The position numbers and the translations under genes were made by a program. 64,000 nt of DNA from Bacteroidota bacterium (GTDB taxonomy: Bacteria; Bacteroidota; Bacteroidia; B-17B0; Aurantibacillaceae): contig JADBXZ010000014.1 of assembly GCA_020403265.1 (NCBI GenBank), positions 186,001 to 250,000 of the forward strand. The letters run 5' to 3'. The notes under the pieces are model-generated. The model saw only the letters and a program-made list of their open reading frames with translations. It had not been told where the DNA came from and searched no databases. Positions within the stretch are counted from its first letter, which is position 1; every line of letters begins with the position of its first letter. Of this stretch, positions 1 through 64,000 are shown piece by piece.

Positions 1-1047
1 TAAAAAGATAACAGTAACACTTCCAACAAAGCCCCACTCCTCTCCTACCGTACAAAAAATAAAGTCAGTATCTTGCTCCGGAACAAAATCATATTTCGTT
101 TGTGTACCTTGTAAGTAACCTTTACCCAAAAATCCTCCGCTACCAATGGCAATTTTACTTTGATTCACATTATAACCCTTTCCTTTTGGATCTTCCTTCT
201 TTTGTAATAATATATCAATCCTATCTTTTTGATGAGGTTCGAGATGATTATACACAAAGTCAGTAGTGAAAACAATACCTGCACCTAATAAATAAAATAA
301 AGCAATGATGATTAAATTTTTTCTTGTGCGCGGCACAAATAAAAACGAGCTAAGAGCAATAATGCCTAAACTGATTAATAGCGTTGGCGTATTTGTTACC
401 ACCAATGCCACTATAAATAAAATAACGGCCAGCAACCCAAAAATTAAAAAATTAACTGATAGTCCTTCACGATACAAAACAATAATAAATGCCACCATTA
501 CAATAGCTAAACCGGTTTCATCTTGTAATTTTTTGATGATGAGTAAGGGCAATAAAATAAACAACAGAGCATAAAATGTGTTCTTATAATTTTTAACTAA
601 ATCTTTAAGCCTTAAACGAAACTGTTGATTAACGATAATTTGACGATTGCTTAAAAATTTAGCCAATGCCAAATTAACGGCAAACTTCATGAATTCGGCC
701 GGCTGTAATCCAAAACCTCCTACTCCAAACCACGACTTACTGCCTTTAATTTCTCGACCTAAAAACACAACCAAAATATTTGCAACGATTAACACGGCGT
801 AAAAACCATACGCAAAAACAGTGTAAAAATTGGCATCTATGATCAGAATGCTGGTGGCAATAATAAAAGCTGTTCCTATCCAAATTAATTGTTTACCATA
901 TTTTTGAGAGGTGTCAAATATGCTCTGATACTCCTCATTATAAACAGCGGCATAAATATTTAACCAGCCTAACAGCACCAATACTAAATAGGTAAATACT
1001 GTTACCAGGTCTACCCCATAAAACATGCTATTATCGTTTCTTCCCAT
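1..1047 (-). CDS. rodA: RodA, SEDS peptidoglycan polymerase (partial, 3' end outside window)
   Basis: RodA polymerises glycan strands from lipid II during cell elongation, in complex with PBP2 and the MreBCD scaffold in the inner membrane. The visible 349 codons begin at the ATG at 1047 (MGRNDNSMFYGVD) and encode many hydrophobic segments. Near the window edge lie the SEDS signatures: EDPKGKGYN, which holds the conserved extracellular aspartate, then AIGSGGFLGKG and the TDFIFCTVGEEWGF block. These identify the family. It is the last visible gene of the mreB-mreC-mreD-mrdA-rodA operon and starts 38 bases after mrdA ends, so RodA and its partner transpeptidase are coexpressed. RodA rather than FtsW is chosen because of this operon context. 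The C-terminus is not in the window. Confidence 0.95.
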   Translation of the reverse strand, partial: MGRNDNSMFYGVDLVTVFTYLVLVLLGWLNIYAAVYNEEYQSIFDTSQKYGKQLIWIGTAFIIATSILIIDANFYTVFAYGFYAVLIVANILVVFLGREIKGSKSWFGVGGFGLQPAEFMKFAVNLALAKFLSNRQIIVNQQFRLRLKDLVKNYKNTFYALLFILLPLLIIKKLQDETGLAIVMVAFIIVLYREGLSVNFLIFGLLAVILFIVALVVTNTPTLLISLGIIALSSFLFVPRTRKNLIIIALFYLLGAGIVFTTDFVYNHLEPHQKDRIDILLQKKEDPKGKGYNVNQSKIAIGSGGFLGKGYLQGTQTKYDFVPEQDTDFIFCTVGEEWGFVGSVTVIFL

Positions 1048-1085
1048 TTTTAAGTACTCTGTTCTTTTCTGAGTTCTATTTTTTA

Positions 1086-2948
1086 TTAATGACCTTCAGG
1101 TATTAAATTTTTGCCATGAATTAAATCAGCTTCTAAGATTCGTTTTTCAACATCAGGTCTTAAAGTTTTACCTCTTAAATATTTCTCTATCATTAATGTA
1201 ACAACCGGAGCAGCCCAGGTGTTACCAAAGCCGGCATTTTCAACAATACAAGCAATGGCAATTTTAGGATTATCGCGAGGAGCAAAAGCTAAAAACACGG
1301 AGTGATCTTTTCCACCCGGATTTTGAGCTGTTCCTGTTTTTCCACAAACCACAATATCTTTAAGTCGGTTAGAAAACGCCGTACCACCGGGTTCAAGAGC
1401 GCCTTGCATCCCGTCAATCACATTTTGATAAGCTTCCTGATTTTGAACACCAACATAATGTTTTGTTTTGAATTTGGAATCAATATATTTTTCATTTCCA
1501 ACACCTTTAATACAATGCGGTGTATAATAATAGCCCCGATTGGCAATAGTAGCCACTACATTTGCCATTTGATAAGGCACAAGTAGTAACTCAGCTTGTC
1601 CAATTCCTAATGAAACCACCGTATTGCTACGCCAACCATTTTCGCCAAAAACTTTGTTATAGTACTTTACAGATGGCACGTTACCCGGTTTGTCGTATGG
1701 TAAATCTGTATTTAACTTAGTTCCGGGGCCAAACGTCATTACCATGTCACGCCAGTGGTTATAACCATCAATAAACTTCGGGTATTTTTTTTGATCTACT
1801 ATTTCACGAAAAACATAACTATAATATGAGTTACAAGAGGTGGCAATACTACCAATTAAATTTTTTCCGCCACCATGCGCATGGCATTTTGGTTTACCTC
1901 CCATTGGTGGATATCCCATTGCGCATGGGAAACTTGTATTGCGATTAATCAAACCGTCATTTTGTGCAATTAAAGCGCCAATTAATTTAAAAATAGACCC
2001 AGGAGGATACATAGCGGTTAAGGCACGGTTAAATAAAGGAAGATTTAAACTATCATAATATAGTTTAGTAAAATTTTTAGAACGTTCTTTTCCTCCAACC
2101 AGTAAATTTGGGTCGTAACCCGGAGATGAAATCAAAGCCAAAATTTCACCAGTTGATGGCTCAATTGCCACACAGGCTCCTTTTTTATTTTGAAGTAATT
2201 TTTCACCATACTCCTGCAAAACTATGTCAATTGAACAATATAACGGTTTACCTGGTACAGCCAAGGTATCATACTTTCCGTCCATGTAACTACCAATGGT
2301 TTTATTATGAACATTGGTAATAGCGCATTGTACACCTTTTACTCCGCGCAGTTCTGTTTCATAACTGCGTTCAATACCACTGATACCAATGTAATCTCCC
2401 TCGTTGTAATAAGAATCTTTTTTGGCTTTTTCCTTACTAACCTCACCAACATAACCTAACAAGTGCGCTGCTATTGGTTTTGGATATTTACGAACGGCAC
2501 GTTTCTGAACAAAAAACCCTTTAAAGCGATATAAACGTTCTTGAAGAGCTGCGTACGTTTTAGCACTCATTTGTTTTTCAAAAATACTTTGTTTGCGCGG
2601 TGAATTTGGGGCTTGACATGCCTTTTTCATACGTTTTAAAAATTCTGTTTTATCAATCTCCAAAATTTCACATAAACCAACAGTATCGCAATTCTTAGCT
2701 TCTTTCGGAATAACCATTAAGTCATAACTTGCTTCATTAAAAACCAACAATTTACCGTTGCGATCATAGATAACACCTCTGACAGGGTATTCTGTTAACC
2801 TTCTGATAGCATTATTTTGTGCTTCTACTTTGTACCGATCATCAACTACCTGAATATAAAATAAACGAATGATGTAGATGATAACTACCAGCACAAAAAA
2901 ACCACCAATAACGAGTTTACGGTTTGATAATTGACTGTTACTTGGCAT
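1086..2948 (-). CDS. mrdA: Penicillin-binding protein 2 (elongation transpeptidase)
   Basis: This class B penicillin-binding protein cross-links peptidoglycan during lateral growth and is the partner of RodA. The 620 residues have one N-terminal membrane anchor (about 11-30), the PBP dimerisation domain, and a transpeptidase domain with the three expected motifs: S318-I-F-K321 (nucleophile), S371-C-N and K537-T-G. Between the first two lies C342 followed by C355-H-A-H; I infer a zinc site like the one reported near the active site of E. coli PBP2, but this is not proven by sequence. The start codon overlaps the last base of mreD, which suggests translational coupling. Length is normal for the family. 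Confidence 0.97.
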   Translation of the reverse strand: MPSNSQLSNRKLVIGGFFVLVVIIYIIRLFYIQVVDDRYKVEAQNNAIRRLTEYPVRGVIYDRNGKLLVFNEASYDLMVIPKEAKNCDTVGLCEILEIDKTEFLKRMKKACQAPNSPRKQSIFEKQMSAKTYAALQERLYRFKGFFVQKRAVRKYPKPIAAHLLGYVGEVSKEKAKKDSYYNEGDYIGISGIERSYETELRGVKGVQCAITNVHNKTIGSYMDGKYDTLAVPGKPLYCSIDIVLQEYGEKLLQNKKGACVAIEPSTGEILALISSPGYDPNLLVGGKERSKNFTKLYYDSLNLPLFNRALTAMYPPGSIFKLIGALIAQNDGLINRNTSFPCAMGYPPMGGKPKCHAHGGGKNLIGSIATSCNSYYSYVFREIVDQKKYPKFIDGYNHWRDMVMTFGPGTKLNTDLPYDKPGNVPSVKYYNKVFGENGWRSNTVVSLGIGQAELLLVPYQMANVVATIANRGYYYTPHCIKGVGNEKYIDSKFKTKHYVGVQNQEAYQNVIDGMQGALEPGGTAFSNRLKDIVVCGKTGTAQNPGGKDHSVFLAFAPRDNPKIAIACIVENAGFGNTWAAPVVTLMIEKYLRGKTLRPDVEKRILEADLIHGKNLIPEGH

Positions 2949-3463
2949 TAGCGTTTAGGTTGACGATAGATTAAAAATTGTAATAAGTAACAAAACACAA
3001 AGGTAGCAACAGAACTCAAAATTATTCTGATTAACACGTTGAAGAATTCTGAGAAACGAAACACCTCCAAATAAAAAAAGTAAAAGTGATGTATTAATAT
3101 TAAACTACCTGCATAAATAATATACCATTGCAAACCCATATCGTAAACAATTGGCTTCACTCCAGCATCATAGCCTTCTCTGGGTGAAACATATTTTAAA
3201 ATGTAGTACCTTGCAAAAGCAGTTAATAAGGCAGAGCTCGCGTGTATGCCCGAAGTTGAGTTAAATAAATCAATACTTACACCGATGATTAAACCAATCA
3301 ACAAAACTAGAATACGCGGAGTTTCGAAAGGTAAAATTAAAATTGCTAATATGTAAGGATATGGCACTATATAACTTGATAAGTACAAATTCTGAACCAC
3401 CAATACTTGAAGCAAGATGATTAATAAAATCTTAAGAAAATATTTGGCTATTTCAGTCGTCAA
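2948..3463 (-). CDS. mreD: Rod shape-determining protein MreD
   Basis: MreD is a small inner-membrane protein of the elongasome that binds MreC. The 171-residue product is almost wholly hydrophobic, with about five membrane segments and few charged loops, as expected. Sequence conservation in this family is low, so the call rests on size, hydropathy and its place between mreC and mrdA. Its start overlaps the end of mreC by 11 bases and its stop overlaps the mrdA start by one base, so the three genes are probably translated together. Confidence 0.9.
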   Translation of the reverse strand: MTTEIAKYFLKILLIILLQVLVVQNLYLSSYIVPYPYILAILILPFETPRILVLLIGLIIGVSIDLFNSTSGIHASSALLTAFARYYILKYVSPREGYDAGVKPIVYDMGLQWYIIYAGSLILIHHFYFFYLEVFRFSEFFNVLIRIILSSVATFVFCYLLQFLIYRQPKR

Positions 3464-4292
3464 TTTGCTTTTGTGTTGCAGTTTCTAAAGAATCTCGTTC
3501 CGCTTTAAATTTGTTTTTTATCACATAAACAAAATTCACAATTTTTAAATCTGTACTGAGCTTTACCTTTGCTGTGTAAAATGGTTCGTTTTGTTTTCGT
3601 TCAAACTGATCAATAAATCCAACCAAAATACCCTCAGGAAATATTCCTGAAAGCTCACTTGTAATAACTGTATCACCCTTCTTCATTTTTGCGTGCGTTG
3701 GTATATCTGTTAAATTACAATATTCATAATCTTTTCCATCCCAAATAAGCGGACCATAGCTACCATCCTTTTTTAACTGACAATTAACTCTAACATCTTT
3801 ATGTAACAAACTCATTACACTTGCAAAGTGTTCACTCACATCAGTAACGATACCCACAATACCGTTAGAACCTATAACAGCCATATCGCGCTCTATACCT
3901 TGATTTTTACCTACATTAATTGTTAAATAATTTCTTCGTTTATTAACAGATGTATTAACTACTTTAGCACTGATGTATGTGTACTGTTGTTGATACAACG
4001 TATCGTTTTTTTTATATACAGTTAATGGTATTGCAGCATAGTTTGATTTTAATAAATTTCTAAGCATTGCATTTTCAGAGGATAAAATAGAATTTTGTTG
4101 TTTCAAGGAGAAGTATTCTTTTGTGTTAGCGGTTGTTTGATAAACATTTGCAACAACTGCATTGCTTGAATTAAGCACCTTGGAGCCTTGATATCCGCTG
4201 CGATTAACCATTAAAGTAAAACAAAACACTTGCATTAACAAAAACACAACAACATAGTTGTGTTTGATGATAAACGCAAATAACTTTTTCAC
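3453..4292 (-). CDS. mreC: Rod shape-determining protein MreC
   Basis: MreC is a bitopic periplasmic scaffold protein that links MreB filaments to PBP2. The 279 residues show a short cytoplasmic head, a membrane segment at about 14-30, a coiled-coil-like stretch (about 55-85, ending SSENAMLRNLL), then the beta domain with family features such as NVGKNQGIERDMAVIGSNGIVG and the later DTVITSELSGIFPEGILVG block. It follows mreB after 21 bases and overlaps mreD by 11 bases. Length and order match the standard mreBCD operon. Confidence 0.95.
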   Translation of the reverse strand: MKKLFAFIIKHNYVVVFLLMQVFCFTLMVNRSGYQGSKVLNSSNAVVANVYQTTANTKEYFSLKQQNSILSSENAMLRNLLKSNYAAIPLTVYKKNDTLYQQQYTYISAKVVNTSVNKRRNYLTINVGKNQGIERDMAVIGSNGIVGIVTDVSEHFASVMSLLHKDVRVNCQLKKDGSYGPLIWDGKDYEYCNLTDIPTHAKMKKGDTVITSELSGIFPEGILVGFIDQFERKQNEPFYTAKVKLSTDLKIVNFVYVIKNKFKAERDSLETATQKQIDD

Positions 4293-4313
4293 TTCTTAAA
4301 TAATCTCTATAAA

Positions 4314-5336
4314 TTATCGAATCAAGAATGGGAACTTGCTTACATTTTTAAGGGCAATGCCTGTACCACGGGCCACAGCACGAAGTGGATCTTCGCATAC
4401 ATGAACAGGTAATTTTGTTTTTAAACTAATACGTTTGTCTAAACCCCTTAACAAAGAACCACCACCTGCCATGTAAATTCCTTTTCTGTAAATATCGGCA
4501 GCTAATTCAGGAGGAGTCATCTCTAATGCGTTCAAAATAGCTTCTTCAATTTTAGATATCGACTTATCTAAACAATGTGCTATTTCAACATAAGAAATAT
4601 AAACTTCTTTAGGAATACCGCTCATTAAATCTCTTCCTTGCACTGCAAAGTCAGCCGGCGGATTTTCAATTTCTGTCATTGCTGCACCAACTTCTATTTT
4701 AACACGCTCCGCACTTCGTTCACCAATTAAAATATTGTGCTGTCTACGCATGTATTCCTCAATGTTCGCATTAAAGTCATCACCTGCAATACGTATACTT
4801 TTATCACAAACAATTCCGCCCAATGCAATAACTGCAATTTCACTTGTTCCTCCACCAATATCAATAATCATATTACCCATTGGTTCTTCAACGTCAATAC
4901 CCATACCAATTGCAGCAGCCATAGGCTCATGAATCATGTAAACTTCTTTTGCACCTGCATGTTCAGCACTATCTCTAACTGCACGTTTTTCAACCTCCGT
5001 AATACCTGACGGAATACAAATTACCATTCTTAAACTTGGTTTGAAGAATTTATTTCCCGTGTTAATCATTTTGATCATCCCTTTAATCATTTCCTCAGCT
5101 GCCTGGAAATCCGCAATTACACCGTCTTTCAGAGGTCTTATCGTTTTAATGTTTTCATGAGTTTTTCCATGCATCATTTGAGCTTGTTTCCCAACAGCAA
5201 TAATTCTTTGCGTTGTTCTATCTTGCGCAACAATACTTGGTTCATCTACTACCACTTTATCGTTATGTATAATAATTGTATTTGCAGTACCTAAATCAAT
5301 TGCAATATCCTGAGTAAGAAAATCAAAAAGCGCCAT
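4314..5336 (-). CDS. mreB: Rod shape-determining protein MreB (actin-like)
   Basis: MreB forms membrane-bound actin-like filaments that orient wall synthesis. The 340 residues carry the actin-fold ATPase signatures: phosphate 1 (IAIDLGTANTIIIH, about 11-24), phosphate 2 (NMIIDIGGGTSEIAV, about 155-170) and the adenosine motif (MAGGGSLLRGLD). It is the first gene of the five-gene shape operon. A Bacteroidota-type promoter lies 33-65 bases upstream. In many relatives purH precedes mreB; here the next gene upstream is a PorP/SprF gene instead, separated by 120 bases. Confidence 0.98.
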   Translation of the reverse strand: MALFDFLTQDIAIDLGTANTIIIHNDKVVVDEPSIVAQDRTTQRIIAVGKQAQMMHGKTHENIKTIRPLKDGVIADFQAAEEMIKGMIKMINTGNKFFKPSLRMVICIPSGITEVEKRAVRDSAEHAGAKEVYMIHEPMAAAIGMGIDVEEPMGNMIIDIGGGTSEIAVIALGGIVCDKSIRIAGDDFNANIEEYMRRQHNILIGERSAERVKIEVGAAMTEIENPPADFAVQGRDLMSGIPKEVYISYVEIAHCLDKSISKIEEAILNALEMTPPELAADIYRKGIYMAGGGSLLRGLDKRISLKTKLPVHVCEDPLRAVARGTGIALKNVSKFPFLIR

Positions 5337-5368
5337 ACTTTTAGCTTAAAATAAAATTAAATAATACG

Positions 5369-5401
5369 TAAAGTTAGCAGAAAGCTAAGTATTCATGCAA
5401 A
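5369..5401 (-). promoter_or_regulatory. Promoter of the mreB operon
   Basis: On the minus strand TTTG (5401-5398) is followed after 21 bases by TAACTTTA (5376-5369). This matches the Bacteroidota -33/-7 consensus TTTG-N19-21-TAnnTTTG with one mismatch. It would give a leader of about 25-30 bases before the mreB ATG at 5336. Confidence 0.6.
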
Positions 5402-5456
5402 TAAATAAACGAAAGAATTAAATAAGTATTAACAATGCTCTTTCGGCGATAAATTT

Positions 5457-6524
5457 TTAATAAGAAGATTTTGTGTCAGAACGTCCAAGATTTTTACCAT
5501 AACCAGGAGATAAATTGTAACGTAACATCACTTCTAAACCACCAAATCTTCTGCTGGCAGGCGTTAAAGCCGATACGTTAATATCGTATGATAAACCTAA
5601 ACTATAATTATCATACTGGTATAAGGCTGACGGTATGATAGCATCTTTATAACGGTATTGTGCTCCAATTGCAAAAGCACTTGGTTTATTATTTTTAGTA
5701 AACGTTGACTGGTCATTTAAAATAAACTTAAATAATGCGCCACCAATAAACTCTCGCGATTTACCCTGAAGCATCACAAGTAACATTGGCATCACCGCAT
5801 TCTTAGAGTTAGGAATTGCTATATCAGCATTGGCATGAATATTTATGCGAGTATAAAGCTTTTCGCTAGTTTGGATAAACGAATTTTTTGGAATAGAAAA
5901 ATGATATAAACTAAAACCACCATTAAACTTATTACCATCACGCGAACTTATGAACCGATCACTTTTAGCATAGCTGTAATTTGCGCCCATCACAAAATCA
6001 TATCCGGTAATAGCACTCCTTGGGGTTGTATTCTCTCCATTTGAAAGATTTGGATTATAGCTTAATGATTCTTCATCAAACTGTGTGCCCCAACGTAAAT
6101 TATTTAAATCAATAGTTTTATAAATAAAGCCTCCTTGGAAACCAACGCCAATCTTAGAGTTTTTATTGATTTTAACGTGCTGAGAAATACCAATATTTGG
6201 ATTTAATTTTCTGAGTTTAGCATCCCCTGCCTGATCTCTGAATATATTTATAAAAACAGTAGGATAGTTTCCTTTAAGTTTTTTAAACCCTATGGTTTGC
6301 TCGTAACTAAAACCAATGGTTTGATATGCTTGCGCTACACTTCCCCATTGCGATCTAAAATTACCCATCACACGTGTGTTGTATATAGAGCCGGCTAAAG
6401 CCGGATTAATATTAGTTTGAACCTCGGCATATTGCGAGAAGTGTATGTCCTGAGCTAAGCCAAATGCACTAATTAGTAAAGCGCTAATGGTTGCCGCAAC
6501 TTTATTTTTTGATAACTTTTTCAT
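5457..6524 (-). CDS. PorP/SprF family type IX secretion outer-membrane protein
   Basis: PorP/SprF proteins are outer-membrane beta barrels that pair with type B cargo of the type IX secretion system and help deliver or anchor it at the cell surface. The 355 residues start with a signal peptide (ending about residue 24, FGLAQ), then the family opening DIHFSQYAEVQTNINPALAG, followed by alternating beta-strand sequence with PorP-type phrases such as FRSQWGSV, YEQTIGF and IGISQHVKIN, and the end SALTPASRRFGGLEVMLRYNL. It begins only 6 bases after the 1201-residue type B cargo gene, so the pair forms one transcription unit. Multiple paralogues per genome are usual, so I give no gene symbol. Confidence 0.9.
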   Translation of the reverse strand: MKKLSKNKVAATISALLISAFGLAQDIHFSQYAEVQTNINPALAGSIYNTRVMGNFRSQWGSVAQAYQTIGFSYEQTIGFKKLKGNYPTVFINIFRDQAGDAKLRKLNPNIGISQHVKINKNSKIGVGFQGGFIYKTIDLNNLRWGTQFDEESLSYNPNLSNGENTTPRSAITGYDFVMGANYSYAKSDRFISSRDGNKFNGGFSLYHFSIPKNSFIQTSEKLYTRINIHANADIAIPNSKNAVMPMLLVMLQGKSREFIGGALFKFILNDQSTFTKNNKPSAFAIGAQYRYKDAIIPSALYQYDNYSLGLSYDINVSALTPASRRFGGLEVMLRYNLSPGYGKNLGRSDTKSSY

Positions 6525-6530
6525 TTTCTT

Positions 6531-9500
6531 TTATCTAACTAGTGTAATATTTCCTTTTGAACTATAGCCTTTACCATCGAATGTTTTTCCTTCGAGTCGA
6601 TAAACAAACACATCGGTATTCATTAACTGACCTTTATAGGTTCCATCCCATCCTATTTCTCTGTCTGTGGTTTCAAACACTTTTTCGCCCCAACGGTTAA
6701 ACACCATAAAGGTTAAGGTTTGTAAACAACGTCCTTTTACGTACAAAATATCATTAACGCCATCATTATTCGGAGAGAAAGCATTTGGCACATACATCTC
6801 CCCACAATCCGTTGAAACTTCGATCTGAACAGAGTCCTCAGAAGGACATCGAGTAGCGTTATATCCTCTCACAATTAGTAATAAACTTGTTAAAGGATTT
6901 TTAACCGTAAAACTATTTCCGGTTGCCGGCGGTGGAATGTAATAATTCAAGGCACGCCATTCATACCATTTGGCGCCACTGGCTGTGTAAGTCTTGGTTG
7001 AGGCAAACTTTAAGTAGTCCATACTCTTTAACTGACCTGGCGGCACAATTGTTGTATTTGGTATATCAACTACCTTGATGAGATTGGCTACTCCTCTGGT
7101 ATAACAACTTCCTACTCCGACAGGCCATGGATTACATACTTTTAACACCACATTAAACCCGGCTTGTCCCGGTGGTGGTGGCAAATTATAACAAACTGTT
7201 GGAAACTGTGCAGTTGATGTCGAAGGCGTACCGCCTGCAAAAGTCCATGTGTAACTTTGTGGACCACCAGCCAAAGTATCGGTAAAATTTAAAAAAGTAA
7301 TACAGTCTTGTCCGGCGCATAAAGTATCATTTGCATTCGCAACACTGAAAGACACTGCTGTCATGCTTCTGCAATCTACGGCAATTACAGAAACCGTATC
7401 AATACGCTTGCAGCCTGGAATGCCATTATAACCACTTTGAACAGTATATGTTTGGATACGAGGTAAACGCCTTGGTGCACTGGCAATAATAGTATGTGTT
7501 GGCGGAGAACCACCACCAATACCCGGATTTGGGCTTAAAATTGGTGAAGAACCTGTGCCATTAGCGTATGGTGCGGTCCAGGTAAAGGTTGGCACAACAC
7601 CTGGAGGTAGAGCCGGAATAACATTATTGTTTACGGCAGATAATACAATATTAACATTCGGATCTGAGAAGGTATTACCTACAAAACAAACTGTATTAGT
7701 TGGCAGTCCATTAATAGTTGGAATAGCAATGGCTGTGAGTGGCTGCGGAAGAACTGTTACCGTGACCAAGCGAGGGAAAGAAATACAACCAACACTTGGA
7801 AAATCAACCTGGTGATTATCTCGAACTTCTACGGTATAGGTTGTTGTATTTTGAGGGTAAATAGTTACACATTTTAACAAGTTGTTAGGCATACTTGGTG
7901 GTGGTGCGTTAGCAGCCTCGTTCCAATTATAGGTGAACCCAGATGGTGGTCCTAATGCAAGTGTTCCAACGGAGGAAACACATAAACCTAAACTATCCCC
8001 CAAACACATTACAGGCTGTGGTGGTGTAACACCAATTGTGAACTGAGGAATTACAGTAACACAAATAACAGCAGAACCTGAACACACTGCAGAATTTCCA
8101 ATAACAGTATAGCAGGTTGATGTGGTTGGCCTTACAATTGGCATTGGTGAGATGCTGTTTGAAATATTAAATGGCGGAAACCAAGCATAAGTTGATGCAC
8201 CTGAAGCTTTTAATGTATCCGGTGAAGAGAAAAAAGGAAAGTTACTAACGATACAAACCGTTGGATTAGATTGAGATACATTAATGGTTAAAGGCGCTAA
8301 CGTATTTATCGTGATAGCATTAAACGAATTACAACCGATGCCATTACTTCCAATAACGGTGTAAGTTCCTGGTCCTACTGAAATACTTGGTTGTAAAATC
8401 GAATTCGTGAATGTGCTGCCTGTCCATGTAAAATTAGGTGCACCTGTTGCAGTTAATGTTGACGTGAATCCTGTACAAACTGCGGTTGCAGAAACGGCAA
8501 CTGCAACGGGAGGGGCAGCACCCACACCAACGTTGATAGTTGTTGAACCTGTACATCCGCCGCTATTACCAATTACCGTATAAGTTGTAGGTATCGTTGG
8601 ACTTGCAACCACATTAGCACCAGAAGGAGAGCTTAAACTACCACTTGGTGTCCATGTATAATTTGTAGCACCATTTGCAGTCAAAGCTACAGTCTGGCCT
8701 GGACAAACACTTGTTGCACCCGCAGCTACACCAACAGTTAATGATCCTCCAGTGCTAACTGAGACAACAGCAGATCCTGTACAAGCACCTGATGTTCCAA
8801 ATACAGTATAAGTTGTATTAACGGTTGGATTAACAACAACTGAATTACCGGTACCAACTGTATTAGAAGGGGCTGTAACCCAGGTGTATGTGGTACCTCC
8901 TGAAGCGGTTAATGTTACTGCCGCACCCGGGCAAACTAAACTTGGATTAGCACCAGCTAAGATAGTAATACCCGCTCCAATTGTAACGTTGGCTTGAGTT
9001 GTAAATGAACATCCACCCAGTGTAATAGAAACGCCATAAACGCTATTAACCGCTGGAGCAACTGTTTGAGTTTGTGAAGTACCTAACAAGCCTGGTGCGG
9101 GTGAAACAGTTACCCATTGATAATTAGCACCTGGATTTCCGGCATCTAAAGTTGCCGTACCACCTGCACAAATAGTTTGGTTAGCAATAGCAACGCTTGG
9201 CGTAGCATTAACCGTAACATTTTGAACTGCACTGTATGTTGGAATAGCGCCAACAAAACCAACAACGATAACAGAATATGTCCCTGGGGCATTATAATTT
9301 ATCGTAGCAGTAGTACCTAACGCTGTTGTATTAGAAATTACAGCTGTGCCAGGCACTGTGGACCAAGTAAAAGCAGTGGTGCCGGCAGTAGTGCCTGTTA
9401 AGGTAGCCGTTACCGTTTGATTGGTACAAGCAGTTGCGGTTGTAGTTACAGTTAATTGTGCGGCAGCACTTAGTTGGATATCATCAATAGCTACAGACGG

Positions 9501-10136
9501 ATCTGTTCCTGCTGCTGCCGTATTTTGCCATCTATACCCAATTTTTACAGTTGGATTGTTGTTACACGCCGCAGGCAAAGGGAAACTAGATGTTGTCCAA
9601 GTACCCTGAGGTAAACAACCAACTGTTGAAGACGCCAAAACACCAAGAACATTCCATATTGCACCATTATTAGAAGAAAACAAAACTTCGCAGAAATGCT
9701 GGCCCGGAGCACCGTTGGCTAAATACTTAAAATTTAAAGTGATTCCATTTTGGCCTGTGCAGTTGATGGTAGGTGATTCAGCCCTTTTATTAGTGTTAGA
9801 GGTTGGAGAAATCAAAAATGCTGCACCCGGATCTACAAATATTGGTGCAAGGTTAGAACCAATATGAAGTGTCCGGTTTGTTCCGCAACCGGTTCCGCAA
9901 GCACCAACAGCATTACCATTCTCTGTAGCGCTTACAAACCATTCATTAGCTTGAGCACCATTGGAAGGGGCGGCCGGCAAAGCAACAACCGTCCAAACTC
10001 CATTTGTTGGTGTGAAGGCAGCAGCAGTCGCCAACTGAGCTTGATTACAACCAGTACCAAATGTTTCGGACCAAAACTGCCCATAAGATTGAAAATAAAA
10101 TGAAACGGCAATAAAAACCGATAGTAGTTTCTTCAT
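6531..10136 (-). CDS. Giant T9SS type B cargo protein (gliding-associated C-terminal domain)
   Basis: This 1201-residue secreted protein has a signal peptide (MKKLLSVFIAVSFYFQSYGQ), an N-terminal jelly-roll-like domain (about 21-225; GITLNFKYLANG and VAIDDIQLS), then about eight Ig/PKD-like repeats of 75-90 residues with phrases such as TVCIVSN and TYTVIGNSG. The last 90 residues match the type B sorting domain: MYVPNAFSPNNDGVNDILYV, FMVFNRWGEKVFET, GWDGTYKG and a final SSKGNITLVR. It is exported by Sec and then by the T9SS and is probably a surface adhesin. Its PorP/SprF partner is 6 bases downstream. The exact ligand cannot be read from the sequence. Confidence 0.9.
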   Translation of the reverse strand: MKKLLSVFIAVSFYFQSYGQFWSETFGTGCNQAQLATAAAFTPTNGVWTVVALPAAPSNGAQANEWFVSATENGNAVGACGTGCGTNRTLHIGSNLAPIFVDPGAAFLISPTSNTNKRAESPTINCTGQNGITLNFKYLANGAPGQHFCEVLFSSNNGAIWNVLGVLASSTVGCLPQGTWTTSSFPLPAACNNNPTVKIGYRWQNTAAAGTDPSVAIDDIQLSAAAQLTVTTTATACTNQTVTATLTGTTAGTTAFTWSTVPGTAVISNTTALGTTATINYNAPGTYSVIVVGFVGAIPTYSAVQNVTVNATPSVAIANQTICAGGTATLDAGNPGANYQWVTVSPAPGLLGTSQTQTVAPAVNSVYGVSITLGGCSFTTQANVTIGAGITILAGANPSLVCPGAAVTLTASGGTTYTWVTAPSNTVGTGNSVVVNPTVNTTYTVFGTSGACTGSAVVSVSTGGSLTVGVAAGATSVCPGQTVALTANGATNYTWTPSGSLSSPSGANVVASPTIPTTYTVIGNSGGCTGSTTINVGVGAAPPVAVAVSATAVCTGFTSTLTATGAPNFTWTGSTFTNSILQPSISVGPGTYTVIGSNGIGCNSFNAITINTLAPLTINVSQSNPTVCIVSNFPFFSSPDTLKASGASTYAWFPPFNISNSISPMPIVRPTTSTCYTVIGNSAVCSGSAVICVTVIPQFTIGVTPPQPVMCLGDSLGLCVSSVGTLALGPPSGFTYNWNEAANAPPPSMPNNLLKCVTIYPQNTTTYTVEVRDNHQVDFPSVGCISFPRLVTVTVLPQPLTAIAIPTINGLPTNTVCFVGNTFSDPNVNIVLSAVNNNVIPALPPGVVPTFTWTAPYANGTGSSPILSPNPGIGGGSPPTHTIIASAPRRLPRIQTYTVQSGYNGIPGCKRIDTVSVIAVDCRSMTAVSFSVANANDTLCAGQDCITFLNFTDTLAGGPQSYTWTFAGGTPSTSTAQFPTVCYNLPPPPGQAGFNVVLKVCNPWPVGVGSCYTRGVANLIKVVDIPNTTIVPPGQLKSMDYLKFASTKTYTASGAKWYEWRALNYYIPPPATGNSFTVKNPLTSLLLIVRGYNATRCPSEDSVQIEVSTDCGEMYVPNAFSPNNDGVNDILYVKGRCLQTLTFMVFNRWGEKVFETTDREIGWDGTYKGQLMNTDVFVYRLEGKTFDGKGYSSKGNITLVR

Positions 10137-10256
10137 ATTGAGAAAATTAATTTAGCTAAGATACAACAAATTATTAACATATTTACTACAATTTACTCAT
10201 TAAACCTCAATATTTAATAAAAATGTATTGTTAATTTCGTAGACAGAAAATCTATT

Positions 10257-10931
10257 ATGAGAAAAGGTATCTTTTTATTTGTCATTTTCTTCTTAATTCT
10301 CCATTTAAACTCTCAAAACATCAGTAAAAAGGAGGTCTTTTCAATTTTTCCAACTATTGGATTTAATACTTGCCAAATTCATGGTGATAATTATGCAGGC
10401 TATAATAAATTTGGAGCTTTGGCAGGAATTGGTGTTCGTGCCAACATTCAGCCAAAATACAGCTTAGCATTAGAATTTAATTTTTCTCAAAAAGGTGCCA
10501 GGCACAACCAAAATCCTGAAAAAGGAGATTTTACCTTCTACCGAGTTAATTTAAATTACATCGATTTGTGCCTGATGAATAAATTATCTTTAAATAAAAC
10601 TTATTATGCAAACCTTGGTCTCGGATTAAATTACCTTATTAACTATCAAGAGGACAATCATGTTGGAAACTGGAATAATGTATGGCCATTTGAAAAATTT
10701 GAATTTAGTTTGAATACAGGTCTAGGAAGAAAATTAACCGAAAAGTTTAATGTAGAAGTTCGAGCAAATAATTCTTTACTTCCAATAAGACCCTATGGTT
10801 TAAACGCCAGTGGAATTTTTTACCCAAATGCTATTGCTCGTTTTTTTAACAAAGGTTTATACAACAATACTTTGTCCTTAGTGTTAACCTATCAAATATC
10901 TTTAACAAAAAAACAAGATGCAGGGAATTAA
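10257..10931 (+). CDS. PorT-like outer-membrane beta-barrel protein
   Basis: The 224-residue product has a signal peptide (MRKGIFLFVIFFLILHLNSQ) and then strands of alternating aromatic and polar residues, with phrases such as IGVRANIQPKYSLALEFNFSQ and NLGLGLNYLINY, typical of small PorT-like or OmpA-N-like eight-stranded barrels. This is a fold-level call; no precise function is recognised. It is divergent from the type B cargo gene and its last 14 bases overlap the start of ubiX, so the two are probably coupled. That pairing of a barrel with a flavin enzyme looks accidental rather than functional. Confidence 0.6.
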   Translation: MRKGIFLFVIFFLILHLNSQNISKKEVFSIFPTIGFNTCQIHGDNYAGYNKFGALAGIGVRANIQPKYSLALEFNFSQKGARHNQNPEKGDFTFYRVNLNYIDLCLMNKLSLNKTYYANLGLGLNYLINYQEDNHVGNWNNVWPFEKFEFSLNTGLGRKLTEKFNVEVRANNSLLPIRPYGLNASGIFYPNAIARFFNKGLYNNTLSLVLTYQISLTKKQDAGN

Positions 10932-11490
10932 TAAAATAGCGATAGCGGTTACCGGGGCAAGTGGCAGTGTTTATGCAAAAGTTTTACTGGATAAAGTAAA
11001 CCAACTACAAAACCAGATCTCTGAAATAAGTGTGGTTTATAGCGATAATGCCAAGGACGTTTGGAAATTAGAACTGGGTAATACCGACTATCTTAAGTAC
11101 CCATTTAAAGTTTTTGAAAAAGAAAATTACATGGCGCCAATGGCATCCGGTTCAGCAAAATATGATGTTTTGATTGTTTGTCCTTGCAGTATGGGAACAC
11201 TTGCCAGAATTGCCAATGGTATTAGCAACGATTTGATTACACGATCTGCTGATGTGATTTTAAAAGAAAGAAAAAAACTTATACTAGTTACAAGAGATAC
11301 ACCGCTAAGTCTTATTCATATTAACAACATGAAAACAATAACCGAGGCCGGGGGAATTATTTGTCCTGCGGCACCAAGTTTTTACAGCAAACCAAAAACC
11401 TTTGAAGAGCTTGCAGCAACTGTTGTTGACAGGGTTTTAGATTTAGCCGGGATAGATGTGAAAACATACAGATGGGGAGAGTCTCAGTAA
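10918..11490 (+). CDS. ubiX: UbiX family flavin prenyltransferase
   Basis: UbiX attaches a dimethylallyl group to FMN to make prenylated FMN, the cofactor of UbiD-type decarboxylases. The 190 residues show the N-terminal flavin-binding signature IAIAVTGASGSVYAKVLLD, the middle block MASGSAKYDVLIVCPCSMGTLARIANG, and RKKLILVTRDTPLSLIHINNM with the family's active-site arginine and threonine. The length is normal. No ubiD homologue is present in this window, so its client enzyme must be elsewhere. The start ATG lies inside the end of the preceding gene (14-base overlap). Confidence 0.95.
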   Translation: MQGINKIAIAVTGASGSVYAKVLLDKVNQLQNQISEISVVYSDNAKDVWKLELGNTDYLKYPFKVFEKENYMAPMASGSAKYDVLIVCPCSMGTLARIANGISNDLITRSADVILKERKKLILVTRDTPLSLIHINNMKTITEAGGIICPAAPSFYSKPKTFEELAATVVDRVLDLAGIDVKTYRWGESQ

Positions 11491-11508
11491 TTTTTTTTAA
11501 CTTTAACC

Positions 11509-12096
11509 ATCAAATTTTTCATAAATAATAACATCCTCAAAACAATTTGTATTGTTTTAATTTTCAGTGCCTGTAAATCTAATTTTCAAAGCAGAAAATA
11601 TACGCGGGGATTTTACTTTAATTCCATAGAAAAAAAGAAACAAGTTACAGAACGAGAAAATATTTCAGTTACTGAGTCAAAAAAATCTACGCCTACACCG
11701 GCTCATGATAAGTTAACCAGCCAATCGGTAAACAAAACTGAAAAAGATTCTTTGGTTAAAACCAAAATTGTTTCAGGCGTTCATCCATCTGAACTGATTC
11801 AATCTTCAAAAAACGCTATTCAATTAACTCAATTTAAATCAAACATATTTTTTCAAAACAAAACACAGATAATTACTAACCGCCTAGCGTTAAAAAGCAA
11901 ACAAAAAAACGCAGACTTCGATTTTTTTGATAGTGTAATTGGGTTTTTATATTTGGTGATGTTCGTAATATTTACTGCCATGTATTTTATTTTATTAATT
12001 GCTGCATACGCTTCAATGCCATTGGTAATTGCTCTCGGACTAGCAATGCTTTTATCACTTTTAACCTGTATCACCGGTCAATTTATTCAGGTTTAG
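11509..12096 (+). CDS. Lipoprotein of unknown function, probable ATC (non-canonical) start
   Basis: An open frame follows the ubiX stop with no ATG, GTG or TTG before codon 82. Read from the ATC at 11509 it gives IKFFINNNILKTICIVLIFSA then C22, a clear lipoprotein signal peptide and lipobox. After it come RKYTRGFYFN (like the KRxYxxGYH motif I recall from small Bacteroidota exported proteins), a Ser/Thr/Lys-rich linker (about 45-85) and two hydrophobic segments near the C-terminus (about 142-187). The upstream ATA at 11521 or an ATT is also possible. A start only at the TTG at 11752 would remove the lipobox. I do not recognise the family. It lies between ubiX and gldD on the same strand. Confidence 0.55.
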   Translation: MKFFINNNILKTICIVLIFSACKSNFQSRKYTRGFYFNSIEKKKQVTERENISVTESKKSTPTPAHDKLTSQSVNKTEKDSLVKTKIVSGVHPSELIQSSKNAIQLTQFKSNIFFQNKTQIITNRLALKSKQKNADFDFFDSVIGFLYLVMFVIFTAMYFILLIAAYASMPLVIALGLAMLLSLLTCITGQFIQV

Positions 12097-12134
12097 ACGT
12101 TCATATCATTTTTAAAATCAGTTTATTTTAATAG

Positions 12135-12142
12135 TATCTTTG
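12135..12142 (+). promoter_or_regulatory. -7 promoter element upstream of gldD
   Basis: TATCTTTG matches the Bacteroidota -7 consensus TAnnTTTG exactly and lies 20 bases before the TTG start of gldD. No good TTTG/TTG -33 element is seen at the right distance, so the promoter is only partly supported. Confidence 0.45.
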
Positions 12143-12162
12143 TAACAATCTAAAATAAAAAC

Positions 12163-12753
12163 TTGAAACGATACAACCATCTGATTTATTTTTTTAGTGC
12201 GGCAATTTTGTTACTAACCTCATGTATAAGTGGAGATGATGAGGTTTATTCTCCAAAACCAAAAGGTTATTACAGAATTGATTTCCCTGAAAAAAGCTAC
12301 CAGCGCTACGACAGTTTATGCCCCTACTCTTTTGAATATCCGTCTTATGCTGTTTTAAGAAATGATAAACACATGGGTGCAGATCCTTGCTGGTTAAATA
12401 TTGTTTTTCCTAAGTTTGACGCAACTATTCATTTAAGTTATAAAGAAGTTAAAAATAATTTAGCGGAATACCTTGCAGATTCGCACGATTTTGCTAACAA
12501 ACACCAAGTTAAAGCCACAGGCTTGGATGAGATTGTTGTTTTGCGCGATAGTGCGAAAGTTTACGGTTTGGTGTTTGATATTGCCGGGAACACCGCTTCT
12601 TCTTTACAGTTTTATTTAACTGATAGCACTAAACATTTTATGAGAGGTGCCTTATATTTTAACACAAAACCAAATATCGATAGCTTACAAATTGTTGTTG
12701 ATTTCATCAAAAAAGATGTTTTGCATTTAATTAATTCCACAAAATGGAAATAA
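12163..12753 (+). CDS. gldD: Gliding motility lipoprotein GldD
   Basis: GldD is one of the lipoproteins first found through non-gliding mutants of Flavobacterium and is linked to T9SS and gliding function; its biochemical role is not settled. The 196-residue product has a lipoprotein signal (LLLTSC, C21) and the family features YSPKPKGYYRIDFPEKSYQ, CPYSFEYPSYAV, DPCWLNIVFPKFDATIHLSY and GLVFDIAGNTASSLQFYLTD. It starts with TTG, supported by the signal peptide and by a -7 element 20 bases upstream. The partner gldE, usually adjacent in flavobacteria, is not beside it here. Confidence 0.9.
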   Translation: MKRYNHLIYFFSAAILLLTSCISGDDEVYSPKPKGYYRIDFPEKSYQRYDSLCPYSFEYPSYAVLRNDKHMGADPCWLNIVFPKFDATIHLSYKEVKNNLAEYLADSHDFANKHQVKATGLDEIVVLRDSAKVYGLVFDIAGNTASSLQFYLTDSTKHFMRGALYFNTKPNIDSLQIVVDFIKKDVLHLINSTKWK

Positions 12754-12838
12754 TTTTTTAAATGTTACCTGTTAGTATCAATCCTGAATATTTTACCGGC
12801 ATTTAAGTTCTTTACATAAATTTATAAAAAATTGAATT

Positions 12839-13519
12839 GTGTTTTATAAGGTAAGTTCAGAAGATGAGTATTTGTATCAAGGCAAACGTAAACGCCTGGT
12901 AGAACAATTAAAAGAAAAAGGGATTAAAGATTTGCCTGTATTAAATGCTATTTCTAAAGTTCCACGTCATTTATTTTTCGATAACACTACCTCCAGGCCT
13001 GCATTGTTAGACCATGCCTATAGTGATAAAGCCTTGCCAATTGGCGCAGGCCAAACGATTTCCCATCCATATACGGTTGCCTTTCAAAGCGAACAATTAC
13101 AAGTGATTGCAGGAGAAAAAATATTGGAAGTTGGCACCGGATGCGGTTACCAGACAGCTGTTTTAATAGAATTAGGCGCTAAAGTTTTTAGCATAGAACG
13201 GCAGAAAACCCTTTTTGACAAAACAAAACTTTTTTTACCTCATATTGGTTACCATGCTGCACGATTATTTTATGGCGACGGTTACAAAGGCTTACCCAAT
13301 CATGCGCCATTTGATAAAATTATAGTAACAGCCGGCGCACCTTATATTCCGAATGATTTATTAGCCCAACTAAAAATTGGAGGTATTATGCTTATTCCAA
13401 TTGGTGCAGGCGAAGTTCAAGAAATGACATGGCTCAAGCGAACGTCCGAAAGTGGTTTTGATAAAAAAATTCTTGGAAATTTTAAATTTGTACCTTTGCT
13501 CCAAAACAAGGCCACTTAA
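12839..13519 (+). CDS. pcm: Protein-L-isoaspartate O-methyltransferase
   Basis: The enzyme uses S-adenosylmethionine to methylate L-isoaspartyl residues and so starts the repair of aged proteins in the cytoplasm. The 226 residues include the substrate-side block RHLFFD followed by ALPIGAGQTISHPYTVAFQ, the SAM motif I ILEVGTGCGYQTAVLIELG, and the later FDKIIVTAGAPYIP. These are diagnostic. It starts with GTG (MFYKVSSEDEYLYQGKRKRLV). It may be transcribed with gldD, 85 bases upstream, though the gap is long enough for its own promoter. Confidence 0.95.
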   Translation: MFYKVSSEDEYLYQGKRKRLVEQLKEKGIKDLPVLNAISKVPRHLFFDNTTSRPALLDHAYSDKALPIGAGQTISHPYTVAFQSEQLQVIAGEKILEVGTGCGYQTAVLIELGAKVFSIERQKTLFDKTKLFLPHIGYHAARLFYGDGYKGLPNHAPFDKIIVTAGAPYIPNDLLAQLKIGGIMLIPIGAGEVQEMTWLKRTSESGFDKKILGNFKFVPLLQNKAT

Positions 13520-13556
13520 ACACAATATTTTTGTAATATAACAGTTAGTATCTCTT

Positions 13557-14588
13557 ATGAAAATTAAATTAATCACTATTAGCATGTTTCTATGCGTTGG
13601 CATTTATGCACAGGATTTAACTTCGAAAAAAGGGGAACCCATTTTACCGGAAAAGGGAGATTGGAGTTTTAGTATTGATGCTAATCCATTTTTGTTTTAC
13701 ATCGGAAATATTTTTAATAAAGGTGGTATTGCCACCACCACTGCCGGAAATGTTGTTACCAACAACAATCAACCGCCAAGTTTTGCTTTTCTAAATAATG
13801 GACAAGCTTTTACAGGAAAATATTTTGTTGAAAATAATTTAGCTTACCGAGGCACCGTTCGCTTAGGCTTTGGCGCGCTATCAGACAGAGAAAAAGTAAA
13901 CAATCGTATGCTAACTGCACCATCTGCCTCTGCAAATGGTTACCCTGATCAAGCAAAACAAGTTGAAAATAAATGGACAAGAAGTTATACGAATTTTGCT
14001 GCTTCGGTTGGTATTGAAAAAAGAAAAGGCAAAACCAGAATTCAAGGATTATACGGTGTAGAAGCCGGTATTTTTTTGCGCAGTACACGTGATCGTTTTA
14101 AATATGGAAATGCTTTAGCTGTAAACATTGCACCGGCAGGTCCTGGCAGTCAACAAAATGTTACTGTTAATTTAGATGATGAATTTACTGGGGCTGAAAA
14201 TGTTGATATAGCAAGTACTTTAGGTATTAATGGTGCCAACACAGCCGGAATTGGAGGTACTGCGTATGCCAGAGTAACTGATCGGAAAAACGGAACAACT
14301 TTTGGATTTGGAGCCAGATTATTTGGAGGGGTTGAATGGTTCATCAGTCCAAAAGTTAGTTTAGGAGGCGAGTTTGGCTGGGGCTTATCATTATCAAGAA
14401 CAAGTGCATCAACAACAGTTTATCAAAGTACAGGAAATGCCAATACAGCCAATCCTTCTGCAAACTCTGACATTGTTGGACCAACCACAATTAAAGGGGC
14501 CGCAGATGGTAACTGGGGTTTTGATGTAGATAACAATAATGCATTTAATGGCGCAAGTGGTTCTATCAAGTTAAATTTCTATTTTTAA
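13557..14588 (+). CDS. Outer-membrane beta-barrel protein of unknown function
   Basis: The 343-residue product has a signal peptide (MKIKLITISMFLCVGIYAQ) and a body rich in Gly, Asn and alternating aromatic residues, such as YRGTVRLGFGALSDRE, FAASVGIEKRKGKTRIQGLYG and FGFGARLFGGVEWFISPKVSLGGE. It ends in SIKLNFYF, a final aromatic residue as expected for a barrel assembled by BamA. I do not recognise a specific family. A strong terminator follows 25 bases after the stop. Confidence 0.6.
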   Translation: MKIKLITISMFLCVGIYAQDLTSKKGEPILPEKGDWSFSIDANPFLFYIGNIFNKGGIATTTAGNVVTNNNQPPSFAFLNNGQAFTGKYFVENNLAYRGTVRLGFGALSDREKVNNRMLTAPSASANGYPDQAKQVENKWTRSYTNFAASVGIEKRKGKTRIQGLYGVEAGIFLRSTRDRFKYGNALAVNIAPAGPGSQQNVTVNLDDEFTGAENVDIASTLGINGANTAGIGGTAYARVTDRKNGTTFGFGARLFGGVEWFISPKVSLGGEFGWGLSLSRTSASTTVYQSTGNANTANPSANSDIVGPTTIKGAADGNWGFDVDNNNAFNGASGSIKLNFYF

Positions 14589-14613
14589 AAATATTTTTAA
14601 CTCATAAAAAACA

Positions 14614-14641
14614 ACCGTATTCACGCAAATACGGTTTTTTT
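14614..14641 (+). terminator. Rho-independent terminator
   Basis: An 8-bp perfect stem (ACCGTATT at 14614-14621 with AATACGGT at 14628-14635) and a 6-base loop are followed by a run of T. It ends the 13557-14588 transcript. Confidence 0.9.
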
Positions 14642-14771
14642 ATTTTAAAATAATTCTTGTAATTACTTTTTTACGCTTTTACCTTGTTCTTTCAATCTCA
14701 TCAATCAAAATAAACTAATGCAACAATAATTTAATAATAAGTACCTTCTGTAAGCGTCTAATAGACATAAA

Positions 14772-14802
14772 TTTGATTTAAAATTTAAATTGAATAAATT
14801 TG
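14772..14802 (+). promoter_or_regulatory. Promoter of the STAS/SEC14-like gene
   Basis: TTTG (14772-14775), a 19-base spacer and TAAATTTG (14795-14802) match the Bacteroidota promoter consensus fully. The GTG start at 14816 is 13 bases further on, so the leader would be very short. The TTTG is itself the end of another TAAATTTG copy. Confidence 0.65.
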
Positions 14803-14815
14803 AAATTAGCGAAAG

Positions 14816-15214
14816 GTGATATCCGAAGGTAAAATAATAAAAACTTTAAAAGGTACCAATTGGGCATTTAATTTGTTAGACATCAGTGTTGTAGAATTAA
14901 TTACAGATGACGACGTTGAATTAACCATTGAAGATGCTAAGGAAATGGTTTCAAGTGCTTATATTTTTAGTTGTGGCGAGCGCAAATTAAACCTATTTAT
15001 TGTTGGAATTAATACTATTGCAACAGTAGAAGCTTTAAGGTATTTTAGCAGTGAAGAATCCAAAAATGTTTCGCTAGCAGATGCAATTGTCATTCATTCT
15101 CTGGGCCAACGGTTACTGGCAAATTTTTTAATTAAATTAGTCAAAGGCAGTTGGCCAATGAAGGTTTTTTCTAACAAGGATGACGCATTGAAGTGGCTTA
15201 TTCAGCAAAAATAA
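14816..15214 (+). CDS. Small STAS/SEC14-like domain protein (DUF7793-like)
   Basis: The 132-residue cytoplasmic protein starts with GTG and has no signal peptide. Its pattern, an acidic early strand (ELITDDDVELTIEDAKEMV), a central strand-helix (KLNLFIVGINTIATVEALRYF) and a late FLIKLVKGSWPMKVFSNKDDALKWL, resembles the small STAS/SEC14-like proteins of Bacteroidota often labelled DUF7793; the final helix ending in D-A-x-x-W-L is typical of them. The function of these proteins is not established. It is a single-gene transcript between its own promoter and a shared terminator. Confidence 0.55.
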   Translation: MISEGKIIKTLKGTNWAFNLLDISVVELITDDDVELTIEDAKEMVSSAYIFSCGERKLNLFIVGINTIATVEALRYFSSEESKNVSLADAIVIHSLGQRLLANFLIKLVKGSWPMKVFSNKDDALKWLIQQK

Positions 15215-15244
15215 TATTGGTGATTTTATCCTTTTAATATAAAA

Positions 15245-15272
15245 AAAGCCCCACTATTCCTAGCGGGGCTTT
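15245..15272. terminator. Bidirectional terminator between convergent genes
   Basis: AAAGCCCC (15245-15252) pairs with GGGGCTTT (15265-15272) around a 12-base loop, with A-rich sequence on the left flank and T on the right. It lies between the stops of the 14816-15214 gene and of the minus-strand cargo gene ending at 15291, and can serve both. The minus direction has the better T-run. Confidence 0.85.
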
Positions 15273-15290
15273 GTAAAATGCAATTAAAAA

Positions 15291-18200
15291 TTACTCTTTA
15301 ATTAACTTAAAAGTATTTGTTTTACCCTCCGTTGAAATTTGAGCAAAATAAACACCGTTTGTTAATTTAGTTAAGTTGATAGAGTGTTTTACGTCGAATG
15401 TGTTTGTAGAATAAACTACCCTACCCGTTACATCCATGATTGTAATAACTTTGAGTGTGTTGGTATTCAAGTCTACAACAAAAACACCGTTATTTGGGTT
15501 AGGATATACACTTAATCCAACTATCGCATTCTTTTCATTGATACTTGCACAAGCTAACACGTTAATATTAACTGATGCAGTATTAGAACAACCTTGAGTA
15601 TTTGTAAAAGTATAAACAGGCGTAAAAGAACCGGCTGTTGCGCCTGGCGTAAATGAACTACCGGTTACGTTAGAGCCGCTATAAGCGCCACCAGCTGGGC
15701 TTCCAAATAATGTTATAGTATTACCGTTAGCACAAACAGTTGTTGATGAAGCAACTAAGTTAACAACAGGAATCGCATTCACAGTAACTGTAACCATGGC
15801 CATTCCATTACAGCCAACTGAACTTGTACCTGTTGCTGTATAAGTTGTATTAACTGTAGGGCTTGCAACTAAACTCGCTGTTGTTGCTCCTGTGTTCCAG
15901 GTATAAGTGCTAGCTCCATTAGCTGTTAAAGTAGTGCTATTAGCCGAACATACCGTTGAAGAACCAGTGATATTAATGGTAGGATTTGTACCAGCAATGA
16001 CATTTAAGGTTGTTATTCCAACACAACCGGTTGTTCCGGTACCGGATGCGGTATAGGTTGTATTAACTGTTGGAGAAACAGAAATAGAAGTTGTATTTGC
16101 ACCTGTATTCCAAGTATAACTTGATGCACCAGATGCAGTTAAATTAACTGTAGCACCTGAACAAGCCACGGTTGGACCAGTTACAGTAATAGTTGGTGCA
16201 GGTGTAACTGACAAGGTGATATTAGTTTGAGTTGAACAACCTAAAACATTGGTAATTGTAACTGAATAATTGGTGGTTGTTGTTGGACTCGCAACTGTTG
16301 TTTGCAGGGTGCTACTAGAGAGTGAGGCAATAGGAGACCAATTAAATAAATTACTTGGAGGATTTACACCGCCTTGTATTGTAACATTATAATCTTCAGT
16401 TTCTCCCCATGTACCATTTGTACAAGCATTTTGGTTAATACCTCCGCTACCCCAGATACATTTCACACGCATTCTTGCAGTACCGTTTATGGCTGTTAAT
16501 GGAACTGTAAAAGATGCTGTTACTAAAAGAGGGAAAGATCCAACATTTACCTCTGTGATTTTCTCTCCAGCGTCATCTAAACTTCCATTGTTATTGTAAT
16601 CAAACCAAACAGCAATATTTTGACCACTGAAAGTACCTGCCTGCAAACCTATTGTATAGGCACTACCGGCAACTAAAGTTGTAGTTGTATTACCTAATTG
16701 TGGATACAAAGTGTAAAACGGAGCCGCTAAACCAGTAGTTGTATTGGTTATGTTTCCCAGTGTAACGCCTCCAATATAATCTCCATCTCCGGTTCCAGTT
16801 GACATTACTGGTTGGCAATAAGAGAAGAGTGTGTTAGTAAAATTAACGTTTAATGTACTTGAGTTTCCTGAACATAAAACTGTTGGTGTCGCAGTGATTG
16901 TTGTACTTGCAATTCCAGGATTTACAACAACTCCTAATGTGAAAGAATTGCTTGAACAACCAGTAGTTGTATTAGTTCCTACAACATTATAAATGGTGCC
17001 TACTGAAGGCGACGAACTTACGCTAGTACCTACAGTTGAAGAAACTGCACTTGCAGGGCCCCAAACATAAGTATTTGCTCCACTCGCAGTAAGAGTTAAA
17101 CTATTAAGTGAAGGATTACAATATGCACTCGAAGAACTCACTGCGGTAACGGTTGGATTAGGGTTTAGTTGAAGCGTATAAACAGGAGATACTGCAATCG
17201 ATCCACTGATAGCACAACTGGTTGTTACAATGTAAAACATGGATGTAGCAAGCGTTCCTGTATTTTGTGTTAATGCTGTACCCATATTTGTAAACGGACC
17301 AACTGAAGAAGTTGATGAAGCCCACTGATTGGAAATACCAACTAAAGAAGATGAAGGAGAAGTTAAGGTTAAGGTAGTTGCAGCACCTCCACAAGAGGAT
17401 ATAGCGCCGGTAATGGTTGGTGTGGTTGGAACTCCGGAACAAACCGAACCAACAGTTGCCCATGCAAAGTATTGGTCATTTGTTAAAGGGCCGCCTGAGG
17501 CTGTTGTATTACTTGATATTGTATATAAAGTGTTTGGAGCCATTGCACCGGTTCCGGTAGTTAATGACTTCTCTACCCAGGTTCCATTTAAAGCAGGTGC
17601 CTGAACAATTCTCACGTCTTGCTGGTTGCCACTTAAATTATCCGAACCACCAAAAGTAGAGTTATTGTATCGCAAGGTAATTGTATTACCAGAGCCAAGT
17701 ACCGGACCTCCATTATAATTCAAACGATAAGCTCTGCTTCCAAAAACAGCAGTTAATGTCGGGGTTACTGGACCCGTTGGTGCATTTTCTATGGTTGCAG
17801 TAATCGTTTGACTATTCCAAGCGGTTGTGCCTCCTAAAGAAACTGTTCTTAAAATATTAGAAGATGGGAGGTTATTATGAAATGCGGATCCGGTTCCTAA
17901 AGGAAAATTTCTGGTAAATGCACCTGTAGCAGGAAATCGAACTTGCAAAGGACCATTAATAAAAGAACCATGGTTACCTGCATTCGTACCAGTGTTTGTA
18001 ACCGTTGAAGGTGCAACACCGATAGCACCGGTAGCAGATGGATTAAGAATTAATAAATTTAAAGTAGATGTATTAATTATACCTCTTGTCATTGTGATGT
18101 TTTGAGCACCACCGGTAGTTGTTCCAACAGTTAAAGGGTAAGCCAATGTTACGTTATTATGTGTGTTCATAACCAAATTACCCGTATTCCATCTAACCGA

Positions 18201-19574
18201 ACTGATTAATTCTACCTCCTCACCAGGGGTCACATTGGTTGGAGCATAAGCCATATACAACCCTGAATTTGCAGTGGCAAGTGGTGTAATGTATGTTAAA
18301 TTTCGTTGAGTAACATTGGTATTATTGAATATTGGCGCTGTAGAAAAACCACCCAAAAATCTTTCGGTTGCGTACACAGCAGCTACAGAAGGGTTACCAA
18401 CAGTTAAATTTGAACCATTAACCTGACCTAAATATAACCCACAAAAATTGGTTACATTAACAGGATTTGAGTATGTAACTCCATTAGGTGCGATGTGCGA
18501 TATATTAGGCACTCTTGCGTTTGTGAATAAACCTGATCCGGAATAATTACCGCTAAAACCGGCCCAAACGAGGTGAGCAATAGTTGATGTGCCCGGATAA
18601 AAATTCATTAATCCATTATTCACAATATTTCCGCCAAAATATGTTTTTCTTCCGGTAGTTGTGCTTCCTGAAACAAAAGTTCCGGTGGCAGAAACCGTGC
18701 AGTTATCGTATACTTGTAACATATTAGTTGTTGCTGCATGATTAAGTAAACCATCAACAACTAAGTTCTGACAACGAACTGCAACTACATCTATCCCAAT
18801 ACTGTGGGAGGCAGCAATAACTACATTGTTATTGGCATTCGGCACAACCCCTCCTGACCAAGTCGCAGGATTTGACCATGCGCCGGAGGCAGTTGAAGTG
18901 ATTGTAGAAGGCGTAAATTCTTCCACTTTAAAATCATCTATAAAATAGTTACTACCTAAAAAACAATTTGTTAGCTCAAAACCTAGCTTGGCATTAGCCA
19001 CTTTAAAGGCTGCAGGTATTTTAATATTAACAGGCTGCCAAGGCGTAGCAGGACTAAAAGATGATACATCCGCATTTGGCATCACATTGGCAATAACTGA
19101 CCACGTTGTACCACCATCCAAGGAACCTACAACTCTTAAATTCAAAAAAGTGGTTGCTGTACCTGAAAACAACATAAACCTCACATAAGGATTTGTTGAT
19201 GCAACTAAATTTATGGTTGGCGATTCTAACCGTCTTGTTCCCAATGCTGTAGTGGTACCGCCAAAATCAAAATCATTTATTGCTATGACATTAGACCCTG
19301 TATTCGCTGCATTTGGGTATGTTCCGCCGGTCCATGTACCTGTCCATGTTGCAAGACCAGTATTTGTAATTTGTTGCCAATCTTTTTCACCTGATCCACC
19401 TGCATCAGGTATGCCATCTCCAATAACAACAATTCTTGTTTGTGTCCATCCTGCAGGTGCAGCAGGGTTGCCGGTAAAGACGCCTTCAAAGTTTTCATTC
19501 AAATAAACCTGAGCATTCAAACTACCCAAGCCTAAAATGGAAACAAGGCTTAATCTTCGTAAAATTTTATTCAT
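15291..19574 (-). CDS. Giant T9SS type A cargo protein (1427 aa)
   Basis: A secreted multidomain protein. Signal peptide 1-22 (ILGLGSLNAQ); a MAM/choice-of-anchor-J-like domain to about 225 (VYLNENFEGVF to NYFIDDFKVEEF); a right-handed-helix-like Asn/Gly-rich region starting SGAWSNPATWSGGVVPN; Ig-like segments; a GEVED domain at about 985-1110 (WFDYNNNGSLDDAGEKI, then WGETEDYNV); three or four Ig-like repeats (ASTYTWNTGATT); and a type A sorting domain (GLSVYPNPNNGVFVVDL to TFKLIKE). No enzymatic domain is visible, so an adhesive or matrix role is inferred. A -7 element TAACTTTG lies at 19605-19598 and a terminator follows the stop, so it is its own unit. Confidence 0.88.
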   Translation of the reverse strand: MNKILRRLSLVSILGLGSLNAQVYLNENFEGVFTGNPAAPAGWTQTRIVVIGDGIPDAGGSGEKDWQQITNTGLATWTGTWTGGTYPNAANTGSNVIAINDFDFGGTTTALGTRRLESPTINLVASTNPYVRFMLFSGTATTFLNLRVVGSLDGGTTWSVIANVMPNADVSSFSPATPWQPVNIKIPAAFKVANAKLGFELTNCFLGSNYFIDDFKVEEFTPSTITSTASGAWSNPATWSGGVVPNANNNVVIAASHSIGIDVVAVRCQNLVVDGLLNHAATTNMLQVYDNCTVSATGTFVSGSTTTGRKTYFGGNIVNNGLMNFYPGTSTIAHLVWAGFSGNYSGSGLFTNARVPNISHIAPNGVTYSNPVNVTNFCGLYLGQVNGSNLTVGNPSVAAVYATERFLGGFSTAPIFNNTNVTQRNLTYITPLATANSGLYMAYAPTNVTPGEEVELISSVRWNTGNLVMNTHNNVTLAYPLTVGTTTGGAQNITMTRGIINTSTLNLLILNPSATGAIGVAPSTVTNTGTNAGNHGSFINGPLQVRFPATGAFTRNFPLGTGSAFHNNLPSSNILRTVSLGGTTAWNSQTITATIENAPTGPVTPTLTAVFGSRAYRLNYNGGPVLGSGNTITLRYNNSTFGGSDNLSGNQQDVRIVQAPALNGTWVEKSLTTGTGAMAPNTLYTISSNTTASGGPLTNDQYFAWATVGSVCSGVPTTPTITGAISSCGGAATTLTLTSPSSSLVGISNQWASSTSSVGPFTNMGTALTQNTGTLATSMFYIVTTSCAISGSIAVSPVYTLQLNPNPTVTAVSSSSAYCNPSLNSLTLTASGANTYVWGPASAVSSTVGTSVSSSPSVGTIYNVVGTNTTTGCSSNSFTLGVVVNPGIASTTITATPTVLCSGNSSTLNVNFTNTLFSYCQPVMSTGTGDGDYIGGVTLGNITNTTTGLAAPFYTLYPQLGNTTTTLVAGSAYTIGLQAGTFSGQNIAVWFDYNNNGSLDDAGEKITEVNVGSFPLLVTASFTVPLTAINGTARMRVKCIWGSGGINQNACTNGTWGETEDYNVTIQGGVNPPSNLFNWSPIASLSSSTLQTTVASPTTTTNYSVTITNVLGCSTQTNITLSVTPAPTITVTGPTVACSGATVNLTASGASSYTWNTGANTTSISVSPTVNTTYTASGTGTTGCVGITTLNVIAGTNPTINITGSSTVCSANSTTLTANGASTYTWNTGATTASLVASPTVNTTYTATGTSSVGCNGMAMVTVTVNAIPVVNLVASSTTVCANGNTITLFGSPAGGAYSGSNVTGSSFTPGATAGSFTPVYTFTNTQGCSNTASVNINVLACASINEKNAIVGLSVYPNPNNGVFVVDLNTNTLKVITIMDVTGRVVYSTNTFDVKHSINLTKLTNGVYFAQISTEGKTNTFKLIKE

Positions 19575-19730
19575 ATGTAAATCTGATTTTTGTTATACAA
19601 AGTTAGATTAAATTTGCTTTAAATATTTGTTAAATATTTTTAGATTTTGTTTAAGCATTAGTTTTTTAGACCAAACTTGCCATCCAATAAACAAAACCAC
19701 TAAAACAATCTATTAGCCTCTTAAAATGAA

Positions 19731-19760
19731 AAAAACCCCAACTAAAAAGCCGGGGTTTTT
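19731..19760 (-). terminator. Terminator downstream of the 19783-22179 cargo gene
   Basis: AAAAACCCC (19731-19739) pairs with GGGGTTTTT (19752-19760) around a 12-base loop. It begins 22 bases past the stop codon. Closely similar copies lie at 22294-22322 (decayed) and 26730-26757, so it is a repeated terminator cassette. Confidence 0.85.
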
Positions 19761-19782
19761 ATTTTAAAACTAATTGAATAAA

Positions 19783-22179
19783 TTATTCTTTTACAATTTT
19801 TACAGTTTTAGTTTTACCATCAACTATTGCTTTTATAAAATAAATCCCATTAACATTACTGCCTAAGTTTAATTCATAGTTACCGGCATTAATTTTATCA
19901 GTTAAAATAACACGTCCTAAAACATCCGTTACCTCAATTATTGTCAGACTGAGCGGAGTCGAAGTCTCTAACTGTAAGTTAAAGATACCGTTACTTGGGT
20001 TAGGATAAACAATAAAGTTAGAAGTTAGATTTGAGAAGTTAGAATTGATATCCGTACAAGTAGAAACAGATTGAGAAATAACAGCGTTAGCAGAGCATCC
20101 GGCAGCATTTGTACCAGTTACAGTGTAGCTTGTAGTTGTAGTTGGACTAATTGCAATAACAGCTGTTGTGGCGGTTGTATTCCAAACATAAGTGTTAGCG
20201 CCTGCGGCAGTTAAAGTTGCTGTACTTCCAACACAAATAAAACTAGTATTACTACTAACCGCATTTACTGAAGGAAGCGCATTAACAGTTACACTAGTCA
20301 TTGCCATACCTGTACATCCGTTTGTACCAGTAGAACTTGCAGTATAAGTTGTATTTGCAGTTGGGGTAACTACTATTGAAGAAGTTGTAGCACCTGTGTT
20401 CCAGGTATAAGTTGAAGAACCAGATGCTGTTAAGCTTGTAGAATTACCTGCACAAATAGAGTTATTACCTGAGATTGAAACACTTGGTGAGGCATTAACT
20501 GTAATGGTTGCAACCGCTGTGTTTGAACAACTAAGTGCATTTGTACCAGTAACAGTATAACTTGTTGTAACACTTGGCGTAACAGCTATAGTTGAGGTAG
20601 ATTGTCCGCTGCTCCAAGAATATGAAGTGGCACCAGAAGCTGTTAAGTTTGCTGTATTACCTTGACAAATAGCAGTTGATGTAGAAGCAGTAACTGATGG
20701 AGCATTTAATGAACATGGAGCGGTAACACTAATGTTGTCTATAGATAAGTACCATGGCGTGCTATTTGCAACAACCCTATAACTTAAATAATAAATACCT
20801 GTTGATGGCACCGTAAACGTACTAGAAAGTGCAGCATATGCTGTGTTGATAGGTCCAGCAATTGTTGCCAATGTATTTGTAATCGCACTTGTGTTTTGCG
20901 CAGTAGATAATAACATAGAAAACTCAGTCCATCCAGTTAATCCATCAGTAACATAACCTGTAGAAGCAGAATAAGTAGTACCAGTATTTAATAAAACACC
21001 GTTCGTATATAACATATCCCCACCAACAATGGTAGACCAAGCTGTATAAGCATAACCAACTCCTGACTGAGGTATACGGTTATTAGAGAGGGTTGTAGTA
21101 GCTGTTGCCCAATCACCAGTTTTAAGCCATGAACAATTTGGAAAATTAATTGCTGTAGAACCTGCGGTAACACCTTCAAATCCTTCGAAATAAGGTACAG
21201 TATTAGTTGTAGTTACTGCTGGTGAAATATTTAAGGTATTACTCACGCTACTAAATAAGGTATTGGTTAAACATGTTAATACAATATTGTAGAATGTAGA
21301 AGTTGTAATACCAGTGGCCGTGATAGCAGCAGTTGTTCCACTTGGAATTGAACTATAAGGACCTGATAAAGCACTTGCAGATTGCCATTGGAATGAAACT
21401 CCTGAAGCTGACGGCGTAAAACTTAATGGTGCCGTGCTACCGCAAATTAATGTTTGTGGAGTTGTTGCAGTTACGTTTGGTGCACCAACATTAATTTGCA
21501 CAGCTGTTGCAGTTGCAGAAACCGGACCGTTAGTACATGTCACTACAACTCTGTACCATGTTGTTAATGTGGCTGCTGTTGTTGCAAAAGTAACATTAGT
21601 AGCAGTTGGAATAGCGTTAAAGCCTGCAACAGCACTAACAGTAGATGACTGCCAGGCATAAGTTAAACCTGTTCCCGTGTATGTGACATTGGTACTTAAT
21701 GTTAAAGCAGCGCCAGGACACAATAAAGTTGAACTCGCTATAGCAGTTGATGGTGGAGTAGCAGAACAAGGCACTGGAGGAGTCCACACAACTAAAGCAT
21801 GACAAGCTGCATCAGTAGCACATGTTGGCGGACCATTAACTGATACATGAAAACGATACACACCAGTTGCCGGAATAGTAACAACAATTGGCGAATTCCC
21901 GAAAGCTCCTGGAATCAACACATTCGAAGCATTAGTAATTGTTATATAATTACCTATTCCTCCGGTTGAAACGAAGCTATATGTTCCTGCTGCGGTAAAT
22001 GTAAAACTTGCATATTCTCCTCCAAATGCACAACCTGGCGAAGACTGGACTGAACTACCAGGCACTGAGCTAACATTTCCTGTTCCATAGGCGGAAGTGG
22101 AAATACATTGCGCATTAATTTGCGTCTGACTAAATGCCAGAATGGCGATAGCCGAAAATAATTTGTAAATTTTCTTCAT
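19783..22179 (-). CDS. T9SS type A cargo protein with Ig-like repeats (798 aa)
   Basis: The frame is open up to 22290, but the first 37 residues of that reading look nothing like a signal peptide; the ATG at 22179 gives MKKIYKLFSAIAILAFSQTQ and a signal cleavage near INAQC, and the -7 element TAACTTTG (22208-22201) lies just before it, so I start there. Domains: an N-terminal beta domain (TAAGTYSFVSTGG), Ig-like repeats, a jelly-roll-like domain (VPYFEGFEGVTAG to WYLSIDNISV), three more Ig-like repeats, then a type A sorting domain (FIVYPNPSNGIFNLQL to KTVKIVKE). The last 165 residues nearly match the neighbouring 22345-24783 protein. A surface adhesin role is inferred. Confidence 0.85.
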   Translation of the reverse strand: MKKIYKLFSAIAILAFSQTQINAQCISTSAYGTGNVSSVPGSSVQSSPGCAFGGEYASFTFTAAGTYSFVSTGGIGNYITITNASNVLIPGAFGNSPIVVTIPATGVYRFHVSVNGPPTCATDAACHALVVWTPPVPCSATPPSTAIASSTLLCPGAALTLSTNVTYTGTGLTYAWQSSTVSAVAGFNAIPTATNVTFATTAATLTTWYRVVVTCTNGPVSATATAVQINVGAPNVTATTPQTLICGSTAPLSFTPSASGVSFQWQSASALSGPYSSIPSGTTAAITATGITTSTFYNIVLTCLTNTLFSSVSNTLNISPAVTTTNTVPYFEGFEGVTAGSTAINFPNCSWLKTGDWATATTTLSNNRIPQSGVGYAYTAWSTIVGGDMLYTNGVLLNTGTTYSASTGYVTDGLTGWTEFSMLLSTAQNTSAITNTLATIAGPINTAYAALSSTFTVPSTGIYYLSYRVVANSTPWYLSIDNISVTAPCSLNAPSVTASTSTAICQGNTANLTASGATSYSWSSGQSTSTIAVTPSVTTSYTVTGTNALSCSNTAVATITVNASPSVSISGNNSICAGNSTSLTASGSSTYTWNTGATTSSIVVTPTANTTYTASSTGTNGCTGMAMTSVTVNALPSVNAVSSNTSFICVGSTATLTAAGANTYVWNTTATTAVIAISPTTTTSYTVTGTNAAGCSANAVISQSVSTCTDINSNFSNLTSNFIVYPNPSNGIFNLQLETSTPLSLTIIEVTDVLGRVILTDKINAGNYELNLGSNVNGIYFIKAIVDGKTKTVKIVKE
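19949..19970. repeat. 22-bp dispersed-repeat-like sequence inside a sorting domain, copy 1
   Basis: CTGAGCGGAGTCGAAGTCTC plus TA is identical to 22511-22532. On the coding (minus) strand it encodes ETSTPLS within the sorting domain. From general knowledge, GACTTCGACTCCGCTCAG-like sequences are common intergenic repeats in Bacteroidota genomes; seeing it within coding sequence is unusual. Confidence 0.6.
20153..20263. repeat. 111-bp exact repeat, copy 1
   Basis: This stretch is identical base for base to 22715-22825. It encodes the last Ig-like repeat before the sorting domain of the cargo protein. Third-codon positions are also identical, which points to recent duplication or gene conversion rather than selection on the protein alone. 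Confidence 0.95.
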
Positions 22180-22293
22180 TTTTTTAATTTTAAGTTTACA
22201 CAAAGTTAAGTCATTTTTACTGAACGGTAAAAAATCTTTGTTAAATGTTAATAAAATAGGATGAAAGGCAAAGATTTTTAGTTTATTCACAAA

Positions 22294-22322
22294 AAAAACC
22301 CGACTAAAAAGCCAAGGTTTTT
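22294..22322 (-). terminator. Decayed terminator cassette after the 22345-24783 gene
   Basis: AAAAACC (22294-22300) can pair with GGTTTTT (22316-22322). The flanking sequence matches the terminator at 19731-19760 almost throughout, but GGGG has become AAGG-like, leaving a weak 7-bp stem. It lies 22 bases past the stop, the same spacing as in the neighbouring gene. Confidence 0.5.
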
Positions 22323-22344
22323 ATTTTATAACTAATTGAATAAA

Positions 22345-24783
22345 TTATTCTTTTACAATTTTAACGGTTTTGGTTTTGCCATCAACTTTAGCTTTAACAA
22401 AATAAACACCGTTTACGTTGTTACCTAAGTTCAATTGATAGTTACCAGTCTTAACATTATCAGTTAAAATAACACGACCTAAAACATCAGTAACTTCAAC
22501 GGTTGCCAGGCTGAGCGGAGTCGAAGTCTCTAATTGTACATTAAAGATACCATTACTTGGATTTGGATAAACCATAAAGTTAGAAGTTAGATTTGATAAG
22601 TTAGAATTGATTCCAGTACAAGTAGAAACAGATTGTGAAATTACTGCATTAGCTGAACAACCGTTAGCTCCTGTACCTGTTACCGTATAACTTGTAGTTG
22701 TGGTTGGGCTAACCGCAATAACAGCTGTTGTGGCGGTTGTATTCCAAACATAAGTGTTAGCGCCTGCGGCAGTTAAAGTTGCTGTACTTCCAACACAAAT
22801 AAAACTAGTATTACTACTAACCGCACTTACTGTTGGGCTAGCAGTTACTGATACACTGCTTGTGGCTGTGCTCACGGCAACGCAACCCGGATTGGAACCT
22901 GTAACAGTGTAGCTTGTGTTAGCTGTTGGAGAAACAACCGCAGAACCGCTTGAGTAAGTATAACTTGCAGCACCTGTAGGATTCATTGTAAATGAACTAC
23001 CAGAGCAAACGCTACCACTGTTTACAGCAACAGTTGGTGCAGAACTTACATTTATAATAGCAGGAACTCTTGCACTAATTTGACAAACAGATAAATAATT
23101 TAACCTTACATAACCGTGTCCGCTATTTCCGGTAATAGACCCCGTACCAATGGGATTTGGCATAGAAGCATTACCTGCAATTAATACAGTTGAACCAGTT
23201 ACACCTCCCACGTAACCAGAACCACCGCCACCGCCTTGTGTATCAGTACCAATTGTAGAAGATGAAAACGTTCCGCCACCATATAGGCCGCCGCCGCCAC
23301 CACCACCATCACCATTTCCTGTGCCGCCACCAAATCCTAAACCTCCACCAGTACCGGCAGCAGTTTGTGAAGCATCAAAGGTAGTATTATACCCGACGCC
23401 TGTTAATCCACCTCCATGCCCATATGGGTCAGCACCGTCTTCGCCGCCGCCGCCGCCGCCGCCAGCTACAATAACTCTGTTTGCTAATCCATTACCTAGA
23501 TAACGTACATCAGAAGCTCCACCGCCTCCATTACCAGGTTCGCCAGCACCTGATGCGTAACCTTGTCCTCCACCGTTAAATCCACCTAAAGCTATTCCTG
23601 TGGTGCTTGATAAGCCATATCCACCAACATAAACATTTAATGTACTGCCAGGTGTAACGTTTAAAAAACCACTAGCATAACCGCCTTTGCCACCAACACC
23701 GCTACTTGTGTTGCCACTTAAAACAACACCTCCACCCTCAGCACCCCACACTTCTATTTGTACACTTGTAATTCCTGATGGAACGATAAAAGCTTGAGGA
23801 GCACCCGTATGGGTGAATGTTTGAGAAGTAGCAGCAGGACCGCCGCCATAAGTAAGAGCATCTGCATAATACGTAGTTGTTGATGCAGCTAAAGCTGTAA
23901 ATGTATTGCCGCTTCCTAATACGGCAGTTGATGTTGGTGTAGCATACCAATTGACATTGGCGTTTGAAGTAGCAGTTAGAGTGCCCGTACCTGAACCACA
24001 AATTGAACTATTGTTAACACTAAGTGTTGGTGTAGTTGTAACAGTTAAACCTTGAACCGCAGTACTTGTTGCACTTGGACATCCTGCTATTGTGCCAACA
24101 ACTGTATAACTAGAAGTAACCGTTGGAGTAAACGCAACCCCATTAGAAATACCCCCACTCCAAGTGTAAGTGGATAAACCTGACGCAGTTAATGTTGCCT
24201 GGTTACCGGAACAAATCGGATTATTTGGAAGCATTGATATAACAGGGACAGGAACGTTAGTTAAGGAAGGACAAGTTAATAAAATGCGGTAGTCTTCTGT
24301 CTCTCCTAAACCACCCCCTAGGTTATTGGTACATGCCTGACCGCTTGTAATTGCTGAATTTTGAGCAGAACGAATTCGCATACGCAGGTTCGAACCTATA
24401 GTACCAAGTGGCATAGTAAAAGTGCCACTATGTGTTGCAGCAGGACTTGAAGAAATAATTTGTTCAGAAGCTTCGTAAGTACTGTTATTGTTTAGGTCTA
24501 TCCACAATGCAAAACCTTGCGAGTAACCATAGTAACCATTCGTGGTTGATGACCAACTGATTGTTGCTCCAATTTGCGCGGAAAATGTAGTTAAAGTGTA
24601 ATTGCCAAAACCAGCCGGACTGCAACCCGGGCTATTAGTTGAACTTAGGCCAGCAAACATAAACGCCTGAATTTGATCACCATAAGAACAATCTTGAGTT
24701 GGCGCAAACGTAACAGAACATTGCGATTTAAGCGAATTAATTGACAAAAAAGCAACTAAAGTTATTGTAAAAAGTCTTTTCAT
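22345..24783 (-). CDS. T9SS type A cargo protein with GEVED and glycine-rich domains (812 aa)
   Basis: Signal peptide 1-21 (FLSINSLKSQ); GEVED domain to about 170 (GFALWIDLNNNSTYEASEQI, then GLGETEDYRILL); Ig-like repeats; a glycine-rich domain at about 325-565 opening with QAFIVPSGITSVQIEVWGAE and running through long Gly stretches (VIVAGGGGGGGEDG, DGGGGGGGLYGGG); two further Ig-like repeats; and a type A sorting domain (FMVYPNPSNGIFNVQL to KTVKIVKE). The glycine-rich fold is known from secreted adhesin-like proteins; no enzyme is seen. It has its own promoter at 24799-24829. The last 165 residues and the DNA beneath them closely match the 19783-22179 gene. Confidence 0.87.
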   Translation of the reverse strand: MKRLFTITLVAFLSINSLKSQCSVTFAPTQDCSYGDQIQAFMFAGLSSTNSPGCSPAGFGNYTLTTFSAQIGATISWSSTTNGYYGYSQGFALWIDLNNNSTYEASEQIISSSPAATHSGTFTMPLGTIGSNLRMRIRSAQNSAITSGQACTNNLGGGLGETEDYRILLTCPSLTNVPVPVISMLPNNPICSGNQATLTASGLSTYTWSGGISNGVAFTPTVTSSYTVVGTIAGCPSATSTAVQGLTVTTTPTLSVNNSSICGSGTGTLTATSNANVNWYATPTSTAVLGSGNTFTALAASTTTYYADALTYGGGPAATSQTFTHTGAPQAFIVPSGITSVQIEVWGAEGGGVVLSGNTSSGVGGKGGYASGFLNVTPGSTLNVYVGGYGLSSTTGIALGGFNGGGQGYASGAGEPGNGGGGASDVRYLGNGLANRVIVAGGGGGGGEDGADPYGHGGGLTGVGYNTTFDASQTAAGTGGGLGFGGGTGNGDGGGGGGGLYGGGTFSSSTIGTDTQGGGGGSGYVGGVTGSTVLIAGNASMPNPIGTGSITGNSGHGYVRLNYLSVCQISARVPAIINVSSAPTVAVNSGSVCSGSSFTMNPTGAASYTYSSGSAVVSPTANTSYTVTGSNPGCVAVSTATSSVSVTASPTVSAVSSNTSFICVGSTATLTAAGANTYVWNTTATTAVIAVSPTTTTSYTVTGTGANGCSANAVISQSVSTCTGINSNLSNLTSNFMVYPNPSNGIFNVQLETSTPLSLATVEVTDVLGRVILTDNVKTGNYQLNLGNNVNGVYFVKAKVDGKTKTVKIVKE
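22511..22532. repeat. 22-bp dispersed-repeat-like sequence inside a sorting domain, copy 2
   Basis: Identical to 19949-19970 and in the same reading frame and position, encoding ETSTPLS. The flanks differ slightly (CTGAG is preceded by AGG here and by AGA there). Confidence 0.6.
22715..22825. repeat. 111-bp exact repeat, copy 2
   Basis: Identical to 20153-20263. The similarity continues less perfectly towards the 3' end of both genes and through the terminator region, and stops abruptly upstream of this block. Confidence 0.95.
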
Positions 24784-24798
24784 TTTTTTAATTTAACG

Positions 24799-24829
24799 TA
24801 AATATACATGTTAATTTAAATATATTCAA
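24799..24829 (-). promoter_or_regulatory. Promoter of the 22345-24783 cargo gene
   Basis: On the minus strand TTG (24829-24827), a 20-base spacer and TATATTTA (24806-24799) match the Bacteroidota consensus with one mismatch. The leader to the ATG at 24783 would be roughly 10-15 bases. Confidence 0.55.
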
Positions 24830-24876
24830 TGAAATTATTAAAATGTTATTAAATAATACCAAAATTATTTATCAGA

Positions 24877-26625
24877 TCAATTAGATGTCAAAAATTTAAC
24901 TCTGTTTGGCAGAGAATTAGAAGTAATTGAAATTGTAAATGCGCTTTTATCTTTTAATTGTATTGGAACATCTATTATTGTTGTACAGTTGTTATTTACA
25001 ATTACCTGCTTAGTTAGTTTTTGAATCATTACCTTTTGATTTTTATCAAACACTTTTAGAATATAACTGTCAGTAGAATTTCCAGTATTGTTTATCACAA
25101 CCTTAATTTTCTTCACTTTATTATTTTTTGTTTCAGTTTTTTCCACAACTGGAATGAACTGATAGATGGGAATTTTAGGGATAAATGAACTTCTATATTG
25201 CTTTAAAGCGGTCCAATTAGTGTCTCCATTTACTTTACATTGTATAAATGCGTCCCATACAATCTCATGTTTTCTCGTAATTTCAAACGTTCTGTTTAAT
25301 GTTCCTGCGCAAACAAGCAAATTATCATTTTTTAAATCGGTCACATTTCCACATCTTTCACTTCTGCCATCTGTCAAAGAGTCAAAATTTAGGTTAAATT
25401 GCCATAACACAGGATTATTATTTAAATTATTACCATCAAGTTCAATAACACTTGATGGTTCTTTTTTTAATGTATTATTGCTAAAAATTAAAATAGAATT
25501 CGCTTTTGTTAATGAACAATCATGTTGAGAAAAAAAGGTATTATCCGCATATTTAGCGTCGCCTGATGGATACTTTTCGCCATAACTTGAAATAACCTTT
25601 CCGGTTTTCACATTTACCTTAACTATTCTACTTAAATCTCTAAATCCAATGCAAACTTCATCCATCTTTTCATTAAAAGAAAACGCATTCATATGTGAGC
25701 TAAAGGAAGGAAATCCATTACCAGATAATTTATAATTTAAATCTACATCTTTTAAATAATTGTTTGCATCCCACATCCAAAGCAATTGGTTATCTTTATT
25801 AAATTTCATTAACAACCCCATTTCACAGCCTCTAAAAATACCAGAATCTGTAATTAAAACTTTATCTTCATTTCTAACTATATTATCTTCTAGTTTCTTT
25901 AATAATTTTCTGTAAACTATTCTATTTCCTAAAACCCAATAATTTCCTTCATTATCTTTTTTAAAATCATGATGATACTTAATTGTATCTTTTCCGATCA
26001 CAAGAGGTTTTATTCCTTTCCACAATACACCACCTTCAAAGTCTATTTCAATTGGTGTTTTAAGAGTTAAAAAGGTTAATGTATTATCTTTTGTAATTTT
26101 CAAATCTCTAATAACAGTATTAAAATCAATAATATCTTTTGTTAATGGTAATGTCCAAACAGGGTTTCCCTCTCTGTCAAAAATAGTCCTGCAATTATCA
26201 AAAACAATGAATCCACCATTGTTCTTATTTTTTATATTTTTTATGACTTTTAATCTTACAGTATCCATGTAAGAAGCTTTTATGGTCATTATACTAAACT
26301 TATGAATTTCGCCTTGTTTTGCAATTTTACCATCTTTATATGCATCTACTCTCCAATAATAAGTTGTGGCCCAATTTAATTTATAGACATGAAAAGCAGG
26401 TAGTTTTTTGTAAATAGTATCTATTAACAAAATAGGCTTTTTGAAAAGTGAATCTAAACCCAGAAATAATTTATATGTATTTCCGGAATTTACAAGACTA
26501 TCTTCAAAATATACAGAAGTATAATGCAATACACTATTATTTTTTGGTATTTGAGCAAAGATTGAATTAAATACGTTTAGTACTATAAATATAATATGCA
26601 GTAGATTTCTGATTTTTTTATTCAT
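24877..26625 (-). CDS. Arylsulfotransferase (ASST)-like periplasmic protein
   Basis: The 582-residue product has a signal peptide (1-25, ending IFAQ), a fibronectin III-like domain (about 30-112, WATTYYWRVDAYKDGK), a beta-propeller like that of bacterial aryl-sulfate sulfotransferases (about 120-480), and a C-terminal Ig-like domain. H219 (YHHDF), H311 (SHMNAF), R329 (GFRD) and H368 (SQHDC) line up in order with H252, H356, R374 and H436 of E. coli AssT as I recall them; the H311-R329 spacing of 18 is the same, and H436 is the residue that carries the sulfate. Such enzymes move sulfate between phenols, but this branch of Bacteroidota proteins is uncharacterised. There is no T9SS sorting domain, so it is probably periplasmic. 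It stands alone. Confidence 0.7.
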   Translation of the reverse strand: MNKKIRNLLHIIFIVLNVFNSIFAQIPKNNSVLHYTSVYFEDSLVNSGNTYKLFLGLDSLFKKPILLIDTIYKKLPAFHVYKLNWATTYYWRVDAYKDGKIAKQGEIHKFSIMTIKASYMDTVRLKVIKNIKNKNNGGFIVFDNCRTIFDREGNPVWTLPLTKDIIDFNTVIRDLKITKDNTLTFLTLKTPIEIDFEGGVLWKGIKPLVIGKDTIKYHHDFKKDNEGNYWVLGNRIVYRKLLKKLEDNIVRNEDKVLITDSGIFRGCEMGLLMKFNKDNQLLWMWDANNYLKDVDLNYKLSGNGFPSFSSHMNAFSFNEKMDEVCIGFRDLSRIVKVNVKTGKVISSYGEKYPSGDAKYADNTFFSQHDCSLTKANSILIFSNNTLKKEPSSVIELDGNNLNNNPVLWQFNLNFDSLTDGRSERCGNVTDLKNDNLLVCAGTLNRTFEITRKHEIVWDAFIQCKVNGDTNWTALKQYRSSFIPKIPIYQFIPVVEKTETKNNKVKKIKVVINNTGNSTDSYILKVFDKNQKVMIQKLTKQVIVNNNCTTIIDVPIQLKDKSAFTISITSNSLPNRVKFLTSN

Positions 26626-26729
26626 TTATTTTCGAAGCAAACTTAATAAAATATACAGTACAATTCAGATATAATTTAACTTAACTTTCATGAATTGAAG
26701 TGAATTACCCGCTTCGTAGTGGTTATAAA

Positions 26730-26757
26730 AAAACCCCGACTAAAAAGCCGGGGTTTT
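26730..26757. terminator. Orphan copy of the cargo-gene terminator
   Basis: AAAACCCCG (26730-26738) pairs with CGGGGTTTT (26749-26757). Stem and loop match the terminator at 19731-19760, and the similarity continues for about 10 bases on the right before breaking off. No cargo gene sits beside it now; it could act as a second terminator for the ribosomal operon. Confidence 0.75.
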
Positions 26758-26926
26758 AATTTTAAAACCTATTCGCAAAAGTAATTTTATTCTCATAAGT
26801 GTTTTTTTCTAGTAAAGGATAACATTAATATTCTCATTTTTTATGTATTGAAACTATTATAAGTTAGAATAGGCATAAATACCAAAAAAATTACAACAAC
26901 TAATTTTCAATTTTACAAGTATAACA

Positions 26927-26956
26927 AAAAACCCCAACATCGCTGTTGGGGTTTTT
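26927..26956 (-). terminator. Terminator of the ribosomal/rpoA operon
   Basis: A 13-bp perfect stem (AAAAACCCCAACA with TGTTGGGGTTTTT) closed by a 4-base loop TCGC lies 22 bases past the rplQ stop. On the minus strand the stem ends in a T run. It marks the end of the long ribosomal supercluster. Confidence 0.92.
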
Positions 26957-26978
26957 AATTCTATAATTAAAGAATGAA

Positions 26979-27461
26979 TTATTCTTCTGTTTTAGCTTCT
27001 GCGCTGTTATCGCCTTTGGCTGTTGCTTTTTTAGCACCACGGCTACGACGGGTTGTTTTAGCTTTTTCAGCAGCTCCTGTTGATTTAGAATTGCTGTAAA
27101 TTTCATTAAAATCTACTAACTCAATCATGGCCATTTCAGCAGCATCACCTAAACGATTACCAGTCTTGATGATACGCGTGTAGCCACCTTTTCTATCAGC
27201 AACTTTTACTGCTACGTTTTTAAATAGCTCCGTAACAGCTTCTTTGCTTCTCAAATCAGCAAATACCACACGGCGGCTATGCGTCGTATCATCTTTACTT
27301 TTAGTGATGATTGGCTCAATATACGTACGCAAAGCTTTAGCTTTAGCTAAGGTTGTAAAAATACGTTTATTTGTAATTAAGGCAATTGCCATATTGCTCA
27401 TCAATGCGTGACGGTGAGCTGTCTTTCTGCCTAGGTTATTTAATTTATCTCCGTGTCTCAT
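26979..27461 (-). CDS. rplQ: 50S ribosomal protein L17
   Basis: bL17 binds 23S rRNA near the peptide exit tunnel. The N-terminal 115 residues are typical ([20 protein letters not shown], then [25 protein letters not shown]). A charged tail follows (about 120-160, [17 protein letters not shown]), which makes the 160-residue protein longer than the E. coli form; such tails are common in Bacteroidota. It is the last gene of the operon, directly after rpoA and before a strong terminator. Confidence 0.98.
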
Positions 27462-27535
27462 TTTAATTTTTGATTTAAGATTTAAGATTTAAGAAGTTTG
27501 TAAACTCTAACTTCTCAATTCTACAATCTAATTTA

Positions 27536-28528
27536 TTAATCTTTATCTAACTTGTATTTTGCAATGTTCATTCCAAACTGAAGTCCTTTTGTAATTACCA
27601 AGTCTTCTAATTCAGTTAATGATTTTTTACCAAAGTTGCGGAATTTTAAAAGGTCGTTTTTATTGAAAGAAACCAATTCTCCTAATGTTTCAACATCTGC
27701 TGCTTTTAGGCAATTTAAAGCGCGAACTGATAAATCCATGTCAACTAACTTAGTTTTTAGTAATTGACGCATGTGCAAGCTTGATTCGTCGAATTCTTCT
27801 TCATTGCGTTTTTCTTCAGTTTCCAAAGTAATTTTCTCATCAGAGAATAACATAAAATGGAAAATTAAGATTTTTGCAGCTTCTTTTAAGGCATCTTTCG
27901 GATGCACTGAACCATCTGTTACGATGTCTAAAATTAAACGCTCGTAATCGGTTTTTTGCTCAACACGGTAGTTTTCAATTGTATATTTTACATTTTTAAT
28001 TGGTGTATAAATACTATCAATTGCAATGGTACCATGTGGTGCACTATTTGTTTTGTTTTCTTCTGCAGGCACATATCCACGTCCGCGTTCAATGGTAAAT
28101 TCCATTTTTAAACGTACGCTAGAATCGCTATTAAAAATAACTAAATCCGGATTTAATACTTGAAAACCATTTACATATTTACCAATATCACCGGCAGTAA
28201 ATTTATCTTGTCCGGCAAAATGAACAGTTACTTTTTCGTTATCACTGTTATCCAATTGTTTCTTAAAACGAACTTGTTTTAAGTTTAAGATGATTTCTGT
28301 TACATCTTCAACCACACCTTTAATGGTTGAAAATTCGTGATCAACACCTTCAATTTTAACGCTAGTAATGGCATAACCCTCTAAAGACGATAATAAAATA
28401 CGACGTAACGAGTTACCAATTGTAATACCGAAACCAGGCTCAAGCGGTCTGAATTCAAACTGCCCTTCTCTTTCGGTAGAGTTAATCATAATAACCTTAT
28501 CTGGTTTTACGAAATTTAAAATTGCCAT
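27536..28528 (-). CDS. rpoA: RNA polymerase alpha subunit
   Basis: The alpha subunit dimer is the assembly platform of RNA polymerase and its C-terminal domain contacts upstream DNA and activators. The 330 residues comprise the N-terminal domain (about 1-235, with [22 protein letters not shown]), a short acidic linker rich in E and R, and the C-terminal domain (about 255-325, [20 protein letters not shown] then [14 protein letters not shown]). It lies between rpsD and rplQ, the usual alpha-operon order. Confidence 0.99.
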
Positions 28529-28565
28529 ATATTAAGCTATATTATATTTATTAATTAATTAATTA

Positions 28566-29171
28566 CTATTTTGAATACAATTCGACAATCAACTGTTCCT
28601 TAATATTTTCAGGGATTTGAGAACGATCAGGGCGATTGATGAATTTGCCGCTTAAGCTTGATTTATCAAAATCTAACCAAGCGTGCTTGTTAACTGCGCC
28701 GGAAACCGAATTTGAAATAGCCTCTAATGACTTAGATTTTTCTCTAACTGCAACAACATCACCAGCTTTTAAAGTATAAGAAGGAATGTTTATTACACTA
28801 CCGTTAACTGTAATGTGAGCATGAGAAACTAACTGACGCGCCGCACGACGAGAAGGTGCAATACCTAAACGGTAAACCACGTTATCTAAACGGCTCTCGA
28901 TTAATTCTAATAACACTTCACCAGTGATACCATGTGAACGTGCAGCTTTATCGAAAATTTTAGCGAATTGCTTTTCTAAAATACCGTAAGTGTATTTTGC
29001 CTTTTGTTTTTCCTGCAATTGAATTGCGTATTCAGATTGCTTTGCACGTTTTTTGTTAACACCGTGCTGCCCCGGAGGGTAATTTTTCTTTTCTAACGCC
29101 TTATCAGGACCAAAAATTGGTTCTTTGAATTTACGGGCGATCTTTGATTTAGGACCTGTGTACCTTGCCAT
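28566..29171 (-). CDS. rpsD: 30S ribosomal protein S4
   Basis: uS4 starts assembly of the 30S body by binding 16S rRNA, and in several bacteria also represses its own operon. The 201 residues show [20 protein letters not shown], the conserved YPPGQHG, and the S4 RNA-binding domain (about 93-155, [33 protein letters not shown]). No zinc-binding cysteines are present at the N-terminus. Two hairpins lie in the 107-base gap before it, see that entry. Confidence 0.99.
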
Positions 29172-29208
29172 TTTAAATAATTGTTTTGTTTTTGTTTTTA
29201 TTATTTAA

Positions 29209-29258
29209 GTTGAAAATCCTATAGATTATCAACTCCAATCCCAATTTTAACATTGGGA
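29209..29258 (-). promoter_or_regulatory. Tandem hairpins in the rpsK-rpsD gap (possible S4 control leader)
   Basis: On the transcript the first hairpin is TCCCAAT (29258-29252) with ATTGGGA (29245-29239) and a 6-base loop. The second is GTTGA (29233-29229) with TCAAC (29213-29209), extended by AAT/ATT inside. Neither has a T run after it in the minus direction, so they are not ordinary terminators. The position, just before the S4 gene, suggests a control leader, but this is inference. Confidence 0.4.
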
Positions 29259-29278
29259 CGGCTTTTTTTATTTTTTAA

Positions 29279-29689
29279 TTAAACGCGACGACGTTTAGGA
29301 GGACGACAACCGTTGTGCGGCATTGGAGTTATATCCATGATCTCAGTCACTTCAATTCCAGATGCAGCAATAGAACGGATTGCACTTTCTCTTCCACCAC
29401 CCGGGCCTTTTACAAATACTTTTACTTTGCGTAAACCAAAGTCAAAAGCTACTTTACTGCAATCTGTTGCAGCCATTTGAGCAGCATAAGGTGTATTTTT
29501 CTTAGAACCACGGAAACCCATTTTACCCGCACTGCTCCAAGAAATTACTTGTCCTGCAGTATTAGTTAAAGAGATAATGATGTTGTTAAATGTTGCATTG
29601 ATGTGCGCTTCGCCGGTAGCTTCAACTTTTACAGTACGTTTGCGTGCTGCTGCTTTAGCGTTGTTAGCTGCTGATGCTTGTTTTGCCAT
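29279..29689 (-). CDS. rpsK: 30S ribosomal protein S11
   Basis: uS11 forms part of the 30S platform and contacts mRNA near the E site. The 136 residues have a basic N-terminus, then [20 protein letters not shown], the conserved [14 protein letters not shown], the block [20 protein letters not shown] and the terminal [15 protein letters not shown]. It follows rpsM by 29 bases. Length is normal. Confidence 0.99.
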
Positions 29690-29718
29690 TTTATATTCTT
29701 AATGTATTATTTTAATTA

Positions 29719-30096
29719 TTATTTAGCTGCCATTTTCTTGTTGGCGATTGTTTTACGCTTACCTTTACGAGTACGAGCGTTTGTTTTAGTACGTTGACCA
29801 CGTAATGGTAATCCATTACGGTGACGGATACCACGGTAAGAGTTGATGTCAACTAAACGTTTGATATTCAATTGTACTTCTGAACGTAAAGCACCTTCTA
29901 CTTTAAATCCATTATTAATTAAATTACGGATTGCATTTTGCTCATCATCTGTCCATTCGCTAACTTTTTTATCATGATGAATACCAGACTCATCTAATAT
30001 TTTTTTAGCTCGGCTTGGGCCAATGCCATAAATGTAGGTCAAGCCTATTACTCCTCTTTTATTCTTAGGTAAATCAATACCAGCTATACGTGCCAT
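29719..30096 (-). CDS. rpsM: 30S ribosomal protein S13
   Basis: uS13 sits at the head of the 30S subunit and bridges to the 50S subunit and P-site tRNA. The 125 residues show [20 protein letters not shown], the helix-hairpin-helix [16 protein letters not shown], and the end block [20 protein letters not shown] followed by [10 protein letters not shown]. It follows rpmJ by 38 bases. Confidence 0.99.
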
Positions 30097-30134
30097 TTTT
30101 CTTTATAATTTTTTAAAGGTTTGCAAAGATAAAA

Positions 30135-30251
30135 TTATTTTTGTCTTTGTTTAAATTTTGGATTCTTTTTGTTAATTACGTACAATTTTCCTTTACGACG
30201 CACTATTTTGCAATCTGCGCTTCTTTTTTTTATGGATGCTCTTACTTTCAT
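30135..30251 (-). CDS. rpmJ: 50S ribosomal protein L36 (zinc-free form)
   Basis: A 38-codon gene between infA and rpsM encodes [20 protein letters not shown] followed by [18 protein letters not shown]. bL36 stabilises the base of the L7/L12 stalk region of the 50S subunit. The zinc-binding form has three Cys and one His; here only C14 remains (positions 11, 27 and 32 are S, N and F), so this is the C-minus form usual in Bacteroidota. The ATG is at 30251 and the TAA at 30137-30135. Confidence 0.97.
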
Positions 30252-30343
30252 TTTTTCTTAATTTAAAAGGTAAAATTTAAAATTTAAAAGATTGCAACTC
30301 AATCAACTTTTAATTTTTAACTTTTTAGTTAATTAATTAGTTT

Positions 30344-30562
30344 CTATTTATATCTGAACGTTATTCTTGCTTTTGTTAAGTCATAGGGGCTCATTTCTAA
30401 CTTCACCTTGTCTCCTGTTAAAATTTTAATATAATGCATTCTCATCTTACCTGAAATGTGTGCGATAACAATATGTCCGTTTTCAAGTTCAACACGAAAC
30501 ATTGCATTACTTAATGCTTCCACAATTGTTCCATCAACTTCTATATTTGCCTGTTTACCCAT
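30344..30562 (-). CDS. infA: Translation initiation factor IF-1
   Basis: IF-1 occupies the A site of the 30S subunit during initiation. The 72 residues form an S1-like OB fold: [20 protein letters not shown], then [37 protein letters not shown] in the family pattern. It begins 6 bases after secY ends. No map (methionine aminopeptidase) or adk gene lies between secY and infA, unlike in several other phyla. Confidence 0.99.
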
Positions 30563-30568
30563 TTCTTA

Positions 30569-31900
30569 TTAGCCTTGTTGAACCATCATTGCGTTAGCTC
30601 CTCTACCTTTAATCCTTCCACTCTTCATTAAACCATCATAATGACGATTTAATAAATATGTTTCAATTTGTTGTAAGGTATCCAACACAACACCAACTAA
30701 AATTAATAATGAAGTTCCACCGTAAAAATCAGCAAATGAAGAGTTAACACCAATCTTCTCGGCAAATGCAGGCATAACTGCTACAGCGGCCAAGAAAAGT
30801 GAACCAGGCAACGTAATTCTGCTCATTACCTGATCAATAAATTCTGCTGTTTTTTTACCAGGCTTAACTCCAGGAATAAAACCACCATTACGTTTCATAT
30901 CATCAGCTAACTGGTTAGGATTAACCATAATTGCTGTGTAGAAATAAGTAAATACGATGATTAAAATTGCGAAAATGAAGTTATACCAGAAGCCATAACG
31001 TTGAGAGAAAATACCGGCTGAATTTGCTGAGAAATTAGCAAAAACAGTAGGAATAAACATAATTGCTTGAGCAAAGATGATTGGCATTACACCCGCTGCA
31101 TTAACCTTTAAAGGAATGTACTGACGTACACCGCCATATTGTTTGTTCCCTACAATCTTCTTGGCAAACTGAACAGGTATTCTTCTTGTACCTTGCACTA
31201 ACATAATAGAACCAACTATTACAAGTAATAGGATAACAATTTCAATTAAGAAAATGATTAAACCACCATTACCTGACATGCGAGACTGAATTTCTGCACT
31301 AAACGCGAAAGGTAAACGAGAAATAATACCAATCATAATGATTAATGAAATACCATTTCCCAAACCTTTATCGGTAATCCTCTCCCCTAACCACATTACA
31401 AACATAGTTCCTGTAATAAGGATGAAAATCGTTTGAATCCACCAAATAGTTGACAAATCAGTAAAAGCTGTTGGTGCTGTAGACTTAATAGAAGCAATGT
31501 AACCAGGCGCCTGCACCGCAGTTACACCAATGGTTAAAAAGCGGGTATATTGGTTTATCTTTTTTCTTCCACTTTCACCTTCACGTTGAAGCTTTTGAAA
31601 ATAAGGCACTGCCATACCCAATAACTGAATAATAATGGAAGCAGTAATGTAAGGCATAATACCTAAGCCAAAAATGGAAGCTCTTGAGAAAGCTCCACCG
31701 GCAAACATATTAATTAAACCCACAATGCCACCGCCATCACCCTTATTGGTTGATTTAGCAAGTACATCCGTGTCTACACCCGGTAATACCACATATGAGC
31801 CCAATCGATAGATTAAAACCAAGCCAAGCGTAACAATAATACGTTGGCGTAGTTCTTGGATTGACCATATGTTACGAAGTGTATCTAAAAAACGTTTCAT
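30569..31900 (-). CDS. secY: Protein translocase subunit SecY
   Basis: SecY is the channel of the general secretion pathway in the inner membrane; all signal-peptide proteins in this window depend on it. The 443 residues contain ten membrane segments, with signatures such as GLGIMPYITASIIIQLL (segment 2), TDKGLGNGISLIIMIGI (segment 4), and PGVKPGKKTAEFIDQVMSRI in the late cytoplasmic loop that contacts the ribosome and SecA. It follows rplO after 3 bases. Confidence 0.99.
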   Translation of the reverse strand: MKRFLDTLRNIWSIQELRQRIIVTLGLVLIYRLGSYVVLPGVDTDVLAKSTNKGDGGGIVGLINMFAGGAFSRASIFGLGIMPYITASIIIQLLGMAVPYFQKLQREGESGRKKINQYTRFLTIGVTAVQAPGYIASIKSTAPTAFTDLSTIWWIQTIFILITGTMFVMWLGERITDKGLGNGISLIIMIGIISRLPFAFSAEIQSRMSGNGGLIIFLIEIVILLLVIVGSIMLVQGTRRIPVQFAKKIVGNKQYGGVRQYIPLKVNAAGVMPIIFAQAIMFIPTVFANFSANSAGIFSQRYGFWYNFIFAILIIVFTYFYTAIMVNPNQLADDMKRNGGFIPGVKPGKKTAEFIDQVMSRITLPGSLFLAAVAVMPAFAEKIGVNSSFADFYGGTSLLILVGVVLDTLQQIETYLLNRHYDGLMKSGRIKGRGANAMMVQQG

Positions 31901-31903
31901 ATA

Positions 31904-32353
31904 TTATTTTACTTGTGTTGCTACACCACCTTTAGCTTCGATTGCAGCTTTTGCTGTTGCTGTAAAGGCTTGTACTTTAACATCTACTTTTGATTTTAAT
32001 TCACCGCGACCTAAGATTTTAACTTGGTCGTTTTTGCTTGCTAAACCATTTTTAATTAGTGTATCACAAGTAATTTCAGTTACCTTTAATTTTTCAACTA
32101 AGGATTGAATAGCGTCGAGGTTGATGCCACGGTATTCAACACGATTAATATTTTTGAAACCAAACTTAGGTAAACGACGTTGCAATGGCATTTGACCACC
32201 TTCGAAACCACGCTTAGAAGAGTGACCCGAACGTGATTGCGCACCTTTATGACCACGCGTAGCAGTTCCACCACCACCTGAACCTTGTCCACGGCCACGA
32301 CGGAAATTTGACTTTACTGAACCTTTTGCAGGTTTTAATCCATTTAATTTCAT
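31904..32353 (-). CDS. rplO: 50S ribosomal protein L15
   Basis: uL15 is a late-assembly 23S rRNA-binding protein. The 149 residues open with MKLNGLKPAKGSVKSNFRRG followed by a Gly-rich basic arm (GRGQGSGGGGTATRGHKGAQ), and have a globular C-terminal half with GFKNINRVEYRGINLDAIQ. It lies between rpmD (2 bases) and secY (3 bases), in standard spc order. Confidence 0.99.
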   Translation of the reverse strand: MKLNGLKPAKGSVKSNFRRGRGQGSGGGGTATRGHKGAQSRSGHSSKRGFEGGQMPLQRRLPKFGFKNINRVEYRGINLDAIQSLVEKLKVTEITCDTLIKNGLASKNDQVKILGRGELKSKVDVKVQAFTATAKAAIEAKGGVATQVK

Positions 32354-32355
32354 TC

Positions 32356-32535
32356 TTAACTATTTTCTACTTTTAATAAATGTTCAACTTTTTTAATCAT
32401 GCCAGAAATAGCAGGATTAACTTCCTTTTCAACGGTTTGTAATGTTTTTCTTAAACCTAAAGCACTTAATGTAGCTCTTTGAGCCGGTGTGCGTTTTGAT
32501 GCACTTTTTACTAATGTAATTTTAACTTTACTCAT
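32356..32535 (-). CDS. rpmD: 50S ribosomal protein L30
   Basis: A 59-codon gene between rpsE and rplO begins at the ATG at 32535 and reads MSKVKITLVKSASKRTPAQR, then ATLSALGLRKTLQTVEKEVN, ending VEHLLKVENS. uL30 binds 23S rRNA at the base of the 50S subunit. The pattern KITLVKSxxxR…ALGLRK is diagnostic. Its stop is 2 bases before rplO. Confidence 0.97.
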   Translation of the reverse strand: MSKVKITLVKSASKRTPAQRATLSALGLRKTLQTVEKEVNPAISGMIKKVEHLLKVENS

Positions 32536-32550
32536 GATTTAGGATTTTTA

Positions 32551-33069
32551 TTAACCGTTAAATACTCTGTCTAATTTAATACCGCGTTGTTGAGAAACAG
32601 TAATAGGATCTCTCATTTTCATTAAAGCATCTAAAGTTGCTTTAACCACATTATGAGGATTACTGCTACCTTTTGATTTAGCTAATACATCAGTAATTCC
32701 AACACTTTCCAATACTGCACGCATCGCACCACCAGCAATTACACCAGTACCGTGAGCAGCAGGCTTTAAAAATACTCTAGCTCCACCAAACTTACCTTCC
32801 TGTGGATGAGGCACGGTACCGTTTAAAACAGCAACTTTTACTAAGCTTTTCTTAGCGTCCTCTATACCTTTGGTAATTGCATCAGTTACCTCGTTAGCTT
32901 TACCTAAGCCCTGACCGATCACACCTTTTTCGTTTCCTACAACCACAATGGCTGCAAAACTAAAGTGACGACCACCCTTGGTAACTTTAGTTACACGTTG
33001 AACGGCAACTAATTTATCTTTTAATTCTATTTCGCTTGATTTAACGCGTTTTACTACTTCTTTCGACAT
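32551..33069 (-). CDS. rpsE: 30S ribosomal protein S5
   Basis: uS5 lines the mRNA entry channel and affects decoding accuracy. The 172 residues contain the double-stranded RNA-binding-like domain ([20 protein letters not shown], about 18-37) and the C-terminal domain with [19 protein letters not shown]. It follows rplR by 12 bases. Length is typical. Confidence 0.99.
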
Positions 33070-33081
33070 TTGAATATTTTT

Positions 33082-33438
33082 TTAGAATTTTAAACCACCT
33101 TCGCGAGCACCTTCGGCTAACGATTTAATACGACCATGGTATAAAAAACCATTACGATCAAATACAACCTCATTAATGCCTGTTGCTAATGCTTTTTCAG
33201 CTACCAATTTACCAACCAATTTAGCTTTTTCTATTTTGGTAACTTTTGCGCTTGCTACAGACTTATCGTTAGAACCAACTGCCAATAGAGTTTTACCGGC
33301 TTTGTCATCCACCAATTGCGCATAAATTTCTGCATTACTGCGGTAAACATTTAAGCGAGGGGCTGAAGCCGAACCCTTTAATTTTTTGCGCAGCTTCAAT
33401 TTTATTTTTGTTCTTCTTTCTTGTTTATTAAGTGCCAT
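33082..33438 (-). CDS. rplR: 50S ribosomal protein L18
   Basis: uL18 carries 5S rRNA into the 50S subunit with L5. The 118 residues show the basic N-terminus ([20 protein letters not shown]), then [19 protein letters not shown] and the end block [20 protein letters not shown] followed by AREGGLKF. It is placed between rplF and rpsE as usual. Confidence 0.99.
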
Positions 33439-33475
33439 CTTTCTTATTTTTTAAGATGATTTACAATTTATTTAA

Positions 33476-34030
33476 TTATTTTTTAGATGCCGATTTACCA
33501 GCCTTACGACGTAATACCTCACCGGTAAACTTAATACCTTTGCCTTTGTACGGCTCTGGCTTACGTAAGCTACGGATTTTTGAAGCAACCAATCCAATCA
33601 ATTGCTTATCTGCGCTTTCTAAAACTATTTTTGGATTCTGACCTTTTTCAGAACTTGTGGTAACTTTTACTTCTGCAGGTAATTCAAATGTAATATTATG
33701 AGAATAACCTAAAGCTAACTCCAACAATTGACCTTTGTTACTAGCACGGTAACCTACACCTACTAATTCTTGCTCGGTTTTGTATCCTTCGCTCACACCT
33801 TTAACCATGTTAGCGATTAAAGCGCGGTACAAACCATGCAAAGAACGGTGACGTTTTTGATCAGTTGGGCGAGTAACATTAACTATTCCGTTATCTACAC
33901 TTACTGTAATATCTAAATCTACTTTTTGAGTTAAGGTACCTTTAGCACCTTTAACTGTAACTAAACCATTGTTAACTGTTACATCAACACCATTTGGTAA
34001 AGTAATTGGGGCTTTTCCTATACGTGACAT
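33476..34030 (-). CDS. rplF: 50S ribosomal protein L6
   Basis: uL6 lies near the factor-binding site of the 50S subunit. The 184 residues open with MSRIGKAPITLPNGVDVTVN and close with the family signature KPEPYKGKGIKFTGEVLRRK. A purine-rich AGAGGAG lies about 10 bases before the ATG, a partial Shine-Dalgarno, unusual for this genome. It follows rpsH by 23 bases. Confidence 0.99.
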   Translation of the reverse strand: MSRIGKAPITLPNGVDVTVNNGLVTVKGAKGTLTQKVDLDITVSVDNGIVNVTRPTDQKRHRSLHGLYRALIANMVKGVSEGYKTEQELVGVGYRASNKGQLLELALGYSHNITFELPAEVKVTTSSEKGQNPKIVLESADKQLIGLVASKIRSLRKPEPYKGKGIKFTGEVLRRKAGKSASKK

Positions 34031-34053
34031 GTTTTACTTCTCCTCTCTTTTAA

Positions 34054-34452
34054 TTATGAAATATAACATAAAACCTCGCCACCAACATTTAATTTCTTAG
34101 CTTCTTTATCAGTAATAATACCTTTAGAAGTAGAAATAATGGCAATACCTAATCCGTTTAAAACCCTTGGCATTGTATCAACGCCAGAGTATTTTCTTAA
34201 ACCTGGTTTAGAAACTCTGTCTAAACTGGTAATAGCCGGTTTTTTTGTTACTGGATGATATTTTAAGGCTATTTTAATTGAACCTTGCTTATTAACTGTA
34301 TCTTCAAACTTGTAATTTAAGATATAGCCTTTTTCAAAAAGAATCTTGGTGATTTCTTTTTTTAAGTTGGAGGCAGGAACCTCTACAACCCTGTGATTTG
34401 CCTTAATTGCGTTACGTACACGCGTAAGGTAGTCTGATATTGTATCTGTCAT
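34054..34452 (-). CDS. rpsH: 30S ribosomal protein S8
   Basis: uS8 binds the central domain of 16S rRNA and, in E. coli, represses the spc operon. The 132 residues show [20 protein letters not shown] and the end [20 protein letters not shown] followed by the conserved GGEVLCYIS. Unlike its neighbours it has a 116-base upstream gap with a strong promoter (34522-34552) and a hairpin of AATAATT/AATTATT at 34487-34509, so S8 and the genes after it can be transcribed separately. Confidence 0.99.
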
Positions 34453-34521
34453 TTTTTTAGGTTTATATGTTATCCCGCTAATGCAGAATAATTATATTAA
34501 ACAATTATTTTTTTAAGGGCG

Positions 34522-34552
34522 CAAATATACGATTATTTACAATCCCTTGCAA
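34522..34552 (-). promoter_or_regulatory. Internal promoter before rpsH
   Basis: On the minus strand TTG (34552-34550), a 20-base spacer and TATATTTG (34529-34522) match the Bacteroidota promoter consensus fully. It lies between rpsN and rpsH, inside the spc operon, and would give a leader of about 65 bases that contains a 7-bp AT-rich hairpin. Confidence 0.65.
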
Positions 34553-34568
34553 GTTATTTTATTTTATT

Positions 34569-34838
34569 TTACCAGCTTGCCTTGGTAACGCCTGGTATTA
34601 AACCAAACAATGCCATTTCTCTGAAGGTAACACGGCTAACTCCGAAGGTACTCATGTACCCACGAGGGCGTCCTGTTAACTTACAACGGTTACGTAAACG
34701 AACTTTACAAGAATTCTTTGGTAAAGTTTGTAACTCATCCCATTTTCCTTCTTTTTTAAGTTGTTCGCGTTTGGCTGCGTACTTAGCTACTAGTTTTGCC
34801 CTTTTAACTTCGCGGGCTTTCATTGATTCTTTTGCCAT
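34569..34838 (-). CDS. rpsN: 30S ribosomal protein S14 (zinc-free form)
   Basis: uS14 sits in the 30S head. At 89 residues this is the longer form: [20 protein letters not shown], then [20 protein letters not shown] and the end [18 protein letters not shown]. The zinc-binding short form (about 61 residues with two CxxC pairs) is not present here. It starts 9 bases after rplE. Its stop is followed by an internal promoter gap. Confidence 0.99.
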
Positions 34839-34847
34839 TTGATCTTT

Positions 34848-35408
34848 TTATTTCTTTTTAAATGGAATTCCAAATTCTGTTAATAAAGCATGTGCTTCTT
34901 TGTCTGTTGGTGCAGAAGTTACAAAAGTAATATCCATACCTGTAATTTTGCTAACTTTATCGATATCAATTTCAGGGAATATGATTTGTTCAGTAACACC
35001 AAATGTGTAGTTACCGTTTCCATCAAATCCTTTATCGTTTACACCTTTAAAATCGCGGATACGTGGCAATGCAGATGCAATTAAACGATCTAAAAATTCG
35101 TACATTTTATCGCCGCGCAATGTTACTCGAACGCCCACAGCTACACCTTTGCGTAATTTAAAGTTAGAGATATCTTTTGTAGAATAAGTTGGGACAGCCT
35201 TTTGACCAGTAATTGTAGTCATTTCTTTTACAGCTGATTCAATTAATTTTTTATCCGAAACAGCATCACCAATACCTTGATTGATACAAATCTTTTGCAA
35301 TTTAGGTACTTGCATAGGTGATTTGTATTGAAATTGCTTTTTCAATGCAGGAATAACATCTGCCTTATATTTCGTTTTTAAGCGGGGTTGATAAGTTGTT
35401 GTTGCCAT
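34848..35408 (-). CDS. rplE: 50S ribosomal protein L5
   Basis: uL5 binds 5S rRNA and contacts P-site tRNA. The 186 residues include [20 protein letters not shown], the block [20 protein letters not shown], and [19 protein letters not shown]. The start codon shares one base with the rplX stop (TAATG), and a nine-base full Shine-Dalgarno (AAAGGAGGT, 35426-35418) lies 9 bases before it inside the rplX coding sequence. Such a strong site is exceptional in this window. Confidence 0.99.
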
Positions 35409-35725
35409 TATTTAATTACCTCCTTTGTTTTTTTAGATATACGAACCAATTTGTTGGTTTTCTCATCTAATTTACGACCTACTCTTACTGTTTTACCATC
35501 AACTAGTAACATTAAATTAGAAAGATGAATAGAACCTTCCTTTTTAACAATACCACCATTAGTGTTTTTTGCATTCGGTTTTTCGCTTTTGCTAACTAGG
35601 TTCACACCCTCAACCGTTGCACGATTTTTCTTAATGTCGATACTTAAAATTTTACCTTGAGAACCTCTTGATTCTCCTGATATAACCTTAACGGTATCGC
35701 CTTTTTTTAATTTTAATTTTGCCAT
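35408..35725 (-). CDS. rplX: 50S ribosomal protein L24
   Basis: uL24 is an early assembly protein at the tunnel exit. The 105 residues contain the KOW motif ([20 protein letters not shown]) and the block [20 protein letters not shown]. Its last codons, for K-E-V-I-K, also form the Shine-Dalgarno of rplE. It follows rplN by 19 bases. Confidence 0.99.
35418..35426 (-). promoter_or_regulatory. Extended Shine-Dalgarno of rplE
   Basis: AAAGGAGGT on the minus strand is complementary over nine bases to the usual 3' end of 16S rRNA (ACCTCCTTT) and is spaced 9 bases from the rplE ATG. Most other starts in the window have only AT-rich sequence there, as is typical for Bacteroidota. Confidence 0.7.
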
Positions 35726-35744
35726 TTCTAATACAATTTTTTAA

Positions 35745-36113
35745 TTATAGCACTTCAGGTGCCAATGAAATGATTTTCATAAATGATTTATCGCGTAATT
35801 CACGAGCTACAGGGCCGAAAATACGTGTTCCGCGGATTTCATCAGTTGCATTTAATAACACTACTGCGTTATCATCGAAACGGATATATGATCCATCGGC
35901 ACGTCTGATTTCTTTTTTCGTGCGAACAATTACTGCTTTACTTACAGTTCCTTTTTTTACGTTACCGCTAGGTAATGCATGTTTTACGGTTACCACCACT
36001 TTATCTCCAATAGAAGCATAACGCTTTCTTGTACCACCTAACACGCGAATAACTAACACCTCTTTAGCGCCGCTATTATCTGCTACTGTTAATCTTGACT
36101 CGTTTTGTACCAT
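35745..36113 (-). CDS. rplN: 50S ribosomal protein L14
   Basis: uL14 forms intersubunit bridges with 16S rRNA. The 122 residues open with [20 protein letters not shown] and contain [20 protein letters not shown] and the end [20 protein letters not shown]. Length is exactly typical. Confidence 0.99.
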
Positions 36114-36144
36114 TTTTAATTTTTATTTTAATGCGATTAACAAA

Positions 36145-36399
36145 TTATTTAACTTTTTCAATCACTTCAACTAAACGCCAGTTTTTAGTTTTACTTAACG
36201 GGCGAGTTTCTTGAATTTTTACAGTATCACCAATGCTGCACTCATTTTTTTCATCGTGAGCCACAAACGTAGATGTTTGGTTTAAGAATTTACCGTATTT
36301 TGGATGCTTAACTTTACGCATCACAGCAACTACAATGCTTTTATCCATTTTGTTGCTCTTTACAATTCCTATTTTTTCTTTTCTTAAATTTCTTTCCAT
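36145..36399 (-). CDS. rpsQ: 30S ribosomal protein S17
   Basis: uS17 is a primary 16S rRNA-binding OB-fold protein. The 84 residues show [39 protein letters not shown] and the family end [20 protein letters not shown]. It starts 9 bases after rpmC ends. Confidence 0.99.
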
Positions 36400-36408
36400 G
36401 ACTCAAAA

Positions 36409-36609
36409 TTATTTTTTTGCTGCATTTTTACGTTTACTCACTTCCGTTAACATACGTGCAATAGCTCTTCTATCTGTTCGTATTTTTGCAGGATTCTCAA
36501 CCGGTGATATTGCCTGATTTAGTTTAATTTTATTTAAAGCTAATTTGCCTTCACTAACTTTTTCGTTAAGTTCGGCGTCGCTTAAACTGATGATTTCTTT
36601 ATTTTTCAT
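36409..36609 (-). CDS. rpmC: 50S ribosomal protein L29
   Basis: uL29 is a small helical protein at the tunnel exit, part of the docking site for SRP and trigger factor. The 66 residues show the helix pair ISLSDAELNEKVSEGKLALN and the signature NPAKIRTDRRAIARMLTEVS. An 83-base gap separates it from rplP, with a -7-like TAATTTTG but no clear -33. Confidence 0.98.
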   Translation of the reverse strand: MKNKEIISLSDAELNEKVSEGKLALNKIKLNQAISPVENPAKIRTDRRAIARMLTEVSKRKNAAKK

Positions 36610-36692
36610 TTTTTACTTTTTTACTTACTTCTTTTATTCAAAAGTTGTAACCAAAATTAACTAAAGTAACGGTTTTAATTAAAATGATTAGC

Positions 36693-37118
36693 TTATACGG
36701 TTTCTACGTAATCTCTTCTAACAATGAATTTTGTAACAATTGGTAATTTTTGAGCTGCTAAACGTAAAGCTTCTTTTGCAGTTTCTAAAGGAACACCTTC
36801 AGCTTCAAACAAAATTCTACCACGTTTAACAGGAGCCATCCAATATTCCGGAGCACCTTTACCTTTACCCATACGTACCTCAGCTGGTTTAGCTGTAACA
36901 GGACGATCAGGGAAAATGCGAATCCATACCTGACCTTCACGTTTCATATGACGTGTAAGAGCCTGACGAGCAGATTCGATTTGACGAGCAGTCATACGAC
37001 ACTCGTCCATTGCTTTAATACCAAATGAACCAAAAGCTAACTCATAGCCACGCTTTGCGTCGCCTTTGATTTTCATTTTATGTGATTTTCTATATTTACT
37101 TCTTTTCGGTTGTAACAT
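36693..37118 (-). CDS. rplP: 50S ribosomal protein L16
   Basis: uL16 helps position A-site tRNA and is added late in 50S assembly. The 141 residues open with [20 protein letters not shown] and contain [20 protein letters not shown] and [20 protein letters not shown], including the arginine of the PEVRMGKG stretch that is hydroxylated in some bacteria. It follows rpsC by 25 bases. Confidence 0.99.
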
Positions 37119-37143
37119 GACCTTAATTTTTTATTCGTTAAAA

Positions 37144-37884
37144 CTATGCTTTTTTATCCGTTTTTTTACGGTTAAACTTGCGATCTCCTCTATTGTTTCC
37201 GCCTTCGCTATTTTGTTTTTTCTCGCGCAATCCACCACCATTTGGAGTTAAATCACGTTTACCATAAACTTCACCGCGGCAAATCCAAACTTTTACGCCA
37301 ATACGACCGTAAGATGTATGCGCTTCAGCAACAGCATAATCAATATCAGCACGTAATGTATGCAAAGGAGTTCTTCCTTCTTTGTAACCTTCGGTACGTG
37401 CCATTTCTGCGCCACCTAAACGGCCGCTAACTTTAATCTTAATACCTTCAGCTCCTAAACGCATGGTACTTGCCATAGCCATTTTTGCAGCTCTGCGGAA
37501 AGATATACGGCCTTCGATTTGACGTGCAATGCTATCAGCAACTAAACGAGCGTCTAATTCAGGGCGTTTAATCTCAAAAATATTAATTTGAATTTCTTTT
37601 TTAGTTACTTTCTTTAACTCCTCTTTCAATTTATCAACCTCTTTACCACCTTTGCCGATGATAATCCCAGGACGAGCCGTATTAATAGTAACAGTAATTA
37701 CTTTTAGAGTACGTTCAATAACAATTTTAGAAATGCTACCTTTGGCTAAACGAGCTTTTAAATAGGTACGAATTTTATCGTCTTCAACTATTTTTTCAGA
37801 GTAATCGTTACCACCATACCAATTAGAGTCCCATCCTTTGATGATTCCTAATCTAATGCCTATTGGATTTACTTTTTGTCCCAT
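37144..37884 (-). CDS. rpsC: 30S ribosomal protein S3
   Basis: uS3 forms the mRNA entry pore and has helicase-related function. The 246 residues include the KH domain ([20 protein letters not shown]) and the C-terminal domain [20 protein letters not shown]. The last 35 residues (from about 212, [20 protein letters not shown]) form a basic, disordered tail longer than in E. coli, often seen in Bacteroidota. Confidence 0.99.
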
Positions 37885-37893
37885 TTCTTATAA

Positions 37894-38286
37894 TTATTTT
37901 TTTGTATCTAAAACTAAGGTTACATGATTTGAACGTTTACGAATGCGGTATCCACGACCTTGAGGTGCTGTACGCAAACGCTTTTGCATTAGAGCACTAT
38001 CAACAGTGATAGATTTAACAAATAATACACCCTCTTCTGCGCGAGTGTTACTTTTTGCTTCGTAATTGGCAATGGCCGATTTTAATAATTTTTCTAAACG
38101 ACCAGATGCTTCACGAGTATTAAATTTTAATACGTTTAAAGCTTGGTAAGCATCCATTCCTCTTACTAAATCTGCAACCTGACGCATTTTGCGAGGTGAA
38201 GTAGGACAACTATTTAATTTAGCAAAATAAGATGTTTTATTTGCTTCTTTGCGAGCCTCAGCTACTAATCTTTTTCTTTTTCCCAT
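37894..38286 (-). CDS. rplV: 50S ribosomal protein L22
   Basis: uL22 lines the peptide tunnel with its beta hairpin. The 130 residues have a short N-terminal extension, then [40 protein letters not shown], and the hairpin [20 protein letters not shown]. It starts 10 bases after rpsS ends. Confidence 0.99.
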
Positions 38287-38296
38287 AACTTACTAA

Positions 38297-38566
38297 TTAT
38301 TTTTTGTTATGGCCAGCGTGACCTTTAAATACACGGGTTGGCGCAAACTCTCCTAATTTATGCCCTACCATATTCTCGGTTACATAAACCGGAATAAATT
38401 TTGCACCATTGTGCACAGCAAACGTGTGCCCTACAAACTCTGGTGGAATTGTTGAACGACGAGCCCAAGTCTTAATTGCAGACTTTTTTCCGCTAGCGTT
38501 CATTTTGTCAACCTTACCTGCCAAATTGTGGTCTATGAAAGGTCCTTTTTTTAATGATCTTGCCAT
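38297..38566 (-). CDS. rpsS: 30S ribosomal protein S19
   Basis: uS19 binds the 30S head with S13. The 89 residues open with [20 protein letters not shown] and contain [20 protein letters not shown] and [19 protein letters not shown]. An 86-base gap separates it from rplB. That gap holds GACTAAGCTCAGAGCGACTC, a degenerate relative of the common Bacteroidota intergenic repeat. Confidence 0.99.
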
Positions 38567-38652
38567 TTATTTTTTGTTTTTGTTTTGAAACTCAATTCCA
38601 TCACTCTTTGACTAAGCTCAGAGCGACTCACTGAACCATTAAACGTTAATTA

Positions 38653-39477
38653 TTATTTTTTTCTTCTTTCGATAATGTGCTTGTTACTTGACTTTTGCTT
38701 GTAGCGGGTTTTTAAGCCTTTAGCTAATAAACCTTTGCGCGAGCGCGGGTGACCACCAGATGCACGTCCTTCACCACCACCCATTGGATGATCGACAGGA
38801 TTCATTGCAACCGGACGTGTACGAGGGCGAACACCTAACCAACGGCTTTTACCAGCTTTTCCAATAACCTCTAGGTTGTGGTCAGGGTTTGAAACCGAGC
38901 CAATAGTCGCTTTACAAGTAATTAAAATCATACGTGTTTCGCCGGAAGGCATACGTAATACTGCATATTTTCCTTCACGTGCAGTTAATTGAGCATATGA
39001 ACCAGCAGAACGAGCCATTGCAGCACCTTGACCAGGACGTAATTCGATATTATGAATTACAGTACCTAATGGGATTTCAGATAAAAATAATGTATTACCT
39101 ACTTCAGGGGCAGCGCCCTTACCGGATACAATTTTTTGTCCTACTTTAATCCCGTGAGGCGCAATAATATATCGTTTTTCACCGTCTTTGTATACAACTA
39201 AAGCGATACGTGCGGTTCTGTTTGGATCGTACTCAACTGTTTTAACTGTCGCTTCGATCCCATCTTTGTCACGTTTAAAATCAATTAAACGAAATGCTTT
39301 CTTGTGACCACCGCCAATATAACGCATGGTCATTTTTCCTGAATTGTTACGACCACCTGAACTCTTAGTAGAAACTACTAAACTCTTTTCAGGTTTACTT
39401 GCTGTGATCTCAGCAAAATCAGCATTAATTTTATATCTTAATGTTGGCGTAAGTGGTCTAAATTTTTTTAATCCCAT
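38653..39477 (-). CDS. rplB: 50S ribosomal protein L2
   Basis: uL2 is needed for subunit association and supports the peptidyl transferase centre. The 274 residues show [40 protein letters not shown], and the highly conserved [20 protein letters not shown], including the histidine (VDHPMGGG) close to the catalytic centre. Length is typical. Confidence 0.99.
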
Positions 39478-39495
39478 TTCTTAATTTTTTTAATG

Positions 39496-39786
39496 TTAGA
39501 TACTTGCGTAAAAATCAATTACTTCGCCTTGCTTTAAAGTTACATAAGCCTTTTTGCTGCGATTTACACGACCAATTGCTAAACCACGAGTTGTGTTGCG
39601 TGTTTTAACTTTTCCAACGTATTGTTGCGTGTTAACACTTTCAACTTTTACATTGTACATGCTTTCTACAGCAGCCTTAATTTCTAACTTATTTGCGCCT
39701 TTATCAACCACAAAGCCATAGCGATTTAATTTTTCGGCTTGAGGTGTCATTTTTTCTGTAATGATCGGCTTAATTAAAATTCCCAT
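39496..39786 (-). CDS. rplW: 50S ribosomal protein L23
   Basis: uL23 is at the tunnel exit and is the main docking site for trigger factor and SRP. The 96 residues show LIKPIITEKMTPQAEKLNRY, FVVDKGANKLEIKAAVESMY and the end KKAYVTLKQGEVIDFYASI. It lies between rplD and rplB with gaps of 12 and 18 bases. Confidence 0.99.
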   Translation of the reverse strand: MGILIKPIITEKMTPQAEKLNRYGFVVDKGANKLEIKAAVESMYNVKVESVNTQQYVGKVKTRNTTRGLAIGRVNRSKKAYVTLKQGEVIDFYASI

Positions 39787-39798
39787 TTTAATGCTTTC

Positions 39799-40428
39799 TT
39801 ATTTATTTAAAATTGTTTCAATTGCTTTAACTGAACTTTCAGCTAAAACTAAACTTTCGGCGTTTAAGATATCGTAGGTATTTAAATCCGATGCAGTTAC
39901 CACCTTTGCGGTTGGTAAATTTCTACTTGATAAATACACATTCTTATTATGAGCACCAACAACAACTAGAGTTTTTTTGCTGTCTAAATTTAAGTTCTTA
40001 ATTAAGTCAACAAAGTTTTTTGTTTTTGGAGCTTCAAAATTGAAATCTTCTAAAACCGTGATAGCATTGTCTTTTGCTTTGTAAGATAAAGCAGAAATAC
40101 GAGCTAATGTTTTTACCTTTTTATTAATTTTAAATGAATAATCACGAGGCTTTGGACCAAATACGCGACCACCACCAATAAATAAAGGTGACTTCATTGA
40201 ACCTGCACGAGCGCCACCCGTACCTTTTTGGCGTTTTAATTTTTTTGTGGTACGTGCAATCTCAGCACGTTCTTTTGATTTATGAGTACCCTGACGTTGA
40301 TTTGCTAAGAACTGTTTAACATCAAGATAAATACAATGATCGTTTGGTTCAACCGAATAAATAGCGTCAACTAAGTCAACTTTTTTGGTTGTTTTTTTCC
40401 CACTTATGTTTAATACTTCTACTTGCAT
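39799..40428 (-). CDS. rplD: 50S ribosomal protein L4
   Basis: uL4 lines the peptide tunnel and, in E. coli, represses the S10 operon. The 209 residues show the conserved tunnel loop ([20 protein letters not shown], about 69-88) followed by [19 protein letters not shown]. It starts 2 bases after rplC, so translation is probably coupled. Confidence 0.99.
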
Positions 40429-40430
40429 GA

Positions 40431-41054
40431 CTATTTTTCTATTACAACGTAAGACCCTTTAGCACCCGGAACAGAACCTTTAATTAAGATTACATTTTTC
40501 TCAGGCATTACTTTAACTATTTGTAGGTTTTGGATTTTTTTACGATTTCCACCTGTCCTACCTGCCATTCTCATACCAGGCATTACACGAGCCGGATCTG
40601 AAGATGCACCTAACGAACCAGGAGCTCTTTCACGATCGTGCTGACCGTGAGATTTATTAGCGTGACCAACACCACTAAATCCGTGACGTTTTACAACACC
40701 TTGAAAACCTTTACCTTTTGATGTTCCAATTACATCCACAAAATCACCTTCGGCAAACAATTCCACCGTTATGGTGTCGCCTAAATTTTTTGCTTCTTCA
40801 AAATGACGAAACTCAACTACTTTGCGTTTAGGCGTTGTTTTTGCCTTTTCAAAGTGTACTTTCATAGCATTTGATGTGTGTTTTTCTTTTTTCTCATCAA
40901 ACGACAACTGAAGTGCAGAGTAACCGTCTTTTTCATTGGTTTTTACTTGCGTCACAACACAAGGACCTGCTTCAATAACTGTGCATGGTAAATACTTACC
41001 ATTGGCATCGAAGAAGCTAGTCATTCCGATTTTTTTACCAATTATTCCTGACAT
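40431..41054 (-). CDS. rplC: 50S ribosomal protein L3
   Basis: uL3 starts 50S assembly and reaches the peptidyl transferase centre. The 207 residues show [20 protein letters not shown], the block [20 protein letters not shown] and the loop [20 protein letters not shown], with the glutamine of GHANKSHGQ that is methylated in some bacteria. An 85-base gap separates it from rpsJ; no promoter was recognised there. Confidence 0.99.
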
Positions 41055-41139
41055 TTTATTTTTTGTTTATTAATTTATTTTATTAACTGTTTTATTTAGC
41101 CTACTAACTGCTATTAAATAACAATTTTCCAGGGGAGGA

Positions 41140-41445
41140 TTAAACCTTAATCTCTACCTCAACTCCACTAGGTAATTCTAACTTCATTAAAGCATCTACA
41201 GTTTTTGAAGAAGAACTATAAATGTCTAACAAACGCTTATAAGAACTTAATTGGAACTGATCACGTGCTTTTTTGTTAACGTGTGGTGATTTCAACACAG
41301 TAAAATATCTTTGATTTGTAGGTAAAGGAATTGGTCCGTTTACCACAGCACCTGTTGCTTTTACTGTTTTTACGATTTTCTCGGCAGACTTGTCAACCAA
41401 GTTGTAATCGTAAGATTTTAGTTTAATTCTGATTCTTTGGCTCAT
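41140..41445 (-). CDS. rpsJ: 30S ribosomal protein S10
   Basis: uS10 is a 30S head protein and also a partner of NusB/NusG in antitermination. The 101 residues show [40 protein letters not shown], and [20 protein letters not shown]. It is 30 bases after fusA; in this genome fusA runs straight into the S10 operon and no tuf gene lies between. Confidence 0.99.
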
Positions 41446-41475
41446 ATAAAGAACGTTTTATTTTTATATTATTAA

Positions 41476-43593
41476 TTATGCGTTTTCAGTTTTTTTACCT
41501 TTTGCTTTTGCAATAACATCTTGTGCAATGTTATTAGGAGCTTCAGCGTAATGACTAAATTCCATTGTAGAAGTTGCACGACCTGAAGTTAAAGTACGTA
41601 ATTGTGTTACATAACCAAACATTTCAGATAATGGAACTTTAGCTTTAATTACCTGTGCAGTTCCTTTGCTATCCATCCCTTCAATCTGACCACGACGACG
41701 GTTTAAGTCACCAACTACGTCACCCATATTTTGTTCAGGTGTTAATACCTCAACTTTCATGATTGGTTCTAATAATGCAGGTTTACAACTAGGCAGAGAC
41801 TCACGGAAAGCTGTGCGAGCACAAACTTCGAAAGACAATGCATCAGAGTCAACTGCGTGGTAAGAACCATCAGTTAAAACAACCTTCATTCCTACTAGAG
41901 GATATCCGGCTAAAACACCATTATTCATTGAGTTACGGAAACCTTTCTCAACTGCAGGGATAAATTCACGAGGAATGTTACCACCTGTAATTTCATTTAC
42001 AAACTGAAATGGATCTTTATTAATATCCCATTCTGCATCAACTGGTCCAACAGTAAAACGTATATCAGCGAATTTACCACGACCACCAGATTGTTTTTTG
42101 TAAACCTCACGGTGAGAGAAAGTACTGGTAATTGACTCTTTATAAGCTACCTGAGGAGCACCTTGGTTAACCTCAACTTTAAATTCACGTTTTAAACGAT
42201 CTACGATAATCTCTAAATGTAACTCGCCCATACCAGAGATAATGGTTTGTCCAGAATCTTCATCAGTATTAACACGGAAAGTTGGATCCTCCTCAGCTAA
42301 TTTGCCTAAACCAACACCTAAACGATCTAAATCACCTTGTGTTTTTGGTTCAATAGCGATACCAATTACTGGCTCAGGGAATTGCATAGCCTCTAACACA
42401 ATTGGGTTTTTCTCATCGCACAATGTATCACCGGTACGAATATCTTTAAAGCCCACGGCAGCACCAATATCTCCAGCCTCAATGAATTCGATTGGATTTT
42501 GCTTATTAGCATGCATCTGGAAAATACGTGAAATACGCTCCTTATTACCAGAACGAGTATTTAACACATAAGAACCAGCATCTAAACGGCCAGAATAGGC
42601 ACGGAAGAAACACAAACGACCAACAAATGGATCGGTTGCAATTTTAAATGCCAAAGCAGTAAATGGATCTTTTGCATCCGGTTTACGAATAACTTCAGCA
42701 CCAGTGTCAGGGTTAGTACCTTTAATCACGTCTTTATCTAACGGACAAGGCATTAATTCCATAACTAAATCTAGCATGGTTTGAACACCTTTATTTTTGA
42801 AAGATGAACCACAAACCATAGGTACAATTTTATTGGCGATACAAGCCTTACGCAATGCAGCAAGTACTTCAGCTTCTGTAATTGTTTCAGGAGCATCGAA
42901 AAACTTTTCCATAATCTGGTCATCAAACTCAGAAACAGATTCGAATAATTTTTCTCTCCATTCGGCAACTTCAGCAACCATATCAGCAGGGATTGGAACT
43001 TCAGTGAATGTCATTCCTTTGTCTGCTTCATTCCATACAATACCTCTGTTATTAATTAAATCAACAACACCTTCAAAATTTTCTTCAGCACCAATTGGTA
43101 ATTGCAATGGAACAGCGTTACCGCCTAATATTTCTCTAACTTGTTTAACAACAGCTAAGAAATCAGAACCTTGACGGTCCATTTTGTTAACGAATCCAAT
43201 ACGAGAAACGCCATAGTTATCAGCCAAGCGCCAGTTAGTTTCTGATTGAGGCTCAACACCATCAACAGCAGAAAATAAGAACACTAAACCGTCTAATACA
43301 CGAAGTGAACGATTTACTTCAACAGTAAAATCAACGTGACCCGGAGTATCAATGATATTAATTTTGTATTTGTTACCACGGTAGTTCCAGTGACAAGTAG
43401 TAGCAGCAGAGGTAATGGTAATACCACGCTCTTGCTCCTGTGCCATCCAGTCCATTGTAGCTGCACCTTCATGCACCTCACCAATTTTGTGATTTACACC
43501 TGTATAATATAAAATACGCTCAGTAGTTGTAGTTTTACCGGCGTCGATGTGGGCTGCAATCCCAATATTTCTTGTATAACGTAAGTCGCTCAT
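41476..43593 (-). CDS. fusA: Elongation factor G
   Basis: EF-G drives translocation of tRNA and mRNA by GTP hydrolysis. The 705 residues carry the G1 motif [10 protein letters not shown] (about 14-23), G2 at [11 protein letters not shown]3 DTPGHVDF and G4 NKMD, followed by domains II-V (for example [20 protein letters not shown] and the domain IV block [20 protein letters not shown]). Length and sequence fit the canonical single EF-G. It lies between rpsG and rpsJ. Confidence 0.99.
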
Positions 43594-43612
43594 TTTAAAT
43601 TCTTATAAACTA

Positions 43613-44080
43613 TTAAACACGGAAATGCGAGAATGCTTTATTAGCTTCAGCCATTTTGTGAACATCTTCTTTCTTTTTGAATGCAGCACCTTCTTCTTTT
43701 GAAGCGGCAACGATTTCAGCAGCTAACTTTTGAGCCATTGATTTTTCATTACGTTTGCGTGCATATCCAATCAACCATTTCATGGCCATTGAAATTTTTC
43801 TATCAGGACGAATTTCAGTAGGAATTTGGAAAGTTGCTCCACCCACACGACGTGAGCGAACTTCAACCTGAGGCGTTACATTTGCCAATGCTTTTTTCCA
43901 AACTTCTAAACCATCTTCATTGGTGCGTTTTGCCACTGTGGCAATAGCATCATGAAATATTACCGAAGCGGTATTTTTCTTACCGTCATACATTAAATTA
44001 TTTAAAAAACGTGTTACCATTACATCGTTGTAAACGGGATCAGGTAATAAAATGTGTTTTTTTGCTCTAGCTTTTCTCAT
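43613..44080 (-). CDS. rpsG: 30S ribosomal protein S7
   Basis: uS7 nucleates assembly of the 30S head and contacts E-site tRNA. The 155 residues show [40 protein letters not shown] and the end [20 protein letters not shown]. It follows rpsL by 16 bases in the str operon order. Confidence 0.99.
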
Positions 44081-44096
44081 TGTATAATCTTTTTAA

Positions 44097-44501
44097 TTAT
44101 TTTTTCTTTGCAGGAGCTGCAGCAGCACCTGGCTTAGGACGCTTAGAACCGTATTTTGAACGTTGTTGTTTACGACCTTCAACGCCGGCTGTATCTAAAC
44201 TACCGCGCACAATATGATAACGTACTCCCGGTAAATCTTTAACACGACCACCACGTACCAAAACGATACTATGCTCTTGTAAATTATGACCTTCACCTGG
44301 GATGTAAGCAATTACCTCTTGCTTATTGGTTAAACGAACCTTAGCTACTTTGCGCATTGCTGAGTTAGGTTTTTTAGGGGTTGTTGTGTACACTTTTGTA
44401 CAAACACCACGGCGTTGTGGACATGAATCCAAAGCGGCCGATTTGCTCTTGTTAGTCGGTTTAACACGACCTTTTCTTACTAATTGCGATATTGTAGGCA
44501 T
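44097..44501 (-). CDS. rpsL: 30S ribosomal protein S12
   Basis: uS12 controls decoding fidelity at the A site. The 134 residues show [40 protein letters not shown] and [20 protein letters not shown]. Lysines at the two positions classically mutated in streptomycin resistance (TTPKKPNSA and GGRVKDLPG) are wild type. It is the first gene of the 17.5-kb ribosomal supercluster. Confidence 0.99.
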
Positions 44502-44563
44502 TTTATATCCTCTGTATTACTTGATTTTACTAGTGTTTTAACATTTTCCTTTTTAAGGGACGG

Positions 44564-44571
44564 CAAAGATA
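44564..44571 (-). promoter_or_regulatory. -7 element of the rpsL/ribosomal operon
   Basis: TATCTTTG on the minus strand (44571-44564) matches TAnnTTTG exactly and lies 62 bases before the rpsL ATG. No TTG is seen 19-21 bases further upstream, so the -33 half is weak or different. It is the only good candidate in the 231-base gap between rpsT and rpsL. Confidence 0.5.
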
Positions 44572-44683
44572 GAAAAATATTTTTAATTCCCTGCATTTTT
44601 GTTGCACTTTTTTTAGCTTTTGTAGATTTTTTTTCAGATTTGGGCGAATTTTTATATGAGTCGGCTAAATTTTGTACAAAAAT

Positions 44684-44709
44684 AAAAAAGCAACCCAAGA
44701 GGATTGCTT
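44684..44709 (-). terminator. Terminator of rpsT
   Basis: On the minus strand AAGCAATCC (44709-44701), loop TCTT and GGGTTGCTT (44696-44688) form a 9-bp stem with one G-T pair, followed by a run of T. It begins 23 bases past the rpsT stop and separates it from the downstream rpsL promoter. Confidence 0.9.
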
Positions 44710-44732
44710 CTTTCAAATTTATTTAATGAGAA

Positions 44733-44987
44733 TTATTTTAAAGTCGCCACTTTCTTTGCTAAACTTGATTTTAAGTTAGCAGCCTTATTTTTATGAATAA
44801 CTGTTTTTTTAGCTAACTTATCTAACATACTTTCTACTTTTGGTAATAAAGCTGTAGCTTCTTTCTTATTAGTAGATGTGCGTAAAGCCTTAACCGCATT
44901 ACGGGTAGTTTTAGCATAGTAGCGATTTTCAACACGTTTAGCGTCGTTTGAACGAATACGTTTTATAGCTGATTTATGGTTTGCCAT
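44733..44987 (-). CDS. rpsT: 30S ribosomal protein S20
   Basis: bS20 is a helical protein binding the 5' and 3' minor domains of 16S rRNA. The 84 residues show [20 protein letters not shown], then [20 protein letters not shown] and the end [20 protein letters not shown], typical of the family. It has its own promoter (45023-45052) and terminator (44684-44709), so it is a monocistronic unit just upstream of the ribosomal supercluster. Confidence 0.98.
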
Positions 44988-45022
44988 TTTACTTGGTATT
45001 AAATTTTTATTTTTTGGGACTG

Positions 45023-45052
45023 CAAATATACAATATTTTTCTTATTTGCAAA
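45023..45052 (-). promoter_or_regulatory. Promoter of rpsT
   Basis: On the minus strand TTTG (45052-45049), an 18-base spacer and TATATTTG (45030-45023) match the Bacteroidota consensus well; the spacer is one base short of the usual range. The leader to the ATG at 44987 is about 30 bases. Confidence 0.65.
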
Positions 45053-45100
45053 TGTTTATAACTAAAATAATTAATTTTTTCTAAAGGCACGGTTTAATCC

Positions 45101-45108
45101 TATTTTTG
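45101..45108 (+). promoter_or_regulatory. -7 element very close to the 45113 start
   Basis: TATTTTTG matches TAnnTTTG exactly and ends only 4 bases before the ATG at 45113, with T-rich sequence about 20 bases upstream. If it is used, the mRNA would be leaderless or nearly so. Confidence 0.4.
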
Positions 45109-45112
45109 AAAC

Positions 45113-46207
45113 ATGCGTTTTTTGCAATTTATTATAACAATTATAATCGCAACTGTTGCAACAAAGGCCCAAACAGCCGCAAAAGCCGTTATTGAAAAAA
45201 ACTTAATACCTAATGGCAGTTTTGAAAACTATCGCAAAAAAAGCGGATCAATAAGAAATGCTATACCCTGGAAAGAAATTGCAAGTGTAGATTTTTATCA
45301 AAAACCGCTAGATAACGACACTACATTGGATAAAGGTGCTTCAGAAGGCTATTGTTATGCTGGAATTCGTTTTCAAAAGCGTTACAAAGAGTATTTACAG
45401 GTCAAATTAGTTGAATCACTGCATAGAGGTACTGTTTATGAGTTTAGCATGAAGGTCAAGCTCGCCTTTTGGAGTAATGCAGTTCTTAAATCGATGGGTG
45501 TTTTATTTACCAAGGCAGGCTACACAAAGCAAGCAGACGCAGCTAAAGCTAACATGATTGATTCCTTAAATAAAAAATCAGGAATTTTCAAAGCTCATCA
45601 ATGGTTTACCATCCATGGATTTTACAAAGCCGATGGCGGTGAAAAATTTATAACCATTGGGAATTTTGCACCGAAAGTTAAACAAGATATGATGCGAATG
45701 AACTTGTTTAAGTTGGGTTTTAAAGAGAGTTACTATTTTATTGATGATGTCAAACTTGTTAAATTTAAAGGTACAGAGGAACAAGTTGAAGTTGAAATTG
45801 TTGGTCCAAACTTGAGAGATAGGTCAACGGATAGCGTGTTTGTTGTGAAAAACGACATTAAAGTTGGTGACAAAATAACCTTAAACAATATATTTTTTGA
45901 AAATGGCAAATATTACTTACTGCCTGAATCATATCAAGAATTAAACAAACTAGCCAATTATTTAATTAAAAACCCAAATTTAATAATACAAATTAACGGA
46001 CACAGCGATAACAGCGGGCTTAAATATAAAAACTTAAAAATTAGCGAACTAAGAGCTCGCGAAGTTTTTGAATATCTTATAACCAAGGGGGTTCAGAATA
46101 AGCTCCTTTTTAAAGGCTTTGGGAGCAGTATGCCTGTTGCAAGTAATGACACTGATGATGGCAAAGCTAAAAACAGACGTGTTGAATTTGAGATTATAAA
46201 AAACTAA
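45113..46207 (+). CDS. OmpA family protein with N-terminal carbohydrate-binding-like domain
   Basis: The 364 residues have a signal peptide (1-19, TIIIATVATKAQ), a jelly-roll-like domain (about 30-220, NLIPNGSFENYRKKSG to ESYYFIDDVKLVKF) and a C-terminal OmpA domain (about 255-364, NNIFFENGKYYLLPESYQEL). The OmpA part keeps the peptidoglycan-binding aspartate (NGHSDNSG) and arginine (LRAREVFEYL), so it probably holds the outer membrane to the wall. It is convergent with the type B cargo gene. The PorE-like gene further on shares the same C-terminal domain, but no direct functional link is shown. Confidence 0.85.
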   Translation: MRFLQFIITIIIATVATKAQTAAKAVIEKNLIPNGSFENYRKKSGSIRNAIPWKEIASVDFYQKPLDNDTTLDKGASEGYCYAGIRFQKRYKEYLQVKLVESLHRGTVYEFSMKVKLAFWSNAVLKSMGVLFTKAGYTKQADAAKANMIDSLNKKSGIFKAHQWFTIHGFYKADGGEKFITIGNFAPKVKQDMMRMNLFKLGFKESYYFIDDVKLVKFKGTEEQVEVEIVGPNLRDRSTDSVFVVKNDIKVGDKITLNNIFFENGKYYLLPESYQELNKLANYLIKNPNLIIQINGHSDNSGLKYKNLKISELRAREVFEYLITKGVQNKLLFKGFGSSMPVASNDTDDGKAKNRRVEFEIIKN

Positions 46208-46209
46208 AA

Positions 46210-46229
46210 CGCACCTCTTTTGAAGTGCG
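46210..46229 (-). terminator. Terminator of the 46248-49583 cargo gene
   Basis: On the minus strand CGCACTTC (46229-46222), loop AAAA and GAGGTGCG (46217-46210) form an 8-bp stem with one mismatch, followed by GTTTTAGTTTTTT. It lies just past the stop at 46248 and almost touches the stop of the convergent OmpA gene, for which the T run is missing. Confidence 0.6.
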
Positions 46230-46247
46230 CTTCAGTAAATTAATTTT

Positions 46248-49200
46248 TCACTTTATCAAGCTTACATGACCGGTTAAATCGTGGTATTTATTAAAAATAT
46301 CAACTACTTGCGCTTTCCAAACGTACACATCTTGTTTAATAGGATCGCTGGTGTTTTTCATAGTGCCATCCCAAGTTTCCTCCAAAGAATTTCCAGTAAA
46401 TACGAGGTGTCCCCAACGATCATAAATTTGAATAGTAAATTTATTAATGCCTACACCTTTGGCAAAAAAATCATCATTCACACCGTCTCCATTTGGAGTA
46501 AAGGCATTAGGAATATATACTACAAACGATGGTTTAAATTTTAGAACCTTAGAAATAGTATCTGAACAACCATATTCATTTTTCACAACCTGAAATATAA
46601 CCGGTGTTTGTTTAGCAGGTACTGCAAAAACATGAGATGCTTTATCGCTGTAATAATTTGAGCCATCATTAATGTGATAGCTAGTAGCAAGGGCTCCGGT
46701 TGCATTAGATAGTATTGCTACATTGGGTTCATTCTCATCAATTTCTTCCGGCTCAGTATAAAACGACGCAATTGGTGTTGGGTAAACCGTAATAAAATTA
46801 GGTTTAACAATTTTGTTAATACAACCGGAATCACTTACAGCAATTAAGGTAACATCATATTTGCCGGTAGTATAACAGTGTGTTGGATTCAATTGATAAA
46901 TCGGTAAAGATCCATCCCCAAATTGCCACTGAGAGGTCACTATATTGCCATTGCTTATGGTTGACAGATTTGTAAATTTAGTGCAGAAACTTGGGCATCC
47001 TTGCATTTTAGGAGCGCTAAAATTTGTAACTGGTACTGCATTAACAAATACAGGTTTTACGATAACATTTGTGCAGCCATATTCTGTTTGAACTTCCAAT
47101 TTTACAAGGTGCACTCCGGTGTTAACATAGGTAGTTGTAGGAGATGGGAAGATGTTGTCGATAGTATTATCGCTGTTAAAATCCCATTGATATGAAGAAA
47201 ATAAACCATCGGCTGAAGTAGATAAATTAGTAAACTTTGTTCCATCTCCGAAACATGTTTTATTGGTGGTGAAATTTGCAACAGGATTGGCGTGAACAAT
47301 TACATTCTGAGAAACTGTTCTGGCACAATTAAAATTACTAACAGTTTGTAATTTACAGTTGAAATTACCATAGTTTGGATATAACTTACTAGGATTTATC
47401 GCTAAAGTGTCATCCCAAATTCCATCATTTTCAAAGTCCCAGCGGTATTTGGTAATAGTTGCGTTAATAACACTGCTGCTATTGTTAAATTGCGTAGTTT
47501 GGTTTAAACATGCTATGTTATTGGTAAATTGGTTAGTTGGCAAATGATGAACCAATACAGTAGATGTAAAAAAGGCATTGCAATTATTATTGGATGTAGC
47601 TGTTAACTGAACCGTGTAAACACCACCCGAATTATAATTTACTGCTGGTGTAATGCCATTAAAACTTGTGTTATTTCCTAAACTCCAAGCATAGCTAATA
47701 ACTGAACCAACCGGAATTGAAGTTTGATTGGTGAATGTGGTTGTATTTCCAAAACATACTGGACTCGCTATAAATGAAGCTGTTGGATTGGCAAATACCT
47801 GAACTGAAGATGTGATTGTATTAACACAATTATAACTACTTGTTGCTTGAAGGTTAACTGTGTAGTTTCCAAAAGATGGATATATATATGTTGGGCTGTT
47901 TACATTACTATCATAAATTCCATCATTGTTAAAATCCCAATTAAAAGTAGTTAATGTTCCGTCTGCCACATTACAATTATTAGTAAATTGGGTTGCTACC
48001 CCTTGACAAACGGAGCTTGAAGCAAATGCCATATTTGGAAGGTAGTACACCTGAACTGTTTTGGAAATGGCTGTTGAACAACCAACGTTGCTGGTAGATT
48101 GTAATTGAACTGTATAGATACCAGGCGTTAAATAATTAACTGAGGGGTTAGTTAATGTGCTGGTTAAAACACTATTCAATACCCAATTGTAGGAAGCGAT
48201 ATTTCCTGTAGAAATATTACTTTGGTTTGTAAACTGTGTTGTTGAATTTAAACACACATTATTTGCTATAAAATTAGTAACCGGTAAAGGGGCAATGTTA
48301 AATGAAGCCGAAGTTGAACTTAAACAACCCTGATTACTTGAAACATTTAGTTGCAAGCTATAATTACCCGGTGCTGCAAAACCAAATATAGGTTGGATTA
48401 AATTATTATTTACCGGTGTAACATTCCAAGTATATGATAAGTTGCCGCTTGAGATTGTGCTGGTATTTGTTACGGAGTAGTTTAGAGCGCAGGCATTTGC
48501 GGTTGAATAGGTAAATGAAGCATTTGGCTGCGGAAAATTAACGAGTGTGTAAGTAAATTCAGGCCCTGTGCATCCGGTTACGAGTTGTGTTTGACACGTA
48601 TAAACCCCTGCGCTTAATGCACTAAAACATTGACCAATTACGTTACTGGCATTGGGGCCATTCCAAGTGTAATTCATGAACCCGTTAGGTGCGCAAAAAT
48701 TCTTAGTTGTTCCGGCACAAACTGTATCACTGCCACCTTTCACAAATGCTGCGCAAATTCCGTCAATATAAGCGTAGCCATAATGTCCGCCAAGCGCGCA
48801 ATCGTATGTGGTAAAACGGATAGTTACATTTTGGCCAATGTAATTTGTAAGATCAACCGAAACATTAGTCCAGTTTTTATAAATTACTCCATTAAGTGTT
48901 GGCGAATTTTGAAACCCCGGTATGTTGTTTCCGGCAGCAACATTATAAAACGTACATGGGATTTGTACACCGGAACTATCCAACATTTCAATTTGAAAGG
49001 AAGGTTGTTGAGCAAGAACATGCCCCGGATCCTGAAAAACAACGGCATAGCGATATGTAAAATTGGCATTAAATGAATTAACCAGAAAGGTTTGTTCTAC
49101 TCTATCTGCTTCTCCTCCGGTTCCATTGTCTCCTAAAAGTAAAGAAAAATTGCCTCCCGGTGCTACTCGCTGAAAGCCACCTGCCGGATCGATTCCTGCA

Positions 49201-49583
49201 TTAACTACCAATTGTGACCCTCCTGGATTTGGGCAACAACCTAATGGATTAAAGATTGGATGAAATCCACTACTTGATGTCCAACCGGACAAATTACCAC
49301 TTTCAAAATCGATGTTCACACAAGTGGAGGCCTGTGTATTTTGAGGATTAAAATTATAGGGTATTAATTTTGCCGAATGGCTATGCTGAGTTGAATTATT
49401 GTGAGCATTCAAGAACTCCTGTTTTTCAGCTTTGTTAAGCTTTAATTGATCAGCATATTTATTCCAGAACTGGAATTGATTAGAAGATTGGGCTGTTGAG
49501 TTGGAGAGATTTTTCGTTTGTGCAGTGGATAGCACCTGTGCCCCAAAGCCAAACACAATTAATAGGTAATTTACTGTTTTCAT
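46248..49583 (-). CDS. Giant T9SS type B cargo protein with PKD repeats (1111 aa)
   Basis: Signal peptide 1-22 (FGAQVLSTAQ); a short helical region; a MAM-like or jelly-roll domain (about 90-280, CVNIDFESGNLSGWTSSSGF to YAYIDGICAAF); about eight PKD-like repeats of 85-90 residues, each with a cysteine pair and phrases such as SYNWVLNS and TFNWDFNNDGIYDSN; and a type B sorting domain in the last 90 residues (YIPNAFTPNGDGVNDDFFAK, IYDRWGHLVF, TWDGTMKN). PKD-rich type B proteins are typical T9SS surface adhesins. Unlike the first one at 6531, no PorP/SprF gene is beside it; a PorE-like gene is divergent instead. Confidence 0.88.
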   Translation of the reverse strand: MKTVNYLLIVFGFGAQVLSTAQTKNLSNSTAQSSNQFQFWNKYADQLKLNKAEKQEFLNAHNNSTQHSHSAKLIPYNFNPQNTQASTCVNIDFESGNLSGWTSSSGFHPIFNPLGCCPNPGGSQLVVNAGIDPAGGFQRVAPGGNFSLLLGDNGTGGEADRVEQTFLVNSFNANFTYRYAVVFQDPGHVLAQQPSFQIEMLDSSGVQIPCTFYNVAAGNNIPGFQNSPTLNGVIYKNWTNVSVDLTNYIGQNVTIRFTTYDCALGGHYGYAYIDGICAAFVKGGSDTVCAGTTKNFCAPNGFMNYTWNGPNASNVIGQCFSALSAGVYTCQTQLVTGCTGPEFTYTLVNFPQPNASFTYSTANACALNYSVTNTSTISSGNLSYTWNVTPVNNNLIQPIFGFAAPGNYSLQLNVSSNQGCLSSTSASFNIAPLPVTNFIANNVCLNSTTQFTNQSNISTGNIASYNWVLNSVLTSTLTNPSVNYLTPGIYTVQLQSTSNVGCSTAISKTVQVYYLPNMAFASSSVCQGVATQFTNNCNVADGTLTTFNWDFNNDGIYDSNVNSPTYIYPSFGNYTVNLQATSSYNCVNTITSSVQVFANPTASFIASPVCFGNTTTFTNQTSIPVGSVISYAWSLGNNTSFNGITPAVNYNSGGVYTVQLTATSNNNCNAFFTSTVLVHHLPTNQFTNNIACLNQTTQFNNSSSVINATITKYRWDFENDGIWDDTLAINPSKLYPNYGNFNCKLQTVSNFNCARTVSQNVIVHANPVANFTTNKTCFGDGTKFTNLSTSADGLFSSYQWDFNSDNTIDNIFPSPTTTYVNTGVHLVKLEVQTEYGCTNVIVKPVFVNAVPVTNFSAPKMQGCPSFCTKFTNLSTISNGNIVTSQWQFGDGSLPIYQLNPTHCYTTGKYDVTLIAVSDSGCINKIVKPNFITVYPTPIASFYTEPEEIDENEPNVAILSNATGALATSYHINDGSNYYSDKASHVFAVPAKQTPVIFQVVKNEYGCSDTISKVLKFKPSFVVYIPNAFTPNGDGVNDDFFAKGVGINKFTIQIYDRWGHLVFTGNSLEETWDGTMKNTSDPIKQDVYVWKAQVVDIFNKYHDLTGHVSLIK

Positions 49584-49825
49584 GGCTGCTGTTTTTTAAA
49601 GGGTTAATTGTTTTCATTGTTTTTATTACTTGTTTGTTATTAGTTTTTTTGTACGCTTGCTAATTTAAAAAGTTGTAAAGGTTACAGCCTATTAGATTAA
49701 ACCTTATAATTGATATGCTAAATCGATTAGATAATAGACAATTGATAAAAATTGACTCATAAACGTTAAGAATGATTTAACCAACAAGTATAATCCAGTG
49801 TCAAAAAAAAATGTAAATTCAACCT

Positions 49826-51970
49826 ATGAACCGATATATTGCCATTAGTTTCCTTTTGTTGATTACAATTGCCAAGCAAGTGCATGCACAAACAGATCCA
49901 AAATTAGCCGGAGCAGACAAACTTTATATAAAAATGTTATATAAGAATGCTGCAATTGAATACGAAGAATATTTGAAAAAAAATCCTAAAGATTTTTATG
50001 CTTCTAAACAAGCGGCCCTTTGTTACAGCAAATTAAATGATCATAATAAAGCTATCGATTATTGGCCGGCAGTTATTGATAATGCACTAGCCACAGAGCA
50101 AGATAAACTTGCTTATGGAAAATGTCTGCTTTCTAACTACAGAATTGATGATGCGAAAAAGGTTTTCAATTTATTAAAAAACAGTACGAATAAAGAAATT
50201 ACTTCATGGAGTAAAGTATACGAAACTAATATATTTTATGAAGATAGTGTATTAGCTAAAGCTACAGAAGTTAGAAATATTAATACTCTAAAGTCAGAGT
50301 CAAATCCGGCATTATACGCAGGGAAGCTTGTATATATCGCTGAGGAAAAGAACAACCCCTTAAAAACAGTAATAAAAATTTGTGACAAAAGCGATTCTGT
50401 TACATTTAGTAAAAACACACCTTTTAATAGTCACATACAAAGCAAAAAAATTAACGGCGCATTTTGCTTCAGCAAAGATGATTCAAGTTTTTATTTTACT
50501 CGATTGGCAAGTAAAAGTGATCTCAAAAAAATAAAAAATACGTCAACAAGGTTTCAGATCTTTACAACTAGAATGAATAAGTTTGGGGATGCGCACCCTG
50601 AATTTATATCATTTCAGTATAATAGTTTGGACTATGACTGCATGCATCCTGCAATTAACAAAGAAGGAAATAAACTATATTTTGTTAGCAACATGCCCGG
50701 CGGATTAGGTGGTTACGATATTTGGGTATGTGAAAAACAAGGTGATAACTGGGTTCAACCTGTTAATATGGGATCAAGTATTAACACGAGTGGGAATGAG
50801 TTATTTCCGTTTGTTGATTTAAATGGCTCACTGTTTTATTCAAGTGATATGAAACCGGGCCTAGGTGGATTGGACATCTTTTATGCAGATTATAATAGCT
50901 TGAAGAAAGAGTTTGCTGAACCGGAAAATTTAGGATTTCCAATTAACAGTAACTTTGATGATTTTGGTATTTATCTTAGAAAAGGTAACAGAACCGGCTA
51001 CATGAGCAGCAACAGAAAAAATGGGCAACTAGATAATGACATTTACTTTATTAACAATAACAAACCTAAATACTATAATACCAAACTTCAATTCATTGAT
51101 TCTGTTTCGGGTAATGTTGTTTCGGTAAATTATACCTTAACGCAAGGTGCTGTAAATACGACAGGCAAAACAGAAACAACAGAAGCGGAAAAAATTAGGA
51201 TTAAAACGCAAAAAACTTTCACAATCGCTTTAAGCGATAATAATTTTAAACCTTTATCATTAAACAAACAGGTTACTTCAGAAGACACATTAATTACCGT
51301 TTATTGTCAACCAAAAACTCAAAAAAGTATACAAGGCAGAATAATTGATAAGGAGTCAGGCCAACCCTTATCAGGAGTAAAAGTTGCAATTTACGATGAA
51401 ACCGGTACAAATTATTTATCAAAAATTACAGATGAGAGCGGCCGTTATCAAGTATCCAATCTTCCGGTTGACAAGGCGCTTTTCATAGGATCTGAAAAAA
51501 AACCGGATTATTTTAGTAATACTGAAAAATTCTTTATCAGAAAAGATTCTGATTTGGTAAAAGACATTTACACCCAAAAAATTGTTGTAGGCAAAGCAAT
51601 TAAAATAGACAATATTTATTTTGATGCCGCTAAATGGGCAATTCGTGCCGATGCTGCATTAGAATTAGACAAGCTGGTGCAATTAATGAAAGATAATCCG
51701 GATATCGTAATTGAACTTAGTTCTCATACAGATTGCAATGGAAATGCAAAGTCAAATTTAATTTTATCAGATAAAAGAGCTAAAAGCAGTACAGATTACA
51801 TTTTAAGTAAAGGCATCTCCAAAATACGCATTAAAGGTAAAGGCTATGGTGAATCTAAGCTTTTAAATAACTGTGCCTGCGAAGGAACGAAGACTAGTGA
51901 TTGCAAGGAAGAAGAACACGCACAAAATCGACGGACAGAATTTAAAGTAACCGGTTTTATCAAACGATAA
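49826..51970 (+). CDS. PorE-like T9SS-associated protein (TPR, propeller, CRD, OmpA)
   Basis: The 714 residues have a signal peptide (1-22, AKQVHAQ), TPR-like helices (about 25-130, AIEYEEYLKKNPKDFYASKQ), a PD40-type beta-propeller (about 150-430, with repeats such as KLYFVSNMPGGLGGYDIWVC and LFYSSDMKPGLGGLDIFYAD), a carboxypeptidase-regulatory-like domain (about 500-590, IQGRIIDKESGQPLSGVKVA) and an OmpA domain (about 600-714) with the binding Asp (SSHTDCNGNAKSN) and Arg. This domain order is that of PorE, which ties the T9SS to peptidoglycan in Porphyromonas. Several paralogues with this order exist per genome, so I do not assign the symbol. It begins a plus-strand operon with the next gene 11 bases on. 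Confidence 0.8.
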   Translation: MNRYIAISFLLLITIAKQVHAQTDPKLAGADKLYIKMLYKNAAIEYEEYLKKNPKDFYASKQAALCYSKLNDHNKAIDYWPAVIDNALATEQDKLAYGKCLLSNYRIDDAKKVFNLLKNSTNKEITSWSKVYETNIFYEDSVLAKATEVRNINTLKSESNPALYAGKLVYIAEEKNNPLKTVIKICDKSDSVTFSKNTPFNSHIQSKKINGAFCFSKDDSSFYFTRLASKSDLKKIKNTSTRFQIFTTRMNKFGDAHPEFISFQYNSLDYDCMHPAINKEGNKLYFVSNMPGGLGGYDIWVCEKQGDNWVQPVNMGSSINTSGNELFPFVDLNGSLFYSSDMKPGLGGLDIFYADYNSLKKEFAEPENLGFPINSNFDDFGIYLRKGNRTGYMSSNRKNGQLDNDIYFINNNKPKYYNTKLQFIDSVSGNVVSVNYTLTQGAVNTTGKTETTEAEKIRIKTQKTFTIALSDNNFKPLSLNKQVTSEDTLITVYCQPKTQKSIQGRIIDKESGQPLSGVKVAIYDETGTNYLSKITDESGRYQVSNLPVDKALFIGSEKKPDYFSNTEKFFIRKDSDLVKDIYTQKIVVGKAIKIDNIYFDAAKWAIRADAALELDKLVQLMKDNPDIVIELSSHTDCNGNAKSNLILSDKRAKSSTDYILSKGISKIRIKGKGYGESKLLNNCACEGTKTSDCKEEEHAQNRRTEFKVTGFIKR

Positions 51971-51981
51971 GTAATAAGATT

Positions 51982-52812
51982 ATGAAGTTTTTTACACAGT
52001 TTTTTAAAGGATTTGGCTATTGTTTTAAAAGTTTGTCCATCATTTTTGATAAAGGATTATGGCCATTTTTATTTATTCCATTGATTGTTTGTATTGTGTT
52101 AATCATACTTAGTTTTTATGGTATTTATTCATTCTCGTCCTACATTGCAGACTATTTAAAACCATATTTAGAAGTTGATGCCGCAACGATTACTAACCCC
52201 GGTTTAATTGACAGTATACGGATATTTTTATCAGCTAAAGCCGGTTTTATTATAAACCTGATTATTAAAATCTTGTTAGGGTTAGTATCCGGAACACTTG
52301 TAAAATATACTTTGCTAATGGTACTCTCTCCTTTTTTAGCGTTACTTTCTGAAAAAGCCGATGAAAAACTTCATAACACTCACTTTAAATTTTCTGTAAA
52401 ACAGCTTTTAATTGATATTGCGCGCGGTGTGTTAATGAGCTTAAGGAACATGTTTTTAGAATATTTTTTCATTTTTATTTTTATGCTTGTATCGGTATTT
52501 ATTGCCCCATTATCGGTAGTTACCATTCCACTTTTATTTTTAATCAGTTGTTATTTTGTTGGTTTTAACTTTTTTGATTACAATAGTGAGCGTTACAAAT
52601 TGAGACTTAAAGAAAGCAGCAAGCTTGCTTCTCAAAACAGAGGTTATTTGGTGGGTATAGGTTGTTTTTATTTTCTAGTCATGCATATTCCTACGTTTGT
52701 TGGCACTGTGTTGGGTATTGCTTTTGGTCCGGCCATGGCAACTGTTGCAGCCGTATTGTGTTTCAAGGAAATTGAACTGGCGCAATCAAATACCAACTCC
52801 GTTAAGGTTTAA
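51982..52812 (+). CDS. EI24/CysZ-like membrane protein
   Basis: The 276 residues contain four or more hydrophobic segments (for example about 25-50, 85-115, 150-190 and 215-265) and the family phrases FGYCFKSLSIIFDKGLWPFL, YTLLMVLSPFLALLSEKADE and SCYFVGFNFFDYNSERYKLR, typical of the EI24 domain (CysZ-like). CysZ in E. coli is a sulfate permease; Bacteroidota members are not characterised and no sulfur-assimilation genes are nearby. The gene starts 11 bases after the PorE-like gene. Confidence 0.8.
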   Translation: MKFFTQFFKGFGYCFKSLSIIFDKGLWPFLFIPLIVCIVLIILSFYGIYSFSSYIADYLKPYLEVDAATITNPGLIDSIRIFLSAKAGFIINLIIKILLGLVSGTLVKYTLLMVLSPFLALLSEKADEKLHNTHFKFSVKQLLIDIARGVLMSLRNMFLEYFFIFIFMLVSVFIAPLSVVTIPLLFLISCYFVGFNFFDYNSERYKLRLKESSKLASQNRGYLVGIGCFYFLVMHIPTFVGTVLGIAFGPAMATVAAVLCFKEIELAQSNTNSVKV

Positions 52813-52864
52813 ACGGTTTTTCTCGAAAAAACAACACCGGTAATTATTTTTGGAGATATAAAAC

Positions 52865-52872
52865 TAATTTTG
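52865..52872 (+). promoter_or_regulatory. -7 element upstream of the M23 peptidase gene
   Basis: TAATTTTG matches TAnnTTTG exactly and ends 4 bases before the first possible TTG start and 16 bases before the second. The spacing favours the second start (52889). No matching -33 was found. Confidence 0.4.
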
Positions 52873-52876
52873 TAGT

Positions 52877-53821
52877 TTGGACGATCTTTTGAGAAAAGTT
52901 ATTAACATATTGCTATTTATTTCATGCTATTTATCCAACGCATCCACACATCCTGATAGCGTTTCCACAAAGTACAAATACATAAGTAAAAAGAAGCTCG
53001 TTCTAATGATTGATTCCTTTCTTGAATTAGAGTATGTAAGCACCAATGACATCAACACCTTAAATTACTACTCAAGCTTATTAAATAATACAACATTAGA
53101 TTCAGTTAAAATAGGCCGATTAGATCTGTCGGAGCTAAGTTTTTACGCATCACTGGATGAAAAAGCTTTATTCCCTCCTACTCCACTCGATAGCCTGCCA
53201 AACAGCTTTAACCTCAATATAGAAAATGAGTATTTAAGTTATTTTCAGCTTCCAATTGCCGGTGTAGTAACCAGTAATTATGGCTGGCGCGATGGAAGAA
53301 TGCACAAAGGCATAGATATCGATTTAAACAAAGGAGATAAAGTATCGGCAGCTTTTGACGGGAAAGTAAGAATTGCCCGACGCCAGGGTGGGTTTGGCAA
53401 TGTGGTTATTTTAATGCATCCAAACGGTTTGGAAACTGTATATGCGCACTTGCATAAAATAAAAGTGAAAGAAGGAGATGTTGTTTTAAGTGGGCAAATA
53501 ATTGGTTTAGGCGGAAACACTGGCCATAGCAGAGGTACACACTTGCATTTTGAAATGCGTTATAAAGGACACCCGTTAAATCCGGGAGCGATTGTTTCAT
53601 TTACGAACGCAAAAACGTATCATCATACGATAACCATAAAAAACAGCAAGTATGGTTTGTGCGCTTTTCCGAGTAATGCCTATGTACATACCGTTGAACG
53701 TGGCGACAGTTGGCACGCCATCGCCAGTGCATATGGCTTAAGTACAAAACAACTAATGGAATTAAACGGTATTAGTAAACGCTATTATTTAAAGGTGGGT
53801 CAACAAATTAGGGTAAACTAA
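52877..53821 (+). CDS. M23 family metallopeptidase with LysM domain
   Basis: A secreted peptidoglycan hydrolase. After an N-terminal hydrophobic signal (about 5-20), the M23 endopeptidase domain (about 125-240) shows H143-KGID147 and H222-L-H224 as zinc ligands and H191 as a catalytic residue. A LysM domain that binds wall glycan ends the protein (about 270-314, HTVERGDSWHAIASAYGLS). Only TTG codons are available: 52877 (MDDLLRKV) or 52889 (MRKVINILLF). The second gives a better signal peptide and fits the -7 element at 52865, so it is quite possibly the true start. Its last 14 bases overlap the end of the convergent thioesterase gene. Confidence 0.88.
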   Translation: MDDLLRKVINILLFISCYLSNASTHPDSVSTKYKYISKKKLVLMIDSFLELEYVSTNDINTLNYYSSLLNNTTLDSVKIGRLDLSELSFYASLDEKALFPPTPLDSLPNSFNLNIENEYLSYFQLPIAGVVTSNYGWRDGRMHKGIDIDLNKGDKVSAAFDGKVRIARRQGGFGNVVILMHPNGLETVYAHLHKIKVKEGDVVLSGQIIGLGGNTGHSRGTHLHFEMRYKGHPLNPGAIVSFTNAKTYHHTITIKNSKYGLCAFPSNAYVHTVERGDSWHAIASAYGLSTKQLMELNGISKRYYLKVGQQIRVN

Positions 53822-54239
53822 ACCCCGCCTTTTGTGCATCATACGCATTAAAGGTTCCAATGGCCTTTGCTACCATTATAGTTTCAGGCATTGAAATCAC
53901 TTCACATTCAATTACCAAAATACGTTTCCCGGCGCTTATCACCTTTGCATTGGCAACCAGCAAATCGTTTAATTTTACAGGACTTAAATAATTGAGTTTA
54001 TATTCTATGGTGCTTACCACTTTATTTTGATGACAAACCAAACTTAAACCTGCCACCCCCAACGCACCGTCAACCAGCGCAGCAACCAAACCGCCATGCG
54101 CGGCATTTGGTGTAGCTAAATGTTGATTAGTTACAAGCACCTCGTATTTTATTTCACCGAGTTTAATAATTTGAAAGTGCATTCCAATAAGTCTGCTAAA
54201 CGCATTACTCTCTATGTACTGTTTAATTAATGTATGCAT
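53808..54239 (-). CDS. PaaI family hotdog-fold thioesterase
   Basis: The 143-residue cytoplasmic enzyme carries the hotdog thioesterase signature NAAHGGLVAALVDGALGVAG, followed by STIEYKLNYLSPVKLNDLLV and an end with AKAIGTFNAYD. The HGG motif and the helix after it form the acyl-CoA site. The likely role is hydrolysis of an aryl- or acyl-CoA thioester; the substrate is unknown. It starts 2 bases after the DUF4249 gene ends, so it may be in the same transcript. Confidence 0.85.
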   Translation of the reverse strand: MHTLIKQYIESNAFSRLIGMHFQIIKLGEIKYEVLVTNQHLATPNAAHGGLVAALVDGALGVAGLSLVCHQNKVVSTIEYKLNYLSPVKLNDLLVANAKVISAGKRILVIECEVISMPETIMVAKAIGTFNAYDAQKAGFSLP

Positions 54240-54241
54240 TT

Positions 54242-55096
54242 TTAATTTTTAGGAATTATAATTGTATCATAAAACGGCGCGTATCCAACAAACGCACCAA
54301 ATACCTCTCTAACATTATCAAATGTGCCTTGAACATTGGCCGGTGCGCTAAAGGGGTTGCCGTTACTAGATTTGTTTTGATAATAGGTATTCCAAAACTC
54401 GTATTCTTTTTTGCCTATCTTGCAAAACTTCACAATAATCGTGTCTCCTTTTCGATAATATCCACGCTCAGGATCCTCTCTAAATTCTTGCACTAAATTT
54501 GGTTGAGGACCTCTATCATATGCAAAATCAAATTTTTTACCATCTACAAACTTATCATCAAAAACCGAGTTAAATGGGGCAGCAAAAAACTGATCTCTAC
54601 CATAACGTTTGGCAAACCAACGATAGGCATCTCCGCTACCTGCGGGCTCGTTAAATTTCTGCCATATAAACCCCAGGTTATCTTTCTCAGCTTTAAACCA
54701 TAAGCTATCCAACTTTGGTGGAGATAAAATAGTTGTTGAACTACTATACTCCTTTCCATTATACCTTATTTTTAAAGTATAAGTTTTGCCTTGCTCGCCA
54801 TTAATTTTCAGGCCGGTATATAAATAACCTAAATCGGGATCTAATTCTTTTAAGGTGTCTACTAACGTACCGTTAGTTACAGTTACAAAAGCACCTTTAA
54901 TAAAAGCCTCCTGCGGTTTACTAAAATCAAACGTGCCAAAATAGGGAACTGATTTTGATAAAAATACAATTGCAGGTTGACCGGTTTCAATACTTGCTTC
55001 AACCACTAGTTTTTCTTCATAATCAGGCAGTTTAACTACCACGTCTTTACGGCAAGAAGCTAAAAATAAAAAGATAAATATATAACAATATTTCAT
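54242..55096 (-). CDS. DUF4249 family lipoprotein
   Basis: The 284 residues have a lipoprotein signal (FIFLFLASC, C15) and the DUF4249 pattern: KLPDYEEKLVVEASIETGQP, then GAFVTVTNG, the Ig-like GKTYTLKIRYNGKEYSSSTT and LDSLWF, and the late block EYEFWNTYYQNKSSNGNPFS followed by the PANVQGTFDNVREVFGAF pattern. These periplasmic or surface lipoproteins usually pair with a TonB receptor of the carboxypeptidase-regulatory type. Here the expected receptor (57682-60126) is on the same strand but 2.6 kb upstream, separated by the XRE/fulvocin-like module. The gene starts 3 bases after the XRE regulator stop and may now be read from that promoter. Confidence 0.85.
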   Translation of the reverse strand: MKYCYIFIFLFLASCRKDVVVKLPDYEEKLVVEASIETGQPAIVFLSKSVPYFGTFDFSKPQEAFIKGAFVTVTNGTLVDTLKELDPDLGYLYTGLKINGEQGKTYTLKIRYNGKEYSSSTTILSPPKLDSLWFKAEKDNLGFIWQKFNEPAGSGDAYRWFAKRYGRDQFFAAPFNSVFDDKFVDGKKFDFAYDRGPQPNLVQEFREDPERGYYRKGDTIIVKFCKIGKKEYEFWNTYYQNKSSNGNPFSAPANVQGTFDNVREVFGAFVGYAPFYDTIIIPKN

Positions 55097-55099
55097 CAG

Positions 55100-55441
55100 T
55101 TAAATTTTTGTTTTTAGTAGCTGCTGTCTCAAAAAATCAATTTCCTCTTTTAATGAATTAATATGTTCTTTATCTGCATTAATAACGACATCTACATAAG
55201 CATTAGGACTTTCACTGTTTTGCTGATTGATAATTTTAGCGGCTTTTTCATTAATTAACTCGCTTACTGTTGTATCTAATATTTTAGAAATTTGAATTAA
55301 TCTAGTAATAGTTATTCTATTATCCTCCTTTTCTAGTCTGGCATATGATGGCTGCGTAATACCTAGTTCGGAAGACATATTTTCTTGAGAAAAGCCTCTT
55401 AATTCTCTCATTTGTTTTATTTTTAATCCAATACTATTCAT
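55100..55441 (-). CDS. XRE family transcriptional regulator
   Basis: The 113 residues have an HTH_3 (Cro/C1-type) DNA-binding domain at about 6-62 (KQMRELRGFSQENMSSELGI, then TQPSYARLEKED), followed by a short tail predicted to form a coiled coil (about 90-110, INSLKEEIDFLRQQLL), suited to dimerisation. It is divergent from the cysteine-rich lipoprotein gene with 111 bases between them, which contain a perfect inverted repeat over a promoter, so it probably controls that gene and itself. It ends 3 bases before the DUF4249 gene. Confidence 0.9.
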   Translation of the reverse strand: MNSIGLKIKQMRELRGFSQENMSSELGITQPSYARLEKEDNRITITRLIQISKILDTTVSELINEKAAKIINQQNSESPNAYVDVVINADKEHINSLKEEIDFLRQQLLKTKI

Positions 55442-55501
55442 ATATTTTATAATTATTTCCTCAAAATTAATAAATTAATTATAATTTGAATAAAAATTTA
55501 G

Positions 55502-55528
55502 ATTTATACAATATACCTTTGTATAAAT
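55502..55528 (+). promoter_or_regulatory. Inverted repeat over the promoter of the cysteine-rich lipoprotein gene (candidate XRE operator)
   Basis: ATTTATACAA (55502-55511) and TTGTATAAAT (55519-55528) form a perfect 10-bp inverted repeat with a 7-base spacer. The -7 element TACCTTTG (55514-55521) lies inside it, 32 bases before the ATG at 55553. A dimeric XRE protein bound here would block RNA polymerase. No TTG -33 element is seen at the usual distance. Confidence 0.6.
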
Positions 55529-55552
55529 TTAATCATACTTAATAACCAAATT

Positions 55553-56305
55553 ATGAAAAAAACAATTAAAACTTTTGGAATTTTAGCTTTAGCTTCTTTG
55601 CTTGTAATCAGTTGTAAAAAAGCTAAAGTTAATACACCTGTTAGCAATGAAATCAAAAATGATAAATATGATTTCAGAAAAGATGATAAACTATTAGCTT
55701 TTAAGGATATTAATATTTCTAATCATACTCAACGAAAATATGAAAATGTTGATATGGCAATGATTGAAGCAATTTACGAATTAACTCCTTCAACAAATAG
55801 GAACGCAGCATTCTCTTTGTTAAGTAACTTTGAAAAATACGCATACTGGGACAATCTTATAACTCGTAAAATTGAATCATCTAGCTTAACATCACAACAA
55901 AAGAGTTTACTTGTTGACTTCAAAAACTTAATAATTATTCCACAAATTTACACTAATTCAGATGAGGGAAATGACTTGAGAACCGGTTTGGAAAATAGCC
56001 TATCGGATATATTCATACAATTTATTGATGAAGGGATTGACACAACGTCAGTTCTTAATATTTTTTATGCTAATGGACTAAATAACTTAACATTTACCGA
56101 TCACCAAGTTGGTGGTGTTGATTGGGGCCATGACTGTGGATGCAATAGAGGATCTGTAGTAAATGGTTGGAAAAACAGGCTTTGTGTTGATGCAGCGTGT
56201 AATGTTTCTAGTTTTGGTTGTGGGTTTGTAGGAGCATTTATGTGTAATGGACGTCCAGCAATTGCAACATCAGGTGGAGGCGTTCAATTTTTAGATATGC
56301 CTTAA
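55553..56305 (+). CDS. Lipoprotein with six-cysteine C-terminal domain (fulvocin C-related bacteriocin-like)
   Basis: The 250 residues have a lipoprotein signal (LLVISC, C21), a helical middle region with RNAAFSLLSNFEKYAYWDNL and LTSQQKSLLVDFKNLI (about 83-128), and a cysteine-rich end with C195, C197, C211, C216, C223 and C231 (HDCGCN, then CVDAAC, FGCGF and CNG). This arrangement resembles Bacteroidota proteins annotated as fulvocin C-related, named after the disulfide-rich bacteriocin of Myxococcus fulvus. Whether the tail is a released toxin or a fixed domain cannot be told. The next gene encodes a thioredoxin-like protein that could form the three possible disulfides. A strong terminator follows. 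Confidence 0.65.
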   Translation: MKKTIKTFGILALASLLVISCKKAKVNTPVSNEIKNDKYDFRKDDKLLAFKDINISNHTQRKYENVDMAMIEAIYELTPSTNRNAAFSLLSNFEKYAYWDNLITRKIESSSLTSQQKSLLVDFKNLIIIPQIYTNSDEGNDLRTGLENSLSDIFIQFIDEGIDTTSVLNIFYANGLNNLTFTDHQVGGVDWGHDCGCNRGSVVNGWKNRLCVDAACNVSSFGCGFVGAFMCNGRPAIATSGGGVQFLDMP

Positions 56306-56316
56306 AAAGGCATTTT

Positions 56317-56356
56317 AAAAAATGCTAATTGCATTGAATTGCAATTAGCATTTTTT
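56317..56356 (+). terminator. Strong terminator between the cysteine-rich gene and the thioredoxin-like gene
   Basis: A 17-bp perfect stem (56317-56333 with 56340-56356, core ATGCTAATTGCA) closes a 6-base loop and ends in a T run. It starts 12 bases past the stop at 56305 and ends 11 bases before the ATG at 56367. The downstream genes are therefore expressed by read-through or from a separate start; TATTTTTG at 56356-56363 is too close to the ATG to be a normal promoter. Confidence 0.9.
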
Positions 56357-56366
56357 ATTTTTGCAT

Positions 56367-57284
56367 ATGACCAAAATAATAGAAATATTAAAATTCATAC
56401 TTTGGAGTATCTTTATTTTTATTCTACAAATTTTAGTTTGGATAATTTTCGAGAGTTTTGATTATAATGAAAAAGAACTTTATATTTTTTACCTAAGTTG
56501 TAATTTTTTTGTTTTTTACCTATTATTTTCTGTTATTTCATTAAAATTAAAAGTAAGGAAAATATATGAGATTCTTCTATTGTCATGTGCGCAACTAGCA
56601 ATGAGCACATTTATAATTTTAAGTCCAGAAACTTTAAAGATGAGGAGTTTAGATTTAATGTTTTATTCGATATTTCTATTTCTACAGCCATTACTTTTTA
56701 AATATAATAACAGTATAAAACTAATTACGAATTTAACTTTAGGTATAATCCTTTCACTAACTTCATTATTCGCGTACAAGTATATTAGTAGCTACATTTT
56801 ATCATCATTTTTTAGTGAAAAGACAAATCGTGAAATAACTTCAACTAAACAAGAATTTTACTTTATTGATAAAGATAGCGCAAATACAACATTTCCTTTT
56901 TTGAAGAAAAACAAAATTTATTTTATAGAATTTTGGAACAAAAGTTGTGGAATTTGTGTAAAAAATTTACCAGAGATTAAAAGGCTACAGTCCACTTATA
57001 AAAATGATACGGTAGTAGAAATTATAAGTTTATATTGTCCAATTAATCAAAATGAAACTAGAGATTGGTTTTACAATATTTTTTTGACAAATAATATTAA
57101 ATTACCTGATATTAAATACTCTTATACCAGTATTGGAATGAATCTAAAATACAAGATTACAACATTCCCACATTTCTTTCTAATTGACAAGGAAGGTAAT
57201 GGTATTGAAGGATCGCAAGTTTATTTCGATAAGAGTTTACCTAATAATATTTATGATAAAATTGAAGATCTTAAAAAAAAGTAG
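56367..57284 (+). CDS. Membrane-anchored thioredoxin-like disulfide protein
   Basis: An open frame exists from the TTG at 56361, but the ATG at 56367 is preferred. The 305 residues have four or five membrane segments in the first 145 (such as FILWSIFIFILQILVWIIF) and a thioredoxin-fold domain at about 160-305 with FWNKSCGICVKNLPEIKRL (active-site CGIC, 194-197) and the cis-proline loop TTFPHFFLID (P268). Two more cysteines (C45, C74) lie in the membrane part and could relay electrons. A TlpA/DsbD-like role in disulfide exchange is inferred, likely for the six-cysteine protein before it. The DUF1573 gene overlaps its last 32 bases. Confidence 0.75.
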   Translation: MTKIIEILKFILWSIFIFILQILVWIIFESFDYNEKELYIFYLSCNFFVFYLLFSVISLKLKVRKIYEILLLSCAQLAMSTFIILSPETLKMRSLDLMFYSIFLFLQPLLFKYNNSIKLITNLTLGIILSLTSLFAYKYISSYILSSFFSEKTNREITSTKQEFYFIDKDSANTTFPFLKKNKIYFIEFWNKSCGICVKNLPEIKRLQSTYKNDTVVEIISLYCPINQNETRDWFYNIFLTNNIKLPDIKYSYTSIGMNLKYKITTFPHFFLIDKEGNGIEGSQVYFDKSLPNNIYDKIEDLKKK

Positions 57285-57663
57285 CTTGATAATCTGTTTA
57301 GCAATTATCGCACTTAGATGTAATGAAAATAAAAAGATTGAAAGAAAAGTCGCAATATTACAAACAGAAGATTTAGTTTTTAATGTTGGCCATATATTAA
57401 AGGATAGTACTTATAAATTTAATTTTTATGTAAAATCAGTCGGTGATAATCCATTAATAGTTGATTCTGTAAGCAAAAACTGTGAGTGCACTAATGTGAA
57501 ATTTTCTCATAAACCAATAAATAAGGGAGATTCAGCTAAATTTGAAGTAACTTTTAAAGCAAATAAGTCAGACTCTGGAAAATTTACATCTAGCTTTGTG
57601 ATAAAGGCTAATGTTAAAAATTACTTTGTGCCAGTTTATTTTACAGGCACCTTAATAGATTAG
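57253..57663 (+). CDS. DUF1573 domain protein
   Basis: A longer frame opens at 57184, but the ATG at 57253 gives MIKLKILKKSSLIICLAIIA with a hydrophobic signal and C23 as a possible lipid site (ALRC is an imperfect lipobox). The 136 residues show the DUF1573 pattern: VFNVGHILKDSTYKFNFYVK, then SVSKNCECTNVKFS with the paired cysteines (C77, C79), and KGDSAKFEVTFKANKSDSGK. DUF1573 is an Ig-like domain of unknown function often found near redox and peptide-modification genes. The gene overlaps the thioredoxin-like gene by 32 bases, so the two are probably translated together. Confidence 0.8.
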   Translation: MIKLKILKKSSLIICLAIIALRCNENKKIERKVAILQTEDLVFNVGHILKDSTYKFNFYVKSVGDNPLIVDSVSKNCECTNVKFSHKPINKGDSAKFEVTFKANKSDSGKFTSSFVIKANVKNYFVPVYFTGTLID

Positions 57664-57681
57664 AACTAAAAGATAAATTGT

Positions 57682-60126
57682 CTAAAACTTAAAATTCCAG
57701 GTAAAACTAGGTAAAATTGGGAAAAGCGTAACTTGCCTGGCACCAACTTTTAAAGTGCCGTTTGCAAAATCACCACTTTTGGTTAAATAAATAAAATAAG
57801 GATTATAACGGTTATAGACGTTAAAAACACTTAAGGTAAAGCTATTCGAAAAATGCTTTAACCAAGGTTTGGTAATTTGAATTGAAGTTGTGTCTTTTTG
57901 CTGCAACGTATATTTTTGAATCAAGGCCTGCTTTTTTCTTTCTAACCTTTTAGATCTATTAGGCGTATAGGTAACATTTAAATCCATACGGTGGTAATCT
58001 GCAAACTTATAAGAATTTCTTAAGCCGTAATCACTGCTTAAACTACCCTCATATAAGAAGAAACCATTCGGCAAAGTGCCTCTATTTCCGGTTCCATACA
58101 CCCATACCAATCCAAAATTCCATTGATTAGTGGCATCATAATTAACAACTAATGAGGCATCATGTCTACGGTCGTATTTTGCTAAAAAAGGCAACCCGTA
58201 ATTGATGTTATCAAATTGCCGCCAAGCCCAACTTAAGGTGTATCCAATCCAGCCTGTTAATTTGCCGCTTCTCTTTTTAGCAAAAACCTCAACACCATAG
58301 GCCCAACCTCTACCAAATGTAAAACCATTATCAGGATTATCAAATACGTTATCGGATGGTTGTGCGCCTTCCTTAAATTCGATCTGGCGATCCATTGTTT
58401 TATAATAAACTTCGGCACTGGTTTCGTACAAATTATCTTTTAAATTTTTAAAAAAACCAAGTGCATATTGATTGGCGATTTGCGGTTTTATGACCTCTGT
58501 GCAAGGCATCCAAACATCCGTTGGCAAACTCACTGAAGAAAACGATGCCAAGTGTACATACTGGAAATTGCGGGTAAAGGAAGCTTTTATGGAACTACTA
58601 GGATTTAATTGAACTCGGGCCGCTAACCTAGGCTCTAAACCATTATAAGTGCTAACAATTTGGTTTGCCTTGTAGGTAACCGTATCTACAATTTTACCTG
58701 TTACATCTTTTAGGTATCGATTAAATGGTCCCACATGTGTGAAGTTACCTAATCGTAATCCTGAATTCAGTTTTAACCACTGATTAATGTCCCAATCATC
58801 GCTAACATAAACAGCTGTTTCGTGTGAAAGTAGTTTTATAACTTTACCTAAATCAAATACCGTTTCGCCTTGTTTTGCACTAACACTTGTTGGCACAAAT
58901 TGATGAAATGTGTAATGAATGCCTGTTTTAATTGTGTGCCTTGAATTTGGAAAATAATTCACATCATACTTAAACCCATAATCAGTAATGCCGGATTTTA
59001 TGGTTGCTTCAAAATCTTGCTGAAGCGCCATAAATGAAAAATTATAATTCGTAAAAATGAGTGAAAGATTAGAAAATAATTTTGAATTAAAAATATGGTT
59101 CCACCTGGCGCAGGCAGAAGCATTGCCCCATGGAATTTTTGTATTAAAACCTTCTTCGTTATCTTTAAACTCAAATCGATCTCTTCCAAAATAACCACTT
59201 AAAAACAATCTGTTTTTATCATTAACGGTATAATTAACTTTTCCGTTTAAATCATAAAAATAATAAGAGGTGCCTTTAAAATCGCTTTTCTCAATAAATG
59301 GTTTTGCCAAAACATCCACATAGGTTCTTCTGGCACTAATTAAAAAAGAAGCTTTATTTTTTATAATTGGGCCTTGAATGGTTAATCTGGAGGCTATTAA
59401 ACCTATGCCGCCATCCACTTCAAATTTTTGGTTGTTGCCATCCTTGGTTGAAATATCGAGTACCGATGACAACCTGCCTCCATATTGCGCAGGCATACCA
59501 CCTTTGATAAGGTTAACATTTTTAATTGCATCGCCATTAAATACACTAAAAAAACCCATCAAATGCGAAGCATTATAAATAGGAGCCTCATCCAATAAAA
59601 TTAAATTCTGATCAGGGCCACCACCCCTGACATAAAAACCTGTGTTACCATCACCTGCATTTTTCACGCCCGGTAACAATTGAATGGTTTTTAACACGTC
59701 AACTTCTCCCATGAATGCAGGAATTTTTTTAATTTCAGCCATATCCAACTGAACACTGCTCATTTGCGAATTTTTAATATTCTCATTTGTGCCGGTTGTA
59801 CTTACCTCTACTTCGGCCAAATTAGTTTGTAAAGAACTAAGTGAGAAATTGAGAACTTGCGTACTAGTTAACCGAAGCACATGACTTTGCAGCTTATAGG
59901 CGGAATAACTCACAACAAGCGTGTAAGTGCCCATAGGCGCTGTTAACGAGTAAAAACCATATTGGTTAGTTGTTGCGATTATTTTAGTAGGCAGTAGCTG
60001 AATGGCGGCTCCAATTAAAGTTTCGCCATTTTCCTCATCGGTTATTGTTCCACTTACACTAAAATTTTGAGCTTTACAAAACGTAATAATTAAAAGTGGA
60101 ATAAGTATTTTTCCTAAAACTTTCAA
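57682..60126 (-). CDS. TonB-dependent receptor with carboxypeptidase-regulatory domain
   Basis: The 814-residue outer-membrane receptor has a signal peptide (1-19, LIITFCKAQ), a carboxypeptidase-regulatory-like domain (about 20-105, VSGTITDEENGETLIGAAIQ), a plug domain (about 120-230, LKTIQLLPGVKNAGDGNTGF, then YVRGGGPDQNLILLDEAPIY and GGMPAQYGGRLSSVLDI), and a 22-stranded barrel ending LPSFTWNFKF. This subtype typically takes up a siderophore-like or other unknown ligand with a DUF4249 partner. It is the last gene of a minus-strand operon, 19 bases after the permease gene. Its expected DUF4249 gene lies beyond the inserted module. Confidence 0.93.
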   Translation of the reverse strand: MKVLGKILIPLLIITFCKAQNFSVSGTITDEENGETLIGAAIQLLPTKIIATTNQYGFYSLTAPMGTYTLVVSYSAYKLQSHVLRLTSTQVLNFSLSSLQTNLAEVEVSTTGTNENIKNSQMSSVQLDMAEIKKIPAFMGEVDVLKTIQLLPGVKNAGDGNTGFYVRGGGPDQNLILLDEAPIYNASHLMGFFSVFNGDAIKNVNLIKGGMPAQYGGRLSSVLDISTKDGNNQKFEVDGGIGLIASRLTIQGPIIKNKASFLISARRTYVDVLAKPFIEKSDFKGTSYYFYDLNGKVNYTVNDKNRLFLSGYFGRDRFEFKDNEEGFNTKIPWGNASACARWNHIFNSKLFSNLSLIFTNYNFSFMALQQDFEATIKSGITDYGFKYDVNYFPNSRHTIKTGIHYTFHQFVPTSVSAKQGETVFDLGKVIKLLSHETAVYVSDDWDINQWLKLNSGLRLGNFTHVGPFNRYLKDVTGKIVDTVTYKANQIVSTYNGLEPRLAARVQLNPSSSIKASFTRNFQYVHLASFSSVSLPTDVWMPCTEVIKPQIANQYALGFFKNLKDNLYETSAEVYYKTMDRQIEFKEGAQPSDNVFDNPDNGFTFGRGWAYGVEVFAKKRSGKLTGWIGYTLSWAWRQFDNINYGLPFLAKYDRRHDASLVVNYDATNQWNFGLVWVYGTGNRGTLPNGFFLYEGSLSSDYGLRNSYKFADYHRMDLNVTYTPNRSKRLERKKQALIQKYTLQQKDTTSIQITKPWLKHFSNSFTLSVFNVYNRYNPYFIYLTKSGDFANGTLKVGARQVTLFPILPSFTWNFKF

Positions 60127-60145
60127 TAATAAATCGTTTAACTAA

Positions 60146-61402
60146 TTAGTTAGAAATCGGTTTATCGTCCATAGAACGGGTATCCAAAGCATCCCTTAAA
60201 CCATTACCCACGAGCATAAAAGCTAATACAAGAATCATGATGGCAATACCCGGAATAAAAGCTAAATAAGCTTTATCCATTAAAATATAGCCATGATGTG
60301 TGCTGGTCATTTCACCCCAACTTGGCACAGGAGGTTGTGCTCCAATTCCAAGATAACTTAAACCTGCCTCTGTTAAAATAGCCGCAGCAAAATTACTGGC
60401 TGCCATTACCACCACAGGCCCCATTACATTAGGCAAAATGTGTCTTAAAATAATACGCATATTTTTAAAACCTAGCGCTCTACCGGCTTCAACAAATTCC
60501 TTTTCACGAATACTCAGAATTTGGCCACGAACAATTCTTGCCACCTCTACCCACATTGTTAATCCAACTGCAATAAATACCTGAACAATGCCCTTGCCAA
60601 GAATAAGCGTTATAGCAATTACCAGCAACAAAGTAGGCAAACTCCAAACTACATTAATTAACCACATGATGGCAGCATCCACCTTGCCTCGATAGTAGCC
60701 TGCCATAGCGCCCAATAATATACCAATCACAATTGATATTAAAACTGAAATCATGCCTACACTCAAACTAATTCTTGTTCCAATAAGCAACCTGCTTAAT
60801 AAATCACGCCCTAATTTATCTGTTCCCAGGTAATGCGTGCGGTATTTGATGTGATTTTTTTGAATCTCATTCCTAAGCTCAACAATTCCCTTGGTTTGAA
60901 CTTCATTTTTATAATCGGTAAAAGTTACTGTACCTTTTAAAGTGTCATAGGTTGGTTGTATAGCAGGATTCAAGTGATAAACCACATCTGCTAATTTATA
61001 CTTGCTAATAGTACCTTTGTTGTTTTCTGTGTTGCCGGTATATTCTTCTACAAGAATTACATCACCTTTAAAAAAGTAATTATAAACGGTATAACTATTG
61101 TAATTAAAAGTTTCACCAACAAACATTTTCTCAAAAAAACCAGTCTCTACAGGTTTTTCATTTTTGTTTACAAGTAAAACTTTTGATACAAATCCGGGTG
61201 TTTTAACGTGCAATTCGGGCTTTTGATCATTAGCATAGGGGCTAGGATCTGGGCAAATAGTATATCCTAAAACAGAAATAATAAAAGTAATAACAATGAC
61301 GATTAAACCCAACATCGATAATTTGTTACGTTTAAATCTGCGCCATGTAATTGCAGAAAGTGATTCCGATTCAAAATCTATTCTCTTCTTCTTAAAAAGC
61401 AC
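60146..61402 (-). CDS. OppC/DppC-type ABC transporter permease
   Basis: The 418-residue inner-membrane permease has OppC_N features (RFKRNKLSMLGLIVIVITFI), the motif HYLGTDKLGRDLLSRLLIGT after which the permease segments begin (about 207-410), and the ATPase-contact loop EFVEAGRALGFKNMRIILRH. Oligopeptide or nickel transport is the family role. Between the first membrane helix (about 30-50) and the LGTD motif lies a periplasmic segment of about 140 residues, much longer than in E. coli OppC. No partner permease, ATPase or binding protein gene is adjacent, so it must pair with subunits encoded elsewhere. Confidence 0.9.
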   Translation of the reverse strand: MLFKKKRIDFESESLSAITWRRFKRNKLSMLGLIVIVITFIISVLGYTICPDPSPYANDQKPELHVKTPGFVSKVLLVNKNEKPVETGFFEKMFVGETFNYNSYTVYNYFFKGDVILVEEYTGNTENNKGTISKYKLADVVYHLNPAIQPTYDTLKGTVTFTDYKNEVQTKGIVELRNEIQKNHIKYRTHYLGTDKLGRDLLSRLLIGTRISLSVGMISVLISIVIGILLGAMAGYYRGKVDAAIMWLINVVWSLPTLLLVIAITLILGKGIVQVFIAVGLTMWVEVARIVRGQILSIREKEFVEAGRALGFKNMRIILRHILPNVMGPVVVMAASNFAAAILTEAGLSYLGIGAQPPVPSWGEMTSTHHGYILMDKAYLAFIPGIAIMILVLAFMLVGNGLRDALDTRSMDDKPISN

Positions 61403-61405
61403 TTT

Positions 61406-62512
61406 TTACTTCCACTTAGGTTTAAAAATTACACTTGCAATTGCAACTACTAAAGCATAAACAGGATAAATTAATCCAATGGGCAAAATATACCAATTTA
61501 AGCCTTTGTTATTTACAAAACGCGAAGCTAAAAATAGTAATAAACTATCAATTATAAGCTTTAAGAGGATAAAAATTAAGCCAAAATAACCATTTTGTTG
61601 GACGAAAAAATACGTAACGAAGTTAAATAACCAAAAAGCGTTTACAACCATGATAGCAAAAGCAATAATTAAATTGGCTTTATTTGGATTAGAATCAAAT
61701 TTTTTAGCCCAGCGAATCCGTTGATTTAATAATTGAGAAAAACTTCGTTGAGGATAGGTGTATACAATTGCTGACGTTGATTTTACTGCACCAATTGTCT
61801 GCGGTCGCTTTTTCTTTACATCCTCCAAAAACAAAACATCGTCACCACTTTCAATCTCAAGGTGACTTTTATAACCATTGGTTTCCTGAAATAATGCTTT
61901 TGTAAAAAGTAAATTAGCTCCAGAGCATAAGAATGGTTTTTTGAGTTGAAGAGATGCCAATGAAAACATGGTAAGAATGTTACTTTCTATAGCCTGCAAC
62001 GCCCAAATTAAACCAACATTATCAGAAATCATTACAGGGCCAATAACAAAGTCTTTATGATATTTAAGATGATAGTTAACCATTGAATTTAACCAGACTT
62101 TTGATTTGGTAAAAGTATCAGCATCACGCGTAATAATTAGGTGATGTTTTGCTTTTGAAATTGCCTCTAACAATGATTTCTTTTTGCCTAGTTTAATCTG
62201 ATTTGAAATTATCTGAAAAGAAACACCTAGCTTTATTAAAATAATTTCTGCCAACTCTTTGGTTTTATCGGAACTGGCATCATTCACCAGAATAATTTCA
62301 ATTAAGTGTTTAGGATAATCCTGCTCACTGATAGAATGCAAACATTTAGCAATAGTTTTCTCTTCGTTTCTGGCACAAATAATAATTGAAACTGGCCTCA
62401 TGTCCGCTTCAAAGTCTGAAATGGTAATTGGGTATTTAAAAAAATAAATTGAAACCACAGTTAAAAAAGTGACATATAACAATATAACTATGAACCCAAG
62501 TATTAACATCAT
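61406..62512 (-). CDS. Membrane-bound family 2 glycosyltransferase
   Basis: The 368 residues have an N-terminal membrane helix, a GT-A domain (VSIIICARNEEKTIAKCLHS, then IEIILVNDASSDKTKELAE, and the metal site TRDADT), the acceptor motif ESGDDVLFLED, the processive-enzyme motif QRIRW (about 275-279), and three C-terminal membrane helices. This organisation fits cellulose- or hyaluronan-synthase-like enzymes that transfer sugars from nucleotide donors to membrane-bound acceptors. Substrate is unknown. It starts immediately after the flippase-like gene, with no gap. Confidence 0.88.
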   Translation of the reverse strand: MMLILGFIVILLYVTFLTVVSIYFFKYPITISDFEADMRPVSIIICARNEEKTIAKCLHSISEQDYPKHLIEIILVNDASSDKTKELAEIILIKLGVSFQIISNQIKLGKKKSLLEAISKAKHHLIITRDADTFTKSKVWLNSMVNYHLKYHKDFVIGPVMISDNVGLIWALQAIESNILTMFSLASLQLKKPFLCSGANLLFTKALFQETNGYKSHLEIESGDDVLFLEDVKKKRPQTIGAVKSTSAIVYTYPQRSFSQLLNQRIRWAKKFDSNPNKANLIIAFAIMVVNAFWLFNFVTYFFVQQNGYFGLIFILLKLIIDSLLLFLASRFVNNKGLNWYILPIGLIYPVYALVVAIASVIFKPKWK

Positions 62513-63472
62513 CTACTTCAGCTTAAAATCAAATTTTTGTTGAACCAAAAAAATGTAACCTAAAGCACTTGGCAAGATGATATTAATTATCCAAACTAAT
62601 AAGGCAGCCAAACTCAATTCTATCTCAGTAAAACCTGTACCTGCAAAAACAATTAGTGCAATGGTTGCACGTATGGCCGGCTCTATAAAGCTTATCATTG
62701 GAATAATGGTTGTAAACAAAAAGTACAGCATCATGCTAAAAAGCAAAGCAGTAGTAACTTCCTGATTTCTGAATATATTTAATACTAAAAAAAATTGTAA
62801 GCAAAACACAAAATACCTAACAAAAGAACCAAGAACAAGTTTCAGTAGCAATGATCTTGTTAGCTTAATATCAAATTCAATTGACTTTTCTTTTGCTAAT
62901 TTTTTGGTTAAAAGGTTAATTAATTTATTTAAAAAAATAAGTATGAAACAAAACACCAAAATAACCATAACCGATAATAGAATTGACAAATCTGCAACCC
63001 AAGAATTGGCCCCACTAAACAGATTAAGATTATTGCTTAAGGCCATACTACCAAAAAAAACAGTAACGATGAGTTGAAACAAGCCATTTACAAAATGTAA
63101 AACTGTAATTGCAGGTCTGAGTTCTGAGTTAAAATAAATTATTTTACCTAAAAATTCGGTTGCTCTACCAGGTGCTAAATTACCTACACAAACACCAGAA
63201 AAAACACTTTTAAACGCCACTCTAAATTTAATATTTTGCACCTGTTGGGTAATGGCCTGCCATTTAAAAGCTTCTACTCCCCAGTTAACAAATACTAAGC
63301 CTATCGACAATATCAGAAGCAAAAAACCATTTTTTAACTTCATGTTATGAGACAAGATACCTAAATTTTCAATAGTTAATTGAGGCTCCAATTTGAAGTA
63401 CAAGATGAGTATACAGCCAACTCCAACAAGAAATTTTAAAACTTGGAAAACTATTTTTTTTGTAACCAACAA
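62513..63472 (-). CDS. Flippase-like membrane protein (LPG synthase TM / UPF0104 family)
   Basis: The 319 residues contain about eight membrane segments and the family features GVGCILILYFKLEPQL, GVEAFKWQAITQQ and SVFSGVCVGNLAPGRATEFL (APGRxxE), with later MISFIEPAIRATIALIVFAG. The family includes the membrane half of lysyl-phosphatidylglycerol synthase and putative lipid or glycolipid flippases. Being directly upstream of the glycosyltransferase, it may move that enzyme's lipid-linked product. It is divergent from ruvC, with only 22 bases between the two start codons, so both promoters must overlap the coding regions or each other. Confidence 0.85.
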   Translation of the reverse strand: MLVTKKIVFQVLKFLVGVGCILILYFKLEPQLTIENLGILSHNMKLKNGFLLLILSIGLVFVNWGVEAFKWQAITQQVQNIKFRVAFKSVFSGVCVGNLAPGRATEFLGKIIYFNSELRPAITVLHFVNGLFQLIVTVFFGSMALSNNLNLFSGANSWVADLSILLSVMVILVFCFILIFLNKLINLLTKKLAKEKSIEFDIKLTRSLLLKLVLGSFVRYFVFCLQFFLVLNIFRNQEVTTALLFSMMLYFLFTTIIPMISFIEPAIRATIALIVFAGTGFTEIELSLAALLVWIINIILPSALGYIFLVQQKFDFKLK

Positions 63473-63494
63473 ATTGCCTTAAATTTACTTAAAT

Positions 63495-64000
63495 ATGCCA
63501 ATAAACGACCGAATAATTTTAGGAATTGATCCTGGTACTGTGGTGATGGGTTATGGCTTAATCCATGTCAAAAACAATAAAGTTGAACCTATCGGTCTGG
63601 GTGTAATTAAATTAGATAAATACGACGATTTAACATTGCGTTTAAAAAAAATCTTTGAACGTACTATTGGCATTATTGAAGAATTTAAGCCGGATGAGTT
63701 AGCGATTGAAGCGCCCTTTTTTGGTAAAAATGTACAGAGTATGCTCAAATTAGGCAGGGCTCAAGGAGTGGCGATTGCAGCAGCGCTTAGCAAAAACATC
63801 CCTATTACTGAATACTCTCCTAAAAAAATTAAAATGAGTATTACAGGTAACGGAAATGCCAGCAAAGAACAGGTTGCTGCCATGTTACAGCAAATATTAG
63901 GCATTAAAAAAGAGCAGGAATTTTTGGATGCAACTGATGCGCTGGGGGCGGCTTTATGCCATTATTATCAAAATAAACATGGTAATACTTCACAAATAAA
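63495..64000 (+). CDS. ruvC: Holliday junction resolvase RuvC (partial, 3' end outside window)
   Basis: RuvC cuts Holliday junctions in complex with RuvAB during recombination. The visible 168 codons begin [20 protein letters not shown], with the first catalytic aspartate in GIDPGT. They continue with the acidic residue in [20 protein letters not shown] and the basic block [20 protein letters not shown], and end within the [15 protein letters not shown] motif that holds the last two catalytic aspartates. All four acidic positions appear intact. The final residues are beyond the window. Confidence 0.97.

Follow-up and report, generated by a model that had tools for sequence, protein, structure and literature searches.

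The window analysed here, a stretch of 64,000 nucleotides of Bacteroidota DNA, carries a compact four-gene cassette at 55097-57681 (2585 nt, from the start codon of a DUF4249 gene to the stop codon of a TonB-receptor gene). All four genes were located where the first-pass annotation had placed them, within about 2.6 kb. A divergent gene (55100-55441, minus strand) encodes an XRE/Cro-type helix-turn-helix regulator of 113 residues (HTH_3, 47 bits against a cut-off of 23). The plus strand carries genes for a fulvocin C-related lipoprotein precursor of 250 residues (55553-56305), a membrane-anchored TlpA/ResA-like thioredoxin (56367-57284) and a DUF1573 lipoprotein of 136 residues (57253-57663). 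For the DUF1573 gene the ATG at 57253 is the most likely start, not the mechanical TTG at 57184; from this ATG it overlaps the thioredoxin gene by 32 bases, in agreement with the overlap noticed before. Within the window cassette no protease, exporter or immunity gene was evident, and PADLOC gave no credible match apart from the generic HTH. The module had been described as AT-rich against its neighbours. This is the case for most of it (GC 0.23-0.28 compared with 0.33-0.42), but GC climbs to 0.34 in the 3' part of the lipoprotein gene.

The cassette lies between a DUF4249 lipoprotein gene (54242-55096, minus strand) and a TonB-dependent receptor gene (57682-60126, minus strand). We compared this site with 24 same-genus genomes that contain the orthologous flanking pair (DUF4249 identity about 60-69%). 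There, receptor and DUF4249 genes abut, with -4 to +9 nt, once 98 nt, from receptor stop to DUF4249 start, against 2585 nt in the window. Therefore, a single clean insertion most likely brought in all four genes. No integrase or tRNA marks the insertion at the window cassette, and no convincing target-site duplication was found. The insertion (window 54242-60126) splits a TonB-receptor/DUF4249 operon that is conserved genus-wide. The DUF4249 start now lies three bases past the XRE stop, so that DUF4249 expression may follow the XRE gene. A second, diverged copy of the cassette (L011), again with all four kinds of gene, is located on another contig of this genome. Its fulvocin-related protein is 46% identical to that of the window, and its XRE counterpart lies at L011 8827-9174. 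At the corresponding site, 29 same-genus yqgE loci are without a cassette, and synteny is too broken to set its edges.

The fulvocin-related family is rare and patchy, being present in 9 of 395 genomes of the class and in 3 of 87 genomes of the taxonomic family. A search of 84,980 species genomes found no relatives with the 250-residue lipoprotein and only three with a four-member alignment, as the family escapes searches by short exact patterns. No relatives were found on viral contigs, in phages or, with the 250-residue lipoprotein as query, on plasmids; thus there is no sign of phage carriage of the cassette. Some candidates were dropped as family members, G415, G454 and G456 as lipobox-only matches and L061 and L062 as N-domain-only matches.

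Upstream of the precursor gene lies a candidate operator/promoter (55502-55528, unstranded), a perfect 10-bp inverted repeat of the form ATTTATACAA-n7-TTGTATAAAT. It is overlapped by a Bacteroidota-type -7 box, TACCTTTG, at 55514-55521. In both the window and the L011 cassette a TAnnTTTG box is positioned 38-39 nt ahead of the ATG. An operator common to both cassettes was ruled out, as the palindromes differ and L011 does not contain the 10-bp repeat of the window. Divergent XRE genes are clear in the window, L011 and L057 and borderline, below the cut-off, in L054. From this arrangement it is plausible that the XRE protein represses the cassette. Between the bacteriocin and thioredoxin genes of the window lies a strong hairpin with an 18-bp stem and a U-tract (56316-56357, plus strand), a candidate attenuator. 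At this position L011 and L054 have strong hairpins as well, unrelated to that of the window. A hairpin after the first gene would be compatible with lower expression of the helper genes.

The 250-residue product had been related to fulvocin C, and this was borne out by the NCBIfam profile NF033852 ('bacteriocin fulvocin C-related'), which it matches with 47.4 bits (cut-off 35) over profile positions 1-148 of 150. Both the lipobox and the six tail cysteines reported for it are present. Sequence and alignment place the lipobox at LVIS-C21, with the C21 codon at 55613-55615, and by this type II signal peptide with its lipobox cysteine the protein is a predicted lipoprotein. The fulvocin-like tail comprises residues 193-235 (56129-56257, plus strand) with C195, C197, C211, C216, C223 and C231. 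All six are invariant in 18 of 18 aligned homologues and thus are not there by chance. Two further tail cysteines, C3 ('DWC') and C8 ('GxC'), are both present in fifteen of the 18 and both missing in three, namely the window protein, L011 and L016, all of this genus. Judged from the alignment, eight tail cysteines are the ancestral state and six the derived one, C3 and C8 having been lost together in this genus clade. The simplest reading would be that C3-C8 formed one disulfide that was lost once, which counts as one event in a single clade. The tail is therefore conserved in the homologues as had been supposed, but its six cysteines are derived and the family has eight, like fulvocin C. Since the window tail keeps six and does not have the eight-cysteine fulvocin spacing, we refer to it as fulvocin-related and not as a fulvocin C. 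It also carries extra residues past the last cysteine.

Mature fulvocin C, a peptide of 45 residues with eight cysteines, was included in the comparisons. The sequence used for it matches NF033852 at positions 108-148 only (29.5 bits, E 1e-6) and is 44% identical to the L024 tail (E 6e-10). Thus, as a lead, the tail would be the counterpart of the mature bacteriocin over its full length, and the helical region ahead of it would be a pro-domain or anchor. In many family members a Gly-rich or Pro-containing linker lies directly ahead of the tail. The surface-anchored lipoprotein form proposed before fits the lipobox of most members, but it is not essential. The precursors of one family (L055-L057) have a plain signal peptide and no lipobox, L030 encodes a secreted peptide of 105 residues, a short fulvocin-like version again without lipobox, and the Streptomyces forms are fused to a different N-terminal region. 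The AlphaFold model of the window protein, built on an alignment of four sequences, has a mean pLDDT of 50 and of 24-36 in the tail, so that cysteine pairing is not readable from it. A fold search with this model returned nothing under E 0.5.

The membrane helices and the CGIC thioredoxin domain described for the next product were recovered. It scores 32.1 bits for Thioredoxin_8 (cut-off 27), and its predicted structure has five helices followed by the thioredoxin domain (about residues 174-305). In this model the thioredoxin domain is usable and the membrane part weak. The thioredoxin fold was recognized with Z 10.7, with ResA as the best among solved structures, and the five helices together with the positive-inside rule put the CxxC domain in the periplasm. 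The CxxC and the (cis-)proline are invariant in 8 of 8 partners, and nothing else is. Fold, CxxC and conserved proline identify the protein as a TlpA/ResA-like thiol-disulfide oxidoreductase. Because the active sites of the partners are mostly CGxC, as in ResA-like proteins, and not the oxidising CPHC, reduction or isomerisation of mispaired bonds would be favoured over de novo oxidation. In most close pairs, conservation is lower in the membrane part than in the thioredoxin domain (34% compared with 60% for window and L011). TIGR01295 (PedC/BrcD) does not match the window thioredoxin, and the best score, that of the L024 partner, is 17.8 bits against a cut-off of 120. The window thioredoxin is thus not a PedC member by its sequence, though it may act like PedC.

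The third product matches DUF1573 (PF07610) with 66.7 bits (gathering cut-off 26.1). Its CxC motif (C77 and C79, codons at 57481-57489) is invariant in the alignment of DUF1573 proteins and reads Cys-Glu-Cys in the window. The first-pass annotation held that no role of DUF1573 had been described. A lead does exist, as selenoprotein members of the family carry Sec-Gly-Cys, or UGC (PMC9312934). Since UGC replaces CxC in these relatives, the CxC is likely a redox site, and DUF1573 is probably a redox protein. The two motifs belong to the same Pfam family and the CxC would sit at the redox Sec-Gly-Cys position, an equivalence that we infer. In contrast to the selenoproteins, the window protein has no selenocysteine, contains Cys-Glu-Cys and is a lipoprotein.

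We also examined the genes around every family member detected in some 1,300 genomes and in plasmids. A gene for a transmembrane thioredoxin follows directly downstream on the same strand in 14 of 18 non-redundant intact loci of the phylum (the window, L011, L015, L024-L027, L029, L030, L054-L057 and L123). Only 9-15 Thioredoxin_8 genes are present per genome, and chance adjacency would therefore be well under 1% per locus. Among the four exceptions, L012 has DUF1573 directly downstream in place of the thioredoxin, in L013 an ABC transporter and two ResA-like genes lie on the divergent side, and L028 and L060 have neither helper adjacent. DUF1573 adjoins in five of the 18 loci, namely the window, L011, L015, L012 and a Bacteroides finegoldii plasmid. 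On this plasmid the order is DUF1573, fulvocin-related gene, TlpA; given this different arrangement, inherited synteny alone does not account for the association. Distances among the bacteriocins correlate with those among the thioredoxins (Mantel r 0.61, p 2e-4), a result to be expected from vertical co-inheritance by itself as well. Recurrence of both helper genes beside the family in distant genomes had been named as support and was observed. The outcomes named beforehand as refutations, a lack of conserved neighbours, or an unconserved tail and a protein of an unrelated lipoprotein family, did not occur.

An exchange of tails was observed on a plasmid of Streptomyces sp. NBC_00012, which carries two tandem fulvocin-related genes (L125 3434-4477 and 4783-5772). 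The products are identical over 269 of 269 residues (99.8% in DNA), then the tails differ (43% identity in protein, 52% in DNA), and the switch lies in the linker. The tails have been swapped here, a pattern that fits an exchangeable effector and is typical for polymorphic bacteriocins. The Streptomyces N-terminus contains a region with a CGTC motif and a Tat-like RKQFLRL segment, and is possibly a fused redox domain. A thioredoxin-like domain is indicated there by the motif only (DASCGTC...WVPTLL); Pfam finds none. In L030 the fulvocin tail stands behind a leader that resembles the leader of another gene, located downstream of the thioredoxin. This gene (L030 4793-5188; L057 4433-4867) encodes a secreted protein of 131-144 residues, whose leader matches that of the 105-residue peptide of L030; neither copy has a Pfam family. 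Broken copies were also seen, all in draft assemblies and some of them possibly errors: L058 shifts frame ahead of the tail but keeps its membrane gene whole, the membrane gene of L016 contains a stop, and L014 is interrupted.

On balance we lean towards a cassette that makes a fulvocin-type disulfide-rich bacteriocin from a membrane-tethered precursor, with dedicated thiol helpers and release by cleavage of the linker. The precursor would be exported by Sec and, in the window version, tethered as a lipoprotein. The membrane TlpA-like thioredoxin, joined by the CxC DUF1573 lipoprotein where present, would proofread or isomerise the tail disulfides, predicted to be three in the window protein and four in most relatives. 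Proteolysis in the linker just ahead of the first tail cysteine would free some 45 residues as a peptide resembling mature fulvocin C, to act on neighbouring related cells. The divergent XRE protein would keep the operon repressed, with more bacteriocin than helper made owing to the hairpin behind the first gene. The disulfide-bonded, bacteriocin-like product proposed before fits the conserved cysteines, the homology of the tail to fulvocin C and the Streptomyces tail swap, but the lipoprotein form proposed with it is not essential. Also in favour of this reading are the conserved helper genes, the loss of C3 and C8 as a pair, the short secreted form in L030, the mobile and accessory character of the cassette and the precedent of thiol oxidoreductases in other bacteriocin clusters. 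Counting against it are the cassette's lack of an evident protease, exporter or immunity gene, the four of 18 loci without a directly following thioredoxin and the CGIC site, which is ResA-like and not a DsbA-like CPHC. In addition, the window tail, with two cysteines fewer and extra end residues, may have changed function.

The whole protein might instead stay at the surface as a lipoprotein, its tail acting by contact as a toxin or recognition module and never being released. The lipobox of most members and a cassette without protease agree with this, and tail swapping suits contact-dependent toxins and recognition domains too. We consider it unlikely, however, given the members that do without a lipobox (L055-L057, L030), the linker ahead of the tail and the fact that mature fulvocin C is a free 45-residue peptide. 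That the product is not antibacterial at all appears less probable still; it would then sit in the envelope and serve in housekeeping or stress, its disulfide-stabilised domain being kept folded by the helpers. TlpA and DUF1573 proteins are indeed common in Bacteroidota outside bacteriocin loci (the thioredoxins were counted here), but the patchy distribution, the cassette insertion, the broken copies (L014, L016, L058) and the tail exchange fit accessory antagonism better.

The helpers might also serve immunity and not maturation, with either DUF1573 or the thioredoxin protein, through its variable membrane part, shielding the producer. The lower conservation of this membrane part, the intact membrane gene beside the broken bacteriocin frame of L058 and a cassette without another immunity candidate are in line with such a role. 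Immunity alone would not need the CxxC that is invariant in all partners, however, and DUF1573 is found in few of the loci, and we regard this as improbable.

Fulvocin C of Myxococcus fulvus was reportedly sequenced as a peptide by Tsai and Hirsch in 1981. Fulvocin C is cited in PMC8708641 (its reference 17). In the open-access literature we found no cassette, precursor or gene locus for it, and no description of the loci presented here. The window precursor shares the homologous cysteine tail and exceeds the NF033852 cut-off, but its tail has six cysteines, not eight, and residues past the last one. PedC raised the potency of pediocin (PMC4919988); sublancin and thermophilin are the subject of earlier studies that this paper cites. 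Clusters with oxidoreductases of the PedC/BrcD, BdbA/BdbB and BlpG type likewise have a bacteriocin gene and then a dedicated thioredoxin-fold CxxC protein (PMC4919988). Those clusters are Gram-positive, whereas the window helper, from Bacteroidota and joined by DUF1573, combines five membrane helices with a ResA-like domain. TmcD forms the disulfide of TMcin, and cysteine mutants lose activity (PMC13252029). TMcin clusters share with the scheme proposed here a membrane-tethered precursor, leader removal and disulfide formation by a cluster-encoded oxidoreductase (PMC13252029), but the window precursor is unrelated, TmcD is DsbA-like with CPHC, and TMcin clusters have a dedicated protease and exporter. 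We thus regard the product as a probable fulvocin-related bacteriocin, most likely disulfide-bonded, with dedicated thiol helpers and a compact cassette as its carrier.

The loci suggest an architecture for fulvocin C, a pro-domain with a C-terminal 45-residue tail. They name likely folding partners of fulvocin-type bacteriocins and tie DUF1573, a common unexplained family, to thiol chemistry. They also point to a source of Bacteroidota bacteriocins that bear the family name and whose partners were so far undescribed. More tentatively, a so far undescribed bacteriocin system, with a tail exchanged through recombination on a constant carrier, a compact travelling cassette and a dedicated folding pair of membrane TlpA-like thioredoxin and DUF1573 as disulfide isomerase, could be widespread across Bacteroidota and Streptomyces. 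If so, the isomerase reading (CxC; Sec-Gly-Cys in relatives) would be the first function for DUF1573.

Further genes were observed around the family. L013 3881-7605 contains an ABC exporter-like operon that runs divergently to the fulvocin-related gene and alternates with two ResA-like proteins. In L028, the one same-class locus without both helpers, the gene divergent to the fulvocin-related one encodes MsrA (methionine sulfoxide reductase; 7763-8425). In L030, the region upstream of the short peptide (6367-9696) encodes a DCC1-like thiol-disulfide oxidoreductase, which is a further thiol-redox link, and a multi-helix protein. Downstream of the Bacteroides plasmid trio (L123 6803-10148) gene types repeat, with proteins of 260 and 223 residues and nearly identical 90-residue membrane proteins at 8042-8314 and 9876-10148, possibly an immunity array.
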